64,000 bases of DNA from positions 3,038,001-3,102,000 of the forward strand of contig NZ_CP133671.1 in NCBI RefSeq assembly GCF_031326345.1. Direction: 5' to 3'. Shown here in pieces: positions 1 through 64,000 of this stretch. The DNA is from Aureispira sp. CCB-E (GTDB lineage Bacteria; Bacteroidota; Bacteroidia; Chitinophagales; Saprospiraceae). Positions within the stretch are counted from its first letter, which is position 1, and every line of letters begins with the position of its first letter. The position numbers and the translations under genes were made by a program. The notes beneath the pieces were generated by a model. That model was not told the origin of the DNA, made no database searches, and saw only the letters and a program-made list of their open reading frames with translations.

Positions 1-2
1 CT

Positions 3-347
3 CATGGAAATGTCGCCAATTTAACAGGAACGTATAAACTATGGGTAAGAAAACAAGACTTTACAAATAACCTAGACACACAATATATCAAAAATGTAGT
101 AGTGACTACTTCGGGAAATTCTTTTTTCTTTGATCAGCAAAGGTTTTCTTTAGGTTTATTTGATAGTTATCAGAACTATACTGGTTTTTGTTTTTATAAC
201 AATTCTTCTGGTTATATTTTTAGAGAAGAAATAGCTAGAGACATTTATTGGTTTAACGACAGTTTGTCTTTACAGTATTCGAAAAATGTTAACGATAATG
301 GTGTCTTGAGTTCTATGCGCTATACCTACCGAGGCAGGAAGGAATAA
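3..347 (+). CDS. C-terminal part of a lipoprotein paralogue (5' end outside window)
   Basis: The frame is open from the left edge to a TAA and encodes the same C-terminal domain as the complete lipoprotein gene at 710-1606. The first ~175 bases are almost identical to the second copy. The middle then diverges (bases ~180-325) and the last ~30 coding bases, including the RYTYRGRKE ending, match again. The start lies to the left of the window, so the signal peptide is not visible. It is probably a secreted surface lipoprotein of unknown function arising from a recent tandem duplication. Confidence 0.75.
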   Translation, partial: HGNVANLTGTYKLWVRKQDFTNNLDTQYIKNVVVTTSGNSFFFDQQRFSLGLFDSYQNYTGFCFYNNSSGYIFREEIARDIYWFNDSLSLQYSKNVNDNGVLSSMRYTYRGRKE

Positions 348-709
348 TGTTTGTTTTTTTACTAATTAGAGATTGTTTTGACAATTTGTAGGGTTTTTAC
401 CCTAACTGATAATTAGAATTAATCCAGCCTACATAGGTAGAGATGTACTGCACATCTAAATATAATACAGAAAAGTAGGGTAATAAAAAATTGTAAATTG
501 AGGTTGTAAAAAAATCACTGGGTGCTTTCTGTGCAAAATGCTTTAATTTGGCAAACAGAATTTTTTAAATGGTTGGAAGAAACCTTAATGGTTGATAAAT
601 AAGGGGGGGATAAAAAAATAACTGAAGTTATTACAACGAACTATGCTAAGCATTCGTCTTTAGTGTAGTTCGCTGTTTTTTATCCCCACACTACCTCAAA
701 AAAAAGATT
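348..709. other. Intergenic region between tandem lipoprotein genes
   Basis: No ORF of coding character is seen. The region carries a long nested inverted repeat at 606-687. The bases just after the first stop (aataatgttt followed by T-rich sequence) match those after the second copy's stop, so the duplication extends slightly past the coding region. Confidence 0.5.
606..687. repeat. Nested inverted repeat / long hairpin upstream of lipoprotein gene
   Basis: Outer arms GGGGATAAAAAA (606-617) and TTTTTTATCCCC (676-687) are perfectly complementary. Inside lies a second, imperfect stem (ACGAACTATGCTAA against TTAGTGTAGTTCG). The right arm is T-rich, so it could act as a terminator for the first lipoprotein gene, or it may be a relic of a short inverted-repeat element. 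It ends about 20 bases before the start at 710. Confidence 0.55.
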
Positions 710-1606
710 ATGTTAACTAAGACAAATTTTGTATGCTACCTATCCCTAATAACTACGTTGTTTTTTACTGCTTGCCAAAAAGAAACAATTAAAGAGGTAG
801 GAACTGTTGTTGTTGATCCACCAATTACTTCAGATACTATTCGTTTTGCAGAAACAATGCAAGATGCTAAGACGCTTACAGTTTTCCCTTCAGTTACGTC
901 AAGCACTAGCCACTTCGAAGGAAACTTTTATGGTTCAATTTATACTAGTCGAATCATGTTGCCACCAGACGACTTTAATAATCAGGCAGATCAAGTGGTA
1001 AAAGTATATGTGGAAAATGACACGATTAAGGTTTTGAACTATGCCTTTCCAATCGATTCTTTGTCGCAAACTCATTTTGATGCGAGTGTTATCCCCAATC
1101 CAAACTCTTATAGTAATACTAAAATCCTAAAATTGACGTATAGTAATAATTATAATCGAATTGTTATAGAATACGATTATGACTGTTATTATGGTCCTTA
1201 CAATGGTTGTGCTAACTCTGAATTAGATTTTAATGGACTTCGCACGACAAAAAACGAGACCGTTTTGCCTCATGGAGATGTCGCCAATTTAACAGGAACG
1301 TATAGACTATGGGTAAGAAAACAAGACTTTACAAATAACCTAGACACACAATATATCAAAAATGTAGTAGTGACTACTTCGGGAAATTCTTTTTTCTTTG
1401 ATCAGCAAAGGTTTTCTTTAGATTTATTTGATAGTTATCAAAATTACACTTCTTTGTATATTTACTCTTATTATAGACGTGAGGTATCTAGAAACATCTA
1501 CTGGCATAATGATAGTTTGTCTTTACAGTATTCGAAGATTATTAATGATGCTAGTATTGGCTACTCATCTTCTGTTCGCTATACCTACCGAGGCAGGAAG
1601 GAATAA
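710..1606 (+). CDS. Secreted lipoprotein of unknown function
   Basis: The 298-residue product starts with a type II signal peptide: a hydrophobic stretch followed by the lipobox FFTAC at residues 18-22, then charged CQKETIKE. The absence of Asp at +2 (it is Gln) gives no special clue about location. The mature part is rich in Tyr, Asn, Ser and Thr and probably folds as beta-sheet; no enzyme motif is recognised. The C-terminal ~115 residues are nearly identical to the partial gene at the window start, so the two form a tandem pair. A MITE-like repeat begins about 14 bases after its stop. Function is unknown; a surface-exposed lipoprotein is an inference. Confidence 0.85.
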   Translation: MLTKTNFVCYLSLITTLFFTACQKETIKEVGTVVVDPPITSDTIRFAETMQDAKTLTVFPSVTSSTSHFEGNFYGSIYTSRIMLPPDDFNNQADQVVKVYVENDTIKVLNYAFPIDSLSQTHFDASVIPNPNSYSNTKILKLTYSNNYNRIVIEYDYDCYYGPYNGCANSELDFNGLRTTKNETVLPHGDVANLTGTYRLWVRKQDFTNNLDTQYIKNVVVTTSGNSFFFDQQRFSLDLFDSYQNYTSLYIYSYYRREVSRNIYWHNDSLSLQYSKIINDASIGYSSSVRYTYRGRKE

Positions 1607-2149
1607 TGTTTATTTTTTCTAATAGTAGTTCGTTGATTAGCTCGCTACGCTCGTGAGATCGCAAGCTTAGTTACCAAAAAGATAAAAAAATACATTTATA
1701 TTAGCATTGATAATCAGTGCTTTAATGTAAAATACGACAAGGGTGCAACTTGCTGGTTATCAACTGCGCAGCACTCACGAAGTAAACTAATAAAGTTTTT
1801 CAACGACCACGTAGTAGCAGCGCAGCTAACTATTGTTCTAAGTCATCAGATTGAGTCCTTTTTTAGAGGGTATTTTGACGATTCATATAGTATGGAGTTA
1901 TAGGTCATCGAAAATTTTTGAGTACCAACTTTGATCGTATACTTCCTTTGTTCCCTTGTTTTTTGTCTAAAAATTGATTTAATTTTCTCCTAGAACTAAG
2001 GGAGAGTTGGTTGTCATTATATTCTCCTTAAAAGTCGATGGAGTAAGAAGCTGAGGCATTAAATAGTACTTTTTTACATCTTTATGGACTTCTTTTTTGT
2101 TATAAAAATGTAAACCAAATATTAAAATACTCCAGCCGAATCTTTCTGA
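1607..2149. other. Intergenic region with MITE-like repeat, otherwise no gene
   Basis: The left part is the dispersed inverted-repeat element at 1621-1837. From 1838 to 2149 only AT-rich sequence without a credible ORF is visible; it presumably holds the promoter of the gene at 2150, but no clear TAnnTTTG motif is found. Confidence 0.5.
1621..1837. repeat. MITE-like dispersed repeat, copy 1 (about 215 bp)
   Basis: The left end reads TAGTAGTTCGTTGATTA, followed by the module GCTCGCTACGCTCGTGAGAT. The right end is TCAACGACCACGTAGTAGCA followed by GCGCAGCTAACTATTG. The same end sequences and internal modules, in the opposite orientation, are found at 14171-14448, and related ends at 32669-32949 and 30239-30335. 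The element is non-coding and sits directly behind a stop codon. Confidence 0.65.
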
Positions 2150-3055
2150 ATGAAAAATATTATTAAAAAATCGCTGCTGCTGTTGTTGGCACTGTTGCTA
2201 ATTGCTGTAATTGCTTTTTTTATTAATCCTAAATACTGGTTAGAGCTTACGCAACCTGTACAAATAGAGATTAATACTGCACATACTAAGATAACAGAGA
2301 ACAATATATTCATGAAATTAGATGTTGAAATTTCAACAGATTATTACTTAGATGTTATTATTGATTCTATGGCTTATAAAGTATATATGGGAGAGACAGA
2401 GTTTTCTAAGGGAACTATTTTTGTGGATAGAGATTATCAAAAGAAAGGAGATAAAAATGTCTTGACAGTGCCCGTCGATATTAATAAAAAAGTATTGGAA
2501 GCTACCTTGGCAAAAATGAATCCGACCGATACTGCCACGATACGAGTCGTATTTCGAAACTATTTGGATTTGCCTATTTTTGGAAAACGGGAGTTGGAGA
2601 TGGAAATTAATGAACAAACGTTGGCACCGAAGATTATCAAGGTTGAGATATTAAAAATGAAAAAGCGGGAGCTAAAGTTGCACCATGCAGTTTTTGATGT
2701 ACAGTTGGCGATTAAAAATCCAAGTTTGCATCAGATTGTAATTGATGAAATCAAAGGAAAAATTGATTTTGAAGAATTGTTTGTCGGAAAAGTGAACCAT
2801 AAAAAACAAATTGTGATCGAACCAATGAAAACGACAGTGGTCGAAACAAGAATGGATTTTGACAAATTGGAACTCATTAAGGATGCCTTAAATGTTATTT
2901 TTCATCCCAATAAGAAGTGGAAATATACTTTGGTAGCAGATGTGCTTTTAGTAAAGGAAGATGGCTCGACGCTTTTGTTAGATATATCTAATACGGGAAG
3001 AATGGATATTATGGAAAATAAGAAGAAAAAGAAAAAAAATAGGAAACGGAATTAA
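2150..3055 (+). CDS. Membrane-anchored LEA type 2-like protein
   Basis: The 301-residue product has an N-terminal hydrophobic segment (residues ~7-26) that anchors it or exports it. It then has two beta-rich halves of similar pattern (about 35-150 and 155-285) resembling LEA14/WHy-type domains, and a strongly basic KKKKKKNRKRN tail. Phrases such as VQLAIKNPSLHQIVIDEIKGKIDFEE fit the usual WHy pattern, in which an NP motif is followed by strands. Such proteins are linked to desiccation or stress tolerance and envelope maintenance; the exact role here is unknown. It is a single gene in the same direction as the next one, with a 44-base gap. Confidence 0.6.
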   Translation: MKNIIKKSLLLLLALLLIAVIAFFINPKYWLELTQPVQIEINTAHTKITENNIFMKLDVEISTDYYLDVIIDSMAYKVYMGETEFSKGTIFVDRDYQKKGDKNVLTVPVDINKKVLEATLAKMNPTDTATIRVVFRNYLDLPIFGKRELEMEINEQTLAPKIIKVEILKMKKRELKLHHAVFDVQLAIKNPSLHQIVIDEIKGKIDFEELFVGKVNHKKQIVIEPMKTTVVETRMDFDKLELIKDALNVIFHPNKKWKYTLVADVLLVKEDGSTLLLDISNTGRMDIMENKKKKKKNRKRN

Positions 3056-3099
3056 TATAGTTAGATGTTGTATGTGATTAAAAAAAGAAGCCTTAATAT

Positions 3100-3846
3100 A
3101 TGAAAATGCCTGAAAATTGGGACTTTTACTTTGAAGAAGATGAAGATGGTCCGATGTCCATTTTTGTAAACATTGGATTGCATCAAATAGCTCCTATAAA
3201 AAAATATTTAAACCTTTTGTGCATTTCAATAAGGTATACATCAAAAGAGAATGGTTTTCCTACAAGCGATGATCTTGACAGGCTAAGTATTTTGGAAGAG
3301 GAAATTATTCCTACATTATGGAAAAAATTTAAGGCAATCCAAGTGGGACATATTACGTCAAAAGGAACAAGAGATTTTTTCATTTATTTCAAGGAAAAAG
3401 TCCAGATAGACAATATACTTTCAGGACCTTTTCGAAGTTTCCCATCAAGCACTTATCATTTTAGTGAAGATAAAAATTGGGATTTATTTTTAATGGTATT
3501 AATGCCATCTGAAGAACAATATCAATTGATGCAAAACAGGAGAGTTTTGCGCAATATGGAAAAGCATGGCGATACTCTTCAGAAATTAAGAGAAGTAAGT
3601 CATTGGGCGTATTTTGAAAAGCAAGAAGATCAATGTTCTTTTGAGAAAGCTGTTAAGAAAGATAACTTTAAAGTGCTTAGAAAGAGATTCAATAAAGAGG
3701 ATAAATTAAGATATGAAATAGTTTTTTCAAGGCTTGATAAAGTTGACTATGATGAAGTTAATATTTATACCACTAGTTTATATAAATTAGCTAAAGATTT
3801 TAATGGGTATTATGATGGATGGGAATGTAAATCATTTACTGAATAA
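3100..3846 (+). CDS. DUF695 / RraB-like domain protein
   Basis: The product is 248 residues and looks cytoplasmic, with no signal peptide. The N-terminal half (from NWDFYFEEDEDGPMSIFVNIGL) resembles DUF695, whose members open with the same W-x-F-Y-F...G-P-hydrophobic pattern. The C-terminal ~100 residues carry HWAYF and end with YYDGWECK, as in RraB (regulator of ribonuclease E activity B)-like domains. In Proteobacteria RraB inhibits RNase E, but the target in Bacteroidota is not established. Assignment is by motif memory and moderately sure. It lies 44 bases after the LEA-like gene. Confidence 0.6.
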   Translation: MKMPENWDFYFEEDEDGPMSIFVNIGLHQIAPIKKYLNLLCISIRYTSKENGFPTSDDLDRLSILEEEIIPTLWKKFKAIQVGHITSKGTRDFFIYFKEKVQIDNILSGPFRSFPSSTYHFSEDKNWDLFLMVLMPSEEQYQLMQNRRVLRNMEKHGDTLQKLREVSHWAYFEKQEDQCSFEKAVKKDNFKVLRKRFNKEDKLRYEIVFSRLDKVDYDEVNIYTTSLYKLAKDFNGYYDGWECKSFTE

Positions 3847-4121
3847 ATCAAGTAATAAAAACTGTGTTATGGACAACCTGAAAAATTGCAGATTTTTCCT
3901 TAGGAGTTTATATTTCTACTCGTATAATACCTTTAATTTGTGGGGGATTCCTTATACAACACACAAAACTATTTGAGTATTATAATACTTCTGTCAAAAA
4001 GAGCTGCTTAAAACTTAGAAGCCTGTTTTCTTAAAAAGAACTTGTTATCTTCCTATGGTTCTAAAAAGAATGGTCTCAATAGAACTTTCTTTTATTTCTT
4101 TAATAAAGATGCTTGGTGTTT

Positions 4122-4853
4122 ATGAAAAAACTATGGATTGGTTTCTTGTTGTTGGTTGTGTTAATAACCGCTTGTGATAAAAATATCGTAAATAATGAGC
4201 CTCAGAGTCACGCTTCATTTGATGCTCTTCTAACAAAATATGTAGATACAAATGGAAATGTTGACTACGTGGGGTTTAAAAATGAAGAAGCAAAACTGTT
4301 GGCATATATTGACTGGTTAAAATCCAATGGTCCAGAAACGACTTGGTCGGATAACAAACAGATGGCTTATTGGATCAATTTATACAATGCTTATACGATA
4401 TATACTATTTTGGTAGAACATCCTGTGAATAGTATTTTAGATATTGATGGTGGTATGGTATGGACTACGCGTCAAATAATGGTTGGAAGCCAAGCATATA
4501 CATTGGATCAAATCGAAAAAAATAAATTATTGGCTGCATTTGGAGAGCCCAAAGTGCATTTTGCAGTTAATTGCGCTGCTGCTTCGTGTCCTCCTTTATT
4601 GAACAAGGCATGGACAGAATCCAATATTCAACAATATTATACCAGTCAAACCAAAGCTTTTATTAATAATCCTACTTATAACACCATAACAACTGATACC
4701 ATAGAAATTTCGAAAATTTTTGATTGGTATGCCACCGATTTTGGTGGCAGCAGCCAACTTGTAAATTACATTCAACAATATTCAGATCATACAATTTCTA
4801 ATAATGCTGTTGTGAAATTTAAGTCTTACAATTGGGATTTAAATGCTCAATAG
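4122..4853 (+). CDS. DUF547 lipoprotein
   Basis: A TTG at 4113 could extend the frame, but the ATG at 4122 gives a standard lipoprotein signal (MKKLWIGFLLLVVLITAC), so that start is preferred. The mature protein has the DUF547 signatures AYWINLYNAYTIY (about residues 85-97) and HFAVNCAAASCPPL (about 147-160), with paired Cys residues. DUF547 proteins are often periplasmic or lipid-anchored and of unknown biochemical function; the conserved Asn, Cys and His residues have a papain/transglutaminase-like look. It is convergent with pepT, and the two are separated by a hairpin at 4864-4897. Confidence 0.85.
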   Translation: MKKLWIGFLLLVVLITACDKNIVNNEPQSHASFDALLTKYVDTNGNVDYVGFKNEEAKLLAYIDWLKSNGPETTWSDNKQMAYWINLYNAYTIYTILVEHPVNSILDIDGGMVWTTRQIMVGSQAYTLDQIEKNKLLAAFGEPKVHFAVNCAAASCPPLLNKAWTESNIQQYYTSQTKAFINNPTYNTITTDTIEISKIFDWYATDFGGSSQLVNYIQQYSDHTISNNAVVKFKSYNWDLNAQ

Positions 4854-4863
4854 TCAGAAAAAA

Positions 4864-4897
4864 ATAAGTCATCCTCTTTAATTAGAAGATGACTTAT
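4864..4897. terminator. Bidirectional terminator between DUF547 gene and pepT
   Basis: The arms ATAAGTCATCCTCT and AGAAGATGACTTAT pair with one mismatch. A-rich sequence lies on the left and T-containing sequence on the right. The position between two convergent genes supports use from both sides. Confidence 0.65.
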
Positions 4898-4921
4898 AGG
4901 TAGTAAAGTTTGTTGATAAGA

Positions 4922-6154
4922 TTACCAATCTCGGCTTTCCATTAATTTAGCAATTTCAATAATTGTCTCTGTAGCGGCTACAATAGATTCTAAAGGAACA
5001 TATTCATAACGACTGTGGAAGTTTAGACCGCCAGCAAAAATATTAGGACAAGGCAAGCCCATAAATGACAATCTGGAACCATCTGTTCCTCCTCGAATAG
5101 GACGAGTAATGGGTTGCATTCCTAAGTTGCTAATGGCTTCTCTTGCTAAGTCGACAATATGCATAACAGGACGAACTTTTTCTGCCATATTATAATATTG
5201 GTCACTCAAACTCAAAGAAAGACGATGGTCATATTTTTGATTTAAAGCATCTACTGTTTGTTGCATCAATGCTTTTTTTGCTTCAAATTTTTCTTTGTCA
5301 TGATCTCTAATGATATAACGGAGTTCTGTTTTGTCTACATCTCCATTGACAGAAAGCAGGTGGAAGAAACCTTCATAACCTTCTGTTTTTTCGGGCACCT
5401 CCTCTGCGGGCAAAGCTTGAATAAGTTCGGCTGCAATATACATTGAGTTGACCATCTTGTCTTTTGCGGCACCAGGATGAACAATTTTTCCCTGTATATC
5501 AATGGCCGCGTAAGCCGCATTAAAATTTTCGTATTCAATCTCACCAGGAAGCGAGCCATCCATTGTGTACGCCCATTCTGCACCAAATTTTTCCACATCA
5601 AATAAATCTGCTCCACGACCTACTTCTTCGTCAGGAGTAAAACAGATACGGATTTTCCCGTGTTTAATTTCAGGGTGGTTAATAAGGTATTCCATAGCAG
5701 AAACAATTTCTGTTACACCAGCTTTGTCGTCTGCTCCTAAAAGTGTCATGCCGTCAGTCGTAATCAAAGTTTGACCTTTAAATTGGAGCATTTCAGGGAA
5801 TTCAGAAGTTCTAAGAACAAGATCTTCTTTTTCGTTTAATACCAAGTCTCCACCATCGTAATTGTTCCAAACAATTGGAGCGCAACCTGTTGCTGTGAAA
5901 TCTGGAGATGTGTCAATATGGGCAACAAAACCAACTGTAGGTATTTTCTTGTCGGTATTGGCAGGAAGCGTAGCCATAATGTAACAATGGTCATCAATTT
6001 CAACATCACTCAAACCTATGGCTTTTAATTCTTCTACAATTTGATTGGCTAAGATGAATTGTTTATCTGTACTAGGAATTTTTTCTACTCCAAACTCAGA
6101 CTGAGTATCTACTTTGACATAACGGAGAAAACGATCTAAAATCTGCTCTTTCAT
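4922..6154 (-). CDS. pepT: Peptidase T (tripeptide aminopeptidase)
   Basis: This 410-residue M20B metallopeptidase releases the N-terminal residue of tripeptides in the cytoplasm. The family's zinc ligands are visible in order: HID at 79-81 (His79, catalytic Asp81), GADDKAG at 140-146 (bridging Asp), and PDEEVGRG at 174-181 with Glu176 (catalytic base) and Glu177. A further conserved stretch, RGGTDGSRLSFMGLPCPN, lies near 353-370, and the C-terminal GGLNFHSRYEY carries the last His ligand. Length matches the family (about 405-415). It is transcribed alone, divergent from the interrupted hydrolase gene. Confidence 0.95.
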   Translation of the reverse strand: MKEQILDRFLRYVKVDTQSEFGVEKIPSTDKQFILANQIVEELKAIGLSDVEIDDHCYIMATLPANTDKKIPTVGFVAHIDTSPDFTATGCAPIVWNNYDGGDLVLNEKEDLVLRTSEFPEMLQFKGQTLITTDGMTLLGADDKAGVTEIVSAMEYLINHPEIKHGKIRICFTPDEEVGRGADLFDVEKFGAEWAYTMDGSLPGEIEYENFNAAYAAIDIQGKIVHPGAAKDKMVNSMYIAAELIQALPAEEVPEKTEGYEGFFHLLSVNGDVDKTELRYIIRDHDKEKFEAKKALMQQTVDALNQKYDHRLSLSLSDQYYNMAEKVRPVMHIVDLAREAISNLGMQPITRPIRGGTDGSRLSFMGLPCPNIFAGGLNFHSRYEYVPLESIVAATETIIEIAKLMESRDW

Positions 6155-6256
6155 GATGCTAATTTATAATTTATATACGGTTTTATAGAGCTGGTAAGTT
6201 ACTTAAAGTCTTGAAAATTTCGTATTATTATCATAAAAAATCCAAACCATTAATAA

Positions 6257-6415
6257 ACATGATCACGAATGAAATGGTATGCCTACAAAACCATCTTTTT
6301 GGGATTGACTTCGTCAAATGCTCTACTTCATAGCTTACAGCTATGAGTTTGCGCTTTTCCTTGTCCTTCAAAAAATCTTGCTTTTTCGGTAATACGACTC
6401 TATTCGTAATCATGT
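6257..6415. repeat. Possible second MITE-like element (about 159 bp)
   Basis: The ends ACATGATCACGAAT (6257-6270) and ATTCGTAATCATGT (6402-6415) are complementary at 13 of 14 positions. The interior has a small hairpin, CATAGCT-TAC-AGCTATG. A 60-residue minus-strand ORF spans it but has no coding character. Only one copy is visible in this window, so mobility is not shown. Confidence 0.4.
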
Positions 6416-6431
6416 CTAATGAATTTTTCCC

Positions 6432-6539
6432 ATGAAAAAAATAGGATACAAAGTGCTAGTTATTTTATTGCTTGTCGCATTGGTTGCGCTAATTGTTATT
6501 GTAGAGTTTATAGCTCCTTATGCTATTGTAATGCCCTAA
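6432..6539 (+). pseudogene. N-terminal membrane anchor of an interrupted alpha/beta hydrolase
   Basis: An ATG opens a 35-residue stretch with a Lys-rich start and a long hydrophobic helix (LVILLLVALVALIVIVEFIAP), ending at TAA (6537-6539). The same frame then continues as KIDLEEHQERFSYGAFPKDY directly into the hydrolase at 6615-7349. The layout is a signal anchor, then a linker, then an alpha/beta hydrolase core, as in many family members, so the stop probably replaced a CAA (Gln) codon. It could also be a sequencing error. Confidence 0.7.
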
Positions 6540-6614
6540 AAGATTGATTTAGAAGAACACCAAGAGCGATTTTCTTATGGTGCCTTCCCTAAAGATTACC
6601 AACTAAAAACAGAA

Positions 6615-7349
6615 GTGTTGGAGATAGAGACAAAGGATGGTGTTATTTTGTCCAATTATTTGGCATTGCCAGACCAAGATTCTGTAAAAGGAACAATCAT
6701 TATGCTGCATGGTATAGGAGGTTGTAAAGAAGATTATTTAGGGATAGCGAAGCGTTTGACCGAATCAGGATACAACTGTATGATTTATGATGCCAGAGCA
6801 CATGGACAAAGTGGGGGAAAATATTGTACATTTGGGTATCATGAAAAAGAAGATGTTCAAGCTGTCGTTGCTGCAATTTTAAATTATGACCCCAATACGT
6901 CTATTGGAATTTGGGCGAGTTCTATGGGAGCGGCGGTTGCATTGCAGGCATTGGCTATAGAACCAAGAATTCAATTTGGCGTGATTGAAAGTACATTCAC
7001 AGATTTATCAGAGATCGTTTATCAGTACCAAAAACGATACTGTTATGGGATTGGTTTACGTTTTGCTTCTAATCGAGCTTTAACGCTTGCTGGGCGGATT
7101 GCCAATTTTGATCCGTACCAAATTCAACCCATACTAGCTTGTAAAAAAATAAAACAACCTATTTTGATGAATCATGGCGATGCCGATAAGCATATTCATA
7201 TTCGATATGGCAAGCAGTTGTTTGAAGCTTTGGCAAGTACTGACAAGACTTTTTATACTGTGAAAGGAGGAGCACACACAGATTTATACACGGCAGGAGG
7301 AGCCGCTTATTACAACCATACGTTAGATTTTATAGCAGCACATTTTTAG
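6615..7349 (+). CDS. Alpha/beta hydrolase (likely the body of a gene broken by an upstream in-frame stop)
   Basis: The visible frame encodes a ~244-residue hydrolase: oxyanion-loop HGIGG (about 32-36), nucleophile elbow ASSMGAAV (Ser near 103), an Asp region in NHGDADKHI (about 195-203) and a catalytic His in GGAHTDLY (about 227-230). The substrate is unknown; serine esterase or aminopeptidase-like (YqkD/FrsA-like) activity is typical. There is no good ATG at the front, so translation would need the GTG at 6615 or read-through of the TAA at 6537. The upstream piece at 6432-6539 in the same frame supplies the missing anchor, so this is probably a broken gene or an error in the sequence. Confidence 0.75.
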   Translation: MLEIETKDGVILSNYLALPDQDSVKGTIIMLHGIGGCKEDYLGIAKRLTESGYNCMIYDARAHGQSGGKYCTFGYHEKEDVQAVVAAILNYDPNTSIGIWASSMGAAVALQALAIEPRIQFGVIESTFTDLSEIVYQYQKRYCYGIGLRFASNRALTLAGRIANFDPYQIQPILACKKIKQPILMNHGDADKHIHIRYGKQLFEALASTDKTFYTVKGGAHTDLYTAGGAAYYNHTLDFIAAHF

Positions 7350-7462
7350 ATACTCTACAATAATCGACAGGTCAAGCTGCTATTTTATAAAAAAAAGTGT
7401 AACTAATTGACTTTTTAGGGATTATTAATAAAAGCTATTGAAGTTCTTAAAAATGACCGACT

Positions 7463-8962
7463 ATGCGATGCACTTTTTTTTTATGCTACTTGTGTTTACA
7501 GCTCACAACAGCTCATGCACAAGGACATCAACCTAATTTTAGTCCAGAGGACACGATTTCTTTTGTCAACTTGAATCTCATGAATCCCAACGGTAGTCCC
7601 TATGCCAATGCGCCCGTTGTGTTAAAGGGAAAAAAGGGACATGTGGTAGAAGCTATAACAGGCTCTAATGGACGTGTGAAAGTCAAGGTTCCTTTTGATG
7701 AGACATATACGGTTCATTGTGGCGAACACACTTGTCTGAGACCGATTACAATCAATGCGTTTCCTTATGTGACGTATAATTATCAAGCCTATACGCGTCG
7801 ATTTATCTACTTTACATTTACGTATAGAAATATTGCCAATCAACGATTGCCCAACGAAGTCGTAACTTTATATACCACTACTGGGGAAGTTTTTAGAGAT
7901 ACAACAAATGCTGAAGGGCAAGTGCATTTTTACCTGCCTTTTGTATCTGAATTTAGAATTGCTGTAAAATACCATGATAATGTCAAAACGATACGTCCTT
8001 TAGATGTTGGCAAAGAATATAAGATTATGTCAACTGTTTTTACTTGGATGGGATCTAAAGAAAAAGAACGATTGGCGCACATTGCCGATTCTTTGTCTCG
8101 TCTTGTTCATATGGATGCCATTCATTTTTTAGATTCTTTGGTTAGAACGGGCAACAAACACAAAATAGCAGAGGAAGATATTTACATTCCAATAGACTAT
8201 GATAGTGTGGAGTGGGTGAATGCCATGTTGCAAATTAAAGCGCAAACGTATAGAGAAAAATTAAAGCAAAATCCTCATTTTTTTGAAGAAAAAAATAAAG
8301 CAGTTCTAGCGCCTTTGTTTCGGTTAAAAAAGCAGTTTAAACATAAAATTGTCGTAACCGATATTACAGGATCTATGTATGGTTATACCGAGCAAGTGAT
8401 CTTGTGGCATGCTTTAAATTTTATGGAGAACGAAGATAAAAAATACTTATTTTTTAATGACGGTGATAACAAATCTACTTCACAAAAGAGGATTGGTTCA
8501 ACAGGTGGGTTTTATTTTTGTCAGGGGCAAATAAAAGATTTTAATACTATTATTAATACCATGAGAAAGGGGATGCGAAACGGAGGAGGAGGAGAATATC
8601 CAGAAAATGATGTGGAGGCATTATTGGCGGCACAAGATAAACGCAAAAAGTACGATGAAGTTTTTTTGATAGCAGATAATTATAGCCCGATACGTGATTT
8701 GGAATTAATGCACCAATTAAAAGTACCTATTCGTATCATACTATGTGGTGTAGAAGATGGCGGGAGTTCTTTTTGGGGGAAACAAGAGAAAATTATTAAT
8801 GAAGAATATTTAAACTTGGCTCATGCAACGAATGGTTCTATTCATTTGATAAAACAGGACATATTTGACTTGGCAAAAACGCAAGAAGGAGAATCCATTA
8901 CCATAAAAGGACAGAAATTTGACTTTATCAATGGTCGCTTTGTTCGCCAAGAAAAATTGTGA
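7463..8962 (+). CDS. Secreted von Willebrand factor A domain protein
   Basis: The 499-residue product has an N-terminal signal peptide ending near AHAQG (about 18-20). Two beta-sandwich regions of carboxypeptidase-regulatory type follow (about 30-105 and 110-190), then a helical stretch. A vWA domain follows (about 290-470) whose MIDAS reads DITGSM (Asp300), a variant of DxSxS with Thr replacing the first Ser. A Gly-rich NGGGGEYPEND loop lies at about 375. vWA domains bind metal and protein partners; secreted Bacteroidota versions are poorly studied. No sorting domain is seen at the C-terminus, so a periplasmic location is likely. It stands alone, with about 110 bases upstream of it. Confidence 0.75.
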   Translation: MRCTFFLCYLCLQLTTAHAQGHQPNFSPEDTISFVNLNLMNPNGSPYANAPVVLKGKKGHVVEAITGSNGRVKVKVPFDETYTVHCGEHTCLRPITINAFPYVTYNYQAYTRRFIYFTFTYRNIANQRLPNEVVTLYTTTGEVFRDTTNAEGQVHFYLPFVSEFRIAVKYHDNVKTIRPLDVGKEYKIMSTVFTWMGSKEKERLAHIADSLSRLVHMDAIHFLDSLVRTGNKHKIAEEDIYIPIDYDSVEWVNAMLQIKAQTYREKLKQNPHFFEEKNKAVLAPLFRLKKQFKHKIVVTDITGSMYGYTEQVILWHALNFMENEDKKYLFFNDGDNKSTSQKRIGSTGGFYFCQGQIKDFNTIINTMRKGMRNGGGGEYPENDVEALLAAQDKRKKYDEVFLIADNYSPIRDLELMHQLKVPIRIILCGVEDGGSSFWGKQEKIINEEYLNLAHATNGSIHLIKQDIFDLAKTQEGESITIKGQKFDFINGRFVRQEKL

Positions 8963-9265
8963 TCGCATTATTTATTAGGAATATAATATTTCTAAAAAAA
9001 ATGATTGTTTAAAAAATATTTTCTAAAATTTTTCTGGAAAATATTTTTTTTTGGATTGACCTTGTTGTTTTTTGTTATAAGTTTTTAGTGTTTTTTTAGT
9101 GTTGTTTTGTATTGTTGTTTAATGATTTATAAATAATTTTTTATTTAAAGTGATTAATTTTTATTTAAAAATGTCTTTTTAAACAGTAATGCTTCTACTT
9201 ATTATTGTACTGTCAAAGAAAAGTATTACTCCAAACAAAAATTACGTTTAAATCAAAATCAACTT
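8963..9265. other. AT-rich intergenic region upstream of PKD protein
   Basis: About 300 bases of very T-rich sequence without an ORF. It must contain the promoter and leader of the large secreted gene at 9266, but no motif can be fixed with confidence. No terminator-like hairpin is obvious behind the vWA gene. Confidence 0.4.
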
Positions 9266-12200
9266 ATGAAAGCATTTAATTATTTAACATTAGCTATTTT
9301 ACTGTTCTTAGGGGCAACAAGTAGTTTGCAAGCACAGTGTAGTGCTACGTTTTCGTATACCAATACGGGGAACAACTACAACTTTACAGCCACTACGAGT
9401 GCGGGGATGATGAATCCTGTTTATGTATGGACTATTGATGATTACAATAATAATACAACGAACACGGTGACATCAGTTACCCCAACAATTAATTACAACT
9501 TTAGTGGTGGTTCTCCATTTGGTTACCATCATGCTTGTTTAACGGTATATGATAGTTTAACAAATTGTCAGACAACAACTTATTGTGATAGTATTATTAG
9601 CAATACTAATCCAAATCCATGTTCAGGTTTTGCTGTAACACACAGTCATACAGTTAGCGGCAATACAGCTTCTTTTACTAGCAATGTAGTAGGAGGCAAT
9701 CCAATGTATAGTTATGCTTGGAATTTTCATGGTTTAGGAAGTTCTTCAGTTGCAAATCCTTCGTTTACTTACCCTGGACCAGGATGGTATGCTGCCGATG
9801 TAACTGTTTATGATACATTAGGTTGTCAAGCTACTTACCATGATTCAGTTTATATTAGTGGCAACACCAACCCATGTAATACATCGGTATGGTTTGTTGA
9901 TTCCTTAGCAATGGGAAATAGTGTAACCTTCCACTCTTATGCATCAGGTTTTGGAGCAGGTGCTTATTACTCATGGGATTTTGGAAATGGTGTGTATGCA
10001 AGTGGACAATACCCAACTGTAAACTTATCAAATGGGTGGCACTATGTATGTTTGACAGTAGACGATTCAATTTGCGTTGAGACATACTGCGATTCAATTT
10101 ATGTGAATGGAGGGAATCCAAACCCATGTAACACATCTGTATCATTTTCTAGTTCAGTAACAACAGGAAATCATGTAACACTTCAAGCATCTACTTCTGG
10201 TTTTGGAGCAGGAACTTCTTATACTTGGAATATAGGAGGTAGCTCTATCATTGTAGGAGGACCAACTGTAACATTTCCTGCATCAAATGGCTGGTATTCT
10301 GTATGTTTGACAGTAGATGATTCACTTTGTACAGAAACATACTGTGATTCAATTTATGTAAACGGTGGTAATACAAATCCATGTAGTGGAACAATTTCGT
10401 TTACAGATTCGTTATCATCAGGAAATAATGTGACTTTTAATTCGTCAGTATCTGGTTTTGGAGCAGGCGCATTTTATGCGTGGACATTTGGAACTAACTT
10501 TCAGGCTTATGGACCAAACCCAACGGTACAATTATCAAATGGTTGGTATCAAGTATGTTTGACCGTAAGTGATTCGTCTTGTACAGAAACATACTGTGAT
10601 TCTATTTATGTGAATGGAAGTAATCCAAACCCATGTAATACATCAGTATGGTTCTTTGATTCTTTGTCAACAGGAAATAATATCACTTTCCATTCTTCTG
10701 CGTATGGCTTCGGAGCAGGTGCTTACTACTCATGGGATTTTGGAAATGGTGTGTATGCAAGCGGACAATATCCAACTGTAAACTTATCAAACGGCTGGCA
10801 CTATGTATGTTTGACAGTAGATGATTCACTTTGTACAGAAACATACTGTGATTCAATTTATGTGAATGGAGGTAATCCAAACCCATGTAATACATCGGTA
10901 TGGTTCATTGATTCCTTGGCAATGGGAAATAGTGTAACTTTCCACTCTTCTGCATCAGGCTTCGGAATAGGAACTTATTACTCATGGGATTTTGGAAATG
11001 GTGTGTATGCAAGCGGACAATACCCAACTGTAAACTTATCAAACGGCTGGCATTTGGTATGCTTGACAGTAAGTGATTCACTTTGTACAGAAACATACTG
11101 TGATTCAATTTATGTGAATGGAGGCAATCCAAACCCATGTGCACAAAATGCTGTAACATTGAACTTATTGTTTGATAACTATGCAACAGAAACTTCTTGG
11201 ACTGTAACAGATGCGAATGGTGTAGTAGTAGCGAATGGTGGAAACTATAGCTCAGCTATGAACGGTCAAAACTTACCAATCAATTTATGTTTGCCAACAG
11301 GTTGTTATAACTTTAATATCTATGATAGCTATGGAGATGGTATTTGCTGCTTGTATGGCCAAGGAAGCTATACTTTGGTAGATGACTCAACAGGAATGAC
11401 ATTAGTGTCAGGAGGTTCATTCACTTATTCAGAAACAACAAACTTCTGTGTAGGAGGAGCTTCTAATTCATGTGGAAACTTTGGAAATGGTTCCTTTACT
11501 TACTCAGTAGGTGCGAATGGAGTTGTGACCTTTACACCAGTATTAACAAGCAACCAATACCCACTAAACTTTACTTGGGATTTTGGTAACGGAAATACTT
11601 CGAATAGTTCTAATCCAACGTTTACTTTCACAAACGGATACCACTTAGTATGTTTGACGGCAGATTCTGCAAACTGTACCTTTACTTACTGTGATTCAAT
11701 CATGGTAACAACGAACAATGGCAACCCAACAGGACCTTGTGCTAACTTGACAACAGATCTTCATATTACTCAAAGTATTAACGATCCATTCTTATTGTGG
11801 ATGCAACCAGTAGTAAACGGTGCTGCTTCGAATGCAGGATTTACATTCGTATGGGATTTCGGTGATGGTACAGGAGCAATGTCTGGTGCACCACTACACA
11901 CTTACAATAGCTTTGGCTCTTATGTAGTTTGTTTGATGGCTTTGGATACTGTAAATGGTTGTGTATCTACTTTCTGTGATACTATTACAGTAGATTCTGT
12001 AGGTAACTTTAGCCGTAACTTTACGAAGCCAGGCTTTACTGTAAATATGTTGCCTCCTGTAATCAATTACTATACAGCAGTAGAAGAAGTAGAAGAAGGA
12101 GCAACAACAATCAATTTGTTCCCTAATCCAGCAAACAGTGTAGTACATTTAGCAATTAGTACAGAAGAAGCAATAGATGGAACCGTTTCTATCTTAGATT

Positions 12201-12352
12201 TGACAGGAAAAGTTGCTTACATGAATAACTTGAATGTAGGAGCAGGACAAGAGCAAGTAAGCCTTCCTATCGAGCAGTTACCAGCAGGTGTATACGTAGT
12301 AAGAATTACAAGTGAAACAACACAACAAACTATGAAATTTGTCAAAGAATAA
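9266..12352 (+). CDS. Large PKD-repeat protein with T9SS C-terminal sorting domain
   Basis: The 1028-residue product has a signal peptide (cleavage near LQAQC, about 20-24). About nine PKD-like beta-sandwich units follow, recognised by YxWDFGNG or similar and by VCLTV. Six consecutive units (residues ~200-630, DNA ~9860-11130) are close copies of about 85 residues. Each has about four Cys (NPC, VCL, LC, YCDS). A separate domain at ~635-735 contains the YDSYGDGICC motif seen in other T9SS cargo. Two or more PKD units follow, then the type A sorting domain (INLFPNPANSVVHL ... LPAGVYVVRI ... KFVKE). It is expected to be exported through T9SS and attached to or released from the surface; adhesion or biofilm use is inferred. 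A strong terminator follows. Confidence 0.9.
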   Translation: MKAFNYLTLAILLFLGATSSLQAQCSATFSYTNTGNNYNFTATTSAGMMNPVYVWTIDDYNNNTTNTVTSVTPTINYNFSGGSPFGYHHACLTVYDSLTNCQTTTYCDSIISNTNPNPCSGFAVTHSHTVSGNTASFTSNVVGGNPMYSYAWNFHGLGSSSVANPSFTYPGPGWYAADVTVYDTLGCQATYHDSVYISGNTNPCNTSVWFVDSLAMGNSVTFHSYASGFGAGAYYSWDFGNGVYASGQYPTVNLSNGWHYVCLTVDDSICVETYCDSIYVNGGNPNPCNTSVSFSSSVTTGNHVTLQASTSGFGAGTSYTWNIGGSSIIVGGPTVTFPASNGWYSVCLTVDDSLCTETYCDSIYVNGGNTNPCSGTISFTDSLSSGNNVTFNSSVSGFGAGAFYAWTFGTNFQAYGPNPTVQLSNGWYQVCLTVSDSSCTETYCDSIYVNGSNPNPCNTSVWFFDSLSTGNNITFHSSAYGFGAGAYYSWDFGNGVYASGQYPTVNLSNGWHYVCLTVDDSLCTETYCDSIYVNGGNPNPCNTSVWFIDSLAMGNSVTFHSSASGFGIGTYYSWDFGNGVYASGQYPTVNLSNGWHLVCLTVSDSLCTETYCDSIYVNGGNPNPCAQNAVTLNLLFDNYATETSWTVTDANGVVVANGGNYSSAMNGQNLPINLCLPTGCYNFNIYDSYGDGICCLYGQGSYTLVDDSTGMTLVSGGSFTYSETTNFCVGGASNSCGNFGNGSFTYSVGANGVVTFTPVLTSNQYPLNFTWDFGNGNTSNSSNPTFTFTNGYHLVCLTADSANCTFTYCDSIMVTTNNGNPTGPCANLTTDLHITQSINDPFLLWMQPVVNGAASNAGFTFVWDFGDGTGAMSGAPLHTYNSFGSYVVCLMALDTVNGCVSTFCDTITVDSVGNFSRNFTKPGFTVNMLPPVINYYTAVEEVEEGATTINLFPNPANSVVHLAISTEEAIDGTVSILDLTGKVAYMNNLNVGAGQEQVSLPIEQLPAGVYVVRITSETTQQTMKFVKE
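9867..11135 (+). repeat. Tandem ~255-bp coding repeats (PKD units)
   Basis: About five to six in-frame units with shared stretches such as tcatgggattttggaaatgg and catactgtgattcaatttat. The conservation at base level shows recent expansion or homogenisation. Confidence 0.8.
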
Positions 12353-12781
12353 TATTTTGATGAATACGCATAGTTAAGTGTTTGACAAATATTATAACCT
12401 ATTATTTAATCAATAGGATATAGGGTGTGAATACGGCCAGAGTTTGAGGAAACTCTGGCCCTTTTTTATTTGTTAAGGTGGCAAATAGATGTTTTTTTAG
12501 AGAAAAAGAGAGAAAAATTAGTTTTGTGAGTTGTTTTTATAGTTTTGATTAGTAGTGTGTTATGTTGAGTTAGTAGCTTGATGTAAGTTGATAATGGACC
12601 TATATAGAATTGATATGGTATGTTTTTGGCACTAATAATTATTATTATGTACATTTACTCTAAGGAGAAGTGCTCTGCTACAAAGATATTAATAACATTA
12701 GGTTGAATATTGACGGCTCATACAAGACACAAGTGACGACAAGAGTCAGAGTACTAATTACTATCTAAAAAACATCAAATT
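12353..12781. other. Intergenic region: terminator then AT-rich leader
   Basis: It contains the terminator at 12435-12467 and otherwise no credible gene. A TTGGCAC heptamer at 12626-12632 resembles the -24 half of the motif found upstream of the other two DUF4476 genes, but the downstream half is not matched. Confidence 0.4.
12435..12467 (+). terminator. Rho-independent terminator of the PKD gene
   Basis: GGCCAGAGTTT (12435-12445) pairs exactly with AAACTCTGGCC (12450-12460) around a short loop and is followed by TTTTTT. This is the cleanest intrinsic terminator in the window. Confidence 0.9.
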
Positions 12782-14164
12782 ATGCGAACAATAATTACAT
12801 TACTACTGCTAAGTTATGTCCTAATAGTACAGGCACAACGCCCAGGAGGTCATCATAATCATCATGGTCACCATCACCATTATCCAATCCCAATGTCGGA
12901 CATTGAATTTAATCAAGCTCTAAATCAAATGGGGAGAGAATCTTTTGATGATGGAAAATTGCGTATTGCCAAGGGAATTATCAACGGAAACTATTTATTA
13001 TCACAACAAGTAAAGATAATGGTAGCACAATTTAGTTTTAAAGCGAATCAAGAAGAGGTTGCGCTATATGCTTACCCAAAAACCTACGACCAAAACAAAT
13101 ACTATATTGTATATGACGCTTTTACCTTCGATTCTAGCAAAGATAGAGTTAGTGACTGGGTTAGTACGCAGCCAATTAACGATTATCAAGGGGGCGGATA
13201 TTATGGTCCTTATCCTATTACGGATGCCGATTTTGCGCAAGCATTGCGTCATTTGAGAGCAGAGTCTTTTGATAATGGAAAGTTAAGAGTTGCCAAGCAA
13301 TTGGTCGATGGAAATTATTTGTACGCTAGTCAAGTTAACGCTTTAGTCAAAGAATTTGATTTTAAGAATAACCAAGAAGAAATTGCCAAGTATGCTTATG
13401 CCAAAACTTATGATCAAAGAAATTATTATTTGGTATACGATGCCTTTACTTTCGATTCTAGTAAGGATGCTTTGGAAAGATGGTTAGATGGGCAACCTAT
13501 TAAAGACTATGCTCGTCCACCTAACACGGGACATTCTCATGGAGGAGGTATACATCACAATCCTAATTTAGGAAACAACCGACCACCAAACAGCCCAAAT
13601 CCTAATTATAATAACAACAATAATTATAACAACAACAATAGCGGTTGGAATAATAATTTAAATAATGGTGGTACTAATTCCAACTCCAATTCAACAAACA
13701 ATAACTGGAATAATAACAATGGTGGGAACAGTAGACCCCCAGCTAATACAAATAACAACAATAATACAAATAGTAATAACAATAGCAATAATAATAACTG
13801 GAATGATGATCGCCCAAATGGGAATGTGACATTAGGAAACCCAGCTAGTAACAACAACAATCAAGGTGGAACGGTACAAGCCATGTCTCCACGTGATTTT
13901 GACGCAATGAAAACAGCAATTGTTGCTTACTCTTCTGATAGCGATAGAATAAAAAAAGCAAAAGAGTTTTTACCAAATAATTTCCTACTAGCAGAGCAAG
14001 TAAAAGAAATTATGACTCTATTTGTTTTTGAAGACGTACGCTTGGATTTTGCGAAAGAAGCTTATGCTAAAACATACGATCCTCAAAATTATAGTGTCGT
14101 TCAAGGAGTCTTGGTCAATCCTTCAAGCCAGCGAGATTTACAATCTTATATTGACAATTATTAA
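12782..14164 (+). CDS. Secreted protein with three DUF4476 domains and an Asn-rich linker
   Basis: The 460-residue product has a signal peptide ending at VQAQR (about 16-20) and a short His-rich segment (HHNHHGHHHHY, about 24-34). Two consecutive DUF4476 domains follow (about 37-125 and 145-235). These share MxxxxFDxGKLRxAKxxxxxNYLxxxQVxxxxxxFxFxxNQEExAxYAYxKTYD, then YDAFTFDSSKD. A low-complexity stretch dominated by Asn with Gly, Ser and Pro (about 255-365) follows, then a third, more distant DUF4476 domain (about 370-455). DUF4476 function is unknown; secreted Bacteroidota members are common. No sorting domain is seen. It is the first of three DUF4476 genes within 5 kb and, unlike the other two, has no Cys in its domains. 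A MITE-like element begins 6 bases after the stop. Confidence 0.88.
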   Translation: MRTIITLLLLSYVLIVQAQRPGGHHNHHGHHHHYPIPMSDIEFNQALNQMGRESFDDGKLRIAKGIINGNYLLSQQVKIMVAQFSFKANQEEVALYAYPKTYDQNKYYIVYDAFTFDSSKDRVSDWVSTQPINDYQGGGYYGPYPITDADFAQALRHLRAESFDNGKLRVAKQLVDGNYLYASQVNALVKEFDFKNNQEEIAKYAYAKTYDQRNYYLVYDAFTFDSSKDALERWLDGQPIKDYARPPNTGHSHGGGIHHNPNLGNNRPPNSPNPNYNNNNNYNNNNSGWNNNLNNGGTNSNSNSTNNNWNNNNGGNSRPPANTNNNNNTNSNNNSNNNNWNDDRPNGNVTLGNPASNNNNQGGTVQAMSPRDFDAMKTAIVAYSSDSDRIKKAKEFLPNNFLLAEQVKEIMTLFVFEDVRLDFAKEAYAKTYDPQNYSVVQGVLVNPSSQRDLQSYIDNY

Positions 14165-14170
14165 AATCAA

Positions 14171-14448
14171 AATAGTTAGCTGCGCTGCTACTACGTGGTC
14201 GTTGAAAACTTTATTAGTTTACTTCGTGAGTGCGGCGCAGTTGATAATCAACAAGTTGCAAGTTATCGTATTTCGAAGTAAAACTTTGATTATGAAACTA
14301 ATAGGAATGTGCTTTTTTATCTTTTTGGTAAGTAAGCTTGCGATCTCACGAGCGTAGCGAGCTAAAAAAGTAAACAACTAAGCGATAGCGATCTCACGAC
14401 CGCAGGGAGCTAATCAACGACCACGAAGTAGCAGCGTAGCTAACTACT
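14171..14448. repeat. MITE-like dispersed repeat, copy 2 (about 275 bp, best ends)
   Basis: A 33-bp left end (14173-14205, beginning TAGTTAGCTGCGCTGCTACT) is matched by its inverted complement at 14414-14446 (ending AGTAGCAGCGTAGCTAACTA) with two mismatches. Interior modules GCGATCTCACGAGCGTAGCG and CTCACGACCGCAGGGAGC recur in other copies. There is no transposase, so it would need a helper in trans. Confidence 0.7.
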
Positions 14449-14470
14449 AAAAATCAACAACTAATGTTGA

Positions 14471-14512
14471 AAAAAAGCACTTTCTATCTTCTTTTAGAAA
14501 GTGTTTTTTTCT
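14471..14512 (-). terminator. Hairpin terminator for the gyrB-like gene
   Basis: AAAAAAAGCACTTTCTA pairs with TAGAAAGTGTTTTTTT. With A runs on one side and T runs on the other it can work in both directions; it lies just behind the end of the minus-strand gene. Confidence 0.75.
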
Positions 14513-14531
14513 TGGAATAAGAGTCAAGCCA

Positions 14532-15608
14532 CTAAGAGTAAATCTCAAACTTTCTAATCAACTGTTGCGTACTTTGGGAATTGGATTCCATTTGTTCAAA
14601 TAGAACATCAGCGACTAAATGGCTAATGGGAGATAGCACCTCGGGATTCGCCAATTTGTTTTTGACACAGCCAACAAAAGTGGGAGCATCCATTTTTAGA
14701 TGTAAAAAAGCGATTAAGTTTTCTCTTATCCCTTTTTCAGAAATTCTGTAATGTGTAACTTGTTGTTGTTTTAAATAACGCATAATTCCATAAGTTAATC
14801 CTTTTAGAAGGGCATCTACGTGCGTTCCTCCCTCATGAGTTGGGTGATAATTGACATAAGATTTTAAAATAGCCTCGTCAACACCATATTCTCTAAATGC
14901 AAAAGCTATTTCTATATGCATTCCATCCAACTGTTGATCAATAGACATTTCAAAAAGATTTTGTCCTAATCCTGTTAAAGCTTCTAAACGCAATTGGTCT
15001 TGTAGCCCATTTTTAAAATGATAGAATACATTACAAGCTCTACCATTTGTGTTATACTGGACTTCAAATTGCACTTGTTTGTTTAAATAAGCAAAATGGG
15101 CTACTTTATTAGAGATAAAGGTAGGTTGAAGGTCTATATCTTTCCAAATATTACCGTCTAATGTGCTTTCTATTTGTAATGTGGTGCCATTCCATAATTG
15201 ATTGGTAGTACTTTGGCTAGCAACCCCTGCTTCAAATTTCTCTTCCAAAAGAACAGTGGATGAAGCATCCAATAGTTGAACATTAAAGATAGCACTTAAA
15301 GCATTGAGGGTTTCTAATCCGACAAAAATAGGGTTTTTACTAAAGTCTCGTTCCCAACTTGCCCAGCATTTTTGAATCGGTTGGGGAATGTCTCGAATGA
15401 GAAAGCGAATGGATTGCCTTCCCATTATCTCTATGTTAATATTGGATGACTGAAAAATGGTAATGCTATCATAGAGCACCCCTTTTAGTAAATGAAGGAA
15501 GCCCCTCATGTCAACACTGCCAATATACATCCCTGGTCTTAGTCGTATAGCCTCTATATAGGAGAGTGTTGGTGGAGCTTTTAGCTCTATTTTTTGCTCT
15601 TTTTTCAT
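14532..15608 (-). CDS. Gyrase B-like protein lacking ATPase and TOPRIM motifs
   Basis: The 358-residue product follows the N-terminal half of GyrB/ParE. It starts with SYIEAIRLRPGMYIGSV (compare the gyrase stretch before the Bergerat fold), then has NGTTLQIES, a transducer-domain EGGTHVDALLKGLT near 256-270, and IRENLIAFLHLKMDAPTFVGCVKNKL near 295-320. However, the ATP-binding residues are missing. VVDNAIDEA is replaced by VLYDSITIF, no DDGRGIP motif is present, and no GGLHGVG loop exists. The TOPRIM cleavage half is absent. It therefore looks like a non-catalytic GyrB paralogue that kept the transducer fold; an inhibitor, dimer partner or DNA-structure regulator are possibilities only. It is divergent from the DUF4476 gene at 16038. 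Confidence 0.75.
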   Translation of the reverse strand: MKKEQKIELKAPPTLSYIEAIRLRPGMYIGSVDMRGFLHLLKGVLYDSITIFQSSNINIEIMGRQSIRFLIRDIPQPIQKCWASWERDFSKNPIFVGLETLNALSAIFNVQLLDASSTVLLEEKFEAGVASQSTTNQLWNGTTLQIESTLDGNIWKDIDLQPTFISNKVAHFAYLNKQVQFEVQYNTNGRACNVFYHFKNGLQDQLRLEALTGLGQNLFEMSIDQQLDGMHIEIAFAFREYGVDEAILKSYVNYHPTHEGGTHVDALLKGLTYGIMRYLKQQQVTHYRISEKGIRENLIAFLHLKMDAPTFVGCVKNKLANPEVLSPISHLVADVLFEQMESNSQSTQQLIRKFEIYS

Positions 15609-16037
15609 GCAATAAATTTTTATTATTTGAGGTTCGTATTTACTCTTTAAGATACAAAAAAAGCAGCAAATTCTATAGCTTTTGGAATGGATTAAGAAGG
15701 AGATATGGACGGTTTTTAGAGGATAAAAATTTCATTTATCTAAATAAAGTATATTGGATCAATTGCTTTAGTGAAAAAACTAATGTTTTAGTTAAAATGT
15801 ACGTTTTTAGCTGCTGCAATTGTTAAAGTTGAGGATTTATTGATGTCCTTAAAAAGTATGTAATGCCCATGTTTAAAGGTGTGTAGATGTAATAGGGTGT
15901 TTTTTTTGTTAAGATGCGAAAGAAAAGTTGGCACGCTTTTTTTATTAGTATAAATAGAACAAATTAAAGATTACATAGAACCCAATACACAACATCTAAT
16001 CTATGCAATAATTTTGACACCATTCAAATGAATTACT
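15609..16037. other. Divergent promoter region between gyrB-like and DUF4476 genes
   Basis: About 430 bases without a credible gene; a short ORF overlapping the gyrB-like start is a shadow. It contains the -24-like motif at 15928-15944 for the rightward gene. Confidence 0.5.
15928..15944 (+). promoter_or_regulatory. Conserved TTGGCACGCTTTTT element upstream of DUF4476 gene
   Basis: TTGGCACGCTTTTTTTA lies about 95 bases before the ATG at 16038. The same 14-mer TTGGCACGCTTTTT occurs upstream of the paralogue at 17077, with GATGCG a little upstream in both. TGGCAC is the -24 element of sigma-54 promoters, but the -12 TTGCA is degenerate, so this is a candidate only. Confidence 0.45.
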
Positions 16038-16787
16038 ATGAAGAATCTAACATTAATCATCGCACTTATAATAGGAACATCTTTTGCACTTTCTGCTCAA
16101 CGAGGAGGAGGTACTTTAAATAGCAACGGGAATACAAGTTCTAATTCTACCTTGAGAGGAAACTCAAACCTAAATAGAAACCCAAATCTTGGTACAACAA
16201 GCCGAGGCGGTTCTAACTATGGACGGGGAGGAGGACGACCAAACAGTGGTTATTCTAATAGCGGACGAGGAGGAAATCGTCCAAATGGGTATGGGCATCA
16301 CAATCATGGACATCATGGTCACCATAACAACGGTCATCACGGACATCACAATAATTCGCATCATGTTTATCATAACAATGGGCATCACGGTCACCATGGT
16401 CACCACAACAATGTAAACGTGGTGGTAACTTCTCATCACCATGGGCACTATTATAATGGTTATTGCAACTATACCAATCACAACTATGGTTGGGCACCTG
16501 TTTGTGTTGCTGATTTTAATATAGGTTGTCGCTCAATTAGAGGTTGTGGTTATGACAACGATCGTTTGAGAGCAGCAAAACGTTTTGTACGTTGCAATTA
16601 TGTAAGTGCGCACCAAATTGCAGATATTATGCTGATGTTCAGCTTTGAAAGTACTCGATTAGCTTTTGCAAAATATGCTTTCCACAGAACATGTGATATT
16701 CACAACTATGGAATTGTATTTGATCAATTGGCTTTTAATTCTAGTCGTCGTGAGTTGGATTGTTACATCCGTGATTATCATTGGTAG
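16038..16787 (+). CDS. Secreted His/Gly-rich DUF4476 protein
   Basis: The 249-residue product has a signal peptide (cleavage near LSAQR, about 18-22) and a Gly/Asn/Arg-rich region (about 22-85). A strongly His-rich block follows (about 86-135; repeated GHHGHHNN), then a Cys-containing DUF4476 domain (about 155-245; DNDRLRAAKRFVRCNYVSAHQIADIM ... FAKYAFHRTCDIHNYG). About nine Cys occur in the C-terminal half, unlike the paralogue at 12782. The His block suggests binding of Zn, Cu or Ni, and paired Cys could form disulfides; both are inference. It is followed by a terminator at 16852-16878. Confidence 0.82.
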   Translation: MKNLTLIIALIIGTSFALSAQRGGGTLNSNGNTSSNSTLRGNSNLNRNPNLGTTSRGGSNYGRGGGRPNSGYSNSGRGGNRPNGYGHHNHGHHGHHNNGHHGHHNNSHHVYHNNGHHGHHGHHNNVNVVVTSHHHGHYYNGYCNYTNHNYGWAPVCVADFNIGCRSIRGCGYDNDRLRAAKRFVRCNYVSAHQIADIMLMFSFESTRLAFAKYAFHRTCDIHNYGIVFDQLAFNSSRRELDCYIRDYHW

Positions 16788-16851
16788 ATCTTGTATTACT
16801 TGTTATGTAACGTTCAAAAAATAAAAAATACAGTCCCTGCGTAAAGCAAAG

Positions 16852-16878
16852 AAAACCGCCTTTGGGTGGTTTTTTTTT
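16852..16878 (+). terminator. Terminator after His-rich DUF4476 gene
   Basis: AAAACCGCC-TTTG-GGTGGTTTT forms a short stem, followed by a long T run. Confidence 0.8.
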
Positions 16879-17021
16879 GCCTAAAAATAAGGCAATAATT
16901 TTTTTATGCAAACGAGGTTTTAGTGGCAATGACTTATAATTGAGTGAATTGTGTGGGTGGGTAATTGTGGCAAAATGCGTAAAACTATTTTTTTATAGAA
17001 ATAGTTCCCGATGCGCGAAGT

Positions 17022-17037
17022 TTGGCACGCTTTTTCA
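17022..17037 (+). promoter_or_regulatory. Conserved TTGGCACGCTTTTT element, second copy
   Basis: TTGGCACGCTTTTTCA lies about 40 bases before the ATG at 17077, with GATGCGCGAAG immediately upstream. It has the same 14-mer as at 15928 and a slightly better -12 half (TTCA) for a sigma-54-type promoter. Confidence 0.45.
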
Positions 17038-17076
17038 ATATATAATAATTATAAAACATCAAAAACACACAATAAC

Positions 17077-17715
17077 ATGGAAAAAGTTACGTTTACACTC
17101 GTTTTTATTTTATGCACGACTTTAGGGCTGTTGGCACAGCGGGGTGGAAATGCACCATATTACAACAATAATAATAATTACAACCACCATTCTACCAATA
17201 ATCAAGCTCAGTATGGCTCAATGTTGACGTTGAATAGAGGTAACAATCCCAATGGTGGTTTGCGCCCCAATAGCAATTTGAACAATCAGCCTACTTACAA
17301 TGGAGGAGGGCACCATCATAATCCCAATCATGTGCATCATGGAGGGCATCACCACGACGGGCACCAGCATACTTGTTCACATGGTCACAGTTGTACATTT
17401 GGTTGTGCTCATACGAATTACGTACACATTCCTGTTCATATAGATGCTTTTTCGGGCTGGCTGCATAGTTTAAAACACCAATGCAATTCAGCTGTTCGAT
17501 TGGATATGGCATTGGATTATGTCGAACACAATTGGTTGACAACACATCAGATTTACGATATATTGGGAGCATTTAACAACGAAAGTAGTATGTTGATGAT
17601 TGCCCAAAGTGCCTATCCAAATACTTGTGACCCTCAAAATTACCATTATTTATATCGTTGTTTTTCGAATAATGCTTGTGTGCTGAATCTACAGAACTTT
17701 GTACACCACCATTAG
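17077..17715 (+). CDS. Secreted His-rich DUF4476 protein
   Basis: The frame extends upstream to 17011, but the ATG at 17077 gives a clean signal peptide (MEKVTFTLVFILCTTLGLLAQ), and the conserved promoter element lies inside the extension, so 17077 is chosen (212 residues). The mature part has an Asn-rich segment and a His-rich block (HHHNPNHVHHGGHHHDGHQH, about 75-96) followed by CSHGHSCTFGCAH. A DUF4476 domain ends the protein (about 115-208; RLDMALDYVEHNWLTTHQIYDILGAF ... AQSAYPNTCDPQNYHYLYRCF). It is the third paralogue in the cluster, sharing Cys/His enrichment and the upstream element with the gene at 16038. A metal-binding envelope protein is a reasonable but untested guess. Confidence 0.82.
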   Translation: MEKVTFTLVFILCTTLGLLAQRGGNAPYYNNNNNYNHHSTNNQAQYGSMLTLNRGNNPNGGLRPNSNLNNQPTYNGGGHHHNPNHVHHGGHHHDGHQHTCSHGHSCTFGCAHTNYVHIPVHIDAFSGWLHSLKHQCNSAVRLDMALDYVEHNWLTTHQIYDILGAFNNESSMLMIAQSAYPNTCDPQNYHYLYRCFSNNACVLNLQNFVHHH

Positions 17716-18246
17716 TATATAATCGGTAAACTCTAAAAAGTACTTATTTCTCCTTTAATTTTTTATTCTAAAAAGCGTCTACTAAGATACCCATTACACC
17801 TTTTGGATCAGTAGTTTGGTGTTTTATTGAAGATGATTTTGGAACCATACTCAGGAATATAGACCATCATTTTTTTGTTGGTCCTACTTTTTATTGTTTT
17901 TTTTGAAGCAACTTCTTAGTTTGATGCCACTAGACCTGAGTATTCTGCAATATTAATTTTTGTATTTTTTATAGAGCATTTTATTTGTTGTGGAGATCAC
18001 TTGCAGTTTGATATTATTGTACAGAATATTAAGTAGCACTATTTAAAAACAATAGTTAGCTGCGCTGCTACTACTAACTACTATAAAAAATAACGTTAAG
18101 AAAAACTTAAAACATTTAGAATTGTATCTTGTTCTAAAAAAGAACAAATAGAACATATTTAGGCACCAAGCAGTCCAAAAATAGATATATCAACTGTTTT
18201 GATGCTTACCTCAATATCAATAAATCTATCTTACAAAACTTACATT
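17716..18246. other. Intergenic region with a MITE remnant
   Basis: About 530 bases of AT-rich sequence with no credible gene. It holds the short repeat remnant at 18051-18083. A rightward extension of the next ORF to 18199 is not supported because the signal peptide begins at 18247. Confidence 0.5.
18051..18083. repeat. MITE-like repeat, deletion remnant
   Basis: AATAGTTAGCTGCGCTGCTA followed by CTACTAACTACTA matches the left end of copy 2 joined directly to the last bases of its right end. This is what an internal deletion would leave. Confidence 0.55.
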
Positions 18247-21200
18247 ATGAAATCATTACTTTACTTATGTCTAATATTAGGACTAAGCTTATTGGGAGCT
18301 ACTCAAAGTAGTGCTCAAGGGGGTGAAGGGCGCATGGGCAATGGCAAAGGCTATTGGATTTTTGGGCTCAACGCTGGAGGAGCTTGGCAAGACAGTGATA
18401 TCAAAGCCCTTGCGGGAGCGGGTTGGGGTTTTTATATTGGTCATAGCTTCTATAATCCTAAGGATGGCTTTTTTTCAGCAGATGCTCGTTTTCGATATCT
18501 CAACACCTATACATTTGGTCAAAATCACAGAGACAATTTGTTTGGAAACGCCAATCTAGCAGACAGCACTCAATTTAGTTACCGTCCCGCAGCAAAGGCT
18601 TTTGCACACAATCATCGGACAACTTTTCACGATTTGTCCTTAGAACTGCGCCTCAATTTTGAAAAATTGCGTCGAGAAACCAATATTTGGCTTTCGCTTT
18701 ATGCTGGTGCAGGATTGGGAATTTATGGTACAAAATTTAATCAAAAAGATGCTTCTGGCAATGATTATGATTACGAGAGCATCGATTATACACAGTCAGA
18801 AGACGATATTTGTCGAGATATTATTGCTTTGCAAGATGATACTTACGAAACGAATGCTGCAACAGATGAATTTGGAGATAACTTATTTCGCCTGACGTTT
18901 ACCCCTACAGTTGGTATTGAGTTAGGATACTGGTTTAGTCCGTATTTTGCATTGGGAATAGGACATCGAACAACCTTTACACTACAAGATAATTTCGAAG
19001 GGGTGAAGATTAATAATGGGGGAGCGATTAATAGCTCTATACATCATTATACTTCTTTGATGTTGCACTGGAGGGTTTATGGAAGTAGTGGAAGCCAACA
19101 GCCATGTCCTGATGTACAGTTTCAATTGCCCGTTAATAACGGACAGACATATACTACGAACCAATCTAGTGTTTTTATCTCTGCAATGGTTAGCAATGTC
19201 AACCGCAATCAAATTACATATACGGTCAATGGACAAGCTGTTAGCGATTATTCTTACGATTCTGGAACCAAAGAATTTAGAAACAACTTACGATTACAGA
19301 GAGGGGAAAATAGAATTGTTTTGCGAGCTAAAAACTCTTGTGGAACAAGTGGTCAAGCAATTATTGTGGTATACGAACCAAATAATAATACCAATACAGA
19401 TCCCAAACAACCTCCTGTTGTAACGATTACCAATCCTTCGACTAGCCCGTCTAGTACCTTGGCTTCGACAGCAACAATTACTGCACAAATTTTGCACGTT
19501 ACTAGCAAAAACAACGTCGTATTTTCTGTCAATGGAAATACAGGATACAACTTTAATTTTTCGGGAACTAGTTTCTCGGCAAGTAATGTTCCTTTGGTGC
19601 AAGGACAAAATACCATTACCATAAAAGGACTGAATAAAGATGGTAGCGATAGTAAGACAATTATTATCAATTACCAAAAAGAAGAACCACTGCCAGTCGT
19701 AACAATTACGAACCCTAATAGAAACCCATACACGGTAGACGTTTCGCAGATCAATCTAAATGCAACGATCCTAAATGTAGGAGGAAGAAACAATGTAACT
19801 TTTACAGTGAATGGTCAAAATTCTACCAATTTCTCTTTCTCAGGAACCTCGTTTGTTGCCAATAATATTGCCCTAAATCAAGGTAGCAATACGTTGACGG
19901 TAACAGGTCGTAATGTTAAAGGGCAGGATGTGGCTTCTACTGTGGTGATTTATCGCCCTGTTGTTGTACAAAATCCACCAGTGGTAACCATTACCAATCC
20001 TAATAGAAATCCATATACTACCAATAATGCCACGGCAAGAATCAACGCTACCATCCTAAATGTAGTTGGCGCTAGCAATGTAACTTATACTGTAAACGGA
20101 CGAAGAAGCAACCAATTTTCTTTTGGTGGAACTAATTTTTCTTCTACTGTTAATTTGATGGAAGGAAGCAACACAATTAGTATTACGGGACGCAACCAAG
20201 ACGGTCAAGATACGAAGAGTACTGTAATTATTTATCGCCGAGTGGTAGCAGAACCTGCTCCAATCGTAACAATTACGCAACCTCGCGCCAATCCTTTTGT
20301 GACGCAACAACCTCAAGAAACAATTCGCGCTACCATTCAACATGTAGCTAGCCGCAATAATGTAACTTGTACCGTAAACGGTCGTACAAATACAAGCTTT
20401 TCTTTTTCAGGAACAAGCTTTGTTTTGAGTGGCTTGACTTTGTCGCCAGGAAATAATACCATTGTAATTACAGGGCGTAATAATGCAGGGCAAGATACCA
20501 AAAGTACGGTCGTAGTTTATGAAAAGCCTTTGCCTCGACCTCCTGTAGTAACGATTGTTGCTCCTGGGCAAAATCCTTATACTACACAAGCTTCTAAAGA
20601 AACTGTTTCAGCAACCATTGATCATGTAACAGGTCGTAATAATGTGACGTGTACAGTGAATGGTCAAGCGAATAGTAATTTTAATTTTTCAGGAACTAGT
20701 TTTACTTTAGCAAACTTAAACTTGCAGGAAGGAGCTAATACAATTGTGATCACAGGTCGCAATGCAGCAGGGCAAGATAGCAAATCAACGGTTATTATTT
20801 ACGAGCCAGTTGTTCAATTGCCTCGACCTATTGTGACGATTACACAACCTAATAGAAATCCATACACTACGCAAAATAATCGAATTAATATTAATGCAAC
20901 TATTCAGCATGTTGCTAATAGAAATAATGTAACATTTACCTTTAACGGACGTCCTTCAGCAGACTTTACGTTCTCAGGAACGAGTTTTGTTATGAATAAT
21001 GTAGTCCTTCAAAATGGTAACAATACTGTATCGATAACTGGTCGCAATAGCGCAGGGCAAGATACAAAGACAACTGTAATTATTTATCAAGCTCCTGTTC
21101 AAGAGCCATCGGTTGTGATTACTTCACCGAATCAAAACCCATTTACAACACAAAATAGCCCTATTAACATCAATGCAACGATTCTAAATGTGGCGAGTAA

Positions 21201-23907
21201 AAACGATGTGACATTTACGATCAATGGGCGTTCTAATTCAAACTTTACGTTTTCAGGAACCAGCTTTGTAGCCAGCAATGTTTCGCTTACTCCAGGGAAC
21301 AATACATTTGTAATCACAGGTCGTAATGCTTCAGGGCAAGCAAATGCTTCTACCGTTGTCGTTTATCGACCAATAGAACCACCCGTAGTCACATTTACAG
21401 TACCGAATCAAAACCCATTGACAACGCCAAATTCGACGACGAATATTTCGGCTACAGTAAGCAATGTTAGTTCTAAAAGTGATGTGACGTTTACGGTCAA
21501 CGGTCAAGCAACAACGAATTTTTCATTTAGTAATAATGTATTGACAGCAAACAACATTAACTTGAGTGCAGGAAATAATACCTTTACAGTAACGGGACGC
21601 AATGCGGCAGGGCAGGATAGTAAATCTACTGTTGTCGTAATGAGAGCCCCAAAACCAGCACCCATTGTAACGATTACAGCACCAAATCAAAATCCATTTA
21701 CTACGGCTACAAATAGAGTGACGATTACAGCTACGATTTTGAACGTAAGTGAGAGAAATAATATTAATTTTACCATAAACGGTCGTCCCAATACGAACTT
21801 TAGCTTTTCGGGGAACACCTTCACAGCTACCAACATCCCGTTGAGCAATGGCAATAATGGTTTTGTGATAACAGGTAGAAATGGAGTTGGGCAGGATAGC
21901 AAATCAGCGATTGTAATTTATGCTCCGCCAGTACCCAAGCCAGTAGTGACCATTACAACTCCTGGTAGAAATCCTTATACTGTTCTAACCAATACAACAA
22001 GCATCCAAGCAACGGTTTTGAACGTAGCTAGCAAGAATGATGTAACGTTTACCGTCAATGGTCAGAACAATACAAACTTTAGCTTTTCGGGGACTGCTTT
22101 TGCAGCGAACAATGTTGCTTTGAATGTAGGGAATAACACGTTTACTATTACAGGGCGAAATAGTTCTGGACAGGACACCAAATCAACGTTGGTAATTTAT
22201 AAATTGCCAGAGAAGAAACCGACAGTTGTGATTACAACACCGAACCAAAATCCGTTTAATACACAAACGAATAAGGTTAATATTACAGCAACGATTTTGA
22301 ATGTTGCGAGCAAAAACAATGTTACATTTACAGTCAATGGGCAAGCTAATACGAACTTTAGCTTTTCAGGAACTGCTTTTGTCGCCAACAATGTAACCTT
22401 GAATCAGGGTAATAATACTTTTGTGATTACAGGAACAAATGGAGCAGGGCAAGACAGCAAATCGACAGTAGTTGTCTACTCTTTACCAATACCTAAGCCT
22501 GTTGTAACAATTACCAATCCTGCACAAAGTCCATACACTGTTTTAACTAGCGCAACAAGCATCAAAGCAACGATTTTGAATGTAGCGAGTAAGAATGATG
22601 TAACTTTCTCAGTCAATGGACAAGCAAATACCAATTTCAGTTTCTCTGGAACTGCTTTTACGGCTAATAATATTCCTTTAAATGTAGGTAATAATACCTT
22701 TGTAATTACAGGGAAAAATAGTGCTGGACGTGATTCTAAAACGACTGTAGTGGTGTATCAATTGCCACAGAAAAAACCGACAGTTGTGATCACATCGCCC
22801 AACCAAAATCCGTTTAATACGCAAACGAATAAGGTTAATATTAAGGCTACGATTTTAAATGTGCCTACTAAAAACGATGTGACCTTTACGGTTAATGGAC
22901 AGGCAAATACCAATTTCAGTTTCTCTGGAACTGCTTTTGTTGCAACAAATGTGTCTTTAAATCAAGGAAACAATACGTTTGTAATCACGGGACGAAATGG
23001 AGCAGGACAAGACAGTAAGTCTACAGTTGTAGTTTATTCTCAGCCCGTTCCAAAACCAGTTGTGACCATTACGACACCAGCCCAAAGTCCGTTTACAACC
23101 TTGCAAAATAGAGTAACGGTTAAAGCAACGATTTTAAATGTAGCGAGTAAGAATGATGTAACATTTACAGTTAATGGTCAGTCTAATACATCGTTTATAT
23201 TTAATGGCAACAATTTTATGGCGATGAATTTGCCACTAAATGTAGGCAACAATACCTTTGTAATTACAGGAAGAAATAGTGCAGGGCAAGATAGCAAGTC
23301 TACCATCGTCGTTTATCAATTGCCACAAAAAAAGCCAACGGTGGTTATCACATCACCTAATAAAAATCCTTTTAGTACGGTAACGAATAAGGTAAATATT
23401 ACGGCTACAATATTAGATGTAGCCAGCAGAAATAACGTAACATTTATTGTTAACGGTCAAGCTAATACGAATTTTAGCTTTGCAGGAACAACATTTACAG
23501 CCAGCAATGTACCATTGAATCAAGGGAACAATACCTTTGTGATCACTGGAACAAATGGAGCAGGACAAGATAGTAAATCTACGGTTGTTGTGTATACCAC
23601 AGGGAATCCGAATGGAAATGGAACTGGGAATACAAATCAACAAGGAGGAGGAGCGAATAATACAGGATCTGGTACAGAAAATGACAATAGCAATAGCAAC
23701 AATAAAGGTGGAACGGGTAAAACCAAGAAATTGGACAAGAATACTTCATCCGTTAATAAAAATGCAGATGGGGAGATTGGTAAAACCAAGAAACTGGACA
23801 AGAACACCTCAACCGTTAACAAAAATGCAGAGGGCGCTACTAGCACAAAGAAAAATAAATCTAATAAAGTAAACAAGGTATCTCCTGATCCTAAAAAAGG
23901 TGGGTAA
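18247..23907 (+). CDS. Giant outer-membrane protein: barrel-like N-terminus plus ~16 Ig-like repeats
   Basis: The ATG at 18247 gives a signal peptide (MKSLLYLCLILGLSLLGATQ...SSAQ). Residues ~30-280 resemble an outer-membrane beta-barrel of OmpA/porin type (alternating YFSADARFRYL, LSLYAGAGLGIYG, GIELGYWFSPYFALGIGHRTTF, LMLHWRVYG). From ~290 to ~1785 there are about 16 tandem Ig-like units of ~94 residues with consensus VTITxPNxNPxTT...IxATIxNVxSKNxVTFTVNG...NFxFSGTxFxAxNVxLNxGNNTFxITGRNxAGQDSKSTVVVY. The C-terminus is Gly/Asn-rich, then has a tandem GKTKKLDKNTS..VNKNA repeat and a Lys-rich end. No T9SS sorting domain is seen. The likely role is a surface stalk or adhesin anchored through its own barrel; this is inference. 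Confidence 0.85.
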   Translation: MKSLLYLCLILGLSLLGATQSSAQGGEGRMGNGKGYWIFGLNAGGAWQDSDIKALAGAGWGFYIGHSFYNPKDGFFSADARFRYLNTYTFGQNHRDNLFGNANLADSTQFSYRPAAKAFAHNHRTTFHDLSLELRLNFEKLRRETNIWLSLYAGAGLGIYGTKFNQKDASGNDYDYESIDYTQSEDDICRDIIALQDDTYETNAATDEFGDNLFRLTFTPTVGIELGYWFSPYFALGIGHRTTFTLQDNFEGVKINNGGAINSSIHHYTSLMLHWRVYGSSGSQQPCPDVQFQLPVNNGQTYTTNQSSVFISAMVSNVNRNQITYTVNGQAVSDYSYDSGTKEFRNNLRLQRGENRIVLRAKNSCGTSGQAIIVVYEPNNNTNTDPKQPPVVTITNPSTSPSSTLASTATITAQILHVTSKNNVVFSVNGNTGYNFNFSGTSFSASNVPLVQGQNTITIKGLNKDGSDSKTIIINYQKEEPLPVVTITNPNRNPYTVDVSQINLNATILNVGGRNNVTFTVNGQNSTNFSFSGTSFVANNIALNQGSNTLTVTGRNVKGQDVASTVVIYRPVVVQNPPVVTITNPNRNPYTTNNATARINATILNVVGASNVTYTVNGRRSNQFSFGGTNFSSTVNLMEGSNTISITGRNQDGQDTKSTVIIYRRVVAEPAPIVTITQPRANPFVTQQPQETIRATIQHVASRNNVTCTVNGRTNTSFSFSGTSFVLSGLTLSPGNNTIVITGRNNAGQDTKSTVVVYEKPLPRPPVVTIVAPGQNPYTTQASKETVSATIDHVTGRNNVTCTVNGQANSNFNFSGTSFTLANLNLQEGANTIVITGRNAAGQDSKSTVIIYEPVVQLPRPIVTITQPNRNPYTTQNNRININATIQHVANRNNVTFTFNGRPSADFTFSGTSFVMNNVVLQNGNNTVSITGRNSAGQDTKTTVIIYQAPVQEPSVVITSPNQNPFTTQNSPININATILNVASKNDVTFTINGRSNSNFTFSGTSFVASNVSLTPGNNTFVITGRNASGQANASTVVVYRPIEPPVVTFTVPNQNPLTTPNSTTNISATVSNVSSKSDVTFTVNGQATTNFSFSNNVLTANNINLSAGNNTFTVTGRNAAGQDSKSTVVVMRAPKPAPIVTITAPNQNPFTTATNRVTITATILNVSERNNINFTINGRPNTNFSFSGNTFTATNIPLSNGNNGFVITGRNGVGQDSKSAIVIYAPPVPKPVVTITTPGRNPYTVLTNTTSIQATVLNVASKNDVTFTVNGQNNTNFSFSGTAFAANNVALNVGNNTFTITGRNSSGQDTKSTLVIYKLPEKKPTVVITTPNQNPFNTQTNKVNITATILNVASKNNVTFTVNGQANTNFSFSGTAFVANNVTLNQGNNTFVITGTNGAGQDSKSTVVVYSLPIPKPVVTITNPAQSPYTVLTSATSIKATILNVASKNDVTFSVNGQANTNFSFSGTAFTANNIPLNVGNNTFVITGKNSAGRDSKTTVVVYQLPQKKPTVVITSPNQNPFNTQTNKVNIKATILNVPTKNDVTFTVNGQANTNFSFSGTAFVATNVSLNQGNNTFVITGRNGAGQDSKSTVVVYSQPVPKPVVTITTPAQSPFTTLQNRVTVKATILNVASKNDVTFTVNGQSNTSFIFNGNNFMAMNLPLNVGNNTFVITGRNSAGQDSKSTIVVYQLPQKKPTVVITSPNKNPFSTVTNKVNITATILDVASRNNVTFIVNGQANTNFSFAGTTFTASNVPLNQGNNTFVITGTNGAGQDSKSTVVVYTTGNPNGNGTGNTNQQGGGANNTGSGTENDNSNSNNKGGTGKTKKLDKNTSSVNKNADGEIGKTKKLDKNTSTVNKNAEGATSTKKNKSNKVNKVSPDPKKGG
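19105..23600 (+). repeat. Array of ~16 coding repeats (~282 bp each)
   Basis: The units are protein-level Ig-like repeats. The last six alternate between a KPVVTIT type and a KPTVVIT type, showing expansion as two-unit blocks. Bases are strongly shared in the later units (for example caggaactgcttttgt). Confidence 0.8.
23716..23835 (+). repeat. Two-copy tandem repeat of ~60 bp at the C-terminus of the giant OMP
   Basis: The bases encoding GKTKKLDKNTSSVNKNADGEI and GKTKKLDKNTSTVNKNAEGA repeat with a few silent changes. Confidence 0.75.
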
Positions 23908-23958
23908 AGCATTAATGTTACTTGAAATTGGTTTTAAGTAACGTATCAATAAACAGTG

Positions 23959-23993
23959 GACCATTCTCAATATTTTTGGGAATGGTCTTTTTA
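23959..23993. terminator. Terminator between convergent genes
   Basis: GACCATTC pairs with GAATGGTC around a loop and is followed by TTTTTAT. It lies between the giant OMP gene and the minus-strand nuclease-like gene. Confidence 0.7.
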
Positions 23994-24006
23994 TTGGGCG
24001 GATGTG

Positions 24007-26238
24007 TTATAGTTTGAAATTTCGAATTTGCTCTAAATCTTTCCAAACACAATCGTTTTGGATGCAGTTGATAATTGTGCTAGGTTGCAATGTTGCGGCT
24101 CGGTTCCAAAGGTCAAAATTGCGATTAAGAAGTGTGCGGATGCTTTCTTGTTTAAAACTAGCGTTGTTTCGATCACTGTTGAGGAGTAACGAGAGCGCAT
24201 GATACAGCCCTTTTTTAGCATTATTCATAATAATATAAAGCTCAAACAAAGAAATTTTATCATAAGATTTGAAGGTTTTATAGTCTCCATTATAGACATT
24301 GGTTACAATTAAAGGAAAAATAGTGACTTCTGATGGAGCGTGGGAGAAATTAAATTTTTCTTGAACGGCAGACCAATTGTTGTTAATAAAATACAAGGAA
24401 CTATCCAATTGTCTGGTTGCTTCGTTCATTAGTTGTTTGTCTTCAATATAGCTCGCTTGACGAATGGCATTAGAGTGACTACTATTTTTGATTTGTATAA
24501 CAAAAAGAAATTGATCTTTATAAGCTACAACGTCAATATCACCTCCTTCTTTTTTGGGGGAAGAAGGGTGAGGGAATTTCCAGCCAACAGCAACAGAAAA
24601 TTGTTTGTCTAAAAATACCTTACTCGTTGCTGTTTCTAAGCTTCTATCAATTTTTTGAACCAATGCATCGTACACGGATTTCTCTGTATAGGTTTTGTCT
24701 TCTTTGAGTTTGTTGCGTAGAATAATGTCCCAACGACGATCTTTTAACAAACGTCCCAACCAAAAAAGCTTGTTGTTTATCTTGATAAAGGGGCGTTGTA
24801 ACCATGCACTTAAATCATCAGAATGACTCAAATCACAAATCAAAAAATCTAAATTCTCCTTAATCGTAGCCATTGGTTTTTTATAATAAAGATGTAGTGC
24901 TTCTAATAAGTCGTGGTAATCATACATAGAAATAGCTTCATTGCTCCCTAGTTGTTGCGAAAAACTTAGAGGAGGTTTGTTGAGGATGGTAATGGGCACG
25001 TGTTCACCTGGTTTAATTGCCCAATTCTCTTTTTTGGAAGTATCTATTGATCGATGAAAAATTCGGCTCATAGGAGATTTGTATCGGCTAAACTCGGTAA
25101 GAAGCAGCAACACTAGTTTCAGATCTATGTTGGTCGTAGGAATTTCTAAAGGAACGTGATAAAATTCTAAATTGGAGACCTGTGTTAGAACCGATTGCTC
25201 AATAAAGGAAAGTTTGGGAAAATTCTTGATGCTAAGCAAATCGAATTGTCCTTCTTTTATGCCTACTGCTTTGGCTTGAGCGTTCATAAAAAAATAGGAT
25301 TCTTCGTAACCACTCTTAGAGTCATCTTTTTTGAAAGAACTGTGCTTGTTGTTGTAGGCGGCAAAAGCATAATTGGAGCCGTTGAGAGTACACATTTCAG
25401 CAGCATAGGCACTAAGAAAATAGCGTTTGGATTGGCGGCGAATATCTTTATCAATAATTGTCTGGATTTTTGTATACGTAGGGTCGTTCTTGTAAGTAAT
25501 CGGTTTTTTATATTCTGATTTGTGTTTAGGACGAAAATACGCCCATTCTTTTTGCAACATAGTATTGTCACTAAGAACTATCTTGTGTGTGTGTGCGTGT
25601 CGCTTTGCGTATTTGAGGAATAGGTCTAGTGTGGTAACAATAGCCATATCAAGCTCTTTTTTTCGGGTGTTGTTGCCATTGATTTCTTGGGATTCCATCA
25701 TAGCACTGTGCGCAAAACAAAACCCCATTAAAACTTTATCTATGGGGATTTTTAGCAAAGACACAAAGTCTGCTTCTCGTTCTATGGCAATACTATTTTC
25801 AAGTGTTTGGACTTGTTTGAATTCTTGTATCAAATTCTCCACAGCAAGCTGTTTGGATGGAACAATATTGGTGGACATATTTTCTAAGGCTTCAATCCAA
25901 GTATCATGGCGAAAACGCTGAAAACGTTTGAATAAAGAGAGGAGCAAGGCAGCATCTTGTTTCCAAATCTGTAACAATAATTTGGTGTTTGGAGGGGCTT
26001 TAAAACTAAAATAAGGGTGCAAAATATCTATGCGATCATCCGATTTTAAGAATAGTGGAAGAGCATAATTAACTAATTCAGAAGCCCAAAAAGCTTTCTT
26101 TAACTTTCCTTTTTTATACACTTTAGATTCGATTACTAAGGTGGCAAAATTCTTATGAGGTTCCTTTTTTAGTAATTGTAAACACGCTTGATAGGCTTGC
26201 TTTTTTAAGAGTTCTAGTAGTAGGTGGTTACGGGGCAT
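24007..26238 (-). CDS. Large protein with a C-terminal PD-(D/E)XK-like nuclease motif
   Basis: The 743-residue product is cytoplasmic, with no signal peptide. Residues ~1-500 are helical and not recognised. Near 560-580 it has GGDIDVVAYKDQFLFVIQIKNSS, the D-x-D ... hydrophobic strand ... Q-x-K layout of restriction-endonuclease-fold enzymes, in the QxK variant known from some Mrr-like and NERD-like families. The preceding GWKFPHP and following helix fit. The remaining C-terminus (~600-743) is helical. The gene is alone and divergent from the orphan gene at 26543. A role in DNA cleavage or defence is plausible but not shown; it may also be an inactive member. Overall family is not recognised. 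Confidence 0.6.
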   Translation of the reverse strand: MPRNHLLLELLKKQAYQACLQLLKKEPHKNFATLVIESKVYKKGKLKKAFWASELVNYALPLFLKSDDRIDILHPYFSFKAPPNTKLLLQIWKQDAALLLSLFKRFQRFRHDTWIEALENMSTNIVPSKQLAVENLIQEFKQVQTLENSIAIEREADFVSLLKIPIDKVLMGFCFAHSAMMESQEINGNNTRKKELDMAIVTTLDLFLKYAKRHAHTHKIVLSDNTMLQKEWAYFRPKHKSEYKKPITYKNDPTYTKIQTIIDKDIRRQSKRYFLSAYAAEMCTLNGSNYAFAAYNNKHSSFKKDDSKSGYEESYFFMNAQAKAVGIKEGQFDLLSIKNFPKLSFIEQSVLTQVSNLEFYHVPLEIPTTNIDLKLVLLLLTEFSRYKSPMSRIFHRSIDTSKKENWAIKPGEHVPITILNKPPLSFSQQLGSNEAISMYDYHDLLEALHLYYKKPMATIKENLDFLICDLSHSDDLSAWLQRPFIKINNKLFWLGRLLKDRRWDIILRNKLKEDKTYTEKSVYDALVQKIDRSLETATSKVFLDKQFSVAVGWKFPHPSSPKKEGGDIDVVAYKDQFLFVIQIKNSSHSNAIRQASYIEDKQLMNEATRQLDSSLYFINNNWSAVQEKFNFSHAPSEVTIFPLIVTNVYNGDYKTFKSYDKISLFELYIIMNNAKKGLYHALSLLLNSDRNNASFKQESIRTLLNRNFDLWNRAATLQPSTIINCIQNDCVWKDLEQIRNFKL

Positions 26239-26542
26239 GATAATAAATATTTTTTATTGTTTTATATGTATAATGCCTCCTTAACAATTTGATAGTTGAT
26301 ATAATTCCATAGAATGGCAATAATTGAAGGAGGGTGTGCATATCCAAAGTCATAGATAAATGACAAGCAAGGATATTGGGAAGCAGCAGGTTGATGTGAA
26401 AAAGTAGAACTTTAGGAAAAGATATAGTATTTCAGTACTATTTTGGTATCTTTCTAGGGCAGTTTGTTGGTATTGAAGGAATCGGTTGAATGGCAAAATT
26501 TTAAACAACTTCAATATATTTTTTTATAGAAAATACGTAAGC
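26239..26542. other. Divergent intergenic region
   Basis: About 300 bases between two divergent genes. No motif is firmly identified; there is a small hairpin ATAGTA-TTTCAG-TACTAT near 26424. A TTG at 26486 could extend the next ORF, but the ATG at 26543 is better. Confidence 0.4.
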
Positions 26543-27082
26543 ATGTCTAGTTTAAGTAAACTCACTTTTTCAGTACGAAATGAAGGAACTTATCAGCTAA
26601 AAATTGAACGCATTCATCCTGATGCACCCTCTTTAGATTGGATAAATCAGCAAGAAGAAAAGACGGTTAAAGTAGTGCTATTATTTAGGACATTGATCTT
26701 TTTGGAATCAAACCATAGCGAGACGGGAAAAATTTCTAAATTGTATCAGTATGTTTTTTCCTTGTTATCTCCTTTTATAGAAGAAGAGTATGGAGAAATT
26801 CCCGAGTTGAATAAGTACACAGAAATAACAGAATATGGTAGCGATATACTAGAGGATATTGTGGATCAAGTTATTGTTTCTGTCAAGCAAATAGAAGCAG
26901 ATATAAATGATAATTGGGAAAAAGGACAAATCAAAAATTTTAATCCTTATAAAGAAAACGAAGGAGTTCCATTTGTAAGCTATGAAATAGTGTTATCTGA
27001 ACCGCTTCTTGAAAATATGGAAGAGTCATTGGTTTCAAAAAATGATTTTTCTCCATTGAGCATTTCTTGTAAATTCAAATAA
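26543..27082 (+). CDS. Hypothetical protein
   Basis: The start is taken at ATG 26543 rather than the TTG at 26486, giving 179 residues. The protein is acidic, with no signal peptide or membrane segment. It opens MSSLSKLTFSVRNEGTYQLKIERIHPD, a beta pattern, followed by helices. No family is recognised. It lies 33 bases upstream of the next orphan gene in the same direction, so the genes at 26543, 27116 and 27694 may form a small operon. Confidence 0.7.
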   Translation: MSSLSKLTFSVRNEGTYQLKIERIHPDAPSLDWINQQEEKTVKVVLLFRTLIFLESNHSETGKISKLYQYVFSLLSPFIEEEYGEIPELNKYTEITEYGSDILEDIVDQVIVSVKQIEADINDNWEKGQIKNFNPYKENEGVPFVSYEIVLSEPLLENMEESLVSKNDFSPLSISCKFK

Positions 27083-27115
27083 AATAATTCTAAGAATCAT
27101 TAATAGATTGACTAT

Positions 27116-27679
27116 ATGGGTGTTTTTATTTCTATGACTTGTGCTTTTGGAAAAAGTGAAGATGAGGTAACAAAATGTTTGAACGAATTTTTTCAATTAG
27201 AAAACGAGAATATTGGATTAACTGATATAGAGGTTTGCACTCGAAATACATCAGAGGAAAATTACAAAGTCACTATCTTGTATCCTTCGGGGTTCTATAA
27301 GTGGGATAATGCTTCTAAATATATTTCTGAAAAACTGAAAATTCCTGTTTTTTCGTTTCATATTCATGATGGTGATTTATGGATGTATCTCTTTTTTGAG
27401 AAAGGACAGCTTATCGATAAATTTAACCCTCTTCCAGATTATTGGGATAAAATAAGTAGTGAAGAAAGAAAAACATGGGAAGGGAAACCACAGGTTATAG
27501 CGGATAAAATAACAGGAGTTGAGGCATTTCAGATTAAGAAATACCTGACAAATTGGGACTATGACTCTGCTCTTAGGAAAGCTTATCCACAAGATGAATT
27601 TGAAAACGAAGCGTGGCAAGTAATAGATTTTATGGATAAATTGGGATTTGTATATCCATCTAATGATGGTATATTATAA
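27116..27679 (+). CDS. Hypothetical protein
   Basis: The 187-residue product looks cytoplasmic. Visible landmarks are an aromatic-rich centre (FSFHIHDGDLWMYLFFEKGQLIDKFNPLPDYW) and a C-terminal helical segment with AWQVIDFMDKLGFVYPS. The pattern resembles a group of widespread uncharacterised bacterial proteins of the same size, but no name can be given. It is followed after 14 bases by the SnoaL-like gene. Confidence 0.7.
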   Translation: MGVFISMTCAFGKSEDEVTKCLNEFFQLENENIGLTDIEVCTRNTSEENYKVTILYPSGFYKWDNASKYISEKLKIPVFSFHIHDGDLWMYLFFEKGQLIDKFNPLPDYWDKISSEERKTWEGKPQVIADKITGVEAFQIKKYLTNWDYDSALRKAYPQDEFENEAWQVIDFMDKLGFVYPSNDGIL

Positions 27680-27693
27680 AATAAAACAAAAAT

Positions 27694-28041
27694 ATGAACA
27701 CAAAAGAATTTGCCTTAAAATGGATAAAATCATGGAACTCTCATGATTTAGAAGATATTCTTAATCATTATTCTGAGGATATTGAAATTACAACCCCAAT
27801 GATAAAACTAGCAGGGGGGATAAATACGGGAACTCTTAAAGGTAAAACGGCTGTGGCTGCATACTGGAAAAAAGCATTGGAAAAAATTCCTGATTTGCAT
27901 TTTGAGCTGTTGGAAATAACAGAAAGTGTGCATTCAATTGCACTTTACTATAAGTCTGTGATGAACAAAAAATCAATTGAAGTAATGTTTTTTAATAAAG
28001 AAGGAAAAGTCAATAAAGTGATTGCGCATTATACATCATAA
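27694..28041 (+). CDS. SnoaL-like / NTF2-family protein
   Basis: The 115-residue protein has the typical opening of SnoaL-like folds (FALKWIKSWNSHDLEDILNHYSEDIEITTPM) and the following GKTAVAAYWKKALEKIPDLHFELLEI. The length is right for one cone-shaped alpha+beta domain. Such proteins act as small isomerases, hydrolases or ligand binders; the substrate cannot be told. It is probably co-transcribed with the gene 14 bases upstream. Confidence 0.85.
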   Translation: MNTKEFALKWIKSWNSHDLEDILNHYSEDIEITTPMIKLAGGINTGTLKGKTAVAAYWKKALEKIPDLHFELLEITESVHSIALYYKSVMNKKSIEVMFFNKEGKVNKVIAHYTS

Positions 28042-28282
28042 TTGAAAACAGCGAAGAACAAAGAGGCTGTATGGAATGGCACATTAGTATCGTTTTTGCC
28101 AATTTAAAATTTTGCAGGGCGTGTAAGTGGTTGTTTTATAGTTTGTTTTGGGAAAGGAGCTTTTTGGCAAGAAAACGCTATGTATAGAATTAATATTTTT
28201 CGAAATTTATAGTAGTAATATATTAAGCACTAACTTTATACGTGAAGTTGTAGAGTTAGAGAAACACTAAAAACGAAGAAAA

Positions 28283-28927
28283 ATGAAATATGTACTATTA
28301 CTTGTAACTCTATTGTTGTGTACAGTAGGGACAACCAATGCTCAAAATGGAAAGGGAAAAGGTGGAATGAAAGATATTGCAAACGAAGCTCAAGCAAAAG
28401 GAAAAGACAAAGCGTCTGAAATGAAAGCCAAAGGCAAAAATAAGGCTAAAAAAGAAGGGGCTAAGGTCGTTGGTGCCGATGTTGCTGATAAAGCTGTGGA
28501 AAAAGGAGATGACTTGGTTCAAAAGGGAAAGGATGTTGTTGTTGATAAAGTGAATAAGGATAAGGGGGATAAGGGGAACGGTAAAGTTAAGGCGAAAGAA
28601 GACAAAGGAAATGCTTATGGCAAGAATAAGGGAAACCTTTCAGGCAAAGAGTTTGGGCAAGCTAGAGCGACCGAAGCCAAAGCAACCAACCAAGCAAAAA
28701 AGAAAGAAGTTAAAACTTCGATTGAAAAGGGGCAAGAATCTGTAACCAAAGCAAAAGATAAAATTGCAGCTGCCAAAGATCAGTTAGAAAAAGATTTTGC
28801 TGCTAAAAAATTGACGAAGGATGAGTATGCTGCTAAAAAAAATAAGATTATCTTGATAGAAGAAAAAGCAGAAAAGCTTCAAAAAGAATTAAAAAAAGGC
28901 AAAGAAATTTCTCATAAATCAGAATAG
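28283..28927 (+). CDS. Secreted Lys/Ala-rich protein
   Basis: The product is 214 residues with a signal peptide ending TTNAQ (about 17-21). The rest is a highly charged, Lys-rich, Gly/Ala-containing sequence without hydrophobic core (KGKDKASEMKAKGKNKAKKEG). It has LEA-like 11-residue character, then a C-terminal coiled-coil-like helix (about 150-208). It is likely an unstructured, basic periplasmic or secreted protein. Binding to nucleic acid or to anionic polymers is possible but not shown. It is close to the small coiled-coil lipoprotein at 28986. Confidence 0.75.
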   Translation: MKYVLLLVTLLLCTVGTTNAQNGKGKGGMKDIANEAQAKGKDKASEMKAKGKNKAKKEGAKVVGADVADKAVEKGDDLVQKGKDVVVDKVNKDKGDKGNGKVKAKEDKGNAYGKNKGNLSGKEFGQARATEAKATNQAKKKEVKTSIEKGQESVTKAKDKIAAAKDQLEKDFAAKKLTKDEYAAKKNKIILIEEKAEKLQKELKKGKEISHKSE

Positions 28928-28985
28928 TAGTTGGCAGATAATAGCATTTAATATTAATGCCAATACGATTGAAAAAAAATACATT

Positions 28986-29189
28986 ATGAAACACCTGATA
29001 ACATTAACTTTAGTTGCCGTTGTTTTTTTTAGTTGCGGGAGTGAAAGTGTCGAAACAACTTCTGAAGTTTCTCCAGAACTAATCGAGGAAACAAAAACAT
29101 TAGAATCTGAAAATGAAGAACTGGAGGAAACCATTCAAAATATAGAGACTACTAGAAAAGAATTGGATGAGATGTTAGAAGATCTATAA
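28986..29189 (+). CDS. Small coiled-coil lipoprotein
   Basis: The 67-residue product has a lipobox VVFFSC (Cys17) and a mature part that is almost one acidic heptad-like helix (LIEETKTLESENEELEETIQNIETTRKELDEMLEDL). It resembles short Lpp-like envelope lipoproteins in design but not in sequence. It may be co-expressed with the Lys-rich protein 58 bases upstream; the two have opposite net charge. A terminator follows. Confidence 0.75.
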   Translation: MKHLITLTLVAVVFFSCGSESVETTSEVSPELIEETKTLESENEELEETIQNIETTRKELDEMLEDL

Positions 29190-29209
29190 GTTTTGTTCAA
29201 GATGAGTTG

Positions 29210-29245
29210 AGAGAGGCTGTTCAAAAAGGACAGCCTCTCTATTTA
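29210..29245 (+). terminator. Terminator after the small lipoprotein
   Basis: AGAGAGGCTGT pairs exactly with ACAGCCTCTCT around TCAAAAAGG, followed by ATTT. The poly-T tract is short. Confidence 0.75.
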
Positions 29246-29313
29246 CTAGAGGTTAGTGTTTCGCATTATTCTTGCATTAATCTTGATGTTTTAGAAGAAT
29301 TGATATACAAAAT

Positions 29314-30114
29314 ATGAATAAAAATACCTTAAATGACTTTTTTCTTTTTGCGATTGGTCAACTTAATGTGCAAGAAATAGAACAAATTATCTATCAACAC
29401 AACGATTTGGAGAATATACTAGAAGAAGAACTCTACATCGAGCTAATTTCATTTGACTTTAATCAAGCAGAAGCAAGAAAAACATTACTTGATTTTTTCC
29501 TAACATACCTTTTCTCTCAAGAGGATTTATTTTTATGGTCAAAAGAGTATTATGCGCCAATTATTGAGGAAATTAGTGCGTTTATTATCAATACCTACAA
29601 AAAATTACCGCTCGGTTTGTCAATTGATAAGCTAATCGACCAAAAGGAAAACTATTCTAAAAAAGAAGGACATGATCCTCATTACAAGCTCACCAAAGAA
29701 TTTGGAGAAGTGGAAGAAATGGGAGTGTATTATAAGCATAATAAAAATATACTAACCGGCCTTGTGCTAATATTTGAATCGCCACTTACTTTCTATTATA
29801 AAGAAATGCATGGGAACGATGGTTTGTTAGAGCATGCGATACAAAATGGCAAGGCTCAATTATACGCTGTAATACATAATTTAGTTTGCTCTAAAGTGAT
29901 TGATTATTTTAATTCAATTTTAGGAAAACCTTCTGTAGAACAAAATAATGATAGTGGTTTGTTTAACCAGCCTCATCATCAATATCACCTTTATAAATGG
30001 ACATTGCCAAATGCAGAAACAAATAATGACAGATTTCTATATTTGATGAAATATATAGACGATAGTACTTGGCATCAGATAAATGCGTTTATGAAAATAA
30101 GTTTGGTTGATTAA
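29314..30114 (+). CDS. Hypothetical protein
   Basis: The 266-residue product is acidic and mostly helical in the first half (LNVQEIEQIIYQHNDLENILEEELY). Aromatic-rich C-terminal half: YYKHNKNILTGLVLIFESPLTFYYKEMHGND and LYKWTLPNAETNNDRFLYLMKYIDDSTWHQINAFM. No signal peptide or known domain is recognised. The codon usage looks like its neighbours. Confidence 0.7.
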   Translation: MNKNTLNDFFLFAIGQLNVQEIEQIIYQHNDLENILEEELYIELISFDFNQAEARKTLLDFFLTYLFSQEDLFLWSKEYYAPIIEEISAFIINTYKKLPLGLSIDKLIDQKENYSKKEGHDPHYKLTKEFGEVEEMGVYYKHNKNILTGLVLIFESPLTFYYKEMHGNDGLLEHAIQNGKAQLYAVIHNLVCSKVIDYFNSILGKPSVEQNNDSGLFNQPHHQYHLYKWTLPNAETNNDRFLYLMKYIDDSTWHQINAFMKISLVD

Positions 30115-30238
30115 AGTCTACTGTTGTAGTGTTTTGGATTAGCTACTTCTCAAAATTAGTAAGTTGTTATGTGATATTACTCCGTTGATATTGAAAAAGA
30201 CTATATTTGCTGATCTTTGAACTTTACAACAACTTATT

Positions 30239-30335
30239 AACAATCGTTTATTACAACAATATAGTGACGGTAAGATCGGTTTGCCAGCTCACGAACGCAG
30301 GGAGTGACAACGCTAAGGAATCAACGAATTGTTTT
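30239..30335. repeat. MITE-like dispersed repeat, short copy (~97 bp)
   Basis: The ends AACAATCGTTTATT (30239-30252) and AATCAACGAATTGTT (30319-30333) are inverted with one gap and one mismatch. The inside has CAGCTCACGAACGCAGGGAG, a module of the longer copies. It ends about 10 bases upstream of the next start codon. Confidence 0.5.
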
Positions 30336-30343
30336 ATTAAAAT

Positions 30344-31939
30344 ATGTCTATGAAAAAGTTATTCTTTTGCCTATTTGTTTTGGTACATTATACTTTAAAT
30401 GCACAAATAAATCTTGAAAATGCTTATACCGATGGTTATGTACTTCGAGTTGATTTGGCAAATTCAGGTGAAAAATATTACCTTTTGGATGCACAAAATG
30501 CAGTGGCTAAATTTTACAATGCCAATCATACGCTTTGGAAAACGATCAATCTTTCTATTCCTACAGGAGCAACAATTAATGCAATTAATCATGTTTCAGA
30601 AAATGTAATTAATTCCGATAATTTGTTAGAGGTTGGCTATACTTTTTTTACTAATAGTGGGGGATTGATTTATGAAAGTCGCATTATTAACGAGGCAGGA
30701 ACAACACTTTTATCAATACCAAATGCTTCTTCCATTTTTGTGAGCCAAATGGGAGGTTTACAAGATAAAATCATTGCTACAATTCAAGGAGCTACTATCT
30801 CAAGTGAAGTTTATGGAATTCCTTCTTTAGCATTAGAACATACTTATACGGACGGCTATGTATCTCGCATTGACTTGGCAAATTCAGGTGAAAAATATTA
30901 TCTTTTAGACGCGCAAAATGCTGCAGCTAAACTTTACAATGCAGATTATACTTTTTGGAAAAGCATCAACCTTCCAATTCCTGTTGGAGCAATAATCAAT
31001 GGAATTAACCATGTTTCGGAAAATGTGATTAATTCGGATAATTTGCTAGAGGTTGGCTATACTTTTTTTACAAATGGAACAGGATTAGTGTATGAGAGTC
31101 GTATAATTAATGAGGCAGGAACAACACTTTTATCAATACCAAATGCTTCTTCCATTTTTGTGAGCCAAATGGGAGGTTTACAAGATAAAATCATTGCTAC
31201 AATTCATGGAGCAACGACCTCAAGTAAAGTCTATGGCATCCCTTCTTTAGCATTGGAACATACCTATACCGATGGTTATGTACTTCGAGTTGATTTGGCA
31301 AATTTAGGTGAAAAATATTACTTTTTGGATGCTCCGAATGCAACTGCTAAATTTTACAACGCTAATCATACACTTTGGAAAACAATAACGCTTCCTACTA
31401 CTACTGGAGCAACGATTAGTGGAATTAATCATGTTTCAAACAATGTGATTAATTCGGATAATTTGGTGGAGATTGGCTATACTTTTTTTACCAATAATGG
31501 AGGATTAGTTTATGAAAGTCGCATTATCAATGAGACAGGAACAACACTTTTATCAATTCCCAATGCATCATCGGCTTTTGTGAGTGAGATAGGAGGCTTA
31601 CAAAACAAAATTATAGCTGCAATACAAGGCACTACTTTATCAAGTGAAGTGTATGGAATCCCTTCTTTTGCTACATCTGTGTTAGGTATCGATTCAGATG
31701 TTTCTCTTTCAATTTATCCCAATCCAACCATTCATTTTTTGACAATAGACAATCGTGGGATAGGGATTAAAGACATGAATTTAGTCTCAAGCAATGGGGA
31801 GATCGTAAAAAGTATTCAATCTCCAAGGCAAAAGACAGTTGTTGACCTTAATGACCTTCCTATTGGTGTTTATTTCCTCATTGGAAAGGATCAGAAAGGA
31901 AATGTTTTTTCTAAAAAGTTAGTAAAGCAATCTTTTTAG
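30344..31939 (+). CDS. Secreted triple-repeat protein with T9SS sorting domain
   Basis: The 531-residue product has a signal peptide (KKLFFCLFVLVHYTLNAQ). A second ATG two codons later (30350) is an equally good start. Three tandem repeats of 140 residues follow (starting near 27, 167 and 307), each containing YTDGYVxRxDLANSGEKYYLLDA, FWKxI, GINHVSENVINSDNLLEVGYTFFT and SRIINEAGTTLLSIPNASS; these look like beta-propeller blades. The C-terminal sorting domain is LSIYPNPTIHFLTI ... LPIGVYFLI ... KKLVKQSF. It is exported by T9SS and likely surface-attached; ligand unknown. It is preceded by a short MITE-like repeat. Confidence 0.85.
   Translation: MSMKKLFFCLFVLVHYTLNAQINLENAYTDGYVLRVDLANSGEKYYLLDAQNAVAKFYNANHTLWKTINLSIPTGATINAINHVSENVINSDNLLEVGYTFFTNSGGLIYESRIINEAGTTLLSIPNASSIFVSQMGGLQDKIIATIQGATISSEVYGIPSLALEHTYTDGYVSRIDLANSGEKYYLLDAQNAAAKLYNADYTFWKSINLPIPVGAIINGINHVSENVINSDNLLEVGYTFFTNGTGLVYESRIINEAGTTLLSIPNASSIFVSQMGGLQDKIIATIHGATTSSKVYGIPSLALEHTYTDGYVLRVDLANLGEKYYFLDAPNATAKFYNANHTLWKTITLPTTTGATISGINHVSNNVINSDNLVEIGYTFFTNNGGLVYESRIINETGTTLLSIPNASSAFVSEIGGLQNKIIAAIQGTTLSSEVYGIPSFATSVLGIDSDVSLSIYPNPTIHFLTIDNRGIGIKDMNLVSSNGEIVKSIQSPRQKTVVDLNDLPIGVYFLIGKDQKGNVFSKKLVKQSF
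30421..31680 (+). repeat. Three in-frame 420-bp coding repeats
   Basis: The units start near 30421, 30841 and 31261, exactly 420 bases apart. Unit 1 resembles unit 3 at their 5' ends, whereas units 1 and 2 share long identical blocks at their 3' ends, a mosaic pattern suggestive of recombination. Confidence 0.75.
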
Positions 31940-32005
31940 AGAAGTAGGTATAATGTTCTTCATTAGAAGAACAGCCTAAAAAATGCGATACTTTAAAAAG
32001 TGTTC

Positions 32006-32602
32006 ATGAACATACAGACAATGAAGGAACAATTGATTAAAAATATCTCCAAACACATTAGGCTCTCTGTTCAAGAAATAGACTTATTCAAAACCTTTTG
32101 GACAGAGAAGAAGCTGGATAAAGGGGATTATTTATTGAGAAATGGGGCAACTTGTCGGACGGATAATTATATCGTTTCTGGATGTTTAAAAGCATTTTAC
32201 ATCAACTCAAATACAGGTCGAGAAGAGGTATTGTATTTTGCAATAGAAGATTGGTGGGCAACAGATATTGATAGTTTTCAAAAGCAAACACCTTCTATTT
32301 ATAATATTCAAGCATTAGAGGAAACTCAATTGCTTCAGATTAGCCATTATTCTTTTAATAGAATGTTGGAGCAAATGCCAAAGCTTGAAAAATATTTTCG
32401 AATTATCTTGGAAAGTTACCTAGGAAGTTTGCAAAGAAGAATTATCGAAAATAATCTCCTTGGTGCAGAACAACGATACATAGAATTTATAGAAAGATAC
32501 CCTCAAATTGCAAACAGAGTGCCTCAATATTTAATAGCTTCTTATTTAGGTATTTCTGCGGAATTTTTGAGTAGAATTCGACGCAAACAAAAAATTGATT
32601 GA
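32006..32602 (+). CDS. Crp/Fnr-family transcriptional regulator
   Basis: The ~198-residue protein has a cyclic-nucleotide-binding-like beta-roll in the N-terminal 115 residues (LDKGDYLLRNGATCRTDNYIVSGCLKAFYI). A helix and a C-terminal helix-turn-helix follow (QYLIASYLGISAEFLSRIRRK, about 177-196). Many Bacteroidota paralogues of this type do not bind cAMP and regulate stress or redox genes. The frame opens at a GTG (32000); ATGs at 32006 and 32021 are both possible starts. The azoreductase about 350 bases downstream, beyond a MITE, is a plausible target. Confidence 0.85.
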   Translation: MNIQTMKEQLIKNISKHIRLSVQEIDLFKTFWTEKKLDKGDYLLRNGATCRTDNYIVSGCLKAFYINSNTGREEVLYFAIEDWWATDIDSFQKQTPSIYNIQALEETQLLQISHYSFNRMLEQMPKLEKYFRIILESYLGSLQRRIIENNLLGAEQRYIEFIERYPQIANRVPQYLIASYLGISAEFLSRIRRKQKID

Positions 32603-32958
32603 ACTAGGTCAATTTTTTTTACATTTTAATTGGTGAATTTTGTTTTTTCTTAATTTATTAACTTTCTAACAATAGTTCGTTGAAACCACGCAGTAGCAGC
32701 GCAGTTGATAATCAACAAGTTGTAAATTTATTGCATTTTGTGTTAAAATTTTGATTATCAATCTAATATAAATGTGCTTTTTTGTCTTTTTGGTAGCTAA
32801 GCTTGCCGAGTAGGCTTGTGCTAGTAGCACAAAAGCCCAAGGTCATGACCGCAGGGAACTAGCCTTGCGCTCTCATGAGCGAACCGAGCATAGCGAGCTC
32901 ACGACCGTAGGGAGTAACAAAGCGAATAATAATCAACGAACTACTAAACAATAAAAGA
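32603..32958. other. Intergenic region almost filled by a MITE-like element
   Basis: It contains the dispersed repeat at 32669-32949 and no gene. Any promoter of the azoreductase gene must be inside or formed by the element. Confidence 0.5.
32669..32949. repeat. MITE-like dispersed repeat, copy 3 (~280 bp)
   Basis: The left end AACAATAGTTCGTTGA and right end TCAACGAACTACTA are inverted. The interior repeats modules of copies 1 and 2: GCAGTAGCAGCGCAGTTGAT, AATCAACAAGTTG, GCTTTTTTGTCTTTTTGGTA, GCGAGCTCACGACCGTAGGG. It stops about 10 bases before the start codon at 32959. Confidence 0.65.
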
Positions 32959-33585
32959 ATGAACAAGGTATTAATCATTAACGCAAGTGTAAGAGATGAG
33001 AGATCGCATAGTAGAAAATTAACACAAGTATTTATTCAGAATTGGCAAAAAAAGTACCCCAAGGATTTATTCACTTATAGAGAGGTTGGACTAAGCAATG
33101 TGCCGCCAATTGACGAAAAATGGATTGCGGGCGCATTTGTACCATTAGGGGATAGAACAGCGGAAAATCAAAAAGCGTTAAAATTTAGCAATGAATTGGT
33201 AAAGGAACTGAAAGAGAATGATGTTTATGTTCTTGGAACTCCAATGTATAATTGGTCAATTCCAAGTGGTTTAAAGGCGTATATTGATCAAATTATGCGC
33301 ATTAACGAAACTTGGAAATTTCGTTCAGGAAAACCAGATGGAGATTATATGGGCTTGCTTAAAAATAAAAAAATGTTCATTTTATCGAGTAGAGGAGATA
33401 CAGGATATGGGGAGAACGAAAAAAATGCCAACATGAATTTTCAAACAACCTATTTAAAATTTGTATTTGGAATGATGGGCGTTCAGAACGTGACTATTAT
33501 TTCTTTAGACAATGAGGAGTTTGGAGGTGAAATATTTGAGGAATCAAAAGCAGCTGTTTATCAAAAAATCAATTCCATTGAGTAA
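32959..33585 (+). CDS. azoR: FMN-dependent NAD(P)H:quinone oxidoreductase / azoreductase
   Basis: The 208-residue flavodoxin-like enzyme has the family opening VLIINASVRDERSHSRKLTQVF and FMN-binding loop PMYNWSIPSGLKAYIDQI (about 95-112). The second loop is SSRGDTGYG (about 142-150). AzoR-family enzymes use NADH to reduce azo dyes and quinones, usually protecting against electrophile stress. Length matches (about 200-210). It follows a Crp/Fnr-type regulator, a frequent pairing, but its leader is occupied by a MITE-like element. The next orphan gene starts within 20 bases, suggesting an operon. Confidence 0.85.
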   Translation: MNKVLIINASVRDERSHSRKLTQVFIQNWQKKYPKDLFTYREVGLSNVPPIDEKWIAGAFVPLGDRTAENQKALKFSNELVKELKENDVYVLGTPMYNWSIPSGLKAYIDQIMRINETWKFRSGKPDGDYMGLLKNKKMFILSSRGDTGYGENEKNANMNFQTTYLKFVFGMMGVQNVTIISLDNEEFGGEIFEESKAAVYQKINSIE

Positions 33586-33602
33586 ATGGGGTGAAAAAAT
33601 AT

Positions 33603-34253
33603 ATGAGGATGTTTCAACGAATCAAGCAGTTTTTTGCGAAGCAGAATAAGGAGGTCATGACTGAATCTACCACTGCATTTAATGGTGTTAATTGTGAGTG
33701 GTTGGTATTAAAATCAAAAAATACAGAAGAAGTTGCCCATTTTTTAGAGTTGGATAATATCAAGCCAATGCATGGAACGATTGGGATTCAGCAATTATAC
33801 TCCAAACGAAATTGTATTTATATTACACCTCCAATTGAAGGTTGGGTAGTTATTATGGGCGCTGGATTATTGGCAACAGGAGAAGGCATTCAAGTGTTGT
33901 TGCCAAAACTTAGTGTGCGATTTCAAGAAGCCTACTTCTTTAAAAACTACGATACTGGAGATACCTATTGCTGGATGAAAGCTATTAAAGGAACAATAGA
34001 AAGAAGTTTTACTTATTGTCTGGAACTAGGGGAGTGGTCTAGCATCGGAAGGCTTACGGCAATTGAGCAAACTCTGAATATAAATGCTTTTATTGATTCG
34101 TTAAATTCCAACGAAGAAGTCGACGATATTTATATTGATATTAATACTGTAATTGCAATTGCTGATAATTGGTCAATTTCTACTACGAAAATAGATGCTA
34201 TTAGGTATTTAAAAGAATTGGGGTGCTCTGGTGAACTTCTTAAAAGGCGTTGA
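33603..34253 (+). CDS. Hypothetical protein
   Basis: The frame opens at GTG 33591, but ATG 33603 is the more likely start (216 residues). The protein resembles an uncharacterised bacterial family with the pattern NCEWLVLKSKNTEEVAHFL...IYITPPIEGWVVIMGAGL, then RFQEAYFFKNYDTGDTYCWMKAIKG and a C-terminal VIAIADNWSISTT. No function is known. It lies directly behind the azoreductase gene, so co-transcription is likely. Confidence 0.7.
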   Translation: MRMFQRIKQFFAKQNKEVMTESTTAFNGVNCEWLVLKSKNTEEVAHFLELDNIKPMHGTIGIQQLYSKRNCIYITPPIEGWVVIMGAGLLATGEGIQVLLPKLSVRFQEAYFFKNYDTGDTYCWMKAIKGTIERSFTYCLELGEWSSIGRLTAIEQTLNINAFIDSLNSNEEVDDIYIDINTVIAIADNWSISTTKIDAIRYLKELGCSGELLKRR

Positions 34254-34316
34254 AATAAAGGGATTAGATATGTTATTATTTCGTAGCTAACTGTTGAATG
34301 ATAAAACGAATATTTT

Positions 34317-35360
34317 ATGAAATTTAGTGTTTGGATTTTAATTTTTCATCTTCTCATTTCTTGTGATATAGACAAACCGAAAAAACAAGATGTCCACGCT
34401 GCTTTGTTGTCAAAAATTGACTCAGTTATCAGTCAGCAAAAATTTAATGGCGTAATTTTGGCTGCTGTTGATACAACCGTCCTATATTCTAAAGCCATTG
34501 GATTTTCAGATTTAGAAAATAAGGTTAAAATGGATTTGGATGACCAGTTTATTATTGGCTCCATAAGCAAGCAAATAACGGCTGTACTGATTTTAAGAGA
34601 ATATGAGAATGGTAACATTGGGCTTGATGATACAATCAGTCAATATTTGACAGCCATCAACCAAGCTTGGATAAAGGAGGTGACCATCCATCAACTGTTG
34701 ACGCATACTCATGGAATTGTTGCTTTAGATCAGCCTTTAGAATTCAAACAAGGTTCTCAATTTCGTTATTCGCAAATCGGTTACGAACTATTAGCGCAAG
34801 TACTTGAAAATGTTACGGGCAAAAGTTTTGAGAAGTTATTAACTGAATTTTTTGAGGCGTGTGGCTTGAAAAATACATTTCATCCAAACAATACCAAATA
34901 TAAACATCTTGTAAAGGGGTATGAAGCAAACGAAAAAGGCGATTTAGTTTATAGGACGACTAGTTTAAACAATTATGTTCCTGCTGGTAGTATGATTTCC
35001 AATGCAATGGATCTAAAAAAATGGAATGAAATGTTATATTCAGGGCAATTGGTTACCAAAGAAACCCTAAAACTCATGACTACAAAGTACGCTACTAGGG
35101 TACATCCAATTTTTGAAACAGTAGCTTATGGTTATGGTTTGCTTTTTAAAGATGGTGAACAGAGTGTCCAAGTTGGAGCCTTAGGTTATGCGCCAGGATT
35201 TGTTTCGGCTTGTTATCATTATCCACAAACTAACATGAATCTCGTTGTTTTAGAAAATACAGCAAATAATTTGAACGACTTTAAGCAAACGTTTGTCGTA
35301 CATACAGAGATTATGAAATTAATGAAAAAAGAATGTTTGGTAATTGGAGATAGGATGTAG
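34317..35360 (+). CDS. Serine hydrolase of the beta-lactamase/PBP fold (lipoprotein)
   Basis: The 347-residue product starts with a lipoprotein signal (LLISC, Cys16). The catalytic SxxK is S82-I-S-K85 and the second motif is Y151-S-Q in place of the usual YxN. The context FRYSQIGYELLAQVLENVTGKSF is typical of class C/beta-lactamase-related esterases (PF00144). Substrates may be peptidoglycan peptides, esters or D-amino-acid peptides; it is probably not a true beta-lactamase. It is attached to the envelope, and 64 bases separate it from the upstream orphan. Confidence 0.85.
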   Translation: MKFSVWILIFHLLISCDIDKPKKQDVHAALLSKIDSVISQQKFNGVILAAVDTTVLYSKAIGFSDLENKVKMDLDDQFIIGSISKQITAVLILREYENGNIGLDDTISQYLTAINQAWIKEVTIHQLLTHTHGIVALDQPLEFKQGSQFRYSQIGYELLAQVLENVTGKSFEKLLTEFFEACGLKNTFHPNNTKYKHLVKGYEANEKGDLVYRTTSLNNYVPAGSMISNAMDLKKWNEMLYSGQLVTKETLKLMTTKYATRVHPIFETVAYGYGLLFKDGEQSVQVGALGYAPGFVSACYHYPQTNMNLVVLENTANNLNDFKQTFVVHTEIMKLMKKECLVIGDRM

Positions 35361-35430
35361 TGGTTGAAACGAAAATCTGAACTGCTTTTTTCTTTTAACT
35401 CGAATATTAACTCTTTCAGAAATACTCAAA

Positions 35431-36162
35431 ATGGAAAAAGAATCGAACAAAGATATCTATGAACCTGCTTTTGTTGAAAATTTATTTGATAACATGAGTA
35501 ATTCTTATGAAAGAATAAATGTCCTGTTTTCATTTGGTTTTACACATTTCTGGCGAAGAAAAATGATCAAGAAAACCGCCATTTTGGAGACAAAAAAAGT
35601 TAAAATTATTGACTTGATGTCGGGAATGGGAGAAACTTGGGATGCTATAAAAAAGAGGTATCCCAATTCCGAATTAACAGCCTTAGATATTTCAGAAGGA
35701 ATGTTAAAAAGGGCTAGGAAAAAGAACAGTAAGACTTACCAAGGGAAGGTTAAGATTTTGAATGAAAATATTCTAAAGAGCTCCTTAGAATCCGAAAGTT
35801 ATGATATTGTTTATAGTGCTTTTGGGTTAAAAACTTTCAGTAAAGAACAAATAAAAAAATTAGCAATAGAAGTCAACAGAATTTTAAAACCTGGAGGAGC
35901 GTTTGCCTTTGTTGAGATTTCGGAACCAAAGCATCCTCTATTACACTTGTTCTATTATTTATACGTAGGGAAAATTACACCCCAAATTACAAAATTACTT
36001 TTAGGAGATCCTATAGAATATAAGATGCTTTGGGAATATACTCAAAGGTATAAAGATTCTAAATGGGTTGCAGAAATATTTCAAGAGGTTGGTTTGGACA
36101 CAAACTATGATCAATACTTCTTCGGCTGTGGTTCTGGTATTCATGGAAAAAAAATAAAGTAA
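35431..36162 (+). CDS. UbiE/MenG-like class I methyltransferase
   Basis: The 243-residue SAM-dependent methyltransferase opens with the UbiE-type phrase VENLFDNMSNSYERINVLFSFGFTHFWRRKMI. Motif I is IIDLMSGMGETW (about 70-81), motif II is ELTALDISEGML and motif III is ILKPGGAFAFVEISEP (about 152-167). UbiE/MenG methylates ubiquinone or menaquinone precursors, but this copy has an unusual motif I (DLMSGMG in place of DxxxGTG), so its substrate could differ. It is transcribed alone. Confidence 0.8.
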   Translation: MEKESNKDIYEPAFVENLFDNMSNSYERINVLFSFGFTHFWRRKMIKKTAILETKKVKIIDLMSGMGETWDAIKKRYPNSELTALDISEGMLKRARKKNSKTYQGKVKILNENILKSSLESESYDIVYSAFGLKTFSKEQIKKLAIEVNRILKPGGAFAFVEISEPKHPLLHLFYYLYVGKITPQITKLLLGDPIEYKMLWEYTQRYKDSKWVAEIFQEVGLDTNYDQYFFGCGSGIHGKKIK

Positions 36163-36335
36163 CAGTTTTGATTTTTGTAATCAAAATAGGGGAGAAAGTG
36201 ATTTTGGACGACATAAGTTTGTTACAACAGCAATGATGTTATTGTGATAATAATTTCTAATCAAAAATGTTTTCAATAGAACAATAATTTGCAGCACAAT
36301 TAACTGCCAAAGTCAAAGTAAAACTTTGAATATAA

Positions 36336-37664
36336 ATGAACTATACAACACAACAACACAGCAATTGGTGGGATGGTCCAGAATCCTTTCAACCTTGTTT
36401 AGAACAAGACATCACAACAGAAGTAGCTATTATCGGAGGTGGTTTTACAGGATTGTATACGGCTTTACAACTTCGAGAATTTGGAGTGGATGTCAGTGTC
36501 TTGGAAAAGGGATTTGCAGGGAGTGCTGGCAGTGGTCGTAACTCTGGTTATGTAGACAGCTTGATTGGAAAAGACTTTCCTTCTTTGCTTAAAATGAATA
36601 GATTAGAACGAGCTAAAGAACTGTGTAATTTTTCGGTGGAAGCTGTTAGGCGGTTGGAACATTTTATTAAAAGCCACCAAATTGATTGCGATTATGTAGA
36701 TCACGGTAATATTAATGTTGCGGTTCATCCAAAGCAAATTAAGCGCCTCAAACATTTAGAAGCCGTTGGTGCTGAATTGGGGCTTCATTTCAAGTATTTA
36801 GAGGAGGGGGCGATGCGCGAACGAGGAATTCCTAATGCATTTTTGGCAGGAATTCATGATACTATTGGAGGGACTGTTAATCCAGGAAAATTGATCGATT
36901 TTGTTCGAAAGTTAGCTATTTCTAGAGGTGTTAAGTTGTATGAAAATACGCCTGTTCTCAAAGTTCATAATAGTTCCCCCGTTCGCCTTGATACGCCAAA
37001 AGGTACGGTCTATGCTCAAAAAGTAGTATTGGCTACGAATGCCTTTACAGCATCTTTAGGCTGGAAAAAGCGTGTTCTTTCTCCAATTTGGGCGGGTATG
37101 TTCGAAACAGCTCCTTTAAGCCCAGATCAACAAGAAATATTGCAATGGCATCATAAAGAGGGAATTTACACGGCTCATGAGAAACTTGAAAGTTATCGGA
37201 GAACAACGAGAAATACACTAATTGCTGGAGGGAAATACATCAAAATTCCTTATGGTTTTAAATTGGGAGATATTTCTCAACCCCAAATGACCAATCAGAT
37301 CGCTGCTGTGTTTCGTCAGAGATTTCCAGCATTGAAAGATTTGGAATTAGCAACTTTTTGGGGTGGTTGGATTGGTATCCCCTTGGATTTCATGCCTACA
37401 ATTGGAGTAACAGGTAAGCATAAAAACATCTTTTATGGAATGGGGTATGCTGGGCACGGTGTACCACAGACTTTTTTGGTTGGGGAAATTTTGGGGCACA
37501 AAGTTTATGGAAAGGAACACCCGTTGGGCAATGTACTGACTCGAAGAACCTTGCCAATTCCACCAGAACCTTTCAAATGGTTGGCTTCTACGGCTATAGA
37601 CAAAGTATTGGGTTGGGTTGATAATAGAGTGGACCGAGAAGTGGCAAAACTAGAACGTAAATAA
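36336..37664 (+). CDS. FAD-dependent oxidoreductase (DAO family)
   Basis: The 442-residue product has a dinucleotide-binding motif AIIGGGFTGLYTALQLREFG (about 31-50). The GSGRNSGYVDSL loop follows (about 66-77), as in D-amino-acid oxidase-like and gamma-glutamylputrescine-oxidase-like enzymes. The C-terminal FAD contact is FYGMGYAGHGVPQTFLVGE (about 367-385). It likely oxidises a primary or secondary amine; the substrate is not clear. No signal peptide is seen. It is convergent with the 1518-aa adhesin gene and separated by a terminator. Confidence 0.85.
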   Translation: MNYTTQQHSNWWDGPESFQPCLEQDITTEVAIIGGGFTGLYTALQLREFGVDVSVLEKGFAGSAGSGRNSGYVDSLIGKDFPSLLKMNRLERAKELCNFSVEAVRRLEHFIKSHQIDCDYVDHGNINVAVHPKQIKRLKHLEAVGAELGLHFKYLEEGAMRERGIPNAFLAGIHDTIGGTVNPGKLIDFVRKLAISRGVKLYENTPVLKVHNSSPVRLDTPKGTVYAQKVVLATNAFTASLGWKKRVLSPIWAGMFETAPLSPDQQEILQWHHKEGIYTAHEKLESYRRTTRNTLIAGGKYIKIPYGFKLGDISQPQMTNQIAAVFRQRFPALKDLELATFWGGWIGIPLDFMPTIGVTGKHKNIFYGMGYAGHGVPQTFLVGEILGHKVYGKEHPLGNVLTRRTLPIPPEPFKWLASTAIDKVLGWVDNRVDREVAKLERK

Positions 37665-37718
37665 GTAATCGTTCAAAAAAAATAATCCCATTTTTTGTTC
37701 TTATTTTTATAAAATAAA

Positions 37719-37758
37719 GAGACTGTTAGAAAATCTAACAGCCCCTCTATAATTAAAA
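37719..37758. terminator. Bidirectional terminator between convergent genes
   Basis: AGAGACTGTTAGA-AAA-TCTAACAGCCCCTCT forms a stem, with A-rich and T-rich flanks. Confidence 0.75.
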
Positions 37759-37781
37759 AAATCAACGAACGACTAAAGTCA

Positions 37782-40700
37782 TTAAGACTTAGAAATAATT
37801 AATTTCTGAGTCGTTGATTTTTCTCCGATATTAAATTGAACCATATATACTCCAGAAGGAAGTTTTGCCGTATTCAATTCAACCGTTTGATTTAAAATAT
37901 TATCAAATGTCTCTTGAAGAACGATTTGTCCTATTGTATTAACTACTTGTATGTTAACGGTTGCTTGTTCCATTAAATCCATTTTCACAAATACATTATC
38001 GTGTGTTGGATTCGGGAACATACTCATGTTAGCTACACCATTAAGCGTATTCACATTTAATACAACTGCTTGGAAAGAAACAACTTCTGTGCAGCCATTA
38101 GCATCTGTGACAACAACATAGTAGGCGTCTCCGGCAACCAAACCTGTTACTGTAGCGCCTGTTTGATTTCCTGTGTTGGGACTCCATTGATAGGTATATC
38201 CAGCAGCTCCACCACTAGCACTTACCGTAGCCGTTCCGTCTGTATGATCGTCAATTGTTGCAGTTATAGCAGTAGGTTCTGTTAATACGACAGAATCAAT
38301 CATTTCACAACCAAAAGCATCTGTAACAGTAACGGTATGCGTTCCAGCAGCAGCATTTACTAGCGAATTATTTGTTTGTCCATTGCTCCATAAGTAAGAA
38401 TAGCTAGGTACGCCACCTGTTACGGTTACCATACCAGAACCACTGTTATTATCATTACAATTTAAATCCGTTCCTACTGTAGTTAGTGACATAACGGGAG
38501 GATCTACCAAGGCAAGCGTTCCTAGTGCAGAACATCCAATAGAATCAGTAACTGTTACCATGTATGTTCCAGCTCCTAAGCCAGTAGCGATGCTTGTTGT
38601 TTGGTTATTAGCTGTTGCATTCCATTGATAAGTATATGGAGCAAAACCACCTAAACCAGTAGTTTCAATTTGACCATTAGCACTGCCTGTACAACCAATA
38701 GGATTGGTAAGTGTTGCACTTAGACTTGTATAAGAGGTCCAAATTGAATCAACAGAAAGGGTATCGTTTGAAGCATTATTATCACCTGTAAAAGTAGTAA
38801 TAACCTGAATCACGGTTGCTCCAGTTGTAGTTGCCAAAATTGTATCAAGAGCAATGGTATCCAATTGATTTCCAATTAAACTGTCAATAGTGCTGGTCTC
38901 TACTACAACTCCATTGACAACAACGTTATAAGGAACATTGTAAACCGTATTGGCTCTGATATTCGCAACAACAACAGAACCTGCAATAACAGATGCATTA
39001 CAATAAACAGAATCTGTATTGAGTAGTGCGATAGGTGCAACGTCATCTGTTGGAATCGGTGCTGGTTGTACTAAGAAACTGTCAATAAAGACATCGTTAT
39101 CTTCATTGGAAACTGTAGACACAGCATAAAAACCGAATTTTACAACTCCTGTATAAGCTGCTAAATTAATAACAACGCGATCTCCTGTATTGGTTGGCTC
39201 AGAACCTGCTACCCATTCTTGCAAGACATTGGCTTTTTCCCAAGTTGCTCCATTATCGGTAGAAACAACTACGGCAATAGTATCATCGACTCCTAAAACA
39301 GTTGCAGAACTATTGTTCCAGTCTGTCAATGCAATATCAAATTCAACTTGGTAAGTAGTCGTACCATTTCCTAAATCAATACTAGGACTAATTAACCATT
39401 CGTCTCTAGAAGTACCATAAAGATTTATTTTAGCAGAACCAGTTGAACCATTGTTGGCAAAGCCATCTGAAGTCCAAGCTGAAGAAGTACCTGTTAATGT
39501 TGTACTGTTTGTTAAAATACCTTCTGCTTCTGACCAACAAGCAGGTACATAAGTCGTAAATTCTTCGAGATAAGTAGGGGTATAAATGCCACAAGGAGTA
39601 GAGAAATTAAAAGGTCCAGCCCATGAACTAGAATCTCCTGCGCCACAAATAGCACGTACGTAAAAACTGTAATCAGTGTTACCAGTAAGACTTGTTGCAT
39701 TGTATGGGTTTGTTCCAGTAACGACAGCGGTACCTGTTCCTTGAACGAAACCTTGAGCACCGTATTCAATCTGCCAAGACGTAGCAGAGCCATTTTCTGT
39801 CCATGCTAAATCAGCTGTTGCAGCAGTGATGTTATTGGCAGCTAGTGCACTAGGCGCAGCACAGCTTGCTAGATTGGTTACCAAGAAATTATCAATAAAG
39901 ACATCGTTGTCTTCGTTAGAAACAGTAGAAACTGTGTAGAAACCAAATTTAACGATACCTGTATAAGCAGATAAGTCAATAACAATGTGATCTCCTGTGT
40001 GACTTGGTTCAGAACCAGCTACCCATTCTTGTAGGATATTTGCATTTTCCCAAGTTACTCCATTATCAGTAGAAATGACAACTGCAATGGTGTCGTCGGA
40101 CCCTAAAACAGTTGCAGAACTATTGTTCCAATCTGTCAATGCAATATCAAATTCAAGTTGATAAGAAGTCGCTGCTGTTCCTAAATCAATGCTAGGGCTA
40201 ATGATCCACTCATCTCTAGCGGTACCATAGAGGTTTATTTTAGCAGCACCAGTTGAACCATTGTTGGCAAAACCATCTGATGTCCATGCAGAGCTTGTTC
40301 CTGTAAGTGTTGAACTAGGTGTTAATCTACCTTCTGCCTCTGACCAACAAGGGTCAAGGTAAGAGGTGAAATCTTCTAAGTAAGTAGGCGAGAAAGGCGT
40401 ACAAGGTGTTGTGAAATTGAATGGTCCAACCCAAGTACTAGAGTCTCCAGCACCACAAATTGCTCGTACATAAAAACTGTAGTCTGTGTTGGCTGTAAGG
40501 CCAGTTATGTTATGAGGGTTTGTTCCAGTAACAACAGCGGTACCCGTTCCTTGTGCAAATCCTTGCGCACCATATTCAACATGCCAAGATGTAGCAGAAC
40601 CATTTTCTGTCCATGCTAAATTTGCGGTTGTATGGCTAGGTATATTAGCCGCTAAAGCACTTGGAGCAGGGCAACTAATCAAAGTTGTAAAATTAAAAGG

Positions 40701-42338
40701 TCCAATCCATGAACTAGAGTCTCCAGCACCACAAATTGCTCGTACATAAAAACTGTAGTCAGTGTTGGCTGTAAGACTAGTTAGATTATGAGGATTGGTT
40801 CCAGTAACGACAGGAGTACCTGTTCCTTGTGTAAAACCTTGTGTGCCATACTCAACTTGCCAAGACGTAGCAGAACCATTTTCTGTCCATGCTAAATCAG
40901 CTGTTGTAGCAGTGATGTTGTTGGCAGCTAGTGCATTAGGAGCAGTACAGCTTGCTAAATTGGTTACTAAGAAATTATCAATAAAGACATCGTTGTCTTC
41001 GTTAGAAACAGTAGAAACTGTGTAGAAACCAAATTTAACAACACCTGTATAGGCTGCTAAGTTAATAACAATGTGATCTCCTGTATGACTTGGTTCAGAA
41101 CCAGCTACCCATTCTTGTAGGATATTTGTATTTTCCCAAGTTGCTCCATTATCAGTAGAAATGACAACTGCAATGGTATCATCTGATCCTAAAACAGTTG
41201 CAGAAGTACTGTTCCAATCTGTCAATGCAATATTAAATTCAAGTTGATAAGAAGTCGCTGCTGTTCCTAAATCAATGCTAGGGCTAATGATCCACTCATC
41301 TCTAGTGGTACCATACAAGTTTATTTTAGCAGCACCACTTGAACCATTATTAGCAAAACCATCCGATGTCCATGCAGAACTTGTTCCTGTAAGTGTTGAA
41401 CTAGGTGTTAATCTACCTTCTGCTTCTGACCAACAAGGATTAAGGTAAGATGTAAAATCTTGCGAATAAGTCGGTGTAAAAGCAATAGGACAAATTGTAG
41501 AGAAATCAAAAGGTCCAGCCCAAGCGCTAGAATCTCCAACGCCACAGATTGAACGAACATAAAAACTATAATCCGTAGTTGGATTAAGACCAGTTAAGCT
41601 GTATGGGTTGGTTCCTGCTAGAACAGTAGTACCTGTTCCTTGTGTAAAACCTTGCGTACCGTATTCAATCTGCCAAGACGTAGCAGAACCATTTTCTGTC
41701 CAACCCAAGTTGGCAGTAGTGCCTGTAATATTATTTGCAGTTAATGAGCTACTAAATGGATGAACACAACTTGGCATTTGCATGACCGCAACATCATCAA
41801 TTAACAAATCATTGTTATAATCTGCCGAGGCACCCCCTGATTCAGCATGAAAGCGAACTTTTAAGCTGTCTCCTCCTCCAAAGGTGAAATTAGTTACATT
41901 AAAACCATACAAATCCCACCCAAAAGAAGTGTTTCCTTGAAGCGATGCAACATTGACCCAAGTGCTACCATTCCAAGCGTCTACGTGTAGCAAATTAAAG
42001 GGGTTTAATGTTCCTGTGTAATGACTTTCGTGATAAAAAGATACATAAGGTGTTGTTAAACTAGAAACGTCAATAGTTGGTGTAACTAGCATAACACTGT
42101 CGTCTGAGCCTGAGAAATCAACCCAAGCATAATTCCCACCATTTCCAGTATGGTCAAGAGTTGCCGATACGTCGAAACCCGCATTGGTGCTGAATTCCCA
42201 AGGACCTCCATTGTTAGAGGTGTTGTTCCAACCTACAGGGGTTGTTCCTGAATCAAACGATTCTGTAAAAACCGTTTGGGCATAAGAAAAGTTACTTAGC
42301 AAAAAGTAGGCTAAGAATAATAATATTTTTTTTTGCAT
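37782..42338 (-). CDS. Giant T9SS adhesin-like protein (cleaved-adhesin, FN3, SprB repeats)
   Basis: The 1518-residue product has a signal peptide (MQKKILLFLAYFLLSNFSYAQ). A MAM/jelly-roll-like domain follows (about 22-190), then alternating fibronectin III-like units (ANNITxxTADLAWTENGSATSWQIEYG) and cleaved-adhesin-type jelly rolls (EAEGRLTPSSTLTGTSSAWT ... DEWIISPSIDLG). These make three jelly-roll copies and four FN3-like copies. A CARDB-like domain lies at about 1100-1220, then three SprB-like repeats (GCTGSANGQIETTGLGGFAPYTYQW, YLWSNGQTNN, YTYQWSPNTG). The sorting domain is MSMFPNPTHDNVFVKM ... KLPSGVYMVQF ... QKLIISKS. It is a T9SS-exported surface protein likely involved in adhesion or gliding. 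Confidence 0.9.
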   Translation of the reverse strand: MQKKILLFLAYFLLSNFSYAQTVFTESFDSGTTPVGWNNTSNNGGPWEFSTNAGFDVSATLDHTGNGGNYAWVDFSGSDDSVMLVTPTIDVSSLTTPYVSFYHESHYTGTLNPFNLLHVDAWNGSTWVNVASLQGNTSFGWDLYGFNVTNFTFGGGDSLKVRFHAESGGASADYNNDLLIDDVAVMQMPSCVHPFSSSLTANNITGTTANLGWTENGSATSWQIEYGTQGFTQGTGTTVLAGTNPYSLTGLNPTTDYSFYVRSICGVGDSSAWAGPFDFSTICPIAFTPTYSQDFTSYLNPCWSEAEGRLTPSSTLTGTSSAWTSDGFANNGSSGAAKINLYGTTRDEWIISPSIDLGTAATSYQLEFNIALTDWNSTSATVLGSDDTIAVVISTDNGATWENTNILQEWVAGSEPSHTGDHIVINLAAYTGVVKFGFYTVSTVSNEDNDVFIDNFLVTNLASCTAPNALAANNITATTADLAWTENGSATSWQVEYGTQGFTQGTGTPVVTGTNPHNLTSLTANTDYSFYVRAICGAGDSSSWIGPFNFTTLISCPAPSALAANIPSHTTANLAWTENGSATSWHVEYGAQGFAQGTGTAVVTGTNPHNITGLTANTDYSFYVRAICGAGDSSTWVGPFNFTTPCTPFSPTYLEDFTSYLDPCWSEAEGRLTPSSTLTGTSSAWTSDGFANNGSTGAAKINLYGTARDEWIISPSIDLGTAATSYQLEFDIALTDWNNSSATVLGSDDTIAVVISTDNGVTWENANILQEWVAGSEPSHTGDHIVIDLSAYTGIVKFGFYTVSTVSNEDNDVFIDNFLVTNLASCAAPSALAANNITAATADLAWTENGSATSWQIEYGAQGFVQGTGTAVVTGTNPYNATSLTGNTDYSFYVRAICGAGDSSSWAGPFNFSTPCGIYTPTYLEEFTTYVPACWSEAEGILTNSTTLTGTSSAWTSDGFANNGSTGSAKINLYGTSRDEWLISPSIDLGNGTTTYQVEFDIALTDWNNSSATVLGVDDTIAVVVSTDNGATWEKANVLQEWVAGSEPTNTGDRVVINLAAYTGVVKFGFYAVSTVSNEDNDVFIDSFLVQPAPIPTDDVAPIALLNTDSVYCNASVIAGSVVVANIRANTVYNVPYNVVVNGVVVETSTIDSLIGNQLDTIALDTILATTTGATVIQVITTFTGDNNASNDTLSVDSIWTSYTSLSATLTNPIGCTGSANGQIETTGLGGFAPYTYQWNATANNQTTSIATGLGAGTYMVTVTDSIGCSALGTLALVDPPVMSLTTVGTDLNCNDNNSGSGMVTVTGGVPSYSYLWSNGQTNNSLVNAAAGTHTVTVTDAFGCEMIDSVVLTEPTAITATIDDHTDGTATVSASGGAAGYTYQWSPNTGNQTGATVTGLVAGDAYYVVVTDANGCTEVVSFQAVVLNVNTLNGVANMSMFPNPTHDNVFVKMDLMEQATVNIQVVNTIGQIVLQETFDNILNQTVELNTAKLPSGVYMVQFNIGEKSTTQKLIISKS

Positions 42339-42760
42339 GTAAAAAGTGAATTAGTTAATGAATAGTAGGGACGATTCCATTTGGGCTGCCAAAGTTATAA
42401 ATTTTTTTTGTATGAAAATTTTGTTTTAAAAGGACTAAAAGCAGTATTTTTCAAAAAAAAATAGAACCTGTTTTAAATGAATAAATTAAGATTTAACTAT
42501 AAATCACTTATAAGTTATATTAATTTGAGGATCTATCTGAAATACCTCAACTTTAACATTTCTATAATTTTTTTTTGTTCTTACAAGCTGTAATCTGCTA
42601 CTTTTGGCAAGGAAGTTTAAAGCATTGAAAGTCTATGAGAAAAGACCTTATATGGGTTTATAATTATATTCTTAAAATAAATTAAAATTTGCTCTAAGTC
42701 TAGGTTTAAACTGTTAACTTGTTGCATATTGATTTTTTTATGTTTTAAATTTAAAATAGA
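42339..42760. other. Divergent AT-rich promoter region
   Basis: About 420 bases with no gene. A minus-strand TAACTTTG (42397-42390) matches the Bacteroidota -7 consensus TAnnTTTG. No terminator is seen. Confidence 0.45.
42390..42397 (-). promoter_or_regulatory. Candidate -7 element (TAnnTTTG) of the adhesin gene
   Basis: TAACTTTG on the minus strand is 52 bases upstream of the start codon. The -33 half is not clear. This is the standard primary-sigma motif of the Bacteroidota. Confidence 0.4.
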
Positions 42761-43294
42761 ATGAGCAAATATTATCGTATAAAGGCTTCTAAAGTAGAAG
42801 GAAATTTGGTCCTACTAAATATTGTAAAAACAAGCTCTGATGCAAAGGGTATAACTGATCATGGCGGATTAGAACAATGGGCTTTAGCTTTTATGATTGA
42901 ACTAAATGAAGAACTATTAGAAGATACCAAAGGGTTTGATATTCATATGGATAAGCATCCATACAAAGAAAAATATCAAAATTTGTATGGTATGAAAATG
43001 GGTAAAAAATATTACGTAGCTGACAGCGATGCAAATGCTGATACATACGAAGGACAGAAAGTTGTTAATCGTTTCAACTTCGGAGGGAAAAATCTTCTTA
43101 TCACTCGCCCTGAGTACAAGCAGTTTTGTCTAGATGCTAAAGATTATTTTGAAGTCAAATCTTTAGAGCAAAATGGTGATCATTACACCATGCTTTTTGA
43201 AGCCAAAGATCCCAATATGATTTATCATCTAAGAGAAGGTATGGAATGGGAGTCATCGGCTTATAATATGTGGGATATGTTGGCTCTTATTTAG
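42761..43294 (+). CDS. Hypothetical protein
   Basis: The 177-residue product looks cytoplasmic and beta-rich in the first 30 residues (YYRIKASKVEGNLVLLNIVKTSSDAKG). Its C-terminus ends in MIYHLREGMEWESSAYNMWDMLALI. No family is recognised. It starts a stretch of orphan genes (42.7-50.7 kb). Confidence 0.65.
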   Translation: MSKYYRIKASKVEGNLVLLNIVKTSSDAKGITDHGGLEQWALAFMIELNEELLEDTKGFDIHMDKHPYKEKYQNLYGMKMGKKYYVADSDANADTYEGQKVVNRFNFGGKNLLITRPEYKQFCLDAKDYFEVKSLEQNGDHYTMLFEAKDPNMIYHLREGMEWESSAYNMWDMLALI

Positions 43295-43342
43295 CAGAGC
43301 ACACGCTTCGCGCCTTGTAATTTTGCAATTGAAAAAAAGAAG

Positions 43343-43972
43343 ATGAAAAATTTAGGAATAATTTTATTAGCTTTTATTAACCTTCTTTGCAAAGGTCAAC
43401 CCGATTCTAAGGCAGAAAGAAATGTTGGCGGTCCTTGTCAAGATTGTGTAGCTCTTTTAGATTTTAGGTTGTTAACCCCAAACCCTAAATCAGTTGACTC
43501 ATTACCTGGTTTCGAAGAAAATGAGCCCCAAATAAAAATAACTGGAACCGTATTCCAAAGGGATGGGAAAACTCCCGCAGATAATGTATTGTTGTATGTT
43601 TATCATGTGGATAGAAATGGGATTTATCAACCAAGTGATGCTCCTGTTGGCTGGGAAAAAAAACATGGACAATACCGTAGTTGGCTAAAAACAGGAGAAA
43701 ATGGAAAATTTGCTTTTTATACTTTTCGACCAGCTCCATATCCTGAAGCGCGAGAACCTGAGCACATTCATATTTATGTAAAAGAACCGAATACTATACC
43801 GTACTACATTGATAGTTATCTTTTTGAGAGTGATCCAACTCTTACGGAAGAAAAAAAACAATCGCTTAAAAATCGTGGTGGTTCGGGAATCGTAAGACTT
43901 GAAATGAAAAATGGAATTTGGACAGCAAATAGAGATTTAATTTTGGGGTTGAACATTCCAGATTACGAATAA
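43343..43972 (+). CDS. Intradiol ring-cleavage dioxygenase-like protein, exported
   Basis: The 209-residue product has a hydrophobic start (MKNLGIILLAFINLLCKGQP). The core has the fold signature of protocatechuate/catechol intradiol enzymes: ITGTVFQRDGKTPADNVLLYVYHVDRNGIYQPSD, HGQYRSWLKTGENGKFAFYTFRPAPYP and PEHIHIYVKEP. The last carries the H-x-H iron ligands; Tyr ligands could be in YQPS and GQYRSW. Extracytoplasmic members exist in Bacteroidota, with unknown substrates. It is followed by the Tat-signal PLP enzyme 68 bases away, and the two may be functionally paired. Confidence 0.7.
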   Translation: MKNLGIILLAFINLLCKGQPDSKAERNVGGPCQDCVALLDFRLLTPNPKSVDSLPGFEENEPQIKITGTVFQRDGKTPADNVLLYVYHVDRNGIYQPSDAPVGWEKKHGQYRSWLKTGENGKFAFYTFRPAPYPEAREPEHIHIYVKEPNTIPYYIDSYLFESDPTLTEEKKQSLKNRGGSGIVRLEMKNGIWTANRDLILGLNIPDYE

Positions 43973-44004
43973 AATATATACTTAAAGCTGTTAAATGTAA
44001 TTTC

Positions 44005-44023
44005 GTTTATCGTTAGGATTGTT
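44005..44023. repeat. Possible solo end of the IS element
   Basis: GTTTATCGTTAGGATTGTT matches 17 of 19 bases of the right end of the IS at 50771-52193. It stands 17 bases upstream of the PLP-enzyme start. No transposase accompanies it. Confidence 0.35.
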
Positions 44024-44040
44024 ATTAGAAAATATATAGG

Positions 44041-45246
44041 ATGAAAAAAGCAATAGGAATAAATAATAGAAGGGATTTCTTTAAAAAAATTGGATTATCT
44101 ACAGCCTCTGTTCTGCTCCCTATAACTAGTTTAAACTCGATGCCTTTGCCTGCGTTGTCCAGAGCCCCTAATCAACCGAATACGCCTGTCAATTTTATTT
44201 ATGATGGTCTTGCTTTGACCCCTCAGGAATATTTAGAAAAGTTAGATCAAATAAATAAGAAACAACCAATTGAGCCAGATTTTTATGGAAATGGAGGTGC
44301 AACTAAACTAATTGAAGATGCTTTTACAAAAATAACAGGAAAAGAAAAAGCGATTTATCTCCCTACTGGTACAATGGCAAATCAACTGGCTATTAAGCTA
44401 CTCAATGGAAACAATACGAAAGTTATAGTGCCCGAAAATTCGCATGTTTTCAGAGATGAGGCAGATGCAGCTCAAAGTGTTCATAGTAAAAGATTGATTC
44501 CGATAGGAAAAGGAAAGCCATATTTTGATGTAGAGGATTTAAAAAATACGATTGACTATACCAATACTAATGAGGTTTTTAAAAGTGGTTTGGGAACGAT
44601 AGTAATTGAAAACCCTGTTAGACGTGCTGATGGAACTGTTGTTCCAATTGAAAAGATAAAGGAAATCTCAAACTATTGCAAAGAGAATAATTATAAAATG
44701 CATTTAGATGGTGCTAGAATTCATCTAGCATCTGCTTTTAGCAATACTTCACTTTTAGAATATGCATCGTATTTTGATACGGTTTATATTTCTCTATATA
44801 AGTATTTAAATGCATCGGGTGGGGCGATGCTTTGTGGGGATGCGGATATAATTGATAAGGTTGCACATCAAATAAAAATACTTGGAGGAACAGTGTATCA
44901 AAGTTGGAGCAACACAGCAATGGCATTGTACTATTTAAATGGAATTGAGGATAGATGGAGCCAAGTTATTCAAAGATCTAAAACAATAATATCTGAGTTG
45001 AATAAAATAGAAGGGCTTCGTATATCTAGTTTAAAAAATGGCACTAATATCTACGACTTAACTCTAGATACAGCAATCAATTTAAAGAAACTAGCTATAT
45101 TTTTGTATGATACATATAATATTTGGTTAGGAAGAGCGAATGAAAAAGGAGTTGTGAAGTTTGTGATTAATGAAAGCCTGTTAACTAGGGATTATAAGGA
45201 TATAATAAATGCTTGGATAGAAGGAATTGAATATGCACGTGGATAA
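44041..45246 (+). CDS. Threonine aldolase-like PLP enzyme with Tat-type signal
   Basis: The 401-residue product starts MKKAIGINNRRDFFKKIGLSTASVLLP, a twin-arginine export signal (NRRDFFKK). The rest is a fold-type I PLP enzyme of the threonine aldolase/beta-eliminating lyase family: FYGNGGATKLIEDAF, TGTMANQLAIKLL (about 117-129), HLDGARIHLASAF (about 220-233) and the Schiff-base lysine in SLYKYLNASGGAML (Lys near 254). Cytoplasmic threonine aldolases lack the leader, so an exported, cofactor-loaded version is unusual and fits Tat transport of folded proteins. It probably cleaves a beta-hydroxy amino acid outside the cytoplasm. Confidence 0.8.
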   Translation: MKKAIGINNRRDFFKKIGLSTASVLLPITSLNSMPLPALSRAPNQPNTPVNFIYDGLALTPQEYLEKLDQINKKQPIEPDFYGNGGATKLIEDAFTKITGKEKAIYLPTGTMANQLAIKLLNGNNTKVIVPENSHVFRDEADAAQSVHSKRLIPIGKGKPYFDVEDLKNTIDYTNTNEVFKSGLGTIVIENPVRRADGTVVPIEKIKEISNYCKENNYKMHLDGARIHLASAFSNTSLLEYASYFDTVYISLYKYLNASGGAMLCGDADIIDKVAHQIKILGGTVYQSWSNTAMALYYLNGIEDRWSQVIQRSKTIISELNKIEGLRISSLKNGTNIYDLTLDTAINLKKLAIFLYDTYNIWLGRANEKGVVKFVINESLLTRDYKDIINAWIEGIEYARG

Positions 45247-45270
45247 AATGTTGTTAAGCATTATTAGAGC

Positions 45271-45990
45271 TTACAAAACGGAAATAGTTAGACCTTTGTC
45301 AAAAATTTTCTTATTTCTTTTAATCTTTTTTGCTACGATTTGATTAAACCATATTATGTTTAGAAGCATTGAAAGGAAAAAAGCTGCTATCAAAACATAT
45401 CTATATTCATCTACTAAATACATATCGTATATTGCTGAGAGCATCATAAAAGTTTGAAACAGCATTCTAACCAATAAAAATGTCCAAAAATCTGCTTCTT
45501 CTAATACGGTATTAAATCTCTTATAAAGCTTTGGATAGCTTTTTAAAATACTCCTCAAAGAAACAAAAATACTAGAAAATTGAACTGCAACTATCCACAA
45601 CCATGTCGATGGAATATCGGCAGAAATAGCAAACTTTAAAATTACCAAACCAAAGGCTATATGATGAATGATTAGAGCCCAATTATAATTAGATTTAATC
45701 CTAAATTCTTCAATAGTTGAAAAAGAATAAAAAGAGACTATGACTAGAAGAAAATGAATGTGGGCTGAGCTTAAGTTGACCTCGCCATTCAAAGTTCCTC
45801 TGAAAAGCAAAATAGAAAGAGTTGTTGGTACTAAACAATAGAAAAATGCAGTGATTATTTTTAACTGTTGTGCTTTGTTTTGAGCAACAAAACCAAATGC
45901 ATTATAAAGAAAATACCAAACTAAAGTGTATGTAAAAACTAAGTATAGTTTTAGCTCTGTTAAGGATAAGGTATGGATTAGACTTGACAT
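45271..45990 (-). CDS. Multi-pass membrane protein, TLC-like
   Basis: The 239-residue product has about six to seven hydrophobic segments. A centrally placed YSFSTIEEFRIKSNYNWALIIHHIAFGLVI resembles the TLC-domain (TRAM/LAG1/CLN8-like) pattern with paired His inside a helix. TLC proteins are lipid- or ceramide-related in eukaryotes; bacterial versions are uncharacterised. The C-terminus is basic (KKIKRNKK). It is convergent with the PLP-enzyme gene. TLC assignment is tentative. Confidence 0.6.
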   Translation of the reverse strand: MSSLIHTLSLTELKLYLVFTYTLVWYFLYNAFGFVAQNKAQQLKIITAFFYCLVPTTLSILLFRGTLNGEVNLSSAHIHFLLVIVSFYSFSTIEEFRIKSNYNWALIIHHIAFGLVILKFAISADIPSTWLWIVAVQFSSIFVSLRSILKSYPKLYKRFNTVLEEADFWTFLLVRMLFQTFMMLSAIYDMYLVDEYRYVLIAAFFLSMLLNIIWFNQIVAKKIKRNKKIFDKGLTISVL

Positions 45991-46288
45991 GATTTTTATT
46001 TTTATTATATGTCGAAACTAAAACTTTATCCCCCTAAACTTAACAAGGAAAAACTCTTGGTAGTATGTATGATGATTCGGTGTAGCTATAACTTAATTTG
46101 ATCGTTTTTCGATACAACAGTAAGAAATTGATGTCTAACAGTTATTTTGATGTATGATAATGGTGCTTGTTTTTCTTATTTATTGAGAGGTTGTATATTG
46201 TTTTGTAATAATGTTGTAGATGTATATTAGTTATTCCAATTAATAAAAGTAAATACTGATTTTCAATTTTTAACCTAAACTCTAATTT

Positions 46289-46855
46289 ATGGGCTTGAAT
46301 TTAACTCTCAATTATCTAAAAAGTTCTGAAATTAAACCTGATGCATTGACTTTCTTCTTAGAAGTTCAAAAACAACTCGGTTTTAAAGGTCAAGTTGTAA
46401 GTGAAAAAGCAACTCTTGATGATGTAATGAGTACTCAACACCAGCATGAAGTGTATTTGTCGTTCTTATTTATAAATGAAAATCTAGTGATTAAATCTGA
46501 TTCAGATTTTTTAACTAAAAATCAAGCACTCTTTGTCTCTAAAAAACTTACATCTGCGGTCTTAAAAATAGAATATTCTGATACTGTAATGGTCCAAAGT
46601 TTTATGTACTTTGAAAAAGGAAATCTACTTCGGGAGCTTACTAGTGGATTTGATGCTATTGTTGAAGAAATGAAAGCGTACCAACATCTAATGCCACAAC
46701 CTATTCCTCAAAGTGCTTTAAAAGGTGATGTGAATGTAGGAAATCCGCTTTGGTTTGAAAAAAATGGTACGGATCCTGATATTCTCATGGAAACTTACGG
46801 AGTTTCAATGGAAGATATAGATGTAGAAGATTGGACAATTTGGGAAGTAAAATAA
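46289..46855 (+). CDS. Hypothetical protein
   Basis: The 188-residue product is acidic and looks cytoplasmic. It opens MGLNLTLNYLKSSEIKPDALTFFLEVQKQLGF, has a mid-part VYLSFLFINENLVIKSDSDF, and ends EDIDVEDWTIWEVK. No family is recognised. The promoter must lie in the ~300-base AT-rich gap upstream, where no clear element is seen. Confidence 0.65.
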   Translation: MGLNLTLNYLKSSEIKPDALTFFLEVQKQLGFKGQVVSEKATLDDVMSTQHQHEVYLSFLFINENLVIKSDSDFLTKNQALFVSKKLTSAVLKIEYSDTVMVQSFMYFEKGNLLRELTSGFDAIVEEMKAYQHLMPQPIPQSALKGDVNVGNPLWFEKNGTDPDILMETYGVSMEDIDVEDWTIWEVK

Positions 46856-47127
46856 TTGCCCCAAAGGTATACCACAGTTATCTTGTATACTCCTATATTA
46901 AAAAGCCGAAGAAACTTCATTATATATGTTTGTTTTAAAGGGATGTTATATAGCAAGAGTAGCGTCTTGGTTATTAAGTTTTTGTGGAGGTATAAGTGAG
47001 TTCTTATCGTGGCTTTTATTCTGTGTTTTATTTCTATTATGTATATTGGAGCGTTATTACGTTTGTATGTACTAGTTTAGAGGTATATACAAGTAAGTTG
47101 TGTAGTATTAAAATAGATATTCAAAAA

Positions 47128-48129
47128 ATGAGACTTTTATACTTAATCATTTTCCTTTTTTTTATAAATAATTTCGTTTTTGGGCAACATGATTTTTTGT
47201 CCAATATGGACTTATATCGGTATGAGCACAATAGTTTAGGGGCAATCGAAGTTGGTGTATTTAAAGCTGAAAATAAGGGCAAAAAACCTTTGGTTTTAGT
47301 TTTGGGAGGTTCTGGATTAGAACCAACTTTCAAATATAATCTTGAAGATAAGCAAGTTTATTGTTCTGGCTTTTGGGGATTTACAAAATTTAAAGAAGAG
47401 TACCATATTGCTTATATTAATAAAGGTGGAATCCCTTTATTCGATTCAATTCCCAATAACAATTCCAAATATCCAATAGATAGTATTACAATTAAGCAGA
47501 ACACTTTAGATTGGAGAGCTGAATCAGCTTCCTATGCAATAAGTAAATTACAGAAGGCGTTAAAACCAACTAAAATTTATGTAGTTGGGCATTCTCAAGG
47601 CGGACAAGTTGCACCTAAGGTGGCTGTATTAAACAAAAGTGTAGACAAAGTAGTTGTTATGTCTGCTAATGCTTTAGACCATATTTATGACCGAATTCTG
47701 ATTGCTCGTCAAAAAGCGGCAAATCATTTGATGACACAGGAAGAAGCTCAATATGTAGTTGATAGTCTGTTTAGGGTGCAAAAGGAAATTTATCAAAATC
47801 CCCAAAGTACTGAAAAAGAATTTTGGGGAGAAACCTATAACAAATGGTACAGCTACTCCAAAACAACACCTTTGGAAAATATGCTTTCCTTAGATATTCC
47901 AATTTTATTAATTGCATCAGGTAGAGATATTGATGGTTCTTATATTGGAAATACAGATTATGCAATGCTCGAATTTATAAGAAAAGGCAAAAATAATCTG
48001 ACTTATAAAGTCTATCCCAATTATGACCATATTTATATGGAAACACAATGGAAATTAGGAGAAGAGATAGGACTTGGTTTTAAAGCTAATAAAGTAATTA
48101 AAGATGTTTTTGACTGGGTGAAAAAATGA
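47128..48129 (+). CDS. Secreted alpha/beta hydrolase
   Basis: The frame opens at GTG 46996, but ATG 47128 starts a signal peptide (MRLLYLIIFLFFINNFVFGQ), so that is chosen (333 residues). The alpha/beta hydrolase features are oxyanion-strand LVLVLGGSGLEP (about 54-65), nucleophile VVGHSQGGQVAP (Ser near 156), a late Asp (GRDIDGS near 272) and catalytic His in NYDHIYM (about 305). It resembles acyl-CoA thioesterase/dienelactone-type secreted esterases; the substrate is unknown. It is not clearly part of an operon. Confidence 0.75.
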   Translation: MRLLYLIIFLFFINNFVFGQHDFLSNMDLYRYEHNSLGAIEVGVFKAENKGKKPLVLVLGGSGLEPTFKYNLEDKQVYCSGFWGFTKFKEEYHIAYINKGGIPLFDSIPNNNSKYPIDSITIKQNTLDWRAESASYAISKLQKALKPTKIYVVGHSQGGQVAPKVAVLNKSVDKVVVMSANALDHIYDRILIARQKAANHLMTQEEAQYVVDSLFRVQKEIYQNPQSTEKEFWGETYNKWYSYSKTTPLENMLSLDIPILLIASGRDIDGSYIGNTDYAMLEFIRKGKNNLTYKVYPNYDHIYMETQWKLGEEIGLGFKANKVIKDVFDWVKK

Positions 48130-48245
48130 TGTTATGATTGGATGAGGCGTCAAATGAAGAGACGAATTGACAATTTATCAACTGAATAGAAGTTCAACTT
48201 ACAAAAGATATAATATGTGAAGAACGAAAGCTAAAATTAAAATTT

Positions 48246-48641
48246 ATGTGGAGCCCGTATCATTTTTTATATAAAATCCGAAAAGACCAATTGTACTCAG
48301 ATTCGATAGAGACATTTGATCTAAAAGGTATATTGAATACTTTTGATGAAATTATTTCAATAGGAGAACTCTATTATAGAAATAGAAAACAATATCCTTG
48401 TATATCAATTTTAATTGTAAGCTCTGATAATGGTAACTTCACTGTTAAAGATCATAAAACTACATTCAAGGAAATAAATCTGATTGAGATTCAGACGTCT
48501 AAAGATAAAGATTTGAAAGATTGGTATTTGAATTTTATGACTAAAATAGCTCAAAAGTTAAATTGGGAGTTGATTCTTTCTGAAGATGACTACGGAAATG
48601 AAGACATTCTAATCTGGAAGAGTGGAGAAAACAGTATCTAA
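48246..48641 (+). CDS. Hypothetical protein
   Basis: The 131-residue product looks cytoplasmic with alternating beta/alpha pattern (CISILIVSSDNGNFTVKDHKTTFKEINLIEIQTS ... WELILSEDDYGNEDILIW). No family is recognised. Confidence 0.65.
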   Translation: MWSPYHFLYKIRKDQLYSDSIETFDLKGILNTFDEIISIGELYYRNRKQYPCISILIVSSDNGNFTVKDHKTTFKEINLIEIQTSKDKDLKDWYLNFMTKIAQKLNWELILSEDDYGNEDILIWKSGENSI

Positions 48642-48672
48642 AAGTGTATTTTTTTAATAGACGAGGGTCGAC

Positions 48673-48977
48673 ATGAATGAAAATTGGTTTAAATTGTTAG
48701 AAAAATATGAAAGAGGAGACTTTATTGAAGGAGTTGTTATTGTATTGCCCATGCATCCTTTGGAGTTTTTCTCAATTTAAATGCTCCTCCTGTTCTTGGG
48801 CTTATAAGAATAGTTAGTTTTACTGATAAAGAACGGATGACTGTTGATCTATTTCCTAAAATAGGCACTAAATTAAAAGGCATAATCACTGATTTCAATG
48901 AAGACAACCTACAAGTAAATATTAGTGTAAAACCTAGTGATTTTGAAAGATTTAAAAAGATAGCTTATAATAATTAG
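48673..48977 (+). pseudogene. Frameshifted small S1-like domain protein
   Basis: From the ATG, MNENWFKLLEKYERGDFIEGVVIVLPMHP reads to a premature TAA at 48777-48779. One frame over, the sequence continues FGVFLNLNAPPVLGLIRIVSFTDKERMTVDLFPKIGTKLKGIITDFNEDNLQVNISVKPSDFERF and ends at TAG 48975-48977. Together they read as one S1-like OB-fold protein of about 100 residues (GDxxxGxV...PFGVFL...GLI...SVKPS). Restoring one T in the CCTTTGGAG run (to CCTTTTGGAG) would repair it. This may be a true frameshift or a sequencing error. Confidence 0.7.
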
Positions 48978-49050
48978 TAGTCAGAAGTAAGTGCGGAGGA
49001 AAATTTTGCTAATTTTGCCGTGTTGTTATGGGCAATTCAAGCTAAATAGA

Positions 49051-49671
49051 ATGTTGAAATATCTAGTTCTAATTTATATTGTTATTTTCTTTGCAGGATT
49101 AATAAGTTGTGAAATTCCAAACCCTAATTTTAATCCTTTTATAGAAGATCATCCTGATTTAAGTGTCGAAAAAATATTAAATGATACAACACTCAAAATG
49201 GAAGGGGATTGTATGGCTTTTAGGTATTCGAAAAATTTTGGGGCATACAATATCTTTTATATAATTTATAGTCTTCCAGATGAAATAAGAATTGAAGGGA
49301 AAGGTTTAGAAATTCCATTAAAAAAAGGACTCCTTATTTTGCAAGATGATCTTTCTAAAGGGGTTATAAACAGAGCTCTAAAAATAGATTCGATTTTAAG
49401 AAATGTTGAAATAGATTCATTTAAAGTTAATTCAATTCTAAATATCTATGGATTAACCAAAACGAAAGAAATGGTTTTAGAAGATACATTGTGGGATATA
49501 CAATTGAAAAAGTACTACTGGCTTTATAAAAACTTACTAGGGGATGAATATCTATTTGAAAAAGTACTAGATGTACAATGGTTATCAGAGGTAAAGGGGA
49601 TTGGAACACTTAAAATCGTTTACGATTCAAGACTTCAATATGAAACCAATAAAATAAAGGAGAATTACTAG
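49051..49671 (+). CDS. Lipoprotein of unknown function
   Basis: The frame opens at 48991, but the ATG at 49051 starts a lipoprotein signal (MLKYLVLIYIVIFFAGLISC), so it is preferred (206 residues). The mature part has about 60 residues of mixed structure, then a long helical region (SKGVINRALKIDSILRNVEIDSFKVNSILNIYG). No domain is recognised. It is followed 45 bases later by a secreted-protein gene. Confidence 0.7.
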   Translation: MLKYLVLIYIVIFFAGLISCEIPNPNFNPFIEDHPDLSVEKILNDTTLKMEGDCMAFRYSKNFGAYNIFYIIYSLPDEIRIEGKGLEIPLKKGLLILQDDLSKGVINRALKIDSILRNVEIDSFKVNSILNIYGLTKTKEMVLEDTLWDIQLKKYYWLYKNLLGDEYLFEKVLDVQWLSEVKGIGTLKIVYDSRLQYETNKIKENY

Positions 49672-49716
49672 AAACTTGTATATAATAGTACAATACAACA
49701 ATAATAAACTTATAAA

Positions 49717-50202
49717 ATGAGGAATCTAAACGGTCTATTCTTAATTGTCTGTTTGTTATTTTCGTTAGGTGGCTTTGCTCAAAAGAATATTAAAGTTGAC
49801 TTTTTAGGGCAAAAAATCAAGGCAAATCTAATTTGCATAGCTTCTCAACCAACTATAGAAGAATCGGATGCACAAGCTGTGTTTAATATCAATGAAACTC
49901 TGATGGGAGCTATAAGAGAAGCTCAATTTTTGGACATAAACATCATGATGTCTAAAGATACCATTAAAAGTGATTATTTAGTGTTTGTTATTGAAGTCGA
50001 TCAAGCTCAAAAATTAACCCTTGAAATGTTTGATGATGGAAGTTTTGTTATGGTTGCAGATTGTACATTTTCTGTAAATACTGGTGGGAATTTTCTAGCT
50101 GTAGATGTAAAAAATATAAATAAGGGAGTATATAATTTTCGACTTAAAGATGAAGAAGGTAGCGAAGTAAACAAAAGGGTTGTTCTATCTAAAAAAAGCT
50201 AG
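49717..50202 (+). CDS. Small secreted protein
   Basis: The 161-residue product has a signal peptide (MRNLNGLFLIVCLLFSLGGFAQ). Its last ~60 residues (AVDVKNINKGVYNFRLKDEEGSEVNKRVVLSKKS) resemble the beta-strand pattern GVYxxxLxDxxGxxxxKRVVLxK of short secretion C-terminal domains. No NP-type motif is seen, so T9SS export is only possible, not shown. Confidence 0.65.
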   Translation: MRNLNGLFLIVCLLFSLGGFAQKNIKVDFLGQKIKANLICIASQPTIEESDAQAVFNINETLMGAIREAQFLDINIMMSKDTIKSDYLVFVIEVDQAQKLTLEMFDDGSFVMVADCTFSVNTGGNFLAVDVKNINKGVYNFRLKDEEGSEVNKRVVLSKKS

Positions 50203-50370
50203 AAGAGGCATTAATAAAGATAATCAAGGAGATAAAATTGAAACAGTCTTTAAAATAATGCATGCGGTAGTAAGAAACTAGTTTCTTGTGGTTGTTTTTA
50301 CATGGGGAGTCTTAAGCAGTTTTTAACTCTATCGATTATGCTTAAATAAAAATGAAATAGCATATTTATA

Positions 50371-50733
50371 ATGAAAAGAAGACTTAAAAATATATTTATA
50401 CTACACGAATACATTGACGATTCTCAAGATGTAATGCAAAAGTATTCAAAAAAAGTGTATAAATATATGTACACCTCTCCAGTAATTGCTCTTGAAGGTT
50501 TAGGAACAAGTGCAGTAAGAACAGATGGCGTTTGGACTTGGAGTGATTCTATTGTGGAGTCTTATAAAGGTGGAAAAATTTGTTTGCCTAAAGAATTTGT
50601 AGATCATGTTAATACACACTTGTTTTCTTATCCATTATGGTTCGCTTTCAAGGAATATATTCTTAGATATAACCTTAGGGATGAGGTAAATCTTCTGATC
50701 AATGAAAAAATTGAGCAAAACCAAAACAAGTAA
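50371..50733 (+). CDS. Hypothetical protein
   Basis: The 120-residue product looks cytoplasmic and basic at the start. Aromatic-rich sequence (RTDGVWTWSDSIVESYKGGKICLPKEF) leads to a helical end (FKEYILRYNLRDEVNLLINEKIEQNQNK). No family is recognised. It is the last orphan before the IS element, which begins 38 bases after its stop. Confidence 0.6.
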   Translation: MKRRLKNIFILHEYIDDSQDVMQKYSKKVYKYMYTSPVIALEGLGTSAVRTDGVWTWSDSIVESYKGGKICLPKEFVDHVNTHLFSYPLWFAFKEYILRYNLRDEVNLLINEKIEQNQNK

Positions 50734-50770
50734 AATAAGAGAAGCATTGAAAAATTCACCTCTAAATTAG

Positions 50771-52193
50771 CCAGCAATTCTAACGATGTAAGAAAATATA
50801 TTAAATAATAATAATATCAAATAGCTATTCTAATTGAGGTCGAATATTGACCTTTCTAGCGATTATTTGATAGATTAAGTTCATTGAAATAGTAGGAATA
50901 AAATCAAAGAGTACTCGAACTTTCTGCCTTAAATTACGCAATGTTTTTGCTTCTTTTAAGGCTTGTTCAAAACTTTCATCAACAGCCCTTGTAATCTGGT
51001 CAACAAAAAATGCTAATAGCATAATCAAAGCAAATACTGTTGACAAGTAGAATTTTCCATGACCATAATTATGTTCCAAATTGTAGTCTTGATTCTTCAA
51101 GGTGTTAAATGTCTCATTTTCAATTTTCCAACCTGCTCTTCCAGCTGTGGCAATAGATGAAACATTTGATTTAGTCAAAGTTAGGTTGGTAATCCACTTA
51201 TTGGAATAAACCACTTTATCTTTTTCTAAATCATATTCTTCGTATTCTAAATAGTTTACGATAATATCTTGGTTTGCGCCATTTAGAATGAGGTTAGATG
51301 CCCACCTGTATCGACACAGAGTCTTTTCATTTTTCTGGTATTGACACTGATGCAAACTATCCTTTTTTCTAAGTTGCTTAACTTGTTCCAAAACATATCC
51401 TTCCTTGATTACTATGATGTAATCCATTTGGATATCTTGTGCTTGAAGTGCTTTAATAGTTGGACCATCAGCATATAAAGCATCTAAAAGAATTAAGATC
51501 TTTTCTTTTGGCAGTATGCTGCGTAAATGTGGAAATAATCGTTTACATGCCTTTCGTTCACAATCATTCTTTTTTGAACCATCCTGCCGCGTTATTGCTT
51601 CTCCAAAAACAGGAAAAACGGTCTTGAAATTAGGATGAACTACACTCGCTGCTAACAATTGGTGATGATGTTCTATTGTACCATTTTTTCTTTTCTTTGT
51701 TAAACATTGAGAACAACCAATCTTATTGGAAGAAAATGTACCTGTGGCATCAACACTTACTAGCAAATGTTGGTCTAAGTATCTTCTACTTTCGAGTATT
51801 TTGAGCCTTTCCAAATGTTCAAAGATTGTTTTAAAAGTAGGTTGAAAAACAGATGGTTGGACAGCATCTAAAATTTTTCGCATCCCATTATCTGTTGGAA
51901 GCTTACTAATTTTAAAGACTTGTTCTAAATTGTCCTTACGATGAATGGCATTATCTATAAAACTCAATAATGATGGATCTTTTAGACCAAACATAGCAAA
52001 TGCTCCCATTAAACAATCATGTAGCAAATATTCTGTATGTCCTTTTCGATGGTCTGGAACTTGGTGAAACTCTTTGGATACTATTTCTACTAATTTGTCG
52101 TACATCGTTTACTTTTTAGTAAATGTACGTTCCTTTTTCAATGAACTTAAATCTTATTTTATCATATAATTCTGTTTATCGTTAGAATTGCTG
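50771..52193 (-). mobile_element. Complete insertion sequence (~1.42 kb)
   Basis: The ends CAGCAATTCTAACGAT (50772-50787) and ATCGTTAGAATTGCTG (52178-52193) are perfect 16-bp inverted repeats. They are flanked by AATTAG on both sides (50765-50770 and 52194-52199), a probable 6-bp target duplication. The left end carries one extra C, so the exact outer base is uncertain by one. The transposase ORF fills it. It looks intact and recent. Family: DDE superfamily with IS4-like features. Confidence 0.85.
50825..52105 (-). CDS. DDE transposase of the insertion sequence
   Basis: The 426-residue product carries the DDE triad layout: VSVDATGTFSS (first Asp near 118), ILLDALYADGP (second Asp near 208) and GWKIENETFNTLKNQDYNLEHNYGHG (Glu near 328) near the C-terminus. 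The N-terminus has a helical DNA-binding-like segment, and the total length suits an IS4-superfamily enzyme. The ORF is uninterrupted, so the element could be active. ISNCY or IS1380 relationships cannot be excluded without a search. Confidence 0.85.
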   Translation of the reverse strand: MYDKLVEIVSKEFHQVPDHRKGHTEYLLHDCLMGAFAMFGLKDPSLLSFIDNAIHRKDNLEQVFKISKLPTDNGMRKILDAVQPSVFQPTFKTIFEHLERLKILESRRYLDQHLLVSVDATGTFSSNKIGCSQCLTKKRKNGTIEHHHQLLAASVVHPNFKTVFPVFGEAITRQDGSKKNDCERKACKRLFPHLRSILPKEKILILLDALYADGPTIKALQAQDIQMDYIIVIKEGYVLEQVKQLRKKDSLHQCQYQKNEKTLCRYRWASNLILNGANQDIIVNYLEYEEYDLEKDKVVYSNKWITNLTLTKSNVSSIATAGRAGWKIENETFNTLKNQDYNLEHNYGHGKFYLSTVFALIMLLAFFVDQITRAVDESFEQALKEAKTLRNLRQKVRVLFDFIPTISMNLIYQIIARKVNIRPQLE

Positions 52194-52353
52194 AATTAGA
52201 TATTGAACTAGTATTGAATTTTAATGTATTAAGTTTTTTTTTTGTGTAAAGTGTAGATAATCAGATTTTAAAGTGATTTTGATCATTGTGTTTTTTAAAA
52301 TTATCTATTAGTTTTATATTTATATAATAACAGTTAAATATAAAAATATAATC

Positions 52354-54846
52354 ATGAAACGACTACTCAAATTGAATACTACCTCAGTGTTACTATTATG
52401 TTTATTATTTAGTATTAGTTTAAAATCGCAAACTTATGATGTGAAACCTCCTAAGTGGAAAAGTTTGGATCAAATATCCAAATCTTTGAAAACTACACAG
52501 CTTGAGCTAAAAGAATCCGTTTATTTACCCTCTGGAAGAATTAAAAAAATTTCCTCTATTTCTGTTCTAAGTGTTACTTCTAATGTAATTACAGCTATCA
52601 TGTGTTCTGATGATTCAAAATGGTTTAAAGTAGAAATAGAAATAGGTGACACGGAAGAAATTAATAGATTTGAGATACTGAGAGAGGGAATTTTAGTTGA
52701 TAAATTAAATAATGAGATAGGTGGAGTAGAAGGAACAGCTATCTACGATGGATATTTTTATGTTTCCTTAGATAATGATATAAAAAACAAACAGCAAAAC
52801 TATATATTCAAATATGACTTGGATGACTTGGATAAAATAAAAAGCAGTTGGAAGTTTGAAGAGAAAATTAAGCTAGTAGATGAAAAATATTTCCCTACCG
52901 CAGATGCTTATAAGAATGCTGGGTTAGAAGCTCTGGCAGTAACAGATGATGGAAAATTATTTACAATTTATGAAAAAGGAAGTACTAACAAGAGATTAGC
53001 TTGGCTGAAAAATATTTATCAAAGAGAACAGGCTACTATAGAGTTGAAGTATATGGCTCAATATCCTGAGATAAAGGGAGCTGCAACATTATCGAATGGG
53101 AATATTGTTATTCTTGAAAAAGAATTTGATAAGTACGTAAAAAAGAATAAGGAAGTAAAAAAGACTCGGTTTAGTATTCATGAACTTGATCGAAAAACCT
53201 TAAATAAGGATACATATTTAATTACCAAGAAGTTATTGGAAACAAAATTCAGTCAAGATGATTTTGATAATTTTGAAGGAATTACTTCCTTTGTAATGAA
53301 TGAAAAAGAGTATCTATTAATTATCTCTGATGATAACGGGGATAGTAGTCAAAATACTCTGTTGTTTCTATTTAAACGAATAAATCCTAATGATGGAAAG
53401 ACAAAACCTAAAGTACCTAGAGTAGGAGTTGTAGAACCTGAAAAAGAGAAAGTTGTTGATCCTACATTAATTCCTTATCCTCAATTTAGTGGAAATAGAA
53501 GCTCTTTTAATACTTATGCAGATAAAAAAAATAGGCAAATTATTTATGATACTAAGTTAGGTGCCTCACTAACAAGAATAGATGAGAATGGTAACACCCA
53601 AAAGGCTCATGGAATACCTAGGCATGCAAATGTTTCTGTGGCAATAAGCCCTCTGACTTTAAGAGGTATTCTGAAAGAAGAGGTAAAATACTTTACGGTT
53701 AGTATTGAAGGAAAGGATCATTTATTTAAGAATAGTGTTCAGGATTTATACGAATTAACTTCCCCTCCAAGCGGAGATGTGGGCACCTCTACTGGAGATA
53801 GTCACGAGCCAGAATTGGAAAAATCTGTAGATAAAGCTTTATCTATGCTAGATATTCGAGGTACAGATGATGAGTTAAAAGAAGCACTTGAAGGAGTTGA
53901 AGCTAATTTGCCCCAAGATAAAAAAAGTTCATTTATAAGTGCAAAAGATGCATTTCTTAATGGAGCAAAAAACAGCCTTACAAAAGATAACTTAAGAGAA
54001 GAGCTAAAGAAAATAAAAAACAATGGCTTTGCTCAAGGTACTGTTAGAACTCAAAGCAATTTGGAAAACTATCTTAATAATGTTCTAAGGAGTTGGGATA
54101 AAGGAGATCAATATGTTCAATATTCTGAAATTGAAAGGCTAAAAGCTTATAGAGATACTTTAAGAAAAGCCATTCATGAATGGCAAATATCGGGAAATAG
54201 ATTGTCTTTAAAAGAAACTGAGGCATTTAATAAGGTAATGAATTGGTTACCCCAAGAGATATATCTAACAACCTTCTCGTCAATCGCACCAGATAAGGAT
54301 GAAATAGAAATTAAAATAAAAACCTTTGGGGAAGCGGGTGCAGCAACAAACGAATTTAAAATAGCCAAAAGGAAAGTTAGTACAGGTTTGGCTGTTAATA
54401 TAGGAACTTCTCTTTTCTTGACAGGATTTAGGTCAAGTGATGCTTATCTGAATGATTCTTTTCCGATCAATGATACCGTTATTGAGAGAAGAGTAATGAT
54501 TCCTACCAATGATCAACTTTCTGTAGGAATTGGTGCAAATGCAGAATTATCTTTTAGAACTCCTAGTATTGTTCGTCCAATGATAAGTTTGGGCTTTTTT
54601 GTTCCTTTGAATGAAAAAGTAAAACCCTTGGTTGCTATTGGTGGAGGTGTTACGGTAGGAACTCAAAAGGTAAAGATAAGTGCTTCTTTTGGTGCTGCTT
54701 TTGGAACAATGAATGTAATTAAGGAAGAATATTTGAATAAAAATGTATCTTCTACTATTCAGTTATCAGAAGTAACAGAAACCGTTTGGAATCATAGTTG
54801 GCAAATGGCAATAGGAATAAGTTATAATATTGTCGGAACAAATTAG
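52354..54846 (+). CDS. Secreted phytase-esterase-like protein with beta-rich C-terminus
   Basis: The 830-residue product has a signal peptide (MKRLLKLNTTSVLLLCLLFSISLKSQ). Residues ~95-350 resemble the esterase-like phytase domain: GGVEGTAIYDGYFYVSLDND (about 127-146), NAGLEALAVTDDGKLFTIYE (about 188-207) and DNFEGITSFVMNEKEYLLIISDDN (about 306-329). A Pro/Glu linker and a helical, charged middle follow (about 490-640). A final stretch (about 655-830) has alternating polar/nonpolar strands (GLAVNIGTSLFLTGF, LSVGIGANAELSF, VAIGGGVTVGT, WQMAIGISYNI), as in an outer-membrane barrel. It is likely an enzyme displayed through its own membrane domain; substrate unknown. It follows the IS and ends with a terminator. 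Confidence 0.7.
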   Translation: MKRLLKLNTTSVLLLCLLFSISLKSQTYDVKPPKWKSLDQISKSLKTTQLELKESVYLPSGRIKKISSISVLSVTSNVITAIMCSDDSKWFKVEIEIGDTEEINRFEILREGILVDKLNNEIGGVEGTAIYDGYFYVSLDNDIKNKQQNYIFKYDLDDLDKIKSSWKFEEKIKLVDEKYFPTADAYKNAGLEALAVTDDGKLFTIYEKGSTNKRLAWLKNIYQREQATIELKYMAQYPEIKGAATLSNGNIVILEKEFDKYVKKNKEVKKTRFSIHELDRKTLNKDTYLITKKLLETKFSQDDFDNFEGITSFVMNEKEYLLIISDDNGDSSQNTLLFLFKRINPNDGKTKPKVPRVGVVEPEKEKVVDPTLIPYPQFSGNRSSFNTYADKKNRQIIYDTKLGASLTRIDENGNTQKAHGIPRHANVSVAISPLTLRGILKEEVKYFTVSIEGKDHLFKNSVQDLYELTSPPSGDVGTSTGDSHEPELEKSVDKALSMLDIRGTDDELKEALEGVEANLPQDKKSSFISAKDAFLNGAKNSLTKDNLREELKKIKNNGFAQGTVRTQSNLENYLNNVLRSWDKGDQYVQYSEIERLKAYRDTLRKAIHEWQISGNRLSLKETEAFNKVMNWLPQEIYLTTFSSIAPDKDEIEIKIKTFGEAGAATNEFKIAKRKVSTGLAVNIGTSLFLTGFRSSDAYLNDSFPINDTVIERRVMIPTNDQLSVGIGANAELSFRTPSIVRPMISLGFFVPLNEKVKPLVAIGGGVTVGTQKVKISASFGAAFGTMNVIKEEYLNKNVSSTIQLSEVTETVWNHSWQMAIGISYNIVGTN

Positions 54847-54870
54847 ATACATGGAAGGTAGAATGAGTGA

Positions 54871-54902
54871 TCCCAAAGCTAAATAAAGCTTTGGGATTTT
54901 TT
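54871..54902 (+). terminator. Terminator after the phytase-like gene
   Basis: TCCCAAAGCT pairs with AGCTTTGGGA around AAATAA, followed by TTTTTTAT. Confidence 0.85.
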
Positions 54903-55050
54903 ATGGCACAAACTCATGGAAGTTAATAAGAAAAGCACATTGCCCAATCCCATAATTCTTTACTGAAAAGGATTCTTTTTGTAAATTAAAATACCCATTT
55001 CAAAAACAGAACCCCCAATTTTTTTAAGACAAACATTAATTTTTTTTGTA

Positions 55051-55058
55051 GATTTGAG
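55051..55058 (+). promoter_or_regulatory. Candidate -7 element (TAGATTTG) of the restriction operon
   Basis: TAGATTTG fits TAnnTTTG, about 90 bases upstream of hsdM. The -33 half is not clear within the T-run. Confidence 0.4.
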
Positions 55059-55144
55059 AATTGACCTTGATACTAATTTTTATATCCAGAATTGTCTAGA
55101 AGAAGCATCATAGATAATTCGTTATACAACCAACAAAACAAAGA

Positions 55145-57565
55145 ATGGCAATAAAGAAATCAGAGTTATACAGCTCCCTTTGGGCGAGTTGTGACGAGTT
55201 GCGTGGAGGAATGGATGCCTCACAATACAAAGATTATGTGTTAACCATGTTGTTTGTCAAATACATATCCGATAAATATGCAGGAGATCCCAATAGTTTA
55301 ATAGATGTTCCAGAAGGAGCAACTTTTGAGAATATGGTCGCCTTAAAGGGACAGCCAGACATTGGGGATCGAATCAACAAAGAAATTTTAAATCCATTGT
55401 TTCAGGCCAATGGCTTGGATGGACAGATAGATCCAGTTGATTTTAACGATGATGAAAAGCTAGGAAGTGGCAAAGAAAAAGTAGATAAACTCTCCAAATT
55501 AATTGCCATTTTTGAAAACCCTGCTCTGAATTTCAAAAACAATAGAGCCGAGGACGATGACATATTAGGCGATGCCTACGAATACTTGATGCGCCATTTT
55601 GCTACTGAGTCGGGAAAGAGCAAAGGGCAATTTTATACTCCTTCTGAAGTATCTCGAATACTAGCCAAAGTGATTGACGTACACAAGGCAGATAAATCTT
55701 CCTTTACTGCCTATGATCCAACTTGTGGTTCGGGATCCTTATTGTTAAAAGTAGCCAATGAAGCAGCGGCAGACATTACCCTCTATGGACAAGAAAAAGA
55801 CATTGCTACCAGAGGTTTGTCTATTATGAATATGTGGCTACACGGTCACCCAGAGGCTAGTATTGAGGGGAAAAATACCCTTGCTTATCCACAATTTACT
55901 GAAAAGGATGGAAGCTTGAAACGCTTTGATTTTGTAGTATCCAATCCTCCTTTTTCGATGAAGAACTGGAGTACAGGAATTATACCACTGGACGATGAAT
56001 TCAATCGTTTTCGTGGCTATGGGGTGCCTCCAGAGAAGAATGGCGATTATGCTTTTTTGTTGCACATTCTTGCTTCGATGAAGAGTACAGGAAAGGGAGC
56101 TGTGATTTTGCCACATGGGGTCTTGTTTAGAGGAAATGCGGAAGCTTCGATTCGCCAGAACATCATTGAACGCAGGTGGATCAAGGGAATTATTGGGTTA
56201 CCTGCCAACCTTTTTTATGGAACGGGCATTCCTGCTTGCATTATTGTGCTGGACAAAGAAGGCACGGCAGAGCGTAAGGGCATTTTTATGATCGATGCCT
56301 CTAAAGGCTTTATGAAGGATGGTAATAAAAACCGTTTGAGAGAGCAGGACATTCACAAAATTGTTGATGTATTCAATTCTCAAAAAGAACTGCCGAAATA
56401 CGCTCGTTTTGTTCCCTTTGAAGAGATTAAAAAGAACGAATACAACCTAAATATTCCTCGCTATATTGATACGCAAGAGGAAGAAGATATCCAAGATTTG
56501 AGCGGGCATTTGAATGGTGGTATTCCGAATAGAGATATTGATAACTTACAGGAATATTGGAAGGTTTATCCAAGCTTGAAACAAGACTTACTAGCACCTT
56601 TGAGAGAAGGATATAGCGAATTGAACGTGGATAAGGATGCGATCAAAAGCTGTATTTTTGAACATACTGAATTTAAGGCCTATCGTCAAACGTTGGATGG
56701 CTTGTTTGAGGAATGGAACAATCAAGTAAGTCCTCAATTGAATGCCATTCATGCTCAAACGGCTCCTAAGCAATTGATTCATCAAATCTCGGAAGCCTTA
56801 TTGGAAATCTATGAGGGCAAAGCTTTGGTGAATGCTTATGATATTTACCAGCATTTGCTCAACTATTGGAATGAGACGATGAAGGATGATGTCTATTTGT
56901 TAGTAGAAGATGGTTGGGAAGCCAAGGTGCGTCGAATTATAGAGAAGAACAAAAAAGGGAAGGAAGTAGACAAGGGCTGGACCTGTGATTTGATTCCCAA
57001 AGATTTGATTGTACAGGCTTATTTGCTACAAGAACAACAAGCTTTGCAAAATTTGGAAGCAGATTTGGAAGCGGTACAGGCAGAAATGCGCCAATATGAG
57101 GAGGAGCATACTGGAGAAGGTGGCTTGTTGGAAGAGGCGACGAATGATAAGGGAAAGATTACCAAAACAACCTTAACCAATCAAATGAAGCAGGTCAAAA
57201 ATGACCCTACAGAAAAGGAGGCTTATACCTTGATGCAGGAATTAAAAAAATTGTTTGACCAAGAGACAACCCTTAAAAAAAGCATCAAAACCCAAGTAGC
57301 GGAACTGGATCAAAAAACATTGGAGCAGTATGCTTGCTTGACAGAGGATGAAGTTAAAAAACTAGTTGTCATAGACAAATGGTTGGCTACGATACAGGCA
57401 GCCATTCAGCAGGAGATTGATGCGATTTCTCAGCGTTTGACAACTCGTATTAAAGAATTGGCAGAACGCTATGGAGATACCTTATCGACTTTGAATGCAG
57501 AAACCAAGACTTTGGAAGATAAAGTGGCTATTCATCTTCAAAAAATGGGCTTAGTATGGAATTAA
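55145..57565 (+). CDS. hsdM: Type I restriction-modification N6-adenine methyltransferase subunit
   Basis: The 806-residue product starts with the HsdM N-terminal helical domain (SELYSSLWASCDELRGGMDASQYKDYVLTMLFVKYISDKY). SAM-binding motif I is DPTCGSGSLL at 191-200 and catalytic motif IV is NPPF at 267-270. After ~520 there is a long helical, coiled-coil-rich extension (QALQNLEADLEAVQAEMRQYEEEHT), which makes it longer than a minimal HsdM (~500). It methylates DNA in complex with HsdS and is needed for host protection and for restriction. The last 10 bases overlap hsdS. Confidence 0.95.
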   Translation: MAIKKSELYSSLWASCDELRGGMDASQYKDYVLTMLFVKYISDKYAGDPNSLIDVPEGATFENMVALKGQPDIGDRINKEILNPLFQANGLDGQIDPVDFNDDEKLGSGKEKVDKLSKLIAIFENPALNFKNNRAEDDDILGDAYEYLMRHFATESGKSKGQFYTPSEVSRILAKVIDVHKADKSSFTAYDPTCGSGSLLLKVANEAAADITLYGQEKDIATRGLSIMNMWLHGHPEASIEGKNTLAYPQFTEKDGSLKRFDFVVSNPPFSMKNWSTGIIPLDDEFNRFRGYGVPPEKNGDYAFLLHILASMKSTGKGAVILPHGVLFRGNAEASIRQNIIERRWIKGIIGLPANLFYGTGIPACIIVLDKEGTAERKGIFMIDASKGFMKDGNKNRLREQDIHKIVDVFNSQKELPKYARFVPFEEIKKNEYNLNIPRYIDTQEEEDIQDLSGHLNGGIPNRDIDNLQEYWKVYPSLKQDLLAPLREGYSELNVDKDAIKSCIFEHTEFKAYRQTLDGLFEEWNNQVSPQLNAIHAQTAPKQLIHQISEALLEIYEGKALVNAYDIYQHLLNYWNETMKDDVYLLVEDGWEAKVRRIIEKNKKGKEVDKGWTCDLIPKDLIVQAYLLQEQQALQNLEADLEAVQAEMRQYEEEHTGEGGLLEEATNDKGKITKTTLTNQMKQVKNDPTEKEAYTLMQELKKLFDQETTLKKSIKTQVAELDQKTLEQYACLTEDEVKKLVVIDKWLATIQAAIQQEIDAISQRLTTRIKELAERYGDTLSTLNAETKTLEDKVAIHLQKMGLVWN

Positions 57566-58860
57566 TAGAGACTGAATTTAAACAGACGGAGGTTGGTTTG
57601 ATTCCTGTTGATTGGGAGGTATTTGTTTTGAGTGATGTATTAAATGGGATCGCTGATGTTGATCATTATATGCCTCAATCAAGAAAAGATGGTATCCCTT
57701 ATGTTATGACAGGTAATTTAAAAGAGTTAGCTAGTAATATAAATTTTAATGACTGTAAAAAAATAAGTGCAGACGATTATAAAAGGCTTTCAAAGAAAAT
57801 CAAAAACTTAAAGGGAGATGTAATTTTAGCACGATATGCAACAATTGGTACTGTTTCTTATGTGGATATCGATTTCGATTTTGTGGTTTCGTATTCATGC
57901 GTTACTGTTAAATCAAATCCTTCTAAGTTGCTGGGAATGTTTTTGTTTTATTACTTTAAATCAAGTGTTTTTGAAATAGAAGTTAAAAATAAAGTCAATG
58001 CAAATACACAAAGTAATGTAGGAATTGGAGACTTAAATACAATGAAAATTGCTCTTCCTACTCTTCAAGAACAGGATATTATAGTTAAAGCCCTAAGCGA
58101 TGTAGATGCCCTCATTCATAGTTTAGAAACCTTGATTGCTAAAAAGAAAGCTATCAAACAAGGGGCTATGCAGGAATTGTTGACGGGGAAGACTCGTTTG
58201 GTGGGCTTTGAGAATGATAAGGGTTATCAACAGACGGAGGTTGGTTTGATTCCTGTTGATTGGGAGGTGAGATTAGCTTCAGATATTGCTGAAGTTCGAA
58301 GTGGAAAAAGGTTACCTAAAGGAAATGCTCTTCAAGATACCGAAACTTCTCAACCTTATATTAGGGTAGCCGATATGTTTAATGGAGGAGTAGAACTAAA
58401 AAATATTAAATATGTTCCAGAAAGTGTTAGCCTTCAAATTTCTAATTATAGAATTTATAAAGATGATATTTTTATATCTGTTGCGGGTACATTAGGAATT
58501 TGTGGAATGATTCCATTAATTTTAGATGGAGCAAATTTAACTGAAAATGCTAATCGTTTTACAAATATTCAATGTGATAAAAAATTTCTGTTGTATATCC
58601 TTTTATCTCCTTTGATTCAAAATTTAATTAATTCAAGTAAAACATTGGGAGCGCAGCCTAAATTAGCTTTAGTTAGAATTCGAAATTTTGCTATCCCACT
58701 TCCCCCAACCCTAAAAGAACAAAGAGCCATAGCCGAAACACTCTCCAATATGGATCAAGAAATCCAAACTCTACAAACCAAAAAAGAAAAATACCAAGCC
58801 ATCAAACAAGGCATGATGCAAGAATTGTTAACAGGTAAAACTAGATTAATATCGTCTTAA
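57556..58860 (+). CDS. hsdS: Type I restriction-modification specificity subunit
   Basis: The 434-residue product has two target-recognition domains, each beginning QTEVGLIPVDWEV (about 10-22 and 226-238) and each ending MQELLTGKTRL (about 205-215 and 420-430) after a helical spacer (SLETLIAKKKAIKQGA; TLQTKKEKYQAIKQGM). This is the usual two-half HsdS layout. A 38-bp perfect direct repeat underlies the two TRD starts. The start codon overlaps the hsdM stop, so it is translationally coupled. It sets the bipartite recognition sequence. Confidence 0.93.
   Translation: MELIETEFKQTEVGLIPVDWEVFVLSDVLNGIADVDHYMPQSRKDGIPYVMTGNLKELASNINFNDCKKISADDYKRLSKKIKNLKGDVILARYATIGTVSYVDIDFDFVVSYSCVTVKSNPSKLLGMFLFYYFKSSVFEIEVKNKVNANTQSNVGIGDLNTMKIALPTLQEQDIIVKALSDVDALIHSLETLIAKKKAIKQGAMQELLTGKTRLVGFENDKGYQQTEVGLIPVDWEVRLASDIAEVRSGKRLPKGNALQDTETSQPYIRVADMFNGGVELKNIKYVPESVSLQISNYRIYKDDIFISVAGTLGICGMIPLILDGANLTENANRFTNIQCDKKFLLYILLSPLIQNLINSSKTLGAQPKLALVRIRNFAIPLPPTLKEQRAIAETLSNMDQEIQTLQTKKEKYQAIKQGMMQELLTGKTRLISS
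57583..57620 (+). repeat. 38-bp direct repeat in hsdS, first copy
   Basis: Identical over 38 bases to 58231-58268; both encode QTEVGLIPVDWEV at the start of a recognition domain. Perfect identity at silent positions suggests recent recombination. Confidence 0.85.
58231..58268 (+). repeat. 38-bp direct repeat in hsdS, second copy
   Basis: Second copy, at the start of the second recognition domain; see the first copy. Confidence 0.85.
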
Positions 58861-58862
58861 TA

Positions 58863-59164
58863 GTGATTGATCAGCGAGCCTTAGCGATAGAGTTGGAGGA
58901 TGAAGGAATATCTTTGGCTAGGGAATTTGAGATGCCCATTCATTATAAGAACAAGCATATAGGAACTCGAAGAGTAGATTTTTGGTGGAGGATATGCTTT
59001 CGGTAGAATTAAAAGCAGTCAAACAGATCGAAGATGTTCATATTGCACAAGCCATGAATTATTTGGAGGCTTACAATCTAGAGGTTGGTTTGTTAATCAA
59101 TTTTGGAGCAACGAGCTTGAAGTTCAAACGCTTTGAGAACAAAAAGTATAGAGTGAGGAATTGA
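58863..59164 (+). pseudogene. Decayed GxxExxY-type nuclease-like gene
   Basis: The reading begins directly behind hsdS without the family's usual N-terminus (no GxxExxY). It goes ALAIELEDEGISLAREFEMPIHYKNKHIGTRRVDF and then shifts by one base. The other frame continues VEDMLSVELKAVKQIEDVHIAQAMNYLEAYNLEVGLLINFGATSLKFKRF and ends in TGA. Restoring one G in the TTTTTGGTGG run would join them (DFWVEDML). It contains D...ExK as in PD-(D/E)XK folds (RRVDF, VELKAV). It is missing the first ~25-30 residues, so it is both truncated and frameshifted. Confidence 0.75.
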
Positions 59165-59193
59165 GAATTGTTGAGTTATAAAAGGAGATTGAT

Positions 59194-59405
59194 ATGAGTA
59201 AAACTAACGAAAGTATAAAAAGTGTCGCTTCCTTAAAAGCGTTTCATTTTTTGTAGAAGATTATCAACAAGGCTATAAGTGGGAGATTGTACAAGTACAT
59301 GAATTGTTATCTGATGTTGACGAGTTTGAGAGAGGCTTTGTCGGTTACGGAAAATATAGAGTTTTATAAGTATGAAGTTAGTTTTCGATTGATTAAGGGT
59401 AAATA
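59194..59405 (+). pseudogene. Remnant of a DUF262 gene
   Basis: MSKTNESIKSVASLKAF... reads to a stop at 59257. One frame over, it continues as KSVSFFVEDYQQGYKWEIVQVHELLSDVDEF, which resembles the DUF262 N-terminus (xxxDYQRGYxW...QV..LL.D). The rest of the domain is gone after ~60 residues. It lies directly upstream of two intact DUF262 genes, so it is probably a dead third copy. Confidence 0.65.
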
Positions 59406-59421
59406 AGCTAGAAAATAGTGT

Positions 59422-60885
59422 ATGAGTAGTATAGATGCAAAGATTCGTAAGGTAAAAGATATTTTAGATCAGAACCTTAAAATACCAAATTATCAACGCC
59501 CTTATCGTTGGGAAGAAAAGCATGTTTTTCAACTATTAGAGGATATTTTTAAGAGTTGGAAAGAGGGGAAAACAGCGTATAGAATAGGTAGTCTTATCCT
59601 ACATGAAAAAGAGGGAAAAGATGAAAAAGAGAAAGATTTAGAAATTGTAGATGGTCAACAACGAATCACCACTTTAACTTTAATTTTTTTGTCTTTAGAT
59701 GAGAAGCGTTTTTATAATTATGCAGAGAAATTACATTTTAGTCATGATGATTCTAAATATACGATAAAGCGTAATTTTGTCTTTATAAAGGAGTGGTTGG
59801 GGCACGAAGTTGCTCAAGCGAAGGTAGAATTTCTAAATTATTTGTTAGAGGCTTGTGAATTTGTAGAGGTTAAAGTAAAAAAAACATCAGAGGCCTTTCA
59901 GATGTTTGATTCGCAGAACAGTAGAGGGAAAAGCTTGGAGGCTTATAATTTGTTGAAAGCTTATCATATTAGAGCCATGGAAAGTGAAGCGGAAACACTT
60001 AAAGTAGATTGTGATCGAAGGTGGGAAAGTGCTATAAGATTTTATTCTGGTGAAAAAGAGCCAAAAGATATTCTGAAACAATTATTTGAGGAGCAGTTGT
60101 ACCGAACTCGTCTTTGGAGTCGAAAAGAATATGCTTATCGATTTAGCAAAGAAGTTATAGGAGAGTTTAAAGGCAAGACGATTGAGGATGAGAATAGTGT
60201 AGATTATCCTTATCAAAACACCTATTTGCTTCAACGGCTTATCCTTCAAAATAGTAATCTATTAGGTAGTAAAATGAAAGGAATAAAACCTCGTTTTATG
60301 ACAAGAGAATTGCCAAATGTAAATCCTTTCGTTTCTATTAATCAGCCTATTATTAATGGAAAACTCTTCTTTGATTTTATAGAAAGCTATACAGAAATTT
60401 ATAAACAATTATTTATTTACATAGACGACAAAAGTTGTTTAGGAGAATTTAAGACATTTTATGATAAATATTGTAATTATAAAACCAATCGAGTAGGCGA
60501 TTCTTATTTGAAAGAACTATACAAGTCGCTTGTTATGTTGGTTTTTGATAAATATGGAGAAGAGGGGCTTAATGAATACTACAAGGTTCTTTATACGATT
60601 GTTTACCGTTTGAGAGTAGAGAAGTTTCAAGTAAAATACAATGCTGTTATGAAATATGCAGCAGACAAGTGTTTATTTGTGATTATAGACGAGAGCAAGG
60701 GCTTTGTTGACCTGAGGGCATTGAATGCTTTAACAATGGATACGGTAGTTTGTCGAAGAGATGAAGCACTTATTATTCGATTTTTATGTGAACAAAACGT
60801 GAAAATCAGTAAACATGAAGACCTATCGATAGATGTTATGAAAAAGTACAAAAACTCAATAGATGGAACGAGAAAATCTCAATAA
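59422..60885 (+). CDS. DUF262-domain protein (GmrS-like), without HNH domain
   Basis: The 487-residue product starts with the DUF262 (ParB-like nuclease) core: IPNYQRPYRW (about 22-31), IGSLILHEKEGK, then DGQQRITTL (about 77-85) and FDSQNSRGKSLEAYNLLKAY (about 162-181). The C-terminal half (~200-487) is helical, without the DUF1524 HNH motif of GmrD. In GmrSD enzymes these domains act in NTP-dependent cleavage of modified DNA. The gene overlaps the next gene by 23 bases, so translation is coupled. Together they look like a two-gene defence module inserted in the hsd operon. Confidence 0.85.
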   Translation: MSSIDAKIRKVKDILDQNLKIPNYQRPYRWEEKHVFQLLEDIFKSWKEGKTAYRIGSLILHEKEGKDEKEKDLEIVDGQQRITTLTLIFLSLDEKRFYNYAEKLHFSHDDSKYTIKRNFVFIKEWLGHEVAQAKVEFLNYLLEACEFVEVKVKKTSEAFQMFDSQNSRGKSLEAYNLLKAYHIRAMESEAETLKVDCDRRWESAIRFYSGEKEPKDILKQLFEEQLYRTRLWSRKEYAYRFSKEVIGEFKGKTIEDENSVDYPYQNTYLLQRLILQNSNLLGSKMKGIKPRFMTRELPNVNPFVSINQPIINGKLFFDFIESYTEIYKQLFIYIDDKSCLGEFKTFYDKYCNYKTNRVGDSYLKELYKSLVMLVFDKYGEEGLNEYYKVLYTIVYRLRVEKFQVKYNAVMKYAADKCLFVIIDESKGFVDLRALNALTMDTVVCRRDEALIIRFLCEQNVKISKHEDLSIDVMKKYKNSIDGTRKSQ

Positions 60886-62725
60886 AAGCTTAAAAGAAAT
60901 ATTAGACTACGAGCATAATTATGTGGTACCTCTATACCAACGGAATTATGCTTGGGGAGCAGAGGAAATATTTCAACTAATTCAAGATATTTATGAGCAT
61001 TTTGTAGAATCTCCTACAGAACATTATTTTATAGGAACCTTAGTGGTCTTAAAACGAAAGAATGAGGACTATGAGGTAATAGATGGGCAACAGCGATTGA
61101 CAACGATTTCTATATTGGGAAAATATCTTGATGTAAATCGAATAAAGAAACCTAAATTGAAGTACGATTCGAGGCAAAAAGTAGAGTGTTTTTTTGACAA
61201 GTTTTATAACAACCCCAATAGTGTGAACATACAAGACGATAAATCGATTGCTCATTTTGTTCATGCGGTTGATTATATAAAAAGTACGGTACTCAATCCA
61301 AAGGAAACGAAGCCTATTCGATTAGAATCTTTTAAGGAGCGTGCTAATTATTCGGTTTTTGTAGATTATTTTTTTAATAAAGTCATATTGGTTCGAGTCG
61401 AAATCCCTCAGGATACAGATGTTGCACATTATTTTGAAGTGATGAACAATAGGGGAGAGCAGTTGGTGCCTCATGAAATTTTAAAGGCAAGGTTATTAGA
61501 AAAAATAGAAAATAAAAAACAGGCAGCAATTTTTGCTAAGGTTTGGGAGGCTTGTTCTCAAATGGATAGTTATATACAGAGCTATTTTAATAAAGAGGAT
61601 AAAAATTACTTCTTTGGCGAAAAAAAATATGATGGATTTAATTTTAATCCGTTAGAAGATCAGCAAGGGGAAGTAAATGAGAAGACATTTGTCTCTATTA
61701 ATAGTATATTGAAAGAATATGAATTAAGGGGTGATTCGTCAGATAAAGGAACAAAAAAAGCGAATGGCAAGTATAACTCAATTATAGATTTTCCTAATTT
61801 TTTGATGCATATCTTTAAATTGAAATATAAGGATTACGATGGGCGAGAAGTTCCGCTTAGTGGAGATGAGTTATTACGTGTGTTTGAAGCCTTAGAAGGT
61901 GAAATAGATCCAATGGACTTTATTAAAGATTTGTTTTTTTATAGAGTAGTCTTTGATCGCTTTGTATTGAAAACAGTTGAGGATGAAAAAGTAGAGGATA
62001 ACTATAAATGGGTATTGAGAAAACCAGCGTATTATTTTTATGATACAAAAGAGCAAGATCGATTGGTTTTAAAAAATACATTTGAAAAAAGGGAAGAGCA
62101 AGATGCCATTATTAAGTGTTTGTCTATGCTTCAAGTAACGTTTAGAACCAAGAAATATAAAAAATGGTTACAGGAAGTATTTCAATGGTTTAGAGAGGTT
62201 AAAGATTTAGAAATTAGTGGGGAAGAGTATTTAAAGAAGTTGAATGCTTATGTTTTAGCTGTTTTTTCTGAGAACGAGCGCTTAGTAGATATTTGTACTA
62301 ATAAAACTCCAAATGTTGATTATGCAGAGGGGACAAATACGCCTCATTTTCTTTTTAATTTTATAGATTATTTGTTGTGGATGGATAAGCCTAAGGATTT
62401 TAACTTTGATTTTAAATATCGGAACTCTGTAGAACATCATTTGCCTCAATCTTTAGAGAATGCAGGATTTGTTCATAGTTTAGGGAATTTATGCCTAGTT
62501 AGCAAACGTGCTAATTCTAGGATGGGAAATGAAAATGCTGTTGGTAAAGCTAAAGAAACGAATGGTAAATATTATAAAGAAGATTTGCCGCCTAAGCAAA
62601 AACTAATATACGACAAAACAAATAAAGGAAGTTGTTGGGGAGAAGTAGAAATAAAAGCACATTATGATGAGATTGTAAAAGTGCTTAAAGGTAGAAACAA
62701 AATATTAGAACACCATGAAAGATAA
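60863..62725 (+). CDS. DUF262 + DUF1524 (HNH) protein, GmrSD-like
   Basis: The 620-residue product has an N-terminal DUF262 core: VPLYQRNYAW (about 22-31), EVIDGQQRLTTISIL (about 71-85) and VMNNRGEQLVPHEILKARLLEKI (about 193-215). The C-terminal DUF1524 region has the HNH-type sequence SVEHHLPQS...LGNLCLVSKRANSRMGNENAV (about 524-560), where EHHLPQ carries the catalytic His. This is the nuclease half of GmrSD-like systems. It overlaps the DUF262-only gene (23 bases) and hsdR (11 bases), so all three are probably translated as one unit. Modified-DNA targeting is known for GmrSD but not shown here. Confidence 0.88.
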   Translation: MERENLNKSLKEILDYEHNYVVPLYQRNYAWGAEEIFQLIQDIYEHFVESPTEHYFIGTLVVLKRKNEDYEVIDGQQRLTTISILGKYLDVNRIKKPKLKYDSRQKVECFFDKFYNNPNSVNIQDDKSIAHFVHAVDYIKSTVLNPKETKPIRLESFKERANYSVFVDYFFNKVILVRVEIPQDTDVAHYFEVMNNRGEQLVPHEILKARLLEKIENKKQAAIFAKVWEACSQMDSYIQSYFNKEDKNYFFGEKKYDGFNFNPLEDQQGEVNEKTFVSINSILKEYELRGDSSDKGTKKANGKYNSIIDFPNFLMHIFKLKYKDYDGREVPLSGDELLRVFEALEGEIDPMDFIKDLFFYRVVFDRFVLKTVEDEKVEDNYKWVLRKPAYYFYDTKEQDRLVLKNTFEKREEQDAIIKCLSMLQVTFRTKKYKKWLQEVFQWFREVKDLEISGEEYLKKLNAYVLAVFSENERLVDICTNKTPNVDYAEGTNTPHFLFNFIDYLLWMDKPKDFNFDFKYRNSVEHHLPQSLENAGFVHSLGNLCLVSKRANSRMGNENAVGKAKETNGKYYKEDLPPKQKLIYDKTNKGSCWGEVEIKAHYDEIVKVLKGRNKILEHHER

Positions 62726-64000
62726 TATAGGCAAGACAGAGCGCATTAGTCAAAATCGTATTATTAAGTTGTTTGAAGAGCAACTAGGCTATATCTATTT
62801 AGGAAATTGGGAAAAAGAAGAACGAACTCAGCCAATAGAAGCAACCATTTTGTTGGACTATTTGATTCAACAAGGTTATGCCAAGCTACTAGCAAAAAAA
62901 GCAGTAGATAAATTCGTAAAAGTAGCGACGAACCTATCCAATGGTTTGTACGAAACGAATAAGAAGGTATACCAATTGTTACGTTATGGCGTAACCGTTC
63001 GAGCGGCGCAAGGAGATCCCAAAGAAACCGTTTGGTTGATTAATTGGAAGGACGTTGCAAAAAATCAATTTGCGATTGCTGAAGAAGTCACGGTAAAAGG
63101 ACAACACACCAAACGTCCTGATATAGTCCTTTATGTGAATGGAATTGCTTTGGGTATCTTGGAATTGAAGCGGAGCAAGGTAGGTGTTTCGGAAGGGATT
63201 CGTCAAAACTTAGACAATCAAAAGCCCCAATTTATTCAAAAGTTTTTTACGACAATGCAATTTGTTTTAGCAGGCAATGATAGCCAAGGATTGCGGTATG
63301 GAACGATTGAAACAATAGAGAAGTATTATCTAAAATGGAAAGAAGAGACGGCTCAAGAATTTGAATACCTAATTGATAAACAACTTTGGTTGCTGTGTAG
63401 AAAAGAACGTTTTTTAGAGATTATTCATGATTTTATCGTCTTTGATAAAGGAACAAAAAAAATGTGCCGCCCCAATCAATACTTTGGCATCAAAGCAGCG
63501 CAAGAAAATATTCGTACACGACAAGGAGGGATTCTTTGGCATACACAGGGAAGCGGAAAGAGTTTGACGATGGTTTGGTTGACCAAATGGATTCGAGAAA
63601 ATATACCCGATAGTCGGGTGTTAATCATTACAGATCGAGAGGAGTTGGATGAACAGATTGAGAAGCTGTTTATTGGTGTTGATGAAAAAATCTATCGAAC
63701 CAAAAGTGGACGGGATTTATTAAGGGTGTTGAACAGTAAAGAAGAAATGTTGATGGGGAGTTTGGTGCATAAGTTTGGACGACACGCAGAGCAAGGCGAT
63801 TATAACCAATACATCAAGGAGCTGCAACAATATGCTAGTGCTGATTTTGAAGCCAAGGGAGATATTTATGTATTTGTGGATGAGTGTCACCGTACCCAGT
63901 CGGGGAAGTTACACGATGCTATGAAAGTAATTTTGCCTAATGCCCTTTTTATCGGTTTTACAGGAACACCTTTGCTCAAAAAAGACAAACAAAAGAGTAT
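62715..64000 (+). CDS. hsdR: Type I restriction enzyme R subunit, 3' part beyond window
   Basis: The frame is open from the ATG to the right edge (428 codons). The nuclease domain (PD-(D/E)XK) has RPDIVLYVNGIALGILELKRSK at about 134-153 with D136 and E150-L-K152. The translocase starts with Walker A TQGSGKSLTM (near 277-286). Motif II is DECHRTQ (near 389), in the place of DEAD/DEAH, and motif III is FTGTP (near 415). HsdR cuts DNA after translocation and needs HsdM/HsdS. The start overlaps the upstream gene by 11 bases. About 600 residues are missing. Confidence 0.93.
   Translation, partial: MKDNIGKTERISQNRIIKLFEEQLGYIYLGNWEKEERTQPIEATILLDYLIQQGYAKLLAKKAVDKFVKVATNLSNGLYETNKKVYQLLRYGVTVRAAQGDPKETVWLINWKDVAKNQFAIAEEVTVKGQHTKRPDIVLYVNGIALGILELKRSKVGVSEGIRQNLDNQKPQFIQKFFTTMQFVLAGNDSQGLRYGTIETIEKYYLKWKEETAQEFEYLIDKQLWLLCRKERFLEIIHDFIVFDKGTKKMCRPNQYFGIKAAQENIRTRQGGILWHTQGSGKSLTMVWLTKWIRENIPDSRVLIITDREELDEQIEKLFIGVDEKIYRTKSGRDLLRVLNSKEEMLMGSLVHKFGRHAEQGDYNQYIKELQQYASADFEAKGDIYVFVDECHRTQSGKLHDAMKVILPNALFIGFTGTPLLKKDKQKS

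What the first reader, a model, noticed from the sequence alone, without database searches (positions are those of the whole stretch)
59422..62725. A two-gene DUF262 / DUF262-DUF1524 module lies inside a type I restriction operon
hsdM-hsdS and hsdR are separated by two overlapping DUF262 genes, one lacking and one carrying the HNH end. Overlaps of 10 bp (hsdM/S), 23 bp (DUF262-A/B) and 11 bp (DUF262-B/hsdR) tie the pair to hsdR translation. GmrSD proteins cleave modified DNA (established for the family), while hsdMSR cleaves unmodified DNA; joined in one operon they could cover both kinds of phage DNA. Whether the two DUF262 proteins form a complex is unknown. DUF262-type genes inside hsd loci have been noted elsewhere (for example rlo genes), so novelty may lie in this two-part split.
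Basis: partly seen in the sequence, partly recalled or inferred. Interest (0 to 1): 0.62.

Follow-up and report, generated by a model that had tools for sequence, protein, structure and literature searches.

The report
Two-protein type IV restriction in hsd operon
Two neighbouring genes inside a bacterial DNA-restriction operon look like a known kind of two-protein enzyme that cuts chemically modified phage DNA; the arrangement is already published in Vibrio cholerae, and this is a divergent new example, sitting in a slot that still carries scars of other defence genes.

Summary
hsdM, hsdS, two DUF262 genes (A without, B with the DUF1524/HNH nuclease end), hsdR and a YgjP-like peptidase gene run in one direction, with the stated overlaps.

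A and B form one unit. B is next to A in 79 of 80 named loci (the miss is at a contig end), and their divergence correlates at r = 0.95 over 90 loci. Linkage to hsd is modular: 13 of 80 loci lie inside an hsd operon, and 53 show no hsd gene in the DNA held.

This is the architecture of TgvAB of Vibrio cholerae (Vizzarro et al. 2024): same order hsdM-hsdS-A-B-hsdR, same domain split. TgvAB needs both proteins, restricts phages with hypermodified cytosines, and works without HsdR nuclease activity. Best reading: a divergent TgvAB-type modification-dependent restriction system in a known cargo slot of type I operons. New member of a known kind; low interest, apart from the scarred slot.

The parts
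55145..57565 (+). hsdM, type I DNA methyltransferase subunit (806 aa)
   Evidence: PF02384 E 3e-102, HsdM_N 3e-13; TIGR00497 above cut-off
57556..58860 (+). hsdS, specificity subunit (434 aa), overlaps hsdM by 10 bp
   Evidence: PF01420, two stretches, E 4e-42
58863..59164 (+). remnant of a GxxExxY protein gene, N-terminus missing, split over two frames
   Evidence: TIGR04256 E 4e-16, PF13366 E 5e-14; 66% over 41 aa and 67% over 54 aa, in two frames, to the intact 129-aa gene that alone fills the hsdS-hsdR slot of L258
59217..59348 (+). remnant of another DUF262 N-terminus
   Evidence: A profile E 7e-7; 39% over 44 aa to the slot DUF262 of L199 (E 1e-5), 50% over 30 aa to that of L247 (E 1e-5)
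59326..59397 (+). remnant of the C-terminal tail of a NucS/YhcG-like PDDEXK gene
   Evidence: 62.5% over 24 aa to the C-termini of the slot genes of L220 (E 6e-5) and L250 (E 3e-5); the L220 gene is NucS_C, E 3e-10
59422..60885 (+). A: DUF262-DUF7834 protein (487 aa), TgvA-like partner without nuclease motif
   Evidence: DGQQR in 90 of 90 relatives' A (window's included), nuclease motif in 0 of 90; AlphaFold model mean pLDDT 89.6
60863..62725 (+). B: DUF262-DUF1524 (His-Me/HNH) protein (620 aa), TgvB-like nuclease; overlaps A by 23 bp
   Evidence: DGQQR and EH..GN..NS in 90 of 90 (window's included); model mean pLDDT 87.5
62715..64000 (+). hsdR, type I restriction subunit (1010 aa; ends beyond the window), overlaps B by 11 bp
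   Evidence: HSDR_N 3e-39, SWI2_SNF2 8e-51; full ORF L063:8715-11747

Best explanation
[quoted passage not shown] Inferred mechanism: the DUF262 domains of both proteins bind and hydrolyse NTP and together sense hypermodified (probably sugar-modified) cytosine in entering phage DNA; B's C-terminal His-Me nuclease then cuts. A has no nuclease motif and acts as an obligatory sensing or regulatory partner through its DUF7834 part. HsdMSR independently restricts unmethylated DNA, so the operon would cover both kinds of phage DNA, but the two systems would share expression, not mechanism. Shown here: genes, domains, intact motifs, co-inheritance of A and B, modular linkage to hsd. Inferred from published TgvAB/GrwAB work: need for both proteins, substrate, cleavage. 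Not shown for these sequences in anything I saw: activity, substrate or complex.
For: Domains. DGQQR in 90 of 90 A and 90 of 90 B; EH..GN..NS in 90 of 90 B; no nuclease motif in 90 A. The commonest H-to-N spacing in B is 31 residues (27 of 90), equal to the spacing of the two mutated TgvB residues H571 and N602 (PMC11411939); the window's B has 26. A-B divergence correlates at r = 0.954 over 90 loci; within 12 hsd operons A-B is 0.987 and hsdM-hsdR 0.992, against A-hsdR 0.48 and A-hsdM 0.46. 'Inside hsd' needs 13 changes on the A tree, at least 9 forced by starred branches of a quick tree. TgvAB has the same gene order and split, needs both genes, restricts Tevenvirinae, loses activity with H571A or N602A, and keeps it with HsdR K172A.
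Against: No activity data for this species. The window's A and B were not aligned with the V. cholerae proteins themselves (not fetched). In 9 of 11 other complete operons A is only 25-31% identical to the window's, so the sensed modification may differ. The window's HNH loop is shorter than in most B proteins (26 against 31-32 in 45 of 90). A and hsd are not independent: A-hsdR 0.48 has permutation p 0.003, and within the 8 operons of the same hsd subfamily A-hsdR is 0.79 and A-hsdM 0.88. Remnants in the gap show that this site loses genes, although A and B themselves are open and keep their motifs.
Confidence: 0.85

Rival explanations
1. A and B act as accessory subunits of the type I enzyme, for example modulating HsdR or sensing its inhibition as PrrC does with EcoPrrI.
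For: Position between hsdS and hsdR with an 11-bp B/hsdR overlap; PrrC precedent inside a type IC locus (PMC12707154, passage); significant though weaker A-hsdR correlation (0.48 over 12 operons, 0.79 within the subfamily).
Against: 53 of 80 A-B loci have no hsd homologue in the DNA held; A-hsdR correlation is much weaker than A-B over 12 operons; TgvAB activity does not need HsdR nuclease activity and the pair alone protects, though more weakly.
Confidence: 0.07
2. Two separate single-protein GmrSD-like enzymes that merely lie side by side.
For: Each has its own DUF262 with DGQQR; single-protein GmrSD, BrxU and SspE exist (PMC12409362, passages).
Against: No nuclease motif in 90 of 90 A; A without B next to it in 1 of 80 loci, at a contig end; r = 0.954 for A-B divergence; TgvA and TgvB are inactive alone.
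Confidence: 0.04
3. A decaying insertion: the pair is present but not functional or not expressed in this strain.
For: The 561-bp gap just upstream is full of gene remnants; a terminator-like hairpin lies in it (59226-59241), though such sites are no more frequent in the region than in shuffles.
Against: A, B and hsdR are intact, overlapping and motif-complete.
Confidence: 0.08

Closest known systems
[quoted passage not shown]
   Same: Two adjacent genes, both with N-terminal DUF262, only the second with DUF1524 His-Me nuclease; order hsdM-hsdS-A-B-hsdR in one operon.
   Different: Host is probably a Bacteroidota; sequence is divergent (A and B 24-55% identical to the hsd-embedded relatives compared); shorter HNH loop; slot carries gene remnants; no activity test.
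GrwAB (V. cholerae WASA lineage)
   Same: Two-gene DUF262 system with one His-Me nuclease subunit, both needed.
   Different: GrwA (nuclease) comes first and GrwB has an extended multi-domain C-terminus; here the nuclease is second and A is a 487-aa DUF262-DUF7834 protein.
GmrSD / Eco94GmrSD / BrxU / SspE single-protein enzymes
   Same: DUF262 NTPase plus DUF1524 nuclease in B. The A model matches SspE 7drr_A (Z 15.6, rmsd 17.6, 388 aligned), the DndI entry 9jfl_B (Z 14.5, rmsd 7.0, 358 aligned) and BrxU 7p9m_A (Z 6.2, rmsd 16.7, 309 aligned); the B model matches SspE, DndI and BrxU by Foldseek.
   Different: Here a second DUF262 protein without nuclease motif accompanies B.
RloF and other genes between hsdS and hsdR (RloF in C. 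jejuni, DarTG2 with RptR in EPEC)
   Same: Same site; a slot for defence cargo, called a potential recombination hotspot in PMC12255303.
   Different: Different cargo; RloF is one DUF262 protein.

Membership tests
TgvAB-type two-protein GmrSD-like system | two adjacent genes, each with an N-terminal DUF262 holding DGQQR | tested here: met
TgvAB-type two-protein GmrSD-like system | C-terminal DUF1524 His-Me nuclease in the second protein only | tested here: met
   motif in 90 of 90 B and 0 of 90 A
TgvAB-type two-protein GmrSD-like system | placed between hsdS and hsdR of a type I operon | tested here: met
   not a strict criterion, since the paper reports 1,341 hits for tgvAB homologues against 79 for the five-gene operon
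TgvAB-type two-protein GmrSD-like system | direct sequence homology to VC1767 and VC1766 | not tested
   V. cholerae sequences were not fetched; the five-gene order was seen in named relatives such as Acinetobacter sp. Ver3 (L139), a genus the paper lists for it
TgvAB-type two-protein GmrSD-like system | both proteins needed; restriction of phages with hypermodified cytosine | not testable with these tools
   published for TgvAB
GmrSD type IV restriction enzymes | DUF262 + DUF1524 in one chain or a pair | tested here: met
   B
GmrSD type IV restriction enzymes | NTP-stimulated cleavage of modified-cytosine DNA | not testable with these tools
   no assay
GrwAB | nuclease gene first, partner with extended multi-domain C-terminus | tested here: not met
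   nuclease gene is second; A is 487 aa with DUF262 + DUF7834
Type I restriction-modification | complete hsdM, hsdS, hsdR | tested here: met
PADLOC HEC-06 / SspE / Orf5 models | match over the whole model | tested here: inconclusive
   both proteins match several of these models (best: A 102 bits, B 110 bits to HEC-06), but the best-scoring stretch shown lies in the N-terminal DUF262 part

The most novel reading that the evidence does not exclude
The hsdS-hsdR junction of this type I subfamily is a serial-replacement dock for anti-phage cargo. Different modules (GxxExxY, PDDEXK nuclease, single DUF262 proteins, an unnamed ~600+~820-aa DUF262 pair, TgvAB-like pairs) are swapped in, perhaps by recombination in the conserved hsd genes, and each swap can leave a scar, so that the scar record in one genome lists the slot's earlier occupants.
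Probability: 0.55. Interest if true: 0.4.

Novelty: new member of a known kind. Interest (0 to 1): 0.22.

Why it matters
[quoted passage not shown] The scarred gap gives a concrete record of turnover at a slot that others have called a potential recombination hotspot, so the swapping can be counted across genomes.

Tried and rejected
Rejected: that A/B are bound to hsdR in function (modular linkage; TgvAB data). Rejected: GrwAB membership (order and partner differ). Rejected as evidence: gene overlaps as special coupling, since 65 of 79 A-B pairs in the named loci overlap when the first start codon is taken. Promoter- and terminator-like sites in 54800-63000 are about as many as in shuffles (33 against 30.0; 5 against 3.8), so operon structure rests on gene order only.

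Led nowhere: a genome-contig scan with A alone found nothing (the alignment query then worked); no A relative in phage records. Foldseek found SspE and DndI chains for the A model but TM-scores are low (0.18-0.41) and the rmsds of the long alignments large, so I rely on this only for the DUF262 part; the C-terminal part of A was not folded alone. The ~600+~820-aa DUF262 pair in L199, L247 and L257 was checked as a GrwAB candidate: no EHxxP motif in the six proteins, so not called GrwAB. The fold search 'viral' library was not used. Supplementary tables of PMC11411939 could not be read, so whether their 79 five-gene hits already include Bacteroidota is unknown to me. No complex prediction was offered.

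B is called by profile: A or B is broken in L099, L117, L121 and L160. 100 loci went into; 90 entered the tree after dropping 3 duplicates, 1 without B and 6 with short A or B ORFs. The tree is a 'quick' one with SH-aLRT only and warns of five long rows, three of them 'inside' (L065, L067, L072). Of 50 hsdR-subfamily loci read (window, G151, G142, 35, 12), 35 show hsdS and hsdR; the other 15 were dropped from the slot tally, and further hits were not fetched. The slot tally was made by eye; a weak B match in L204 (27 bits) was not counted as DUF262.
Full report
What is there. hsdR is intact beyond the window (1010 aa) and is followed by a gene that overlaps it by 11 bp and is YgjP-like metallopeptidase. 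A has DUF262 and DUF7834; B has DUF262 and DUF1524. These are the only two DUF262 matches in the 7.39-Mb genome. A relative of the same family (handle G897, contig C108, 7682 bases) looks like the Saprospiraceae record JAHDGD010000176.1 (same length, same genes and scores), so the host is probably in or near Saprospiraceae (inference).

Strain variability. A genome of the same species (G880, completeness 99) has no close copy of this hsdR (only a match of 34% identity at E up to 1e-100; the window's own genome has such a second hsdR too). Window 48612-50771 matches G880 at 99%; an insertion sequence (50772-52193, 100% copy elsewhere in G880) follows; beyond it up to 55140 only a 31-base repeat matches. 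Downstream of the hsd genes only short repeats match. The DNA that G880 has at that point finds only 64-68% relatives and short repeats in the window's genome. The locus therefore looks strain-variable.

The pair is one unit. An alignment-based scan of the species-genome collection kept 80 named loci encoding A. B is next to A on the same strand in 79; in the other (L147) the contig ends. Over 90 loci with full-length A and B, DGQQR is present in 90 A and 90 B, EH..GN..NS in 90 B, and the nuclease motif in no A. Pairwise divergence of A and B correlates at r = 0.954 (Mantel, 999 permutations, p = 0.001).

The link with hsd is real but modular. Of the 80 loci, 11 lie between hsdS or hsdM and hsdR (at most five genes to either side), 2 more have hsdR next to B at a contig edge, 14 have hsd genes elsewhere in the held DNA (up to about 10 kb each side), and 53 have none (some contigs are short). 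For scale, in 390 phylum genomes 170 held a match to this HsdR at E up to 1e-30, so, taking 3-4 Mb a genome, a chance rate per 22 kb would be below about 1%; this is a rough estimate, as at most two candidates a genome were scored and the profiles are broader. Some of the excess is the general clustering of defence genes. On a tree of 90 A proteins the 'inside' state (19 rows) needs 13 changes, at least 9 forced by starred branches, against a shuffled mean of 17.6 (0 of 500 as low): clustered, but gained or lost many times. The tree is a quick one and three 'inside' rows are long, so 9 is not firm. In 12 complete operons A-B correlates at 0.987 and hsdM-hsdR at 0.992, but A-hsdR at 0.48 (p 0.003) and A-hsdM at 0.46 (p 0.004). 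L065 shares 60% (hsdM) and 61% (hsdR) identity with the window but only 25% and 24% in A and B, while L072 shares 43% and 42% in A and B but 26% and 27% in hsdM and hsdR. Against this: within the 8 operons of the same hsd subfamily A-hsdR reaches 0.79 and A-hsdM 0.88, so some co-descent exists there.

The slot. I read 50 loci of this HsdR subfamily (window, G151, G142, and those), and 35 show both hsdS and hsdR. Counted by eye: 4 hold an A-B pair (window, L065, L067, L248); 6 hold other DUF262 genes (L199, L219, L247, L251, L257, and weakly L253); 5 have no ORF of 90 aa or more between hsdS and hsdR (L195, L197, L211, L218, L256); the other 20 hold varied genes. Tested with Pfam among these: KilA-N (L198), NucS/YhcG-like PDDEXK (L194, L220), DUF4268 (L192), a Schlafen AlbA_2 protein (L202), an AAA ATPase (L216), HepT-like (L201), an IS200-like transposase (L208); several had no Pfam match. 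By similarity to the window's remnants only: a PDDEXK gene in L250 and a GxxExxY gene in L258.

The scars. The last two are short and their E-values moderate, and the searched ORFs came only from loci chosen for A or hsdR; yet the best match of all three is a gene in the same slot of a relative. I read this as the remains of at least three earlier or co-resident occupants. How they were exchanged is not shown.

How it most likely works. The architecture equals that of TgvAB of V. cholerae: VC1769 hsdM, VC1768 hsdS, VC1767 tgvA, VC1766 tgvB, VC1765 hsdR; both proteins with DUF262, TgvB also with DUF1524 (PMC11411939, outline, abstract and passages; PMC12409362, passages). There the pair protects E. 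coli against Tevenvirinae, neither gene protects alone, TgvB H571A or N602A abolishes activity, and HsdR K172A does not. T2 escape mutants had lost cytosine glucosylation (reported in PMC12409362 from Gomez and Waters, whose paper I did not read). In 27 of the 90 B proteins the spacing from the conserved H to the conserved N is 31 residues, as between H571 and N602; it is 26 in the window. The AlphaFold models (mean pLDDT 89.6 and 87.5) match SspE, the DndI entry and BrxU, with large rmsds over the long alignments. From this I infer an NTP-driven sensor made of two DUF262 proteins with B as the nuclease; substrate and complex are untested here.

Novelty. Nothing in the arrangement is new in kind. 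GmrSD homologues were already known to be enriched beside type I genes, with RloF between hsdS and hsdR (PMC4619093, passages); TgvAB and GrwAB are two-protein systems; [quoted passage not shown] None of my five literature searches asked for scars in this slot by name, so I make no claim that such scars are unpublished. Verdict: new member of a known kind, interest 0.22.

Noticed in passing
58861-59421: Gap between hsdS and A holds remnants of a GxxExxY gene, a DUF262 N-terminus and a PDDEXK C-terminal tail; each best matches an intact gene in the same hsdS-hsdR slot of a relative.
   Followed up: yes
L199:3039-7416, L247:7355-11617, L257:3036-7329: A different two-gene DUF262 pair (about 600 + about 820-850 aa, no EHxxP motif in either) in the same slot; members are 24-43% identical to each other. 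May be an untested two-protein system with another nuclease.
   Followed up: partly
L229 (G000:C1:1536000-1551000): A second type I locus in the same genome (its HsdR 34% identical) with two extra ORFs of 459 and 457 aa between hsdM and hsdS.
   Followed up: no
50772-52193: Insertion sequence with a 426-aa transposase; 100% copy elsewhere in the conspecific genome. It marks the point where the match to that genome stops.
   Followed up: partly
plasmid records, e.g. NZ_CP067373.1 (L080): A relatives are widespread on Klebsiella plasmids: 853 of 906 plasmid records with a match are Klebsiella, and 758 of the 906 are predicted conjugative; in the one Klebsiella record opened, type I genes lie just upstream.
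   Followed up: no
L078 (NZ_CP016482.1): Cyanobacterial plasmid copy with B in pieces, an IS1-family transposase gene between them.
   Followed up: no
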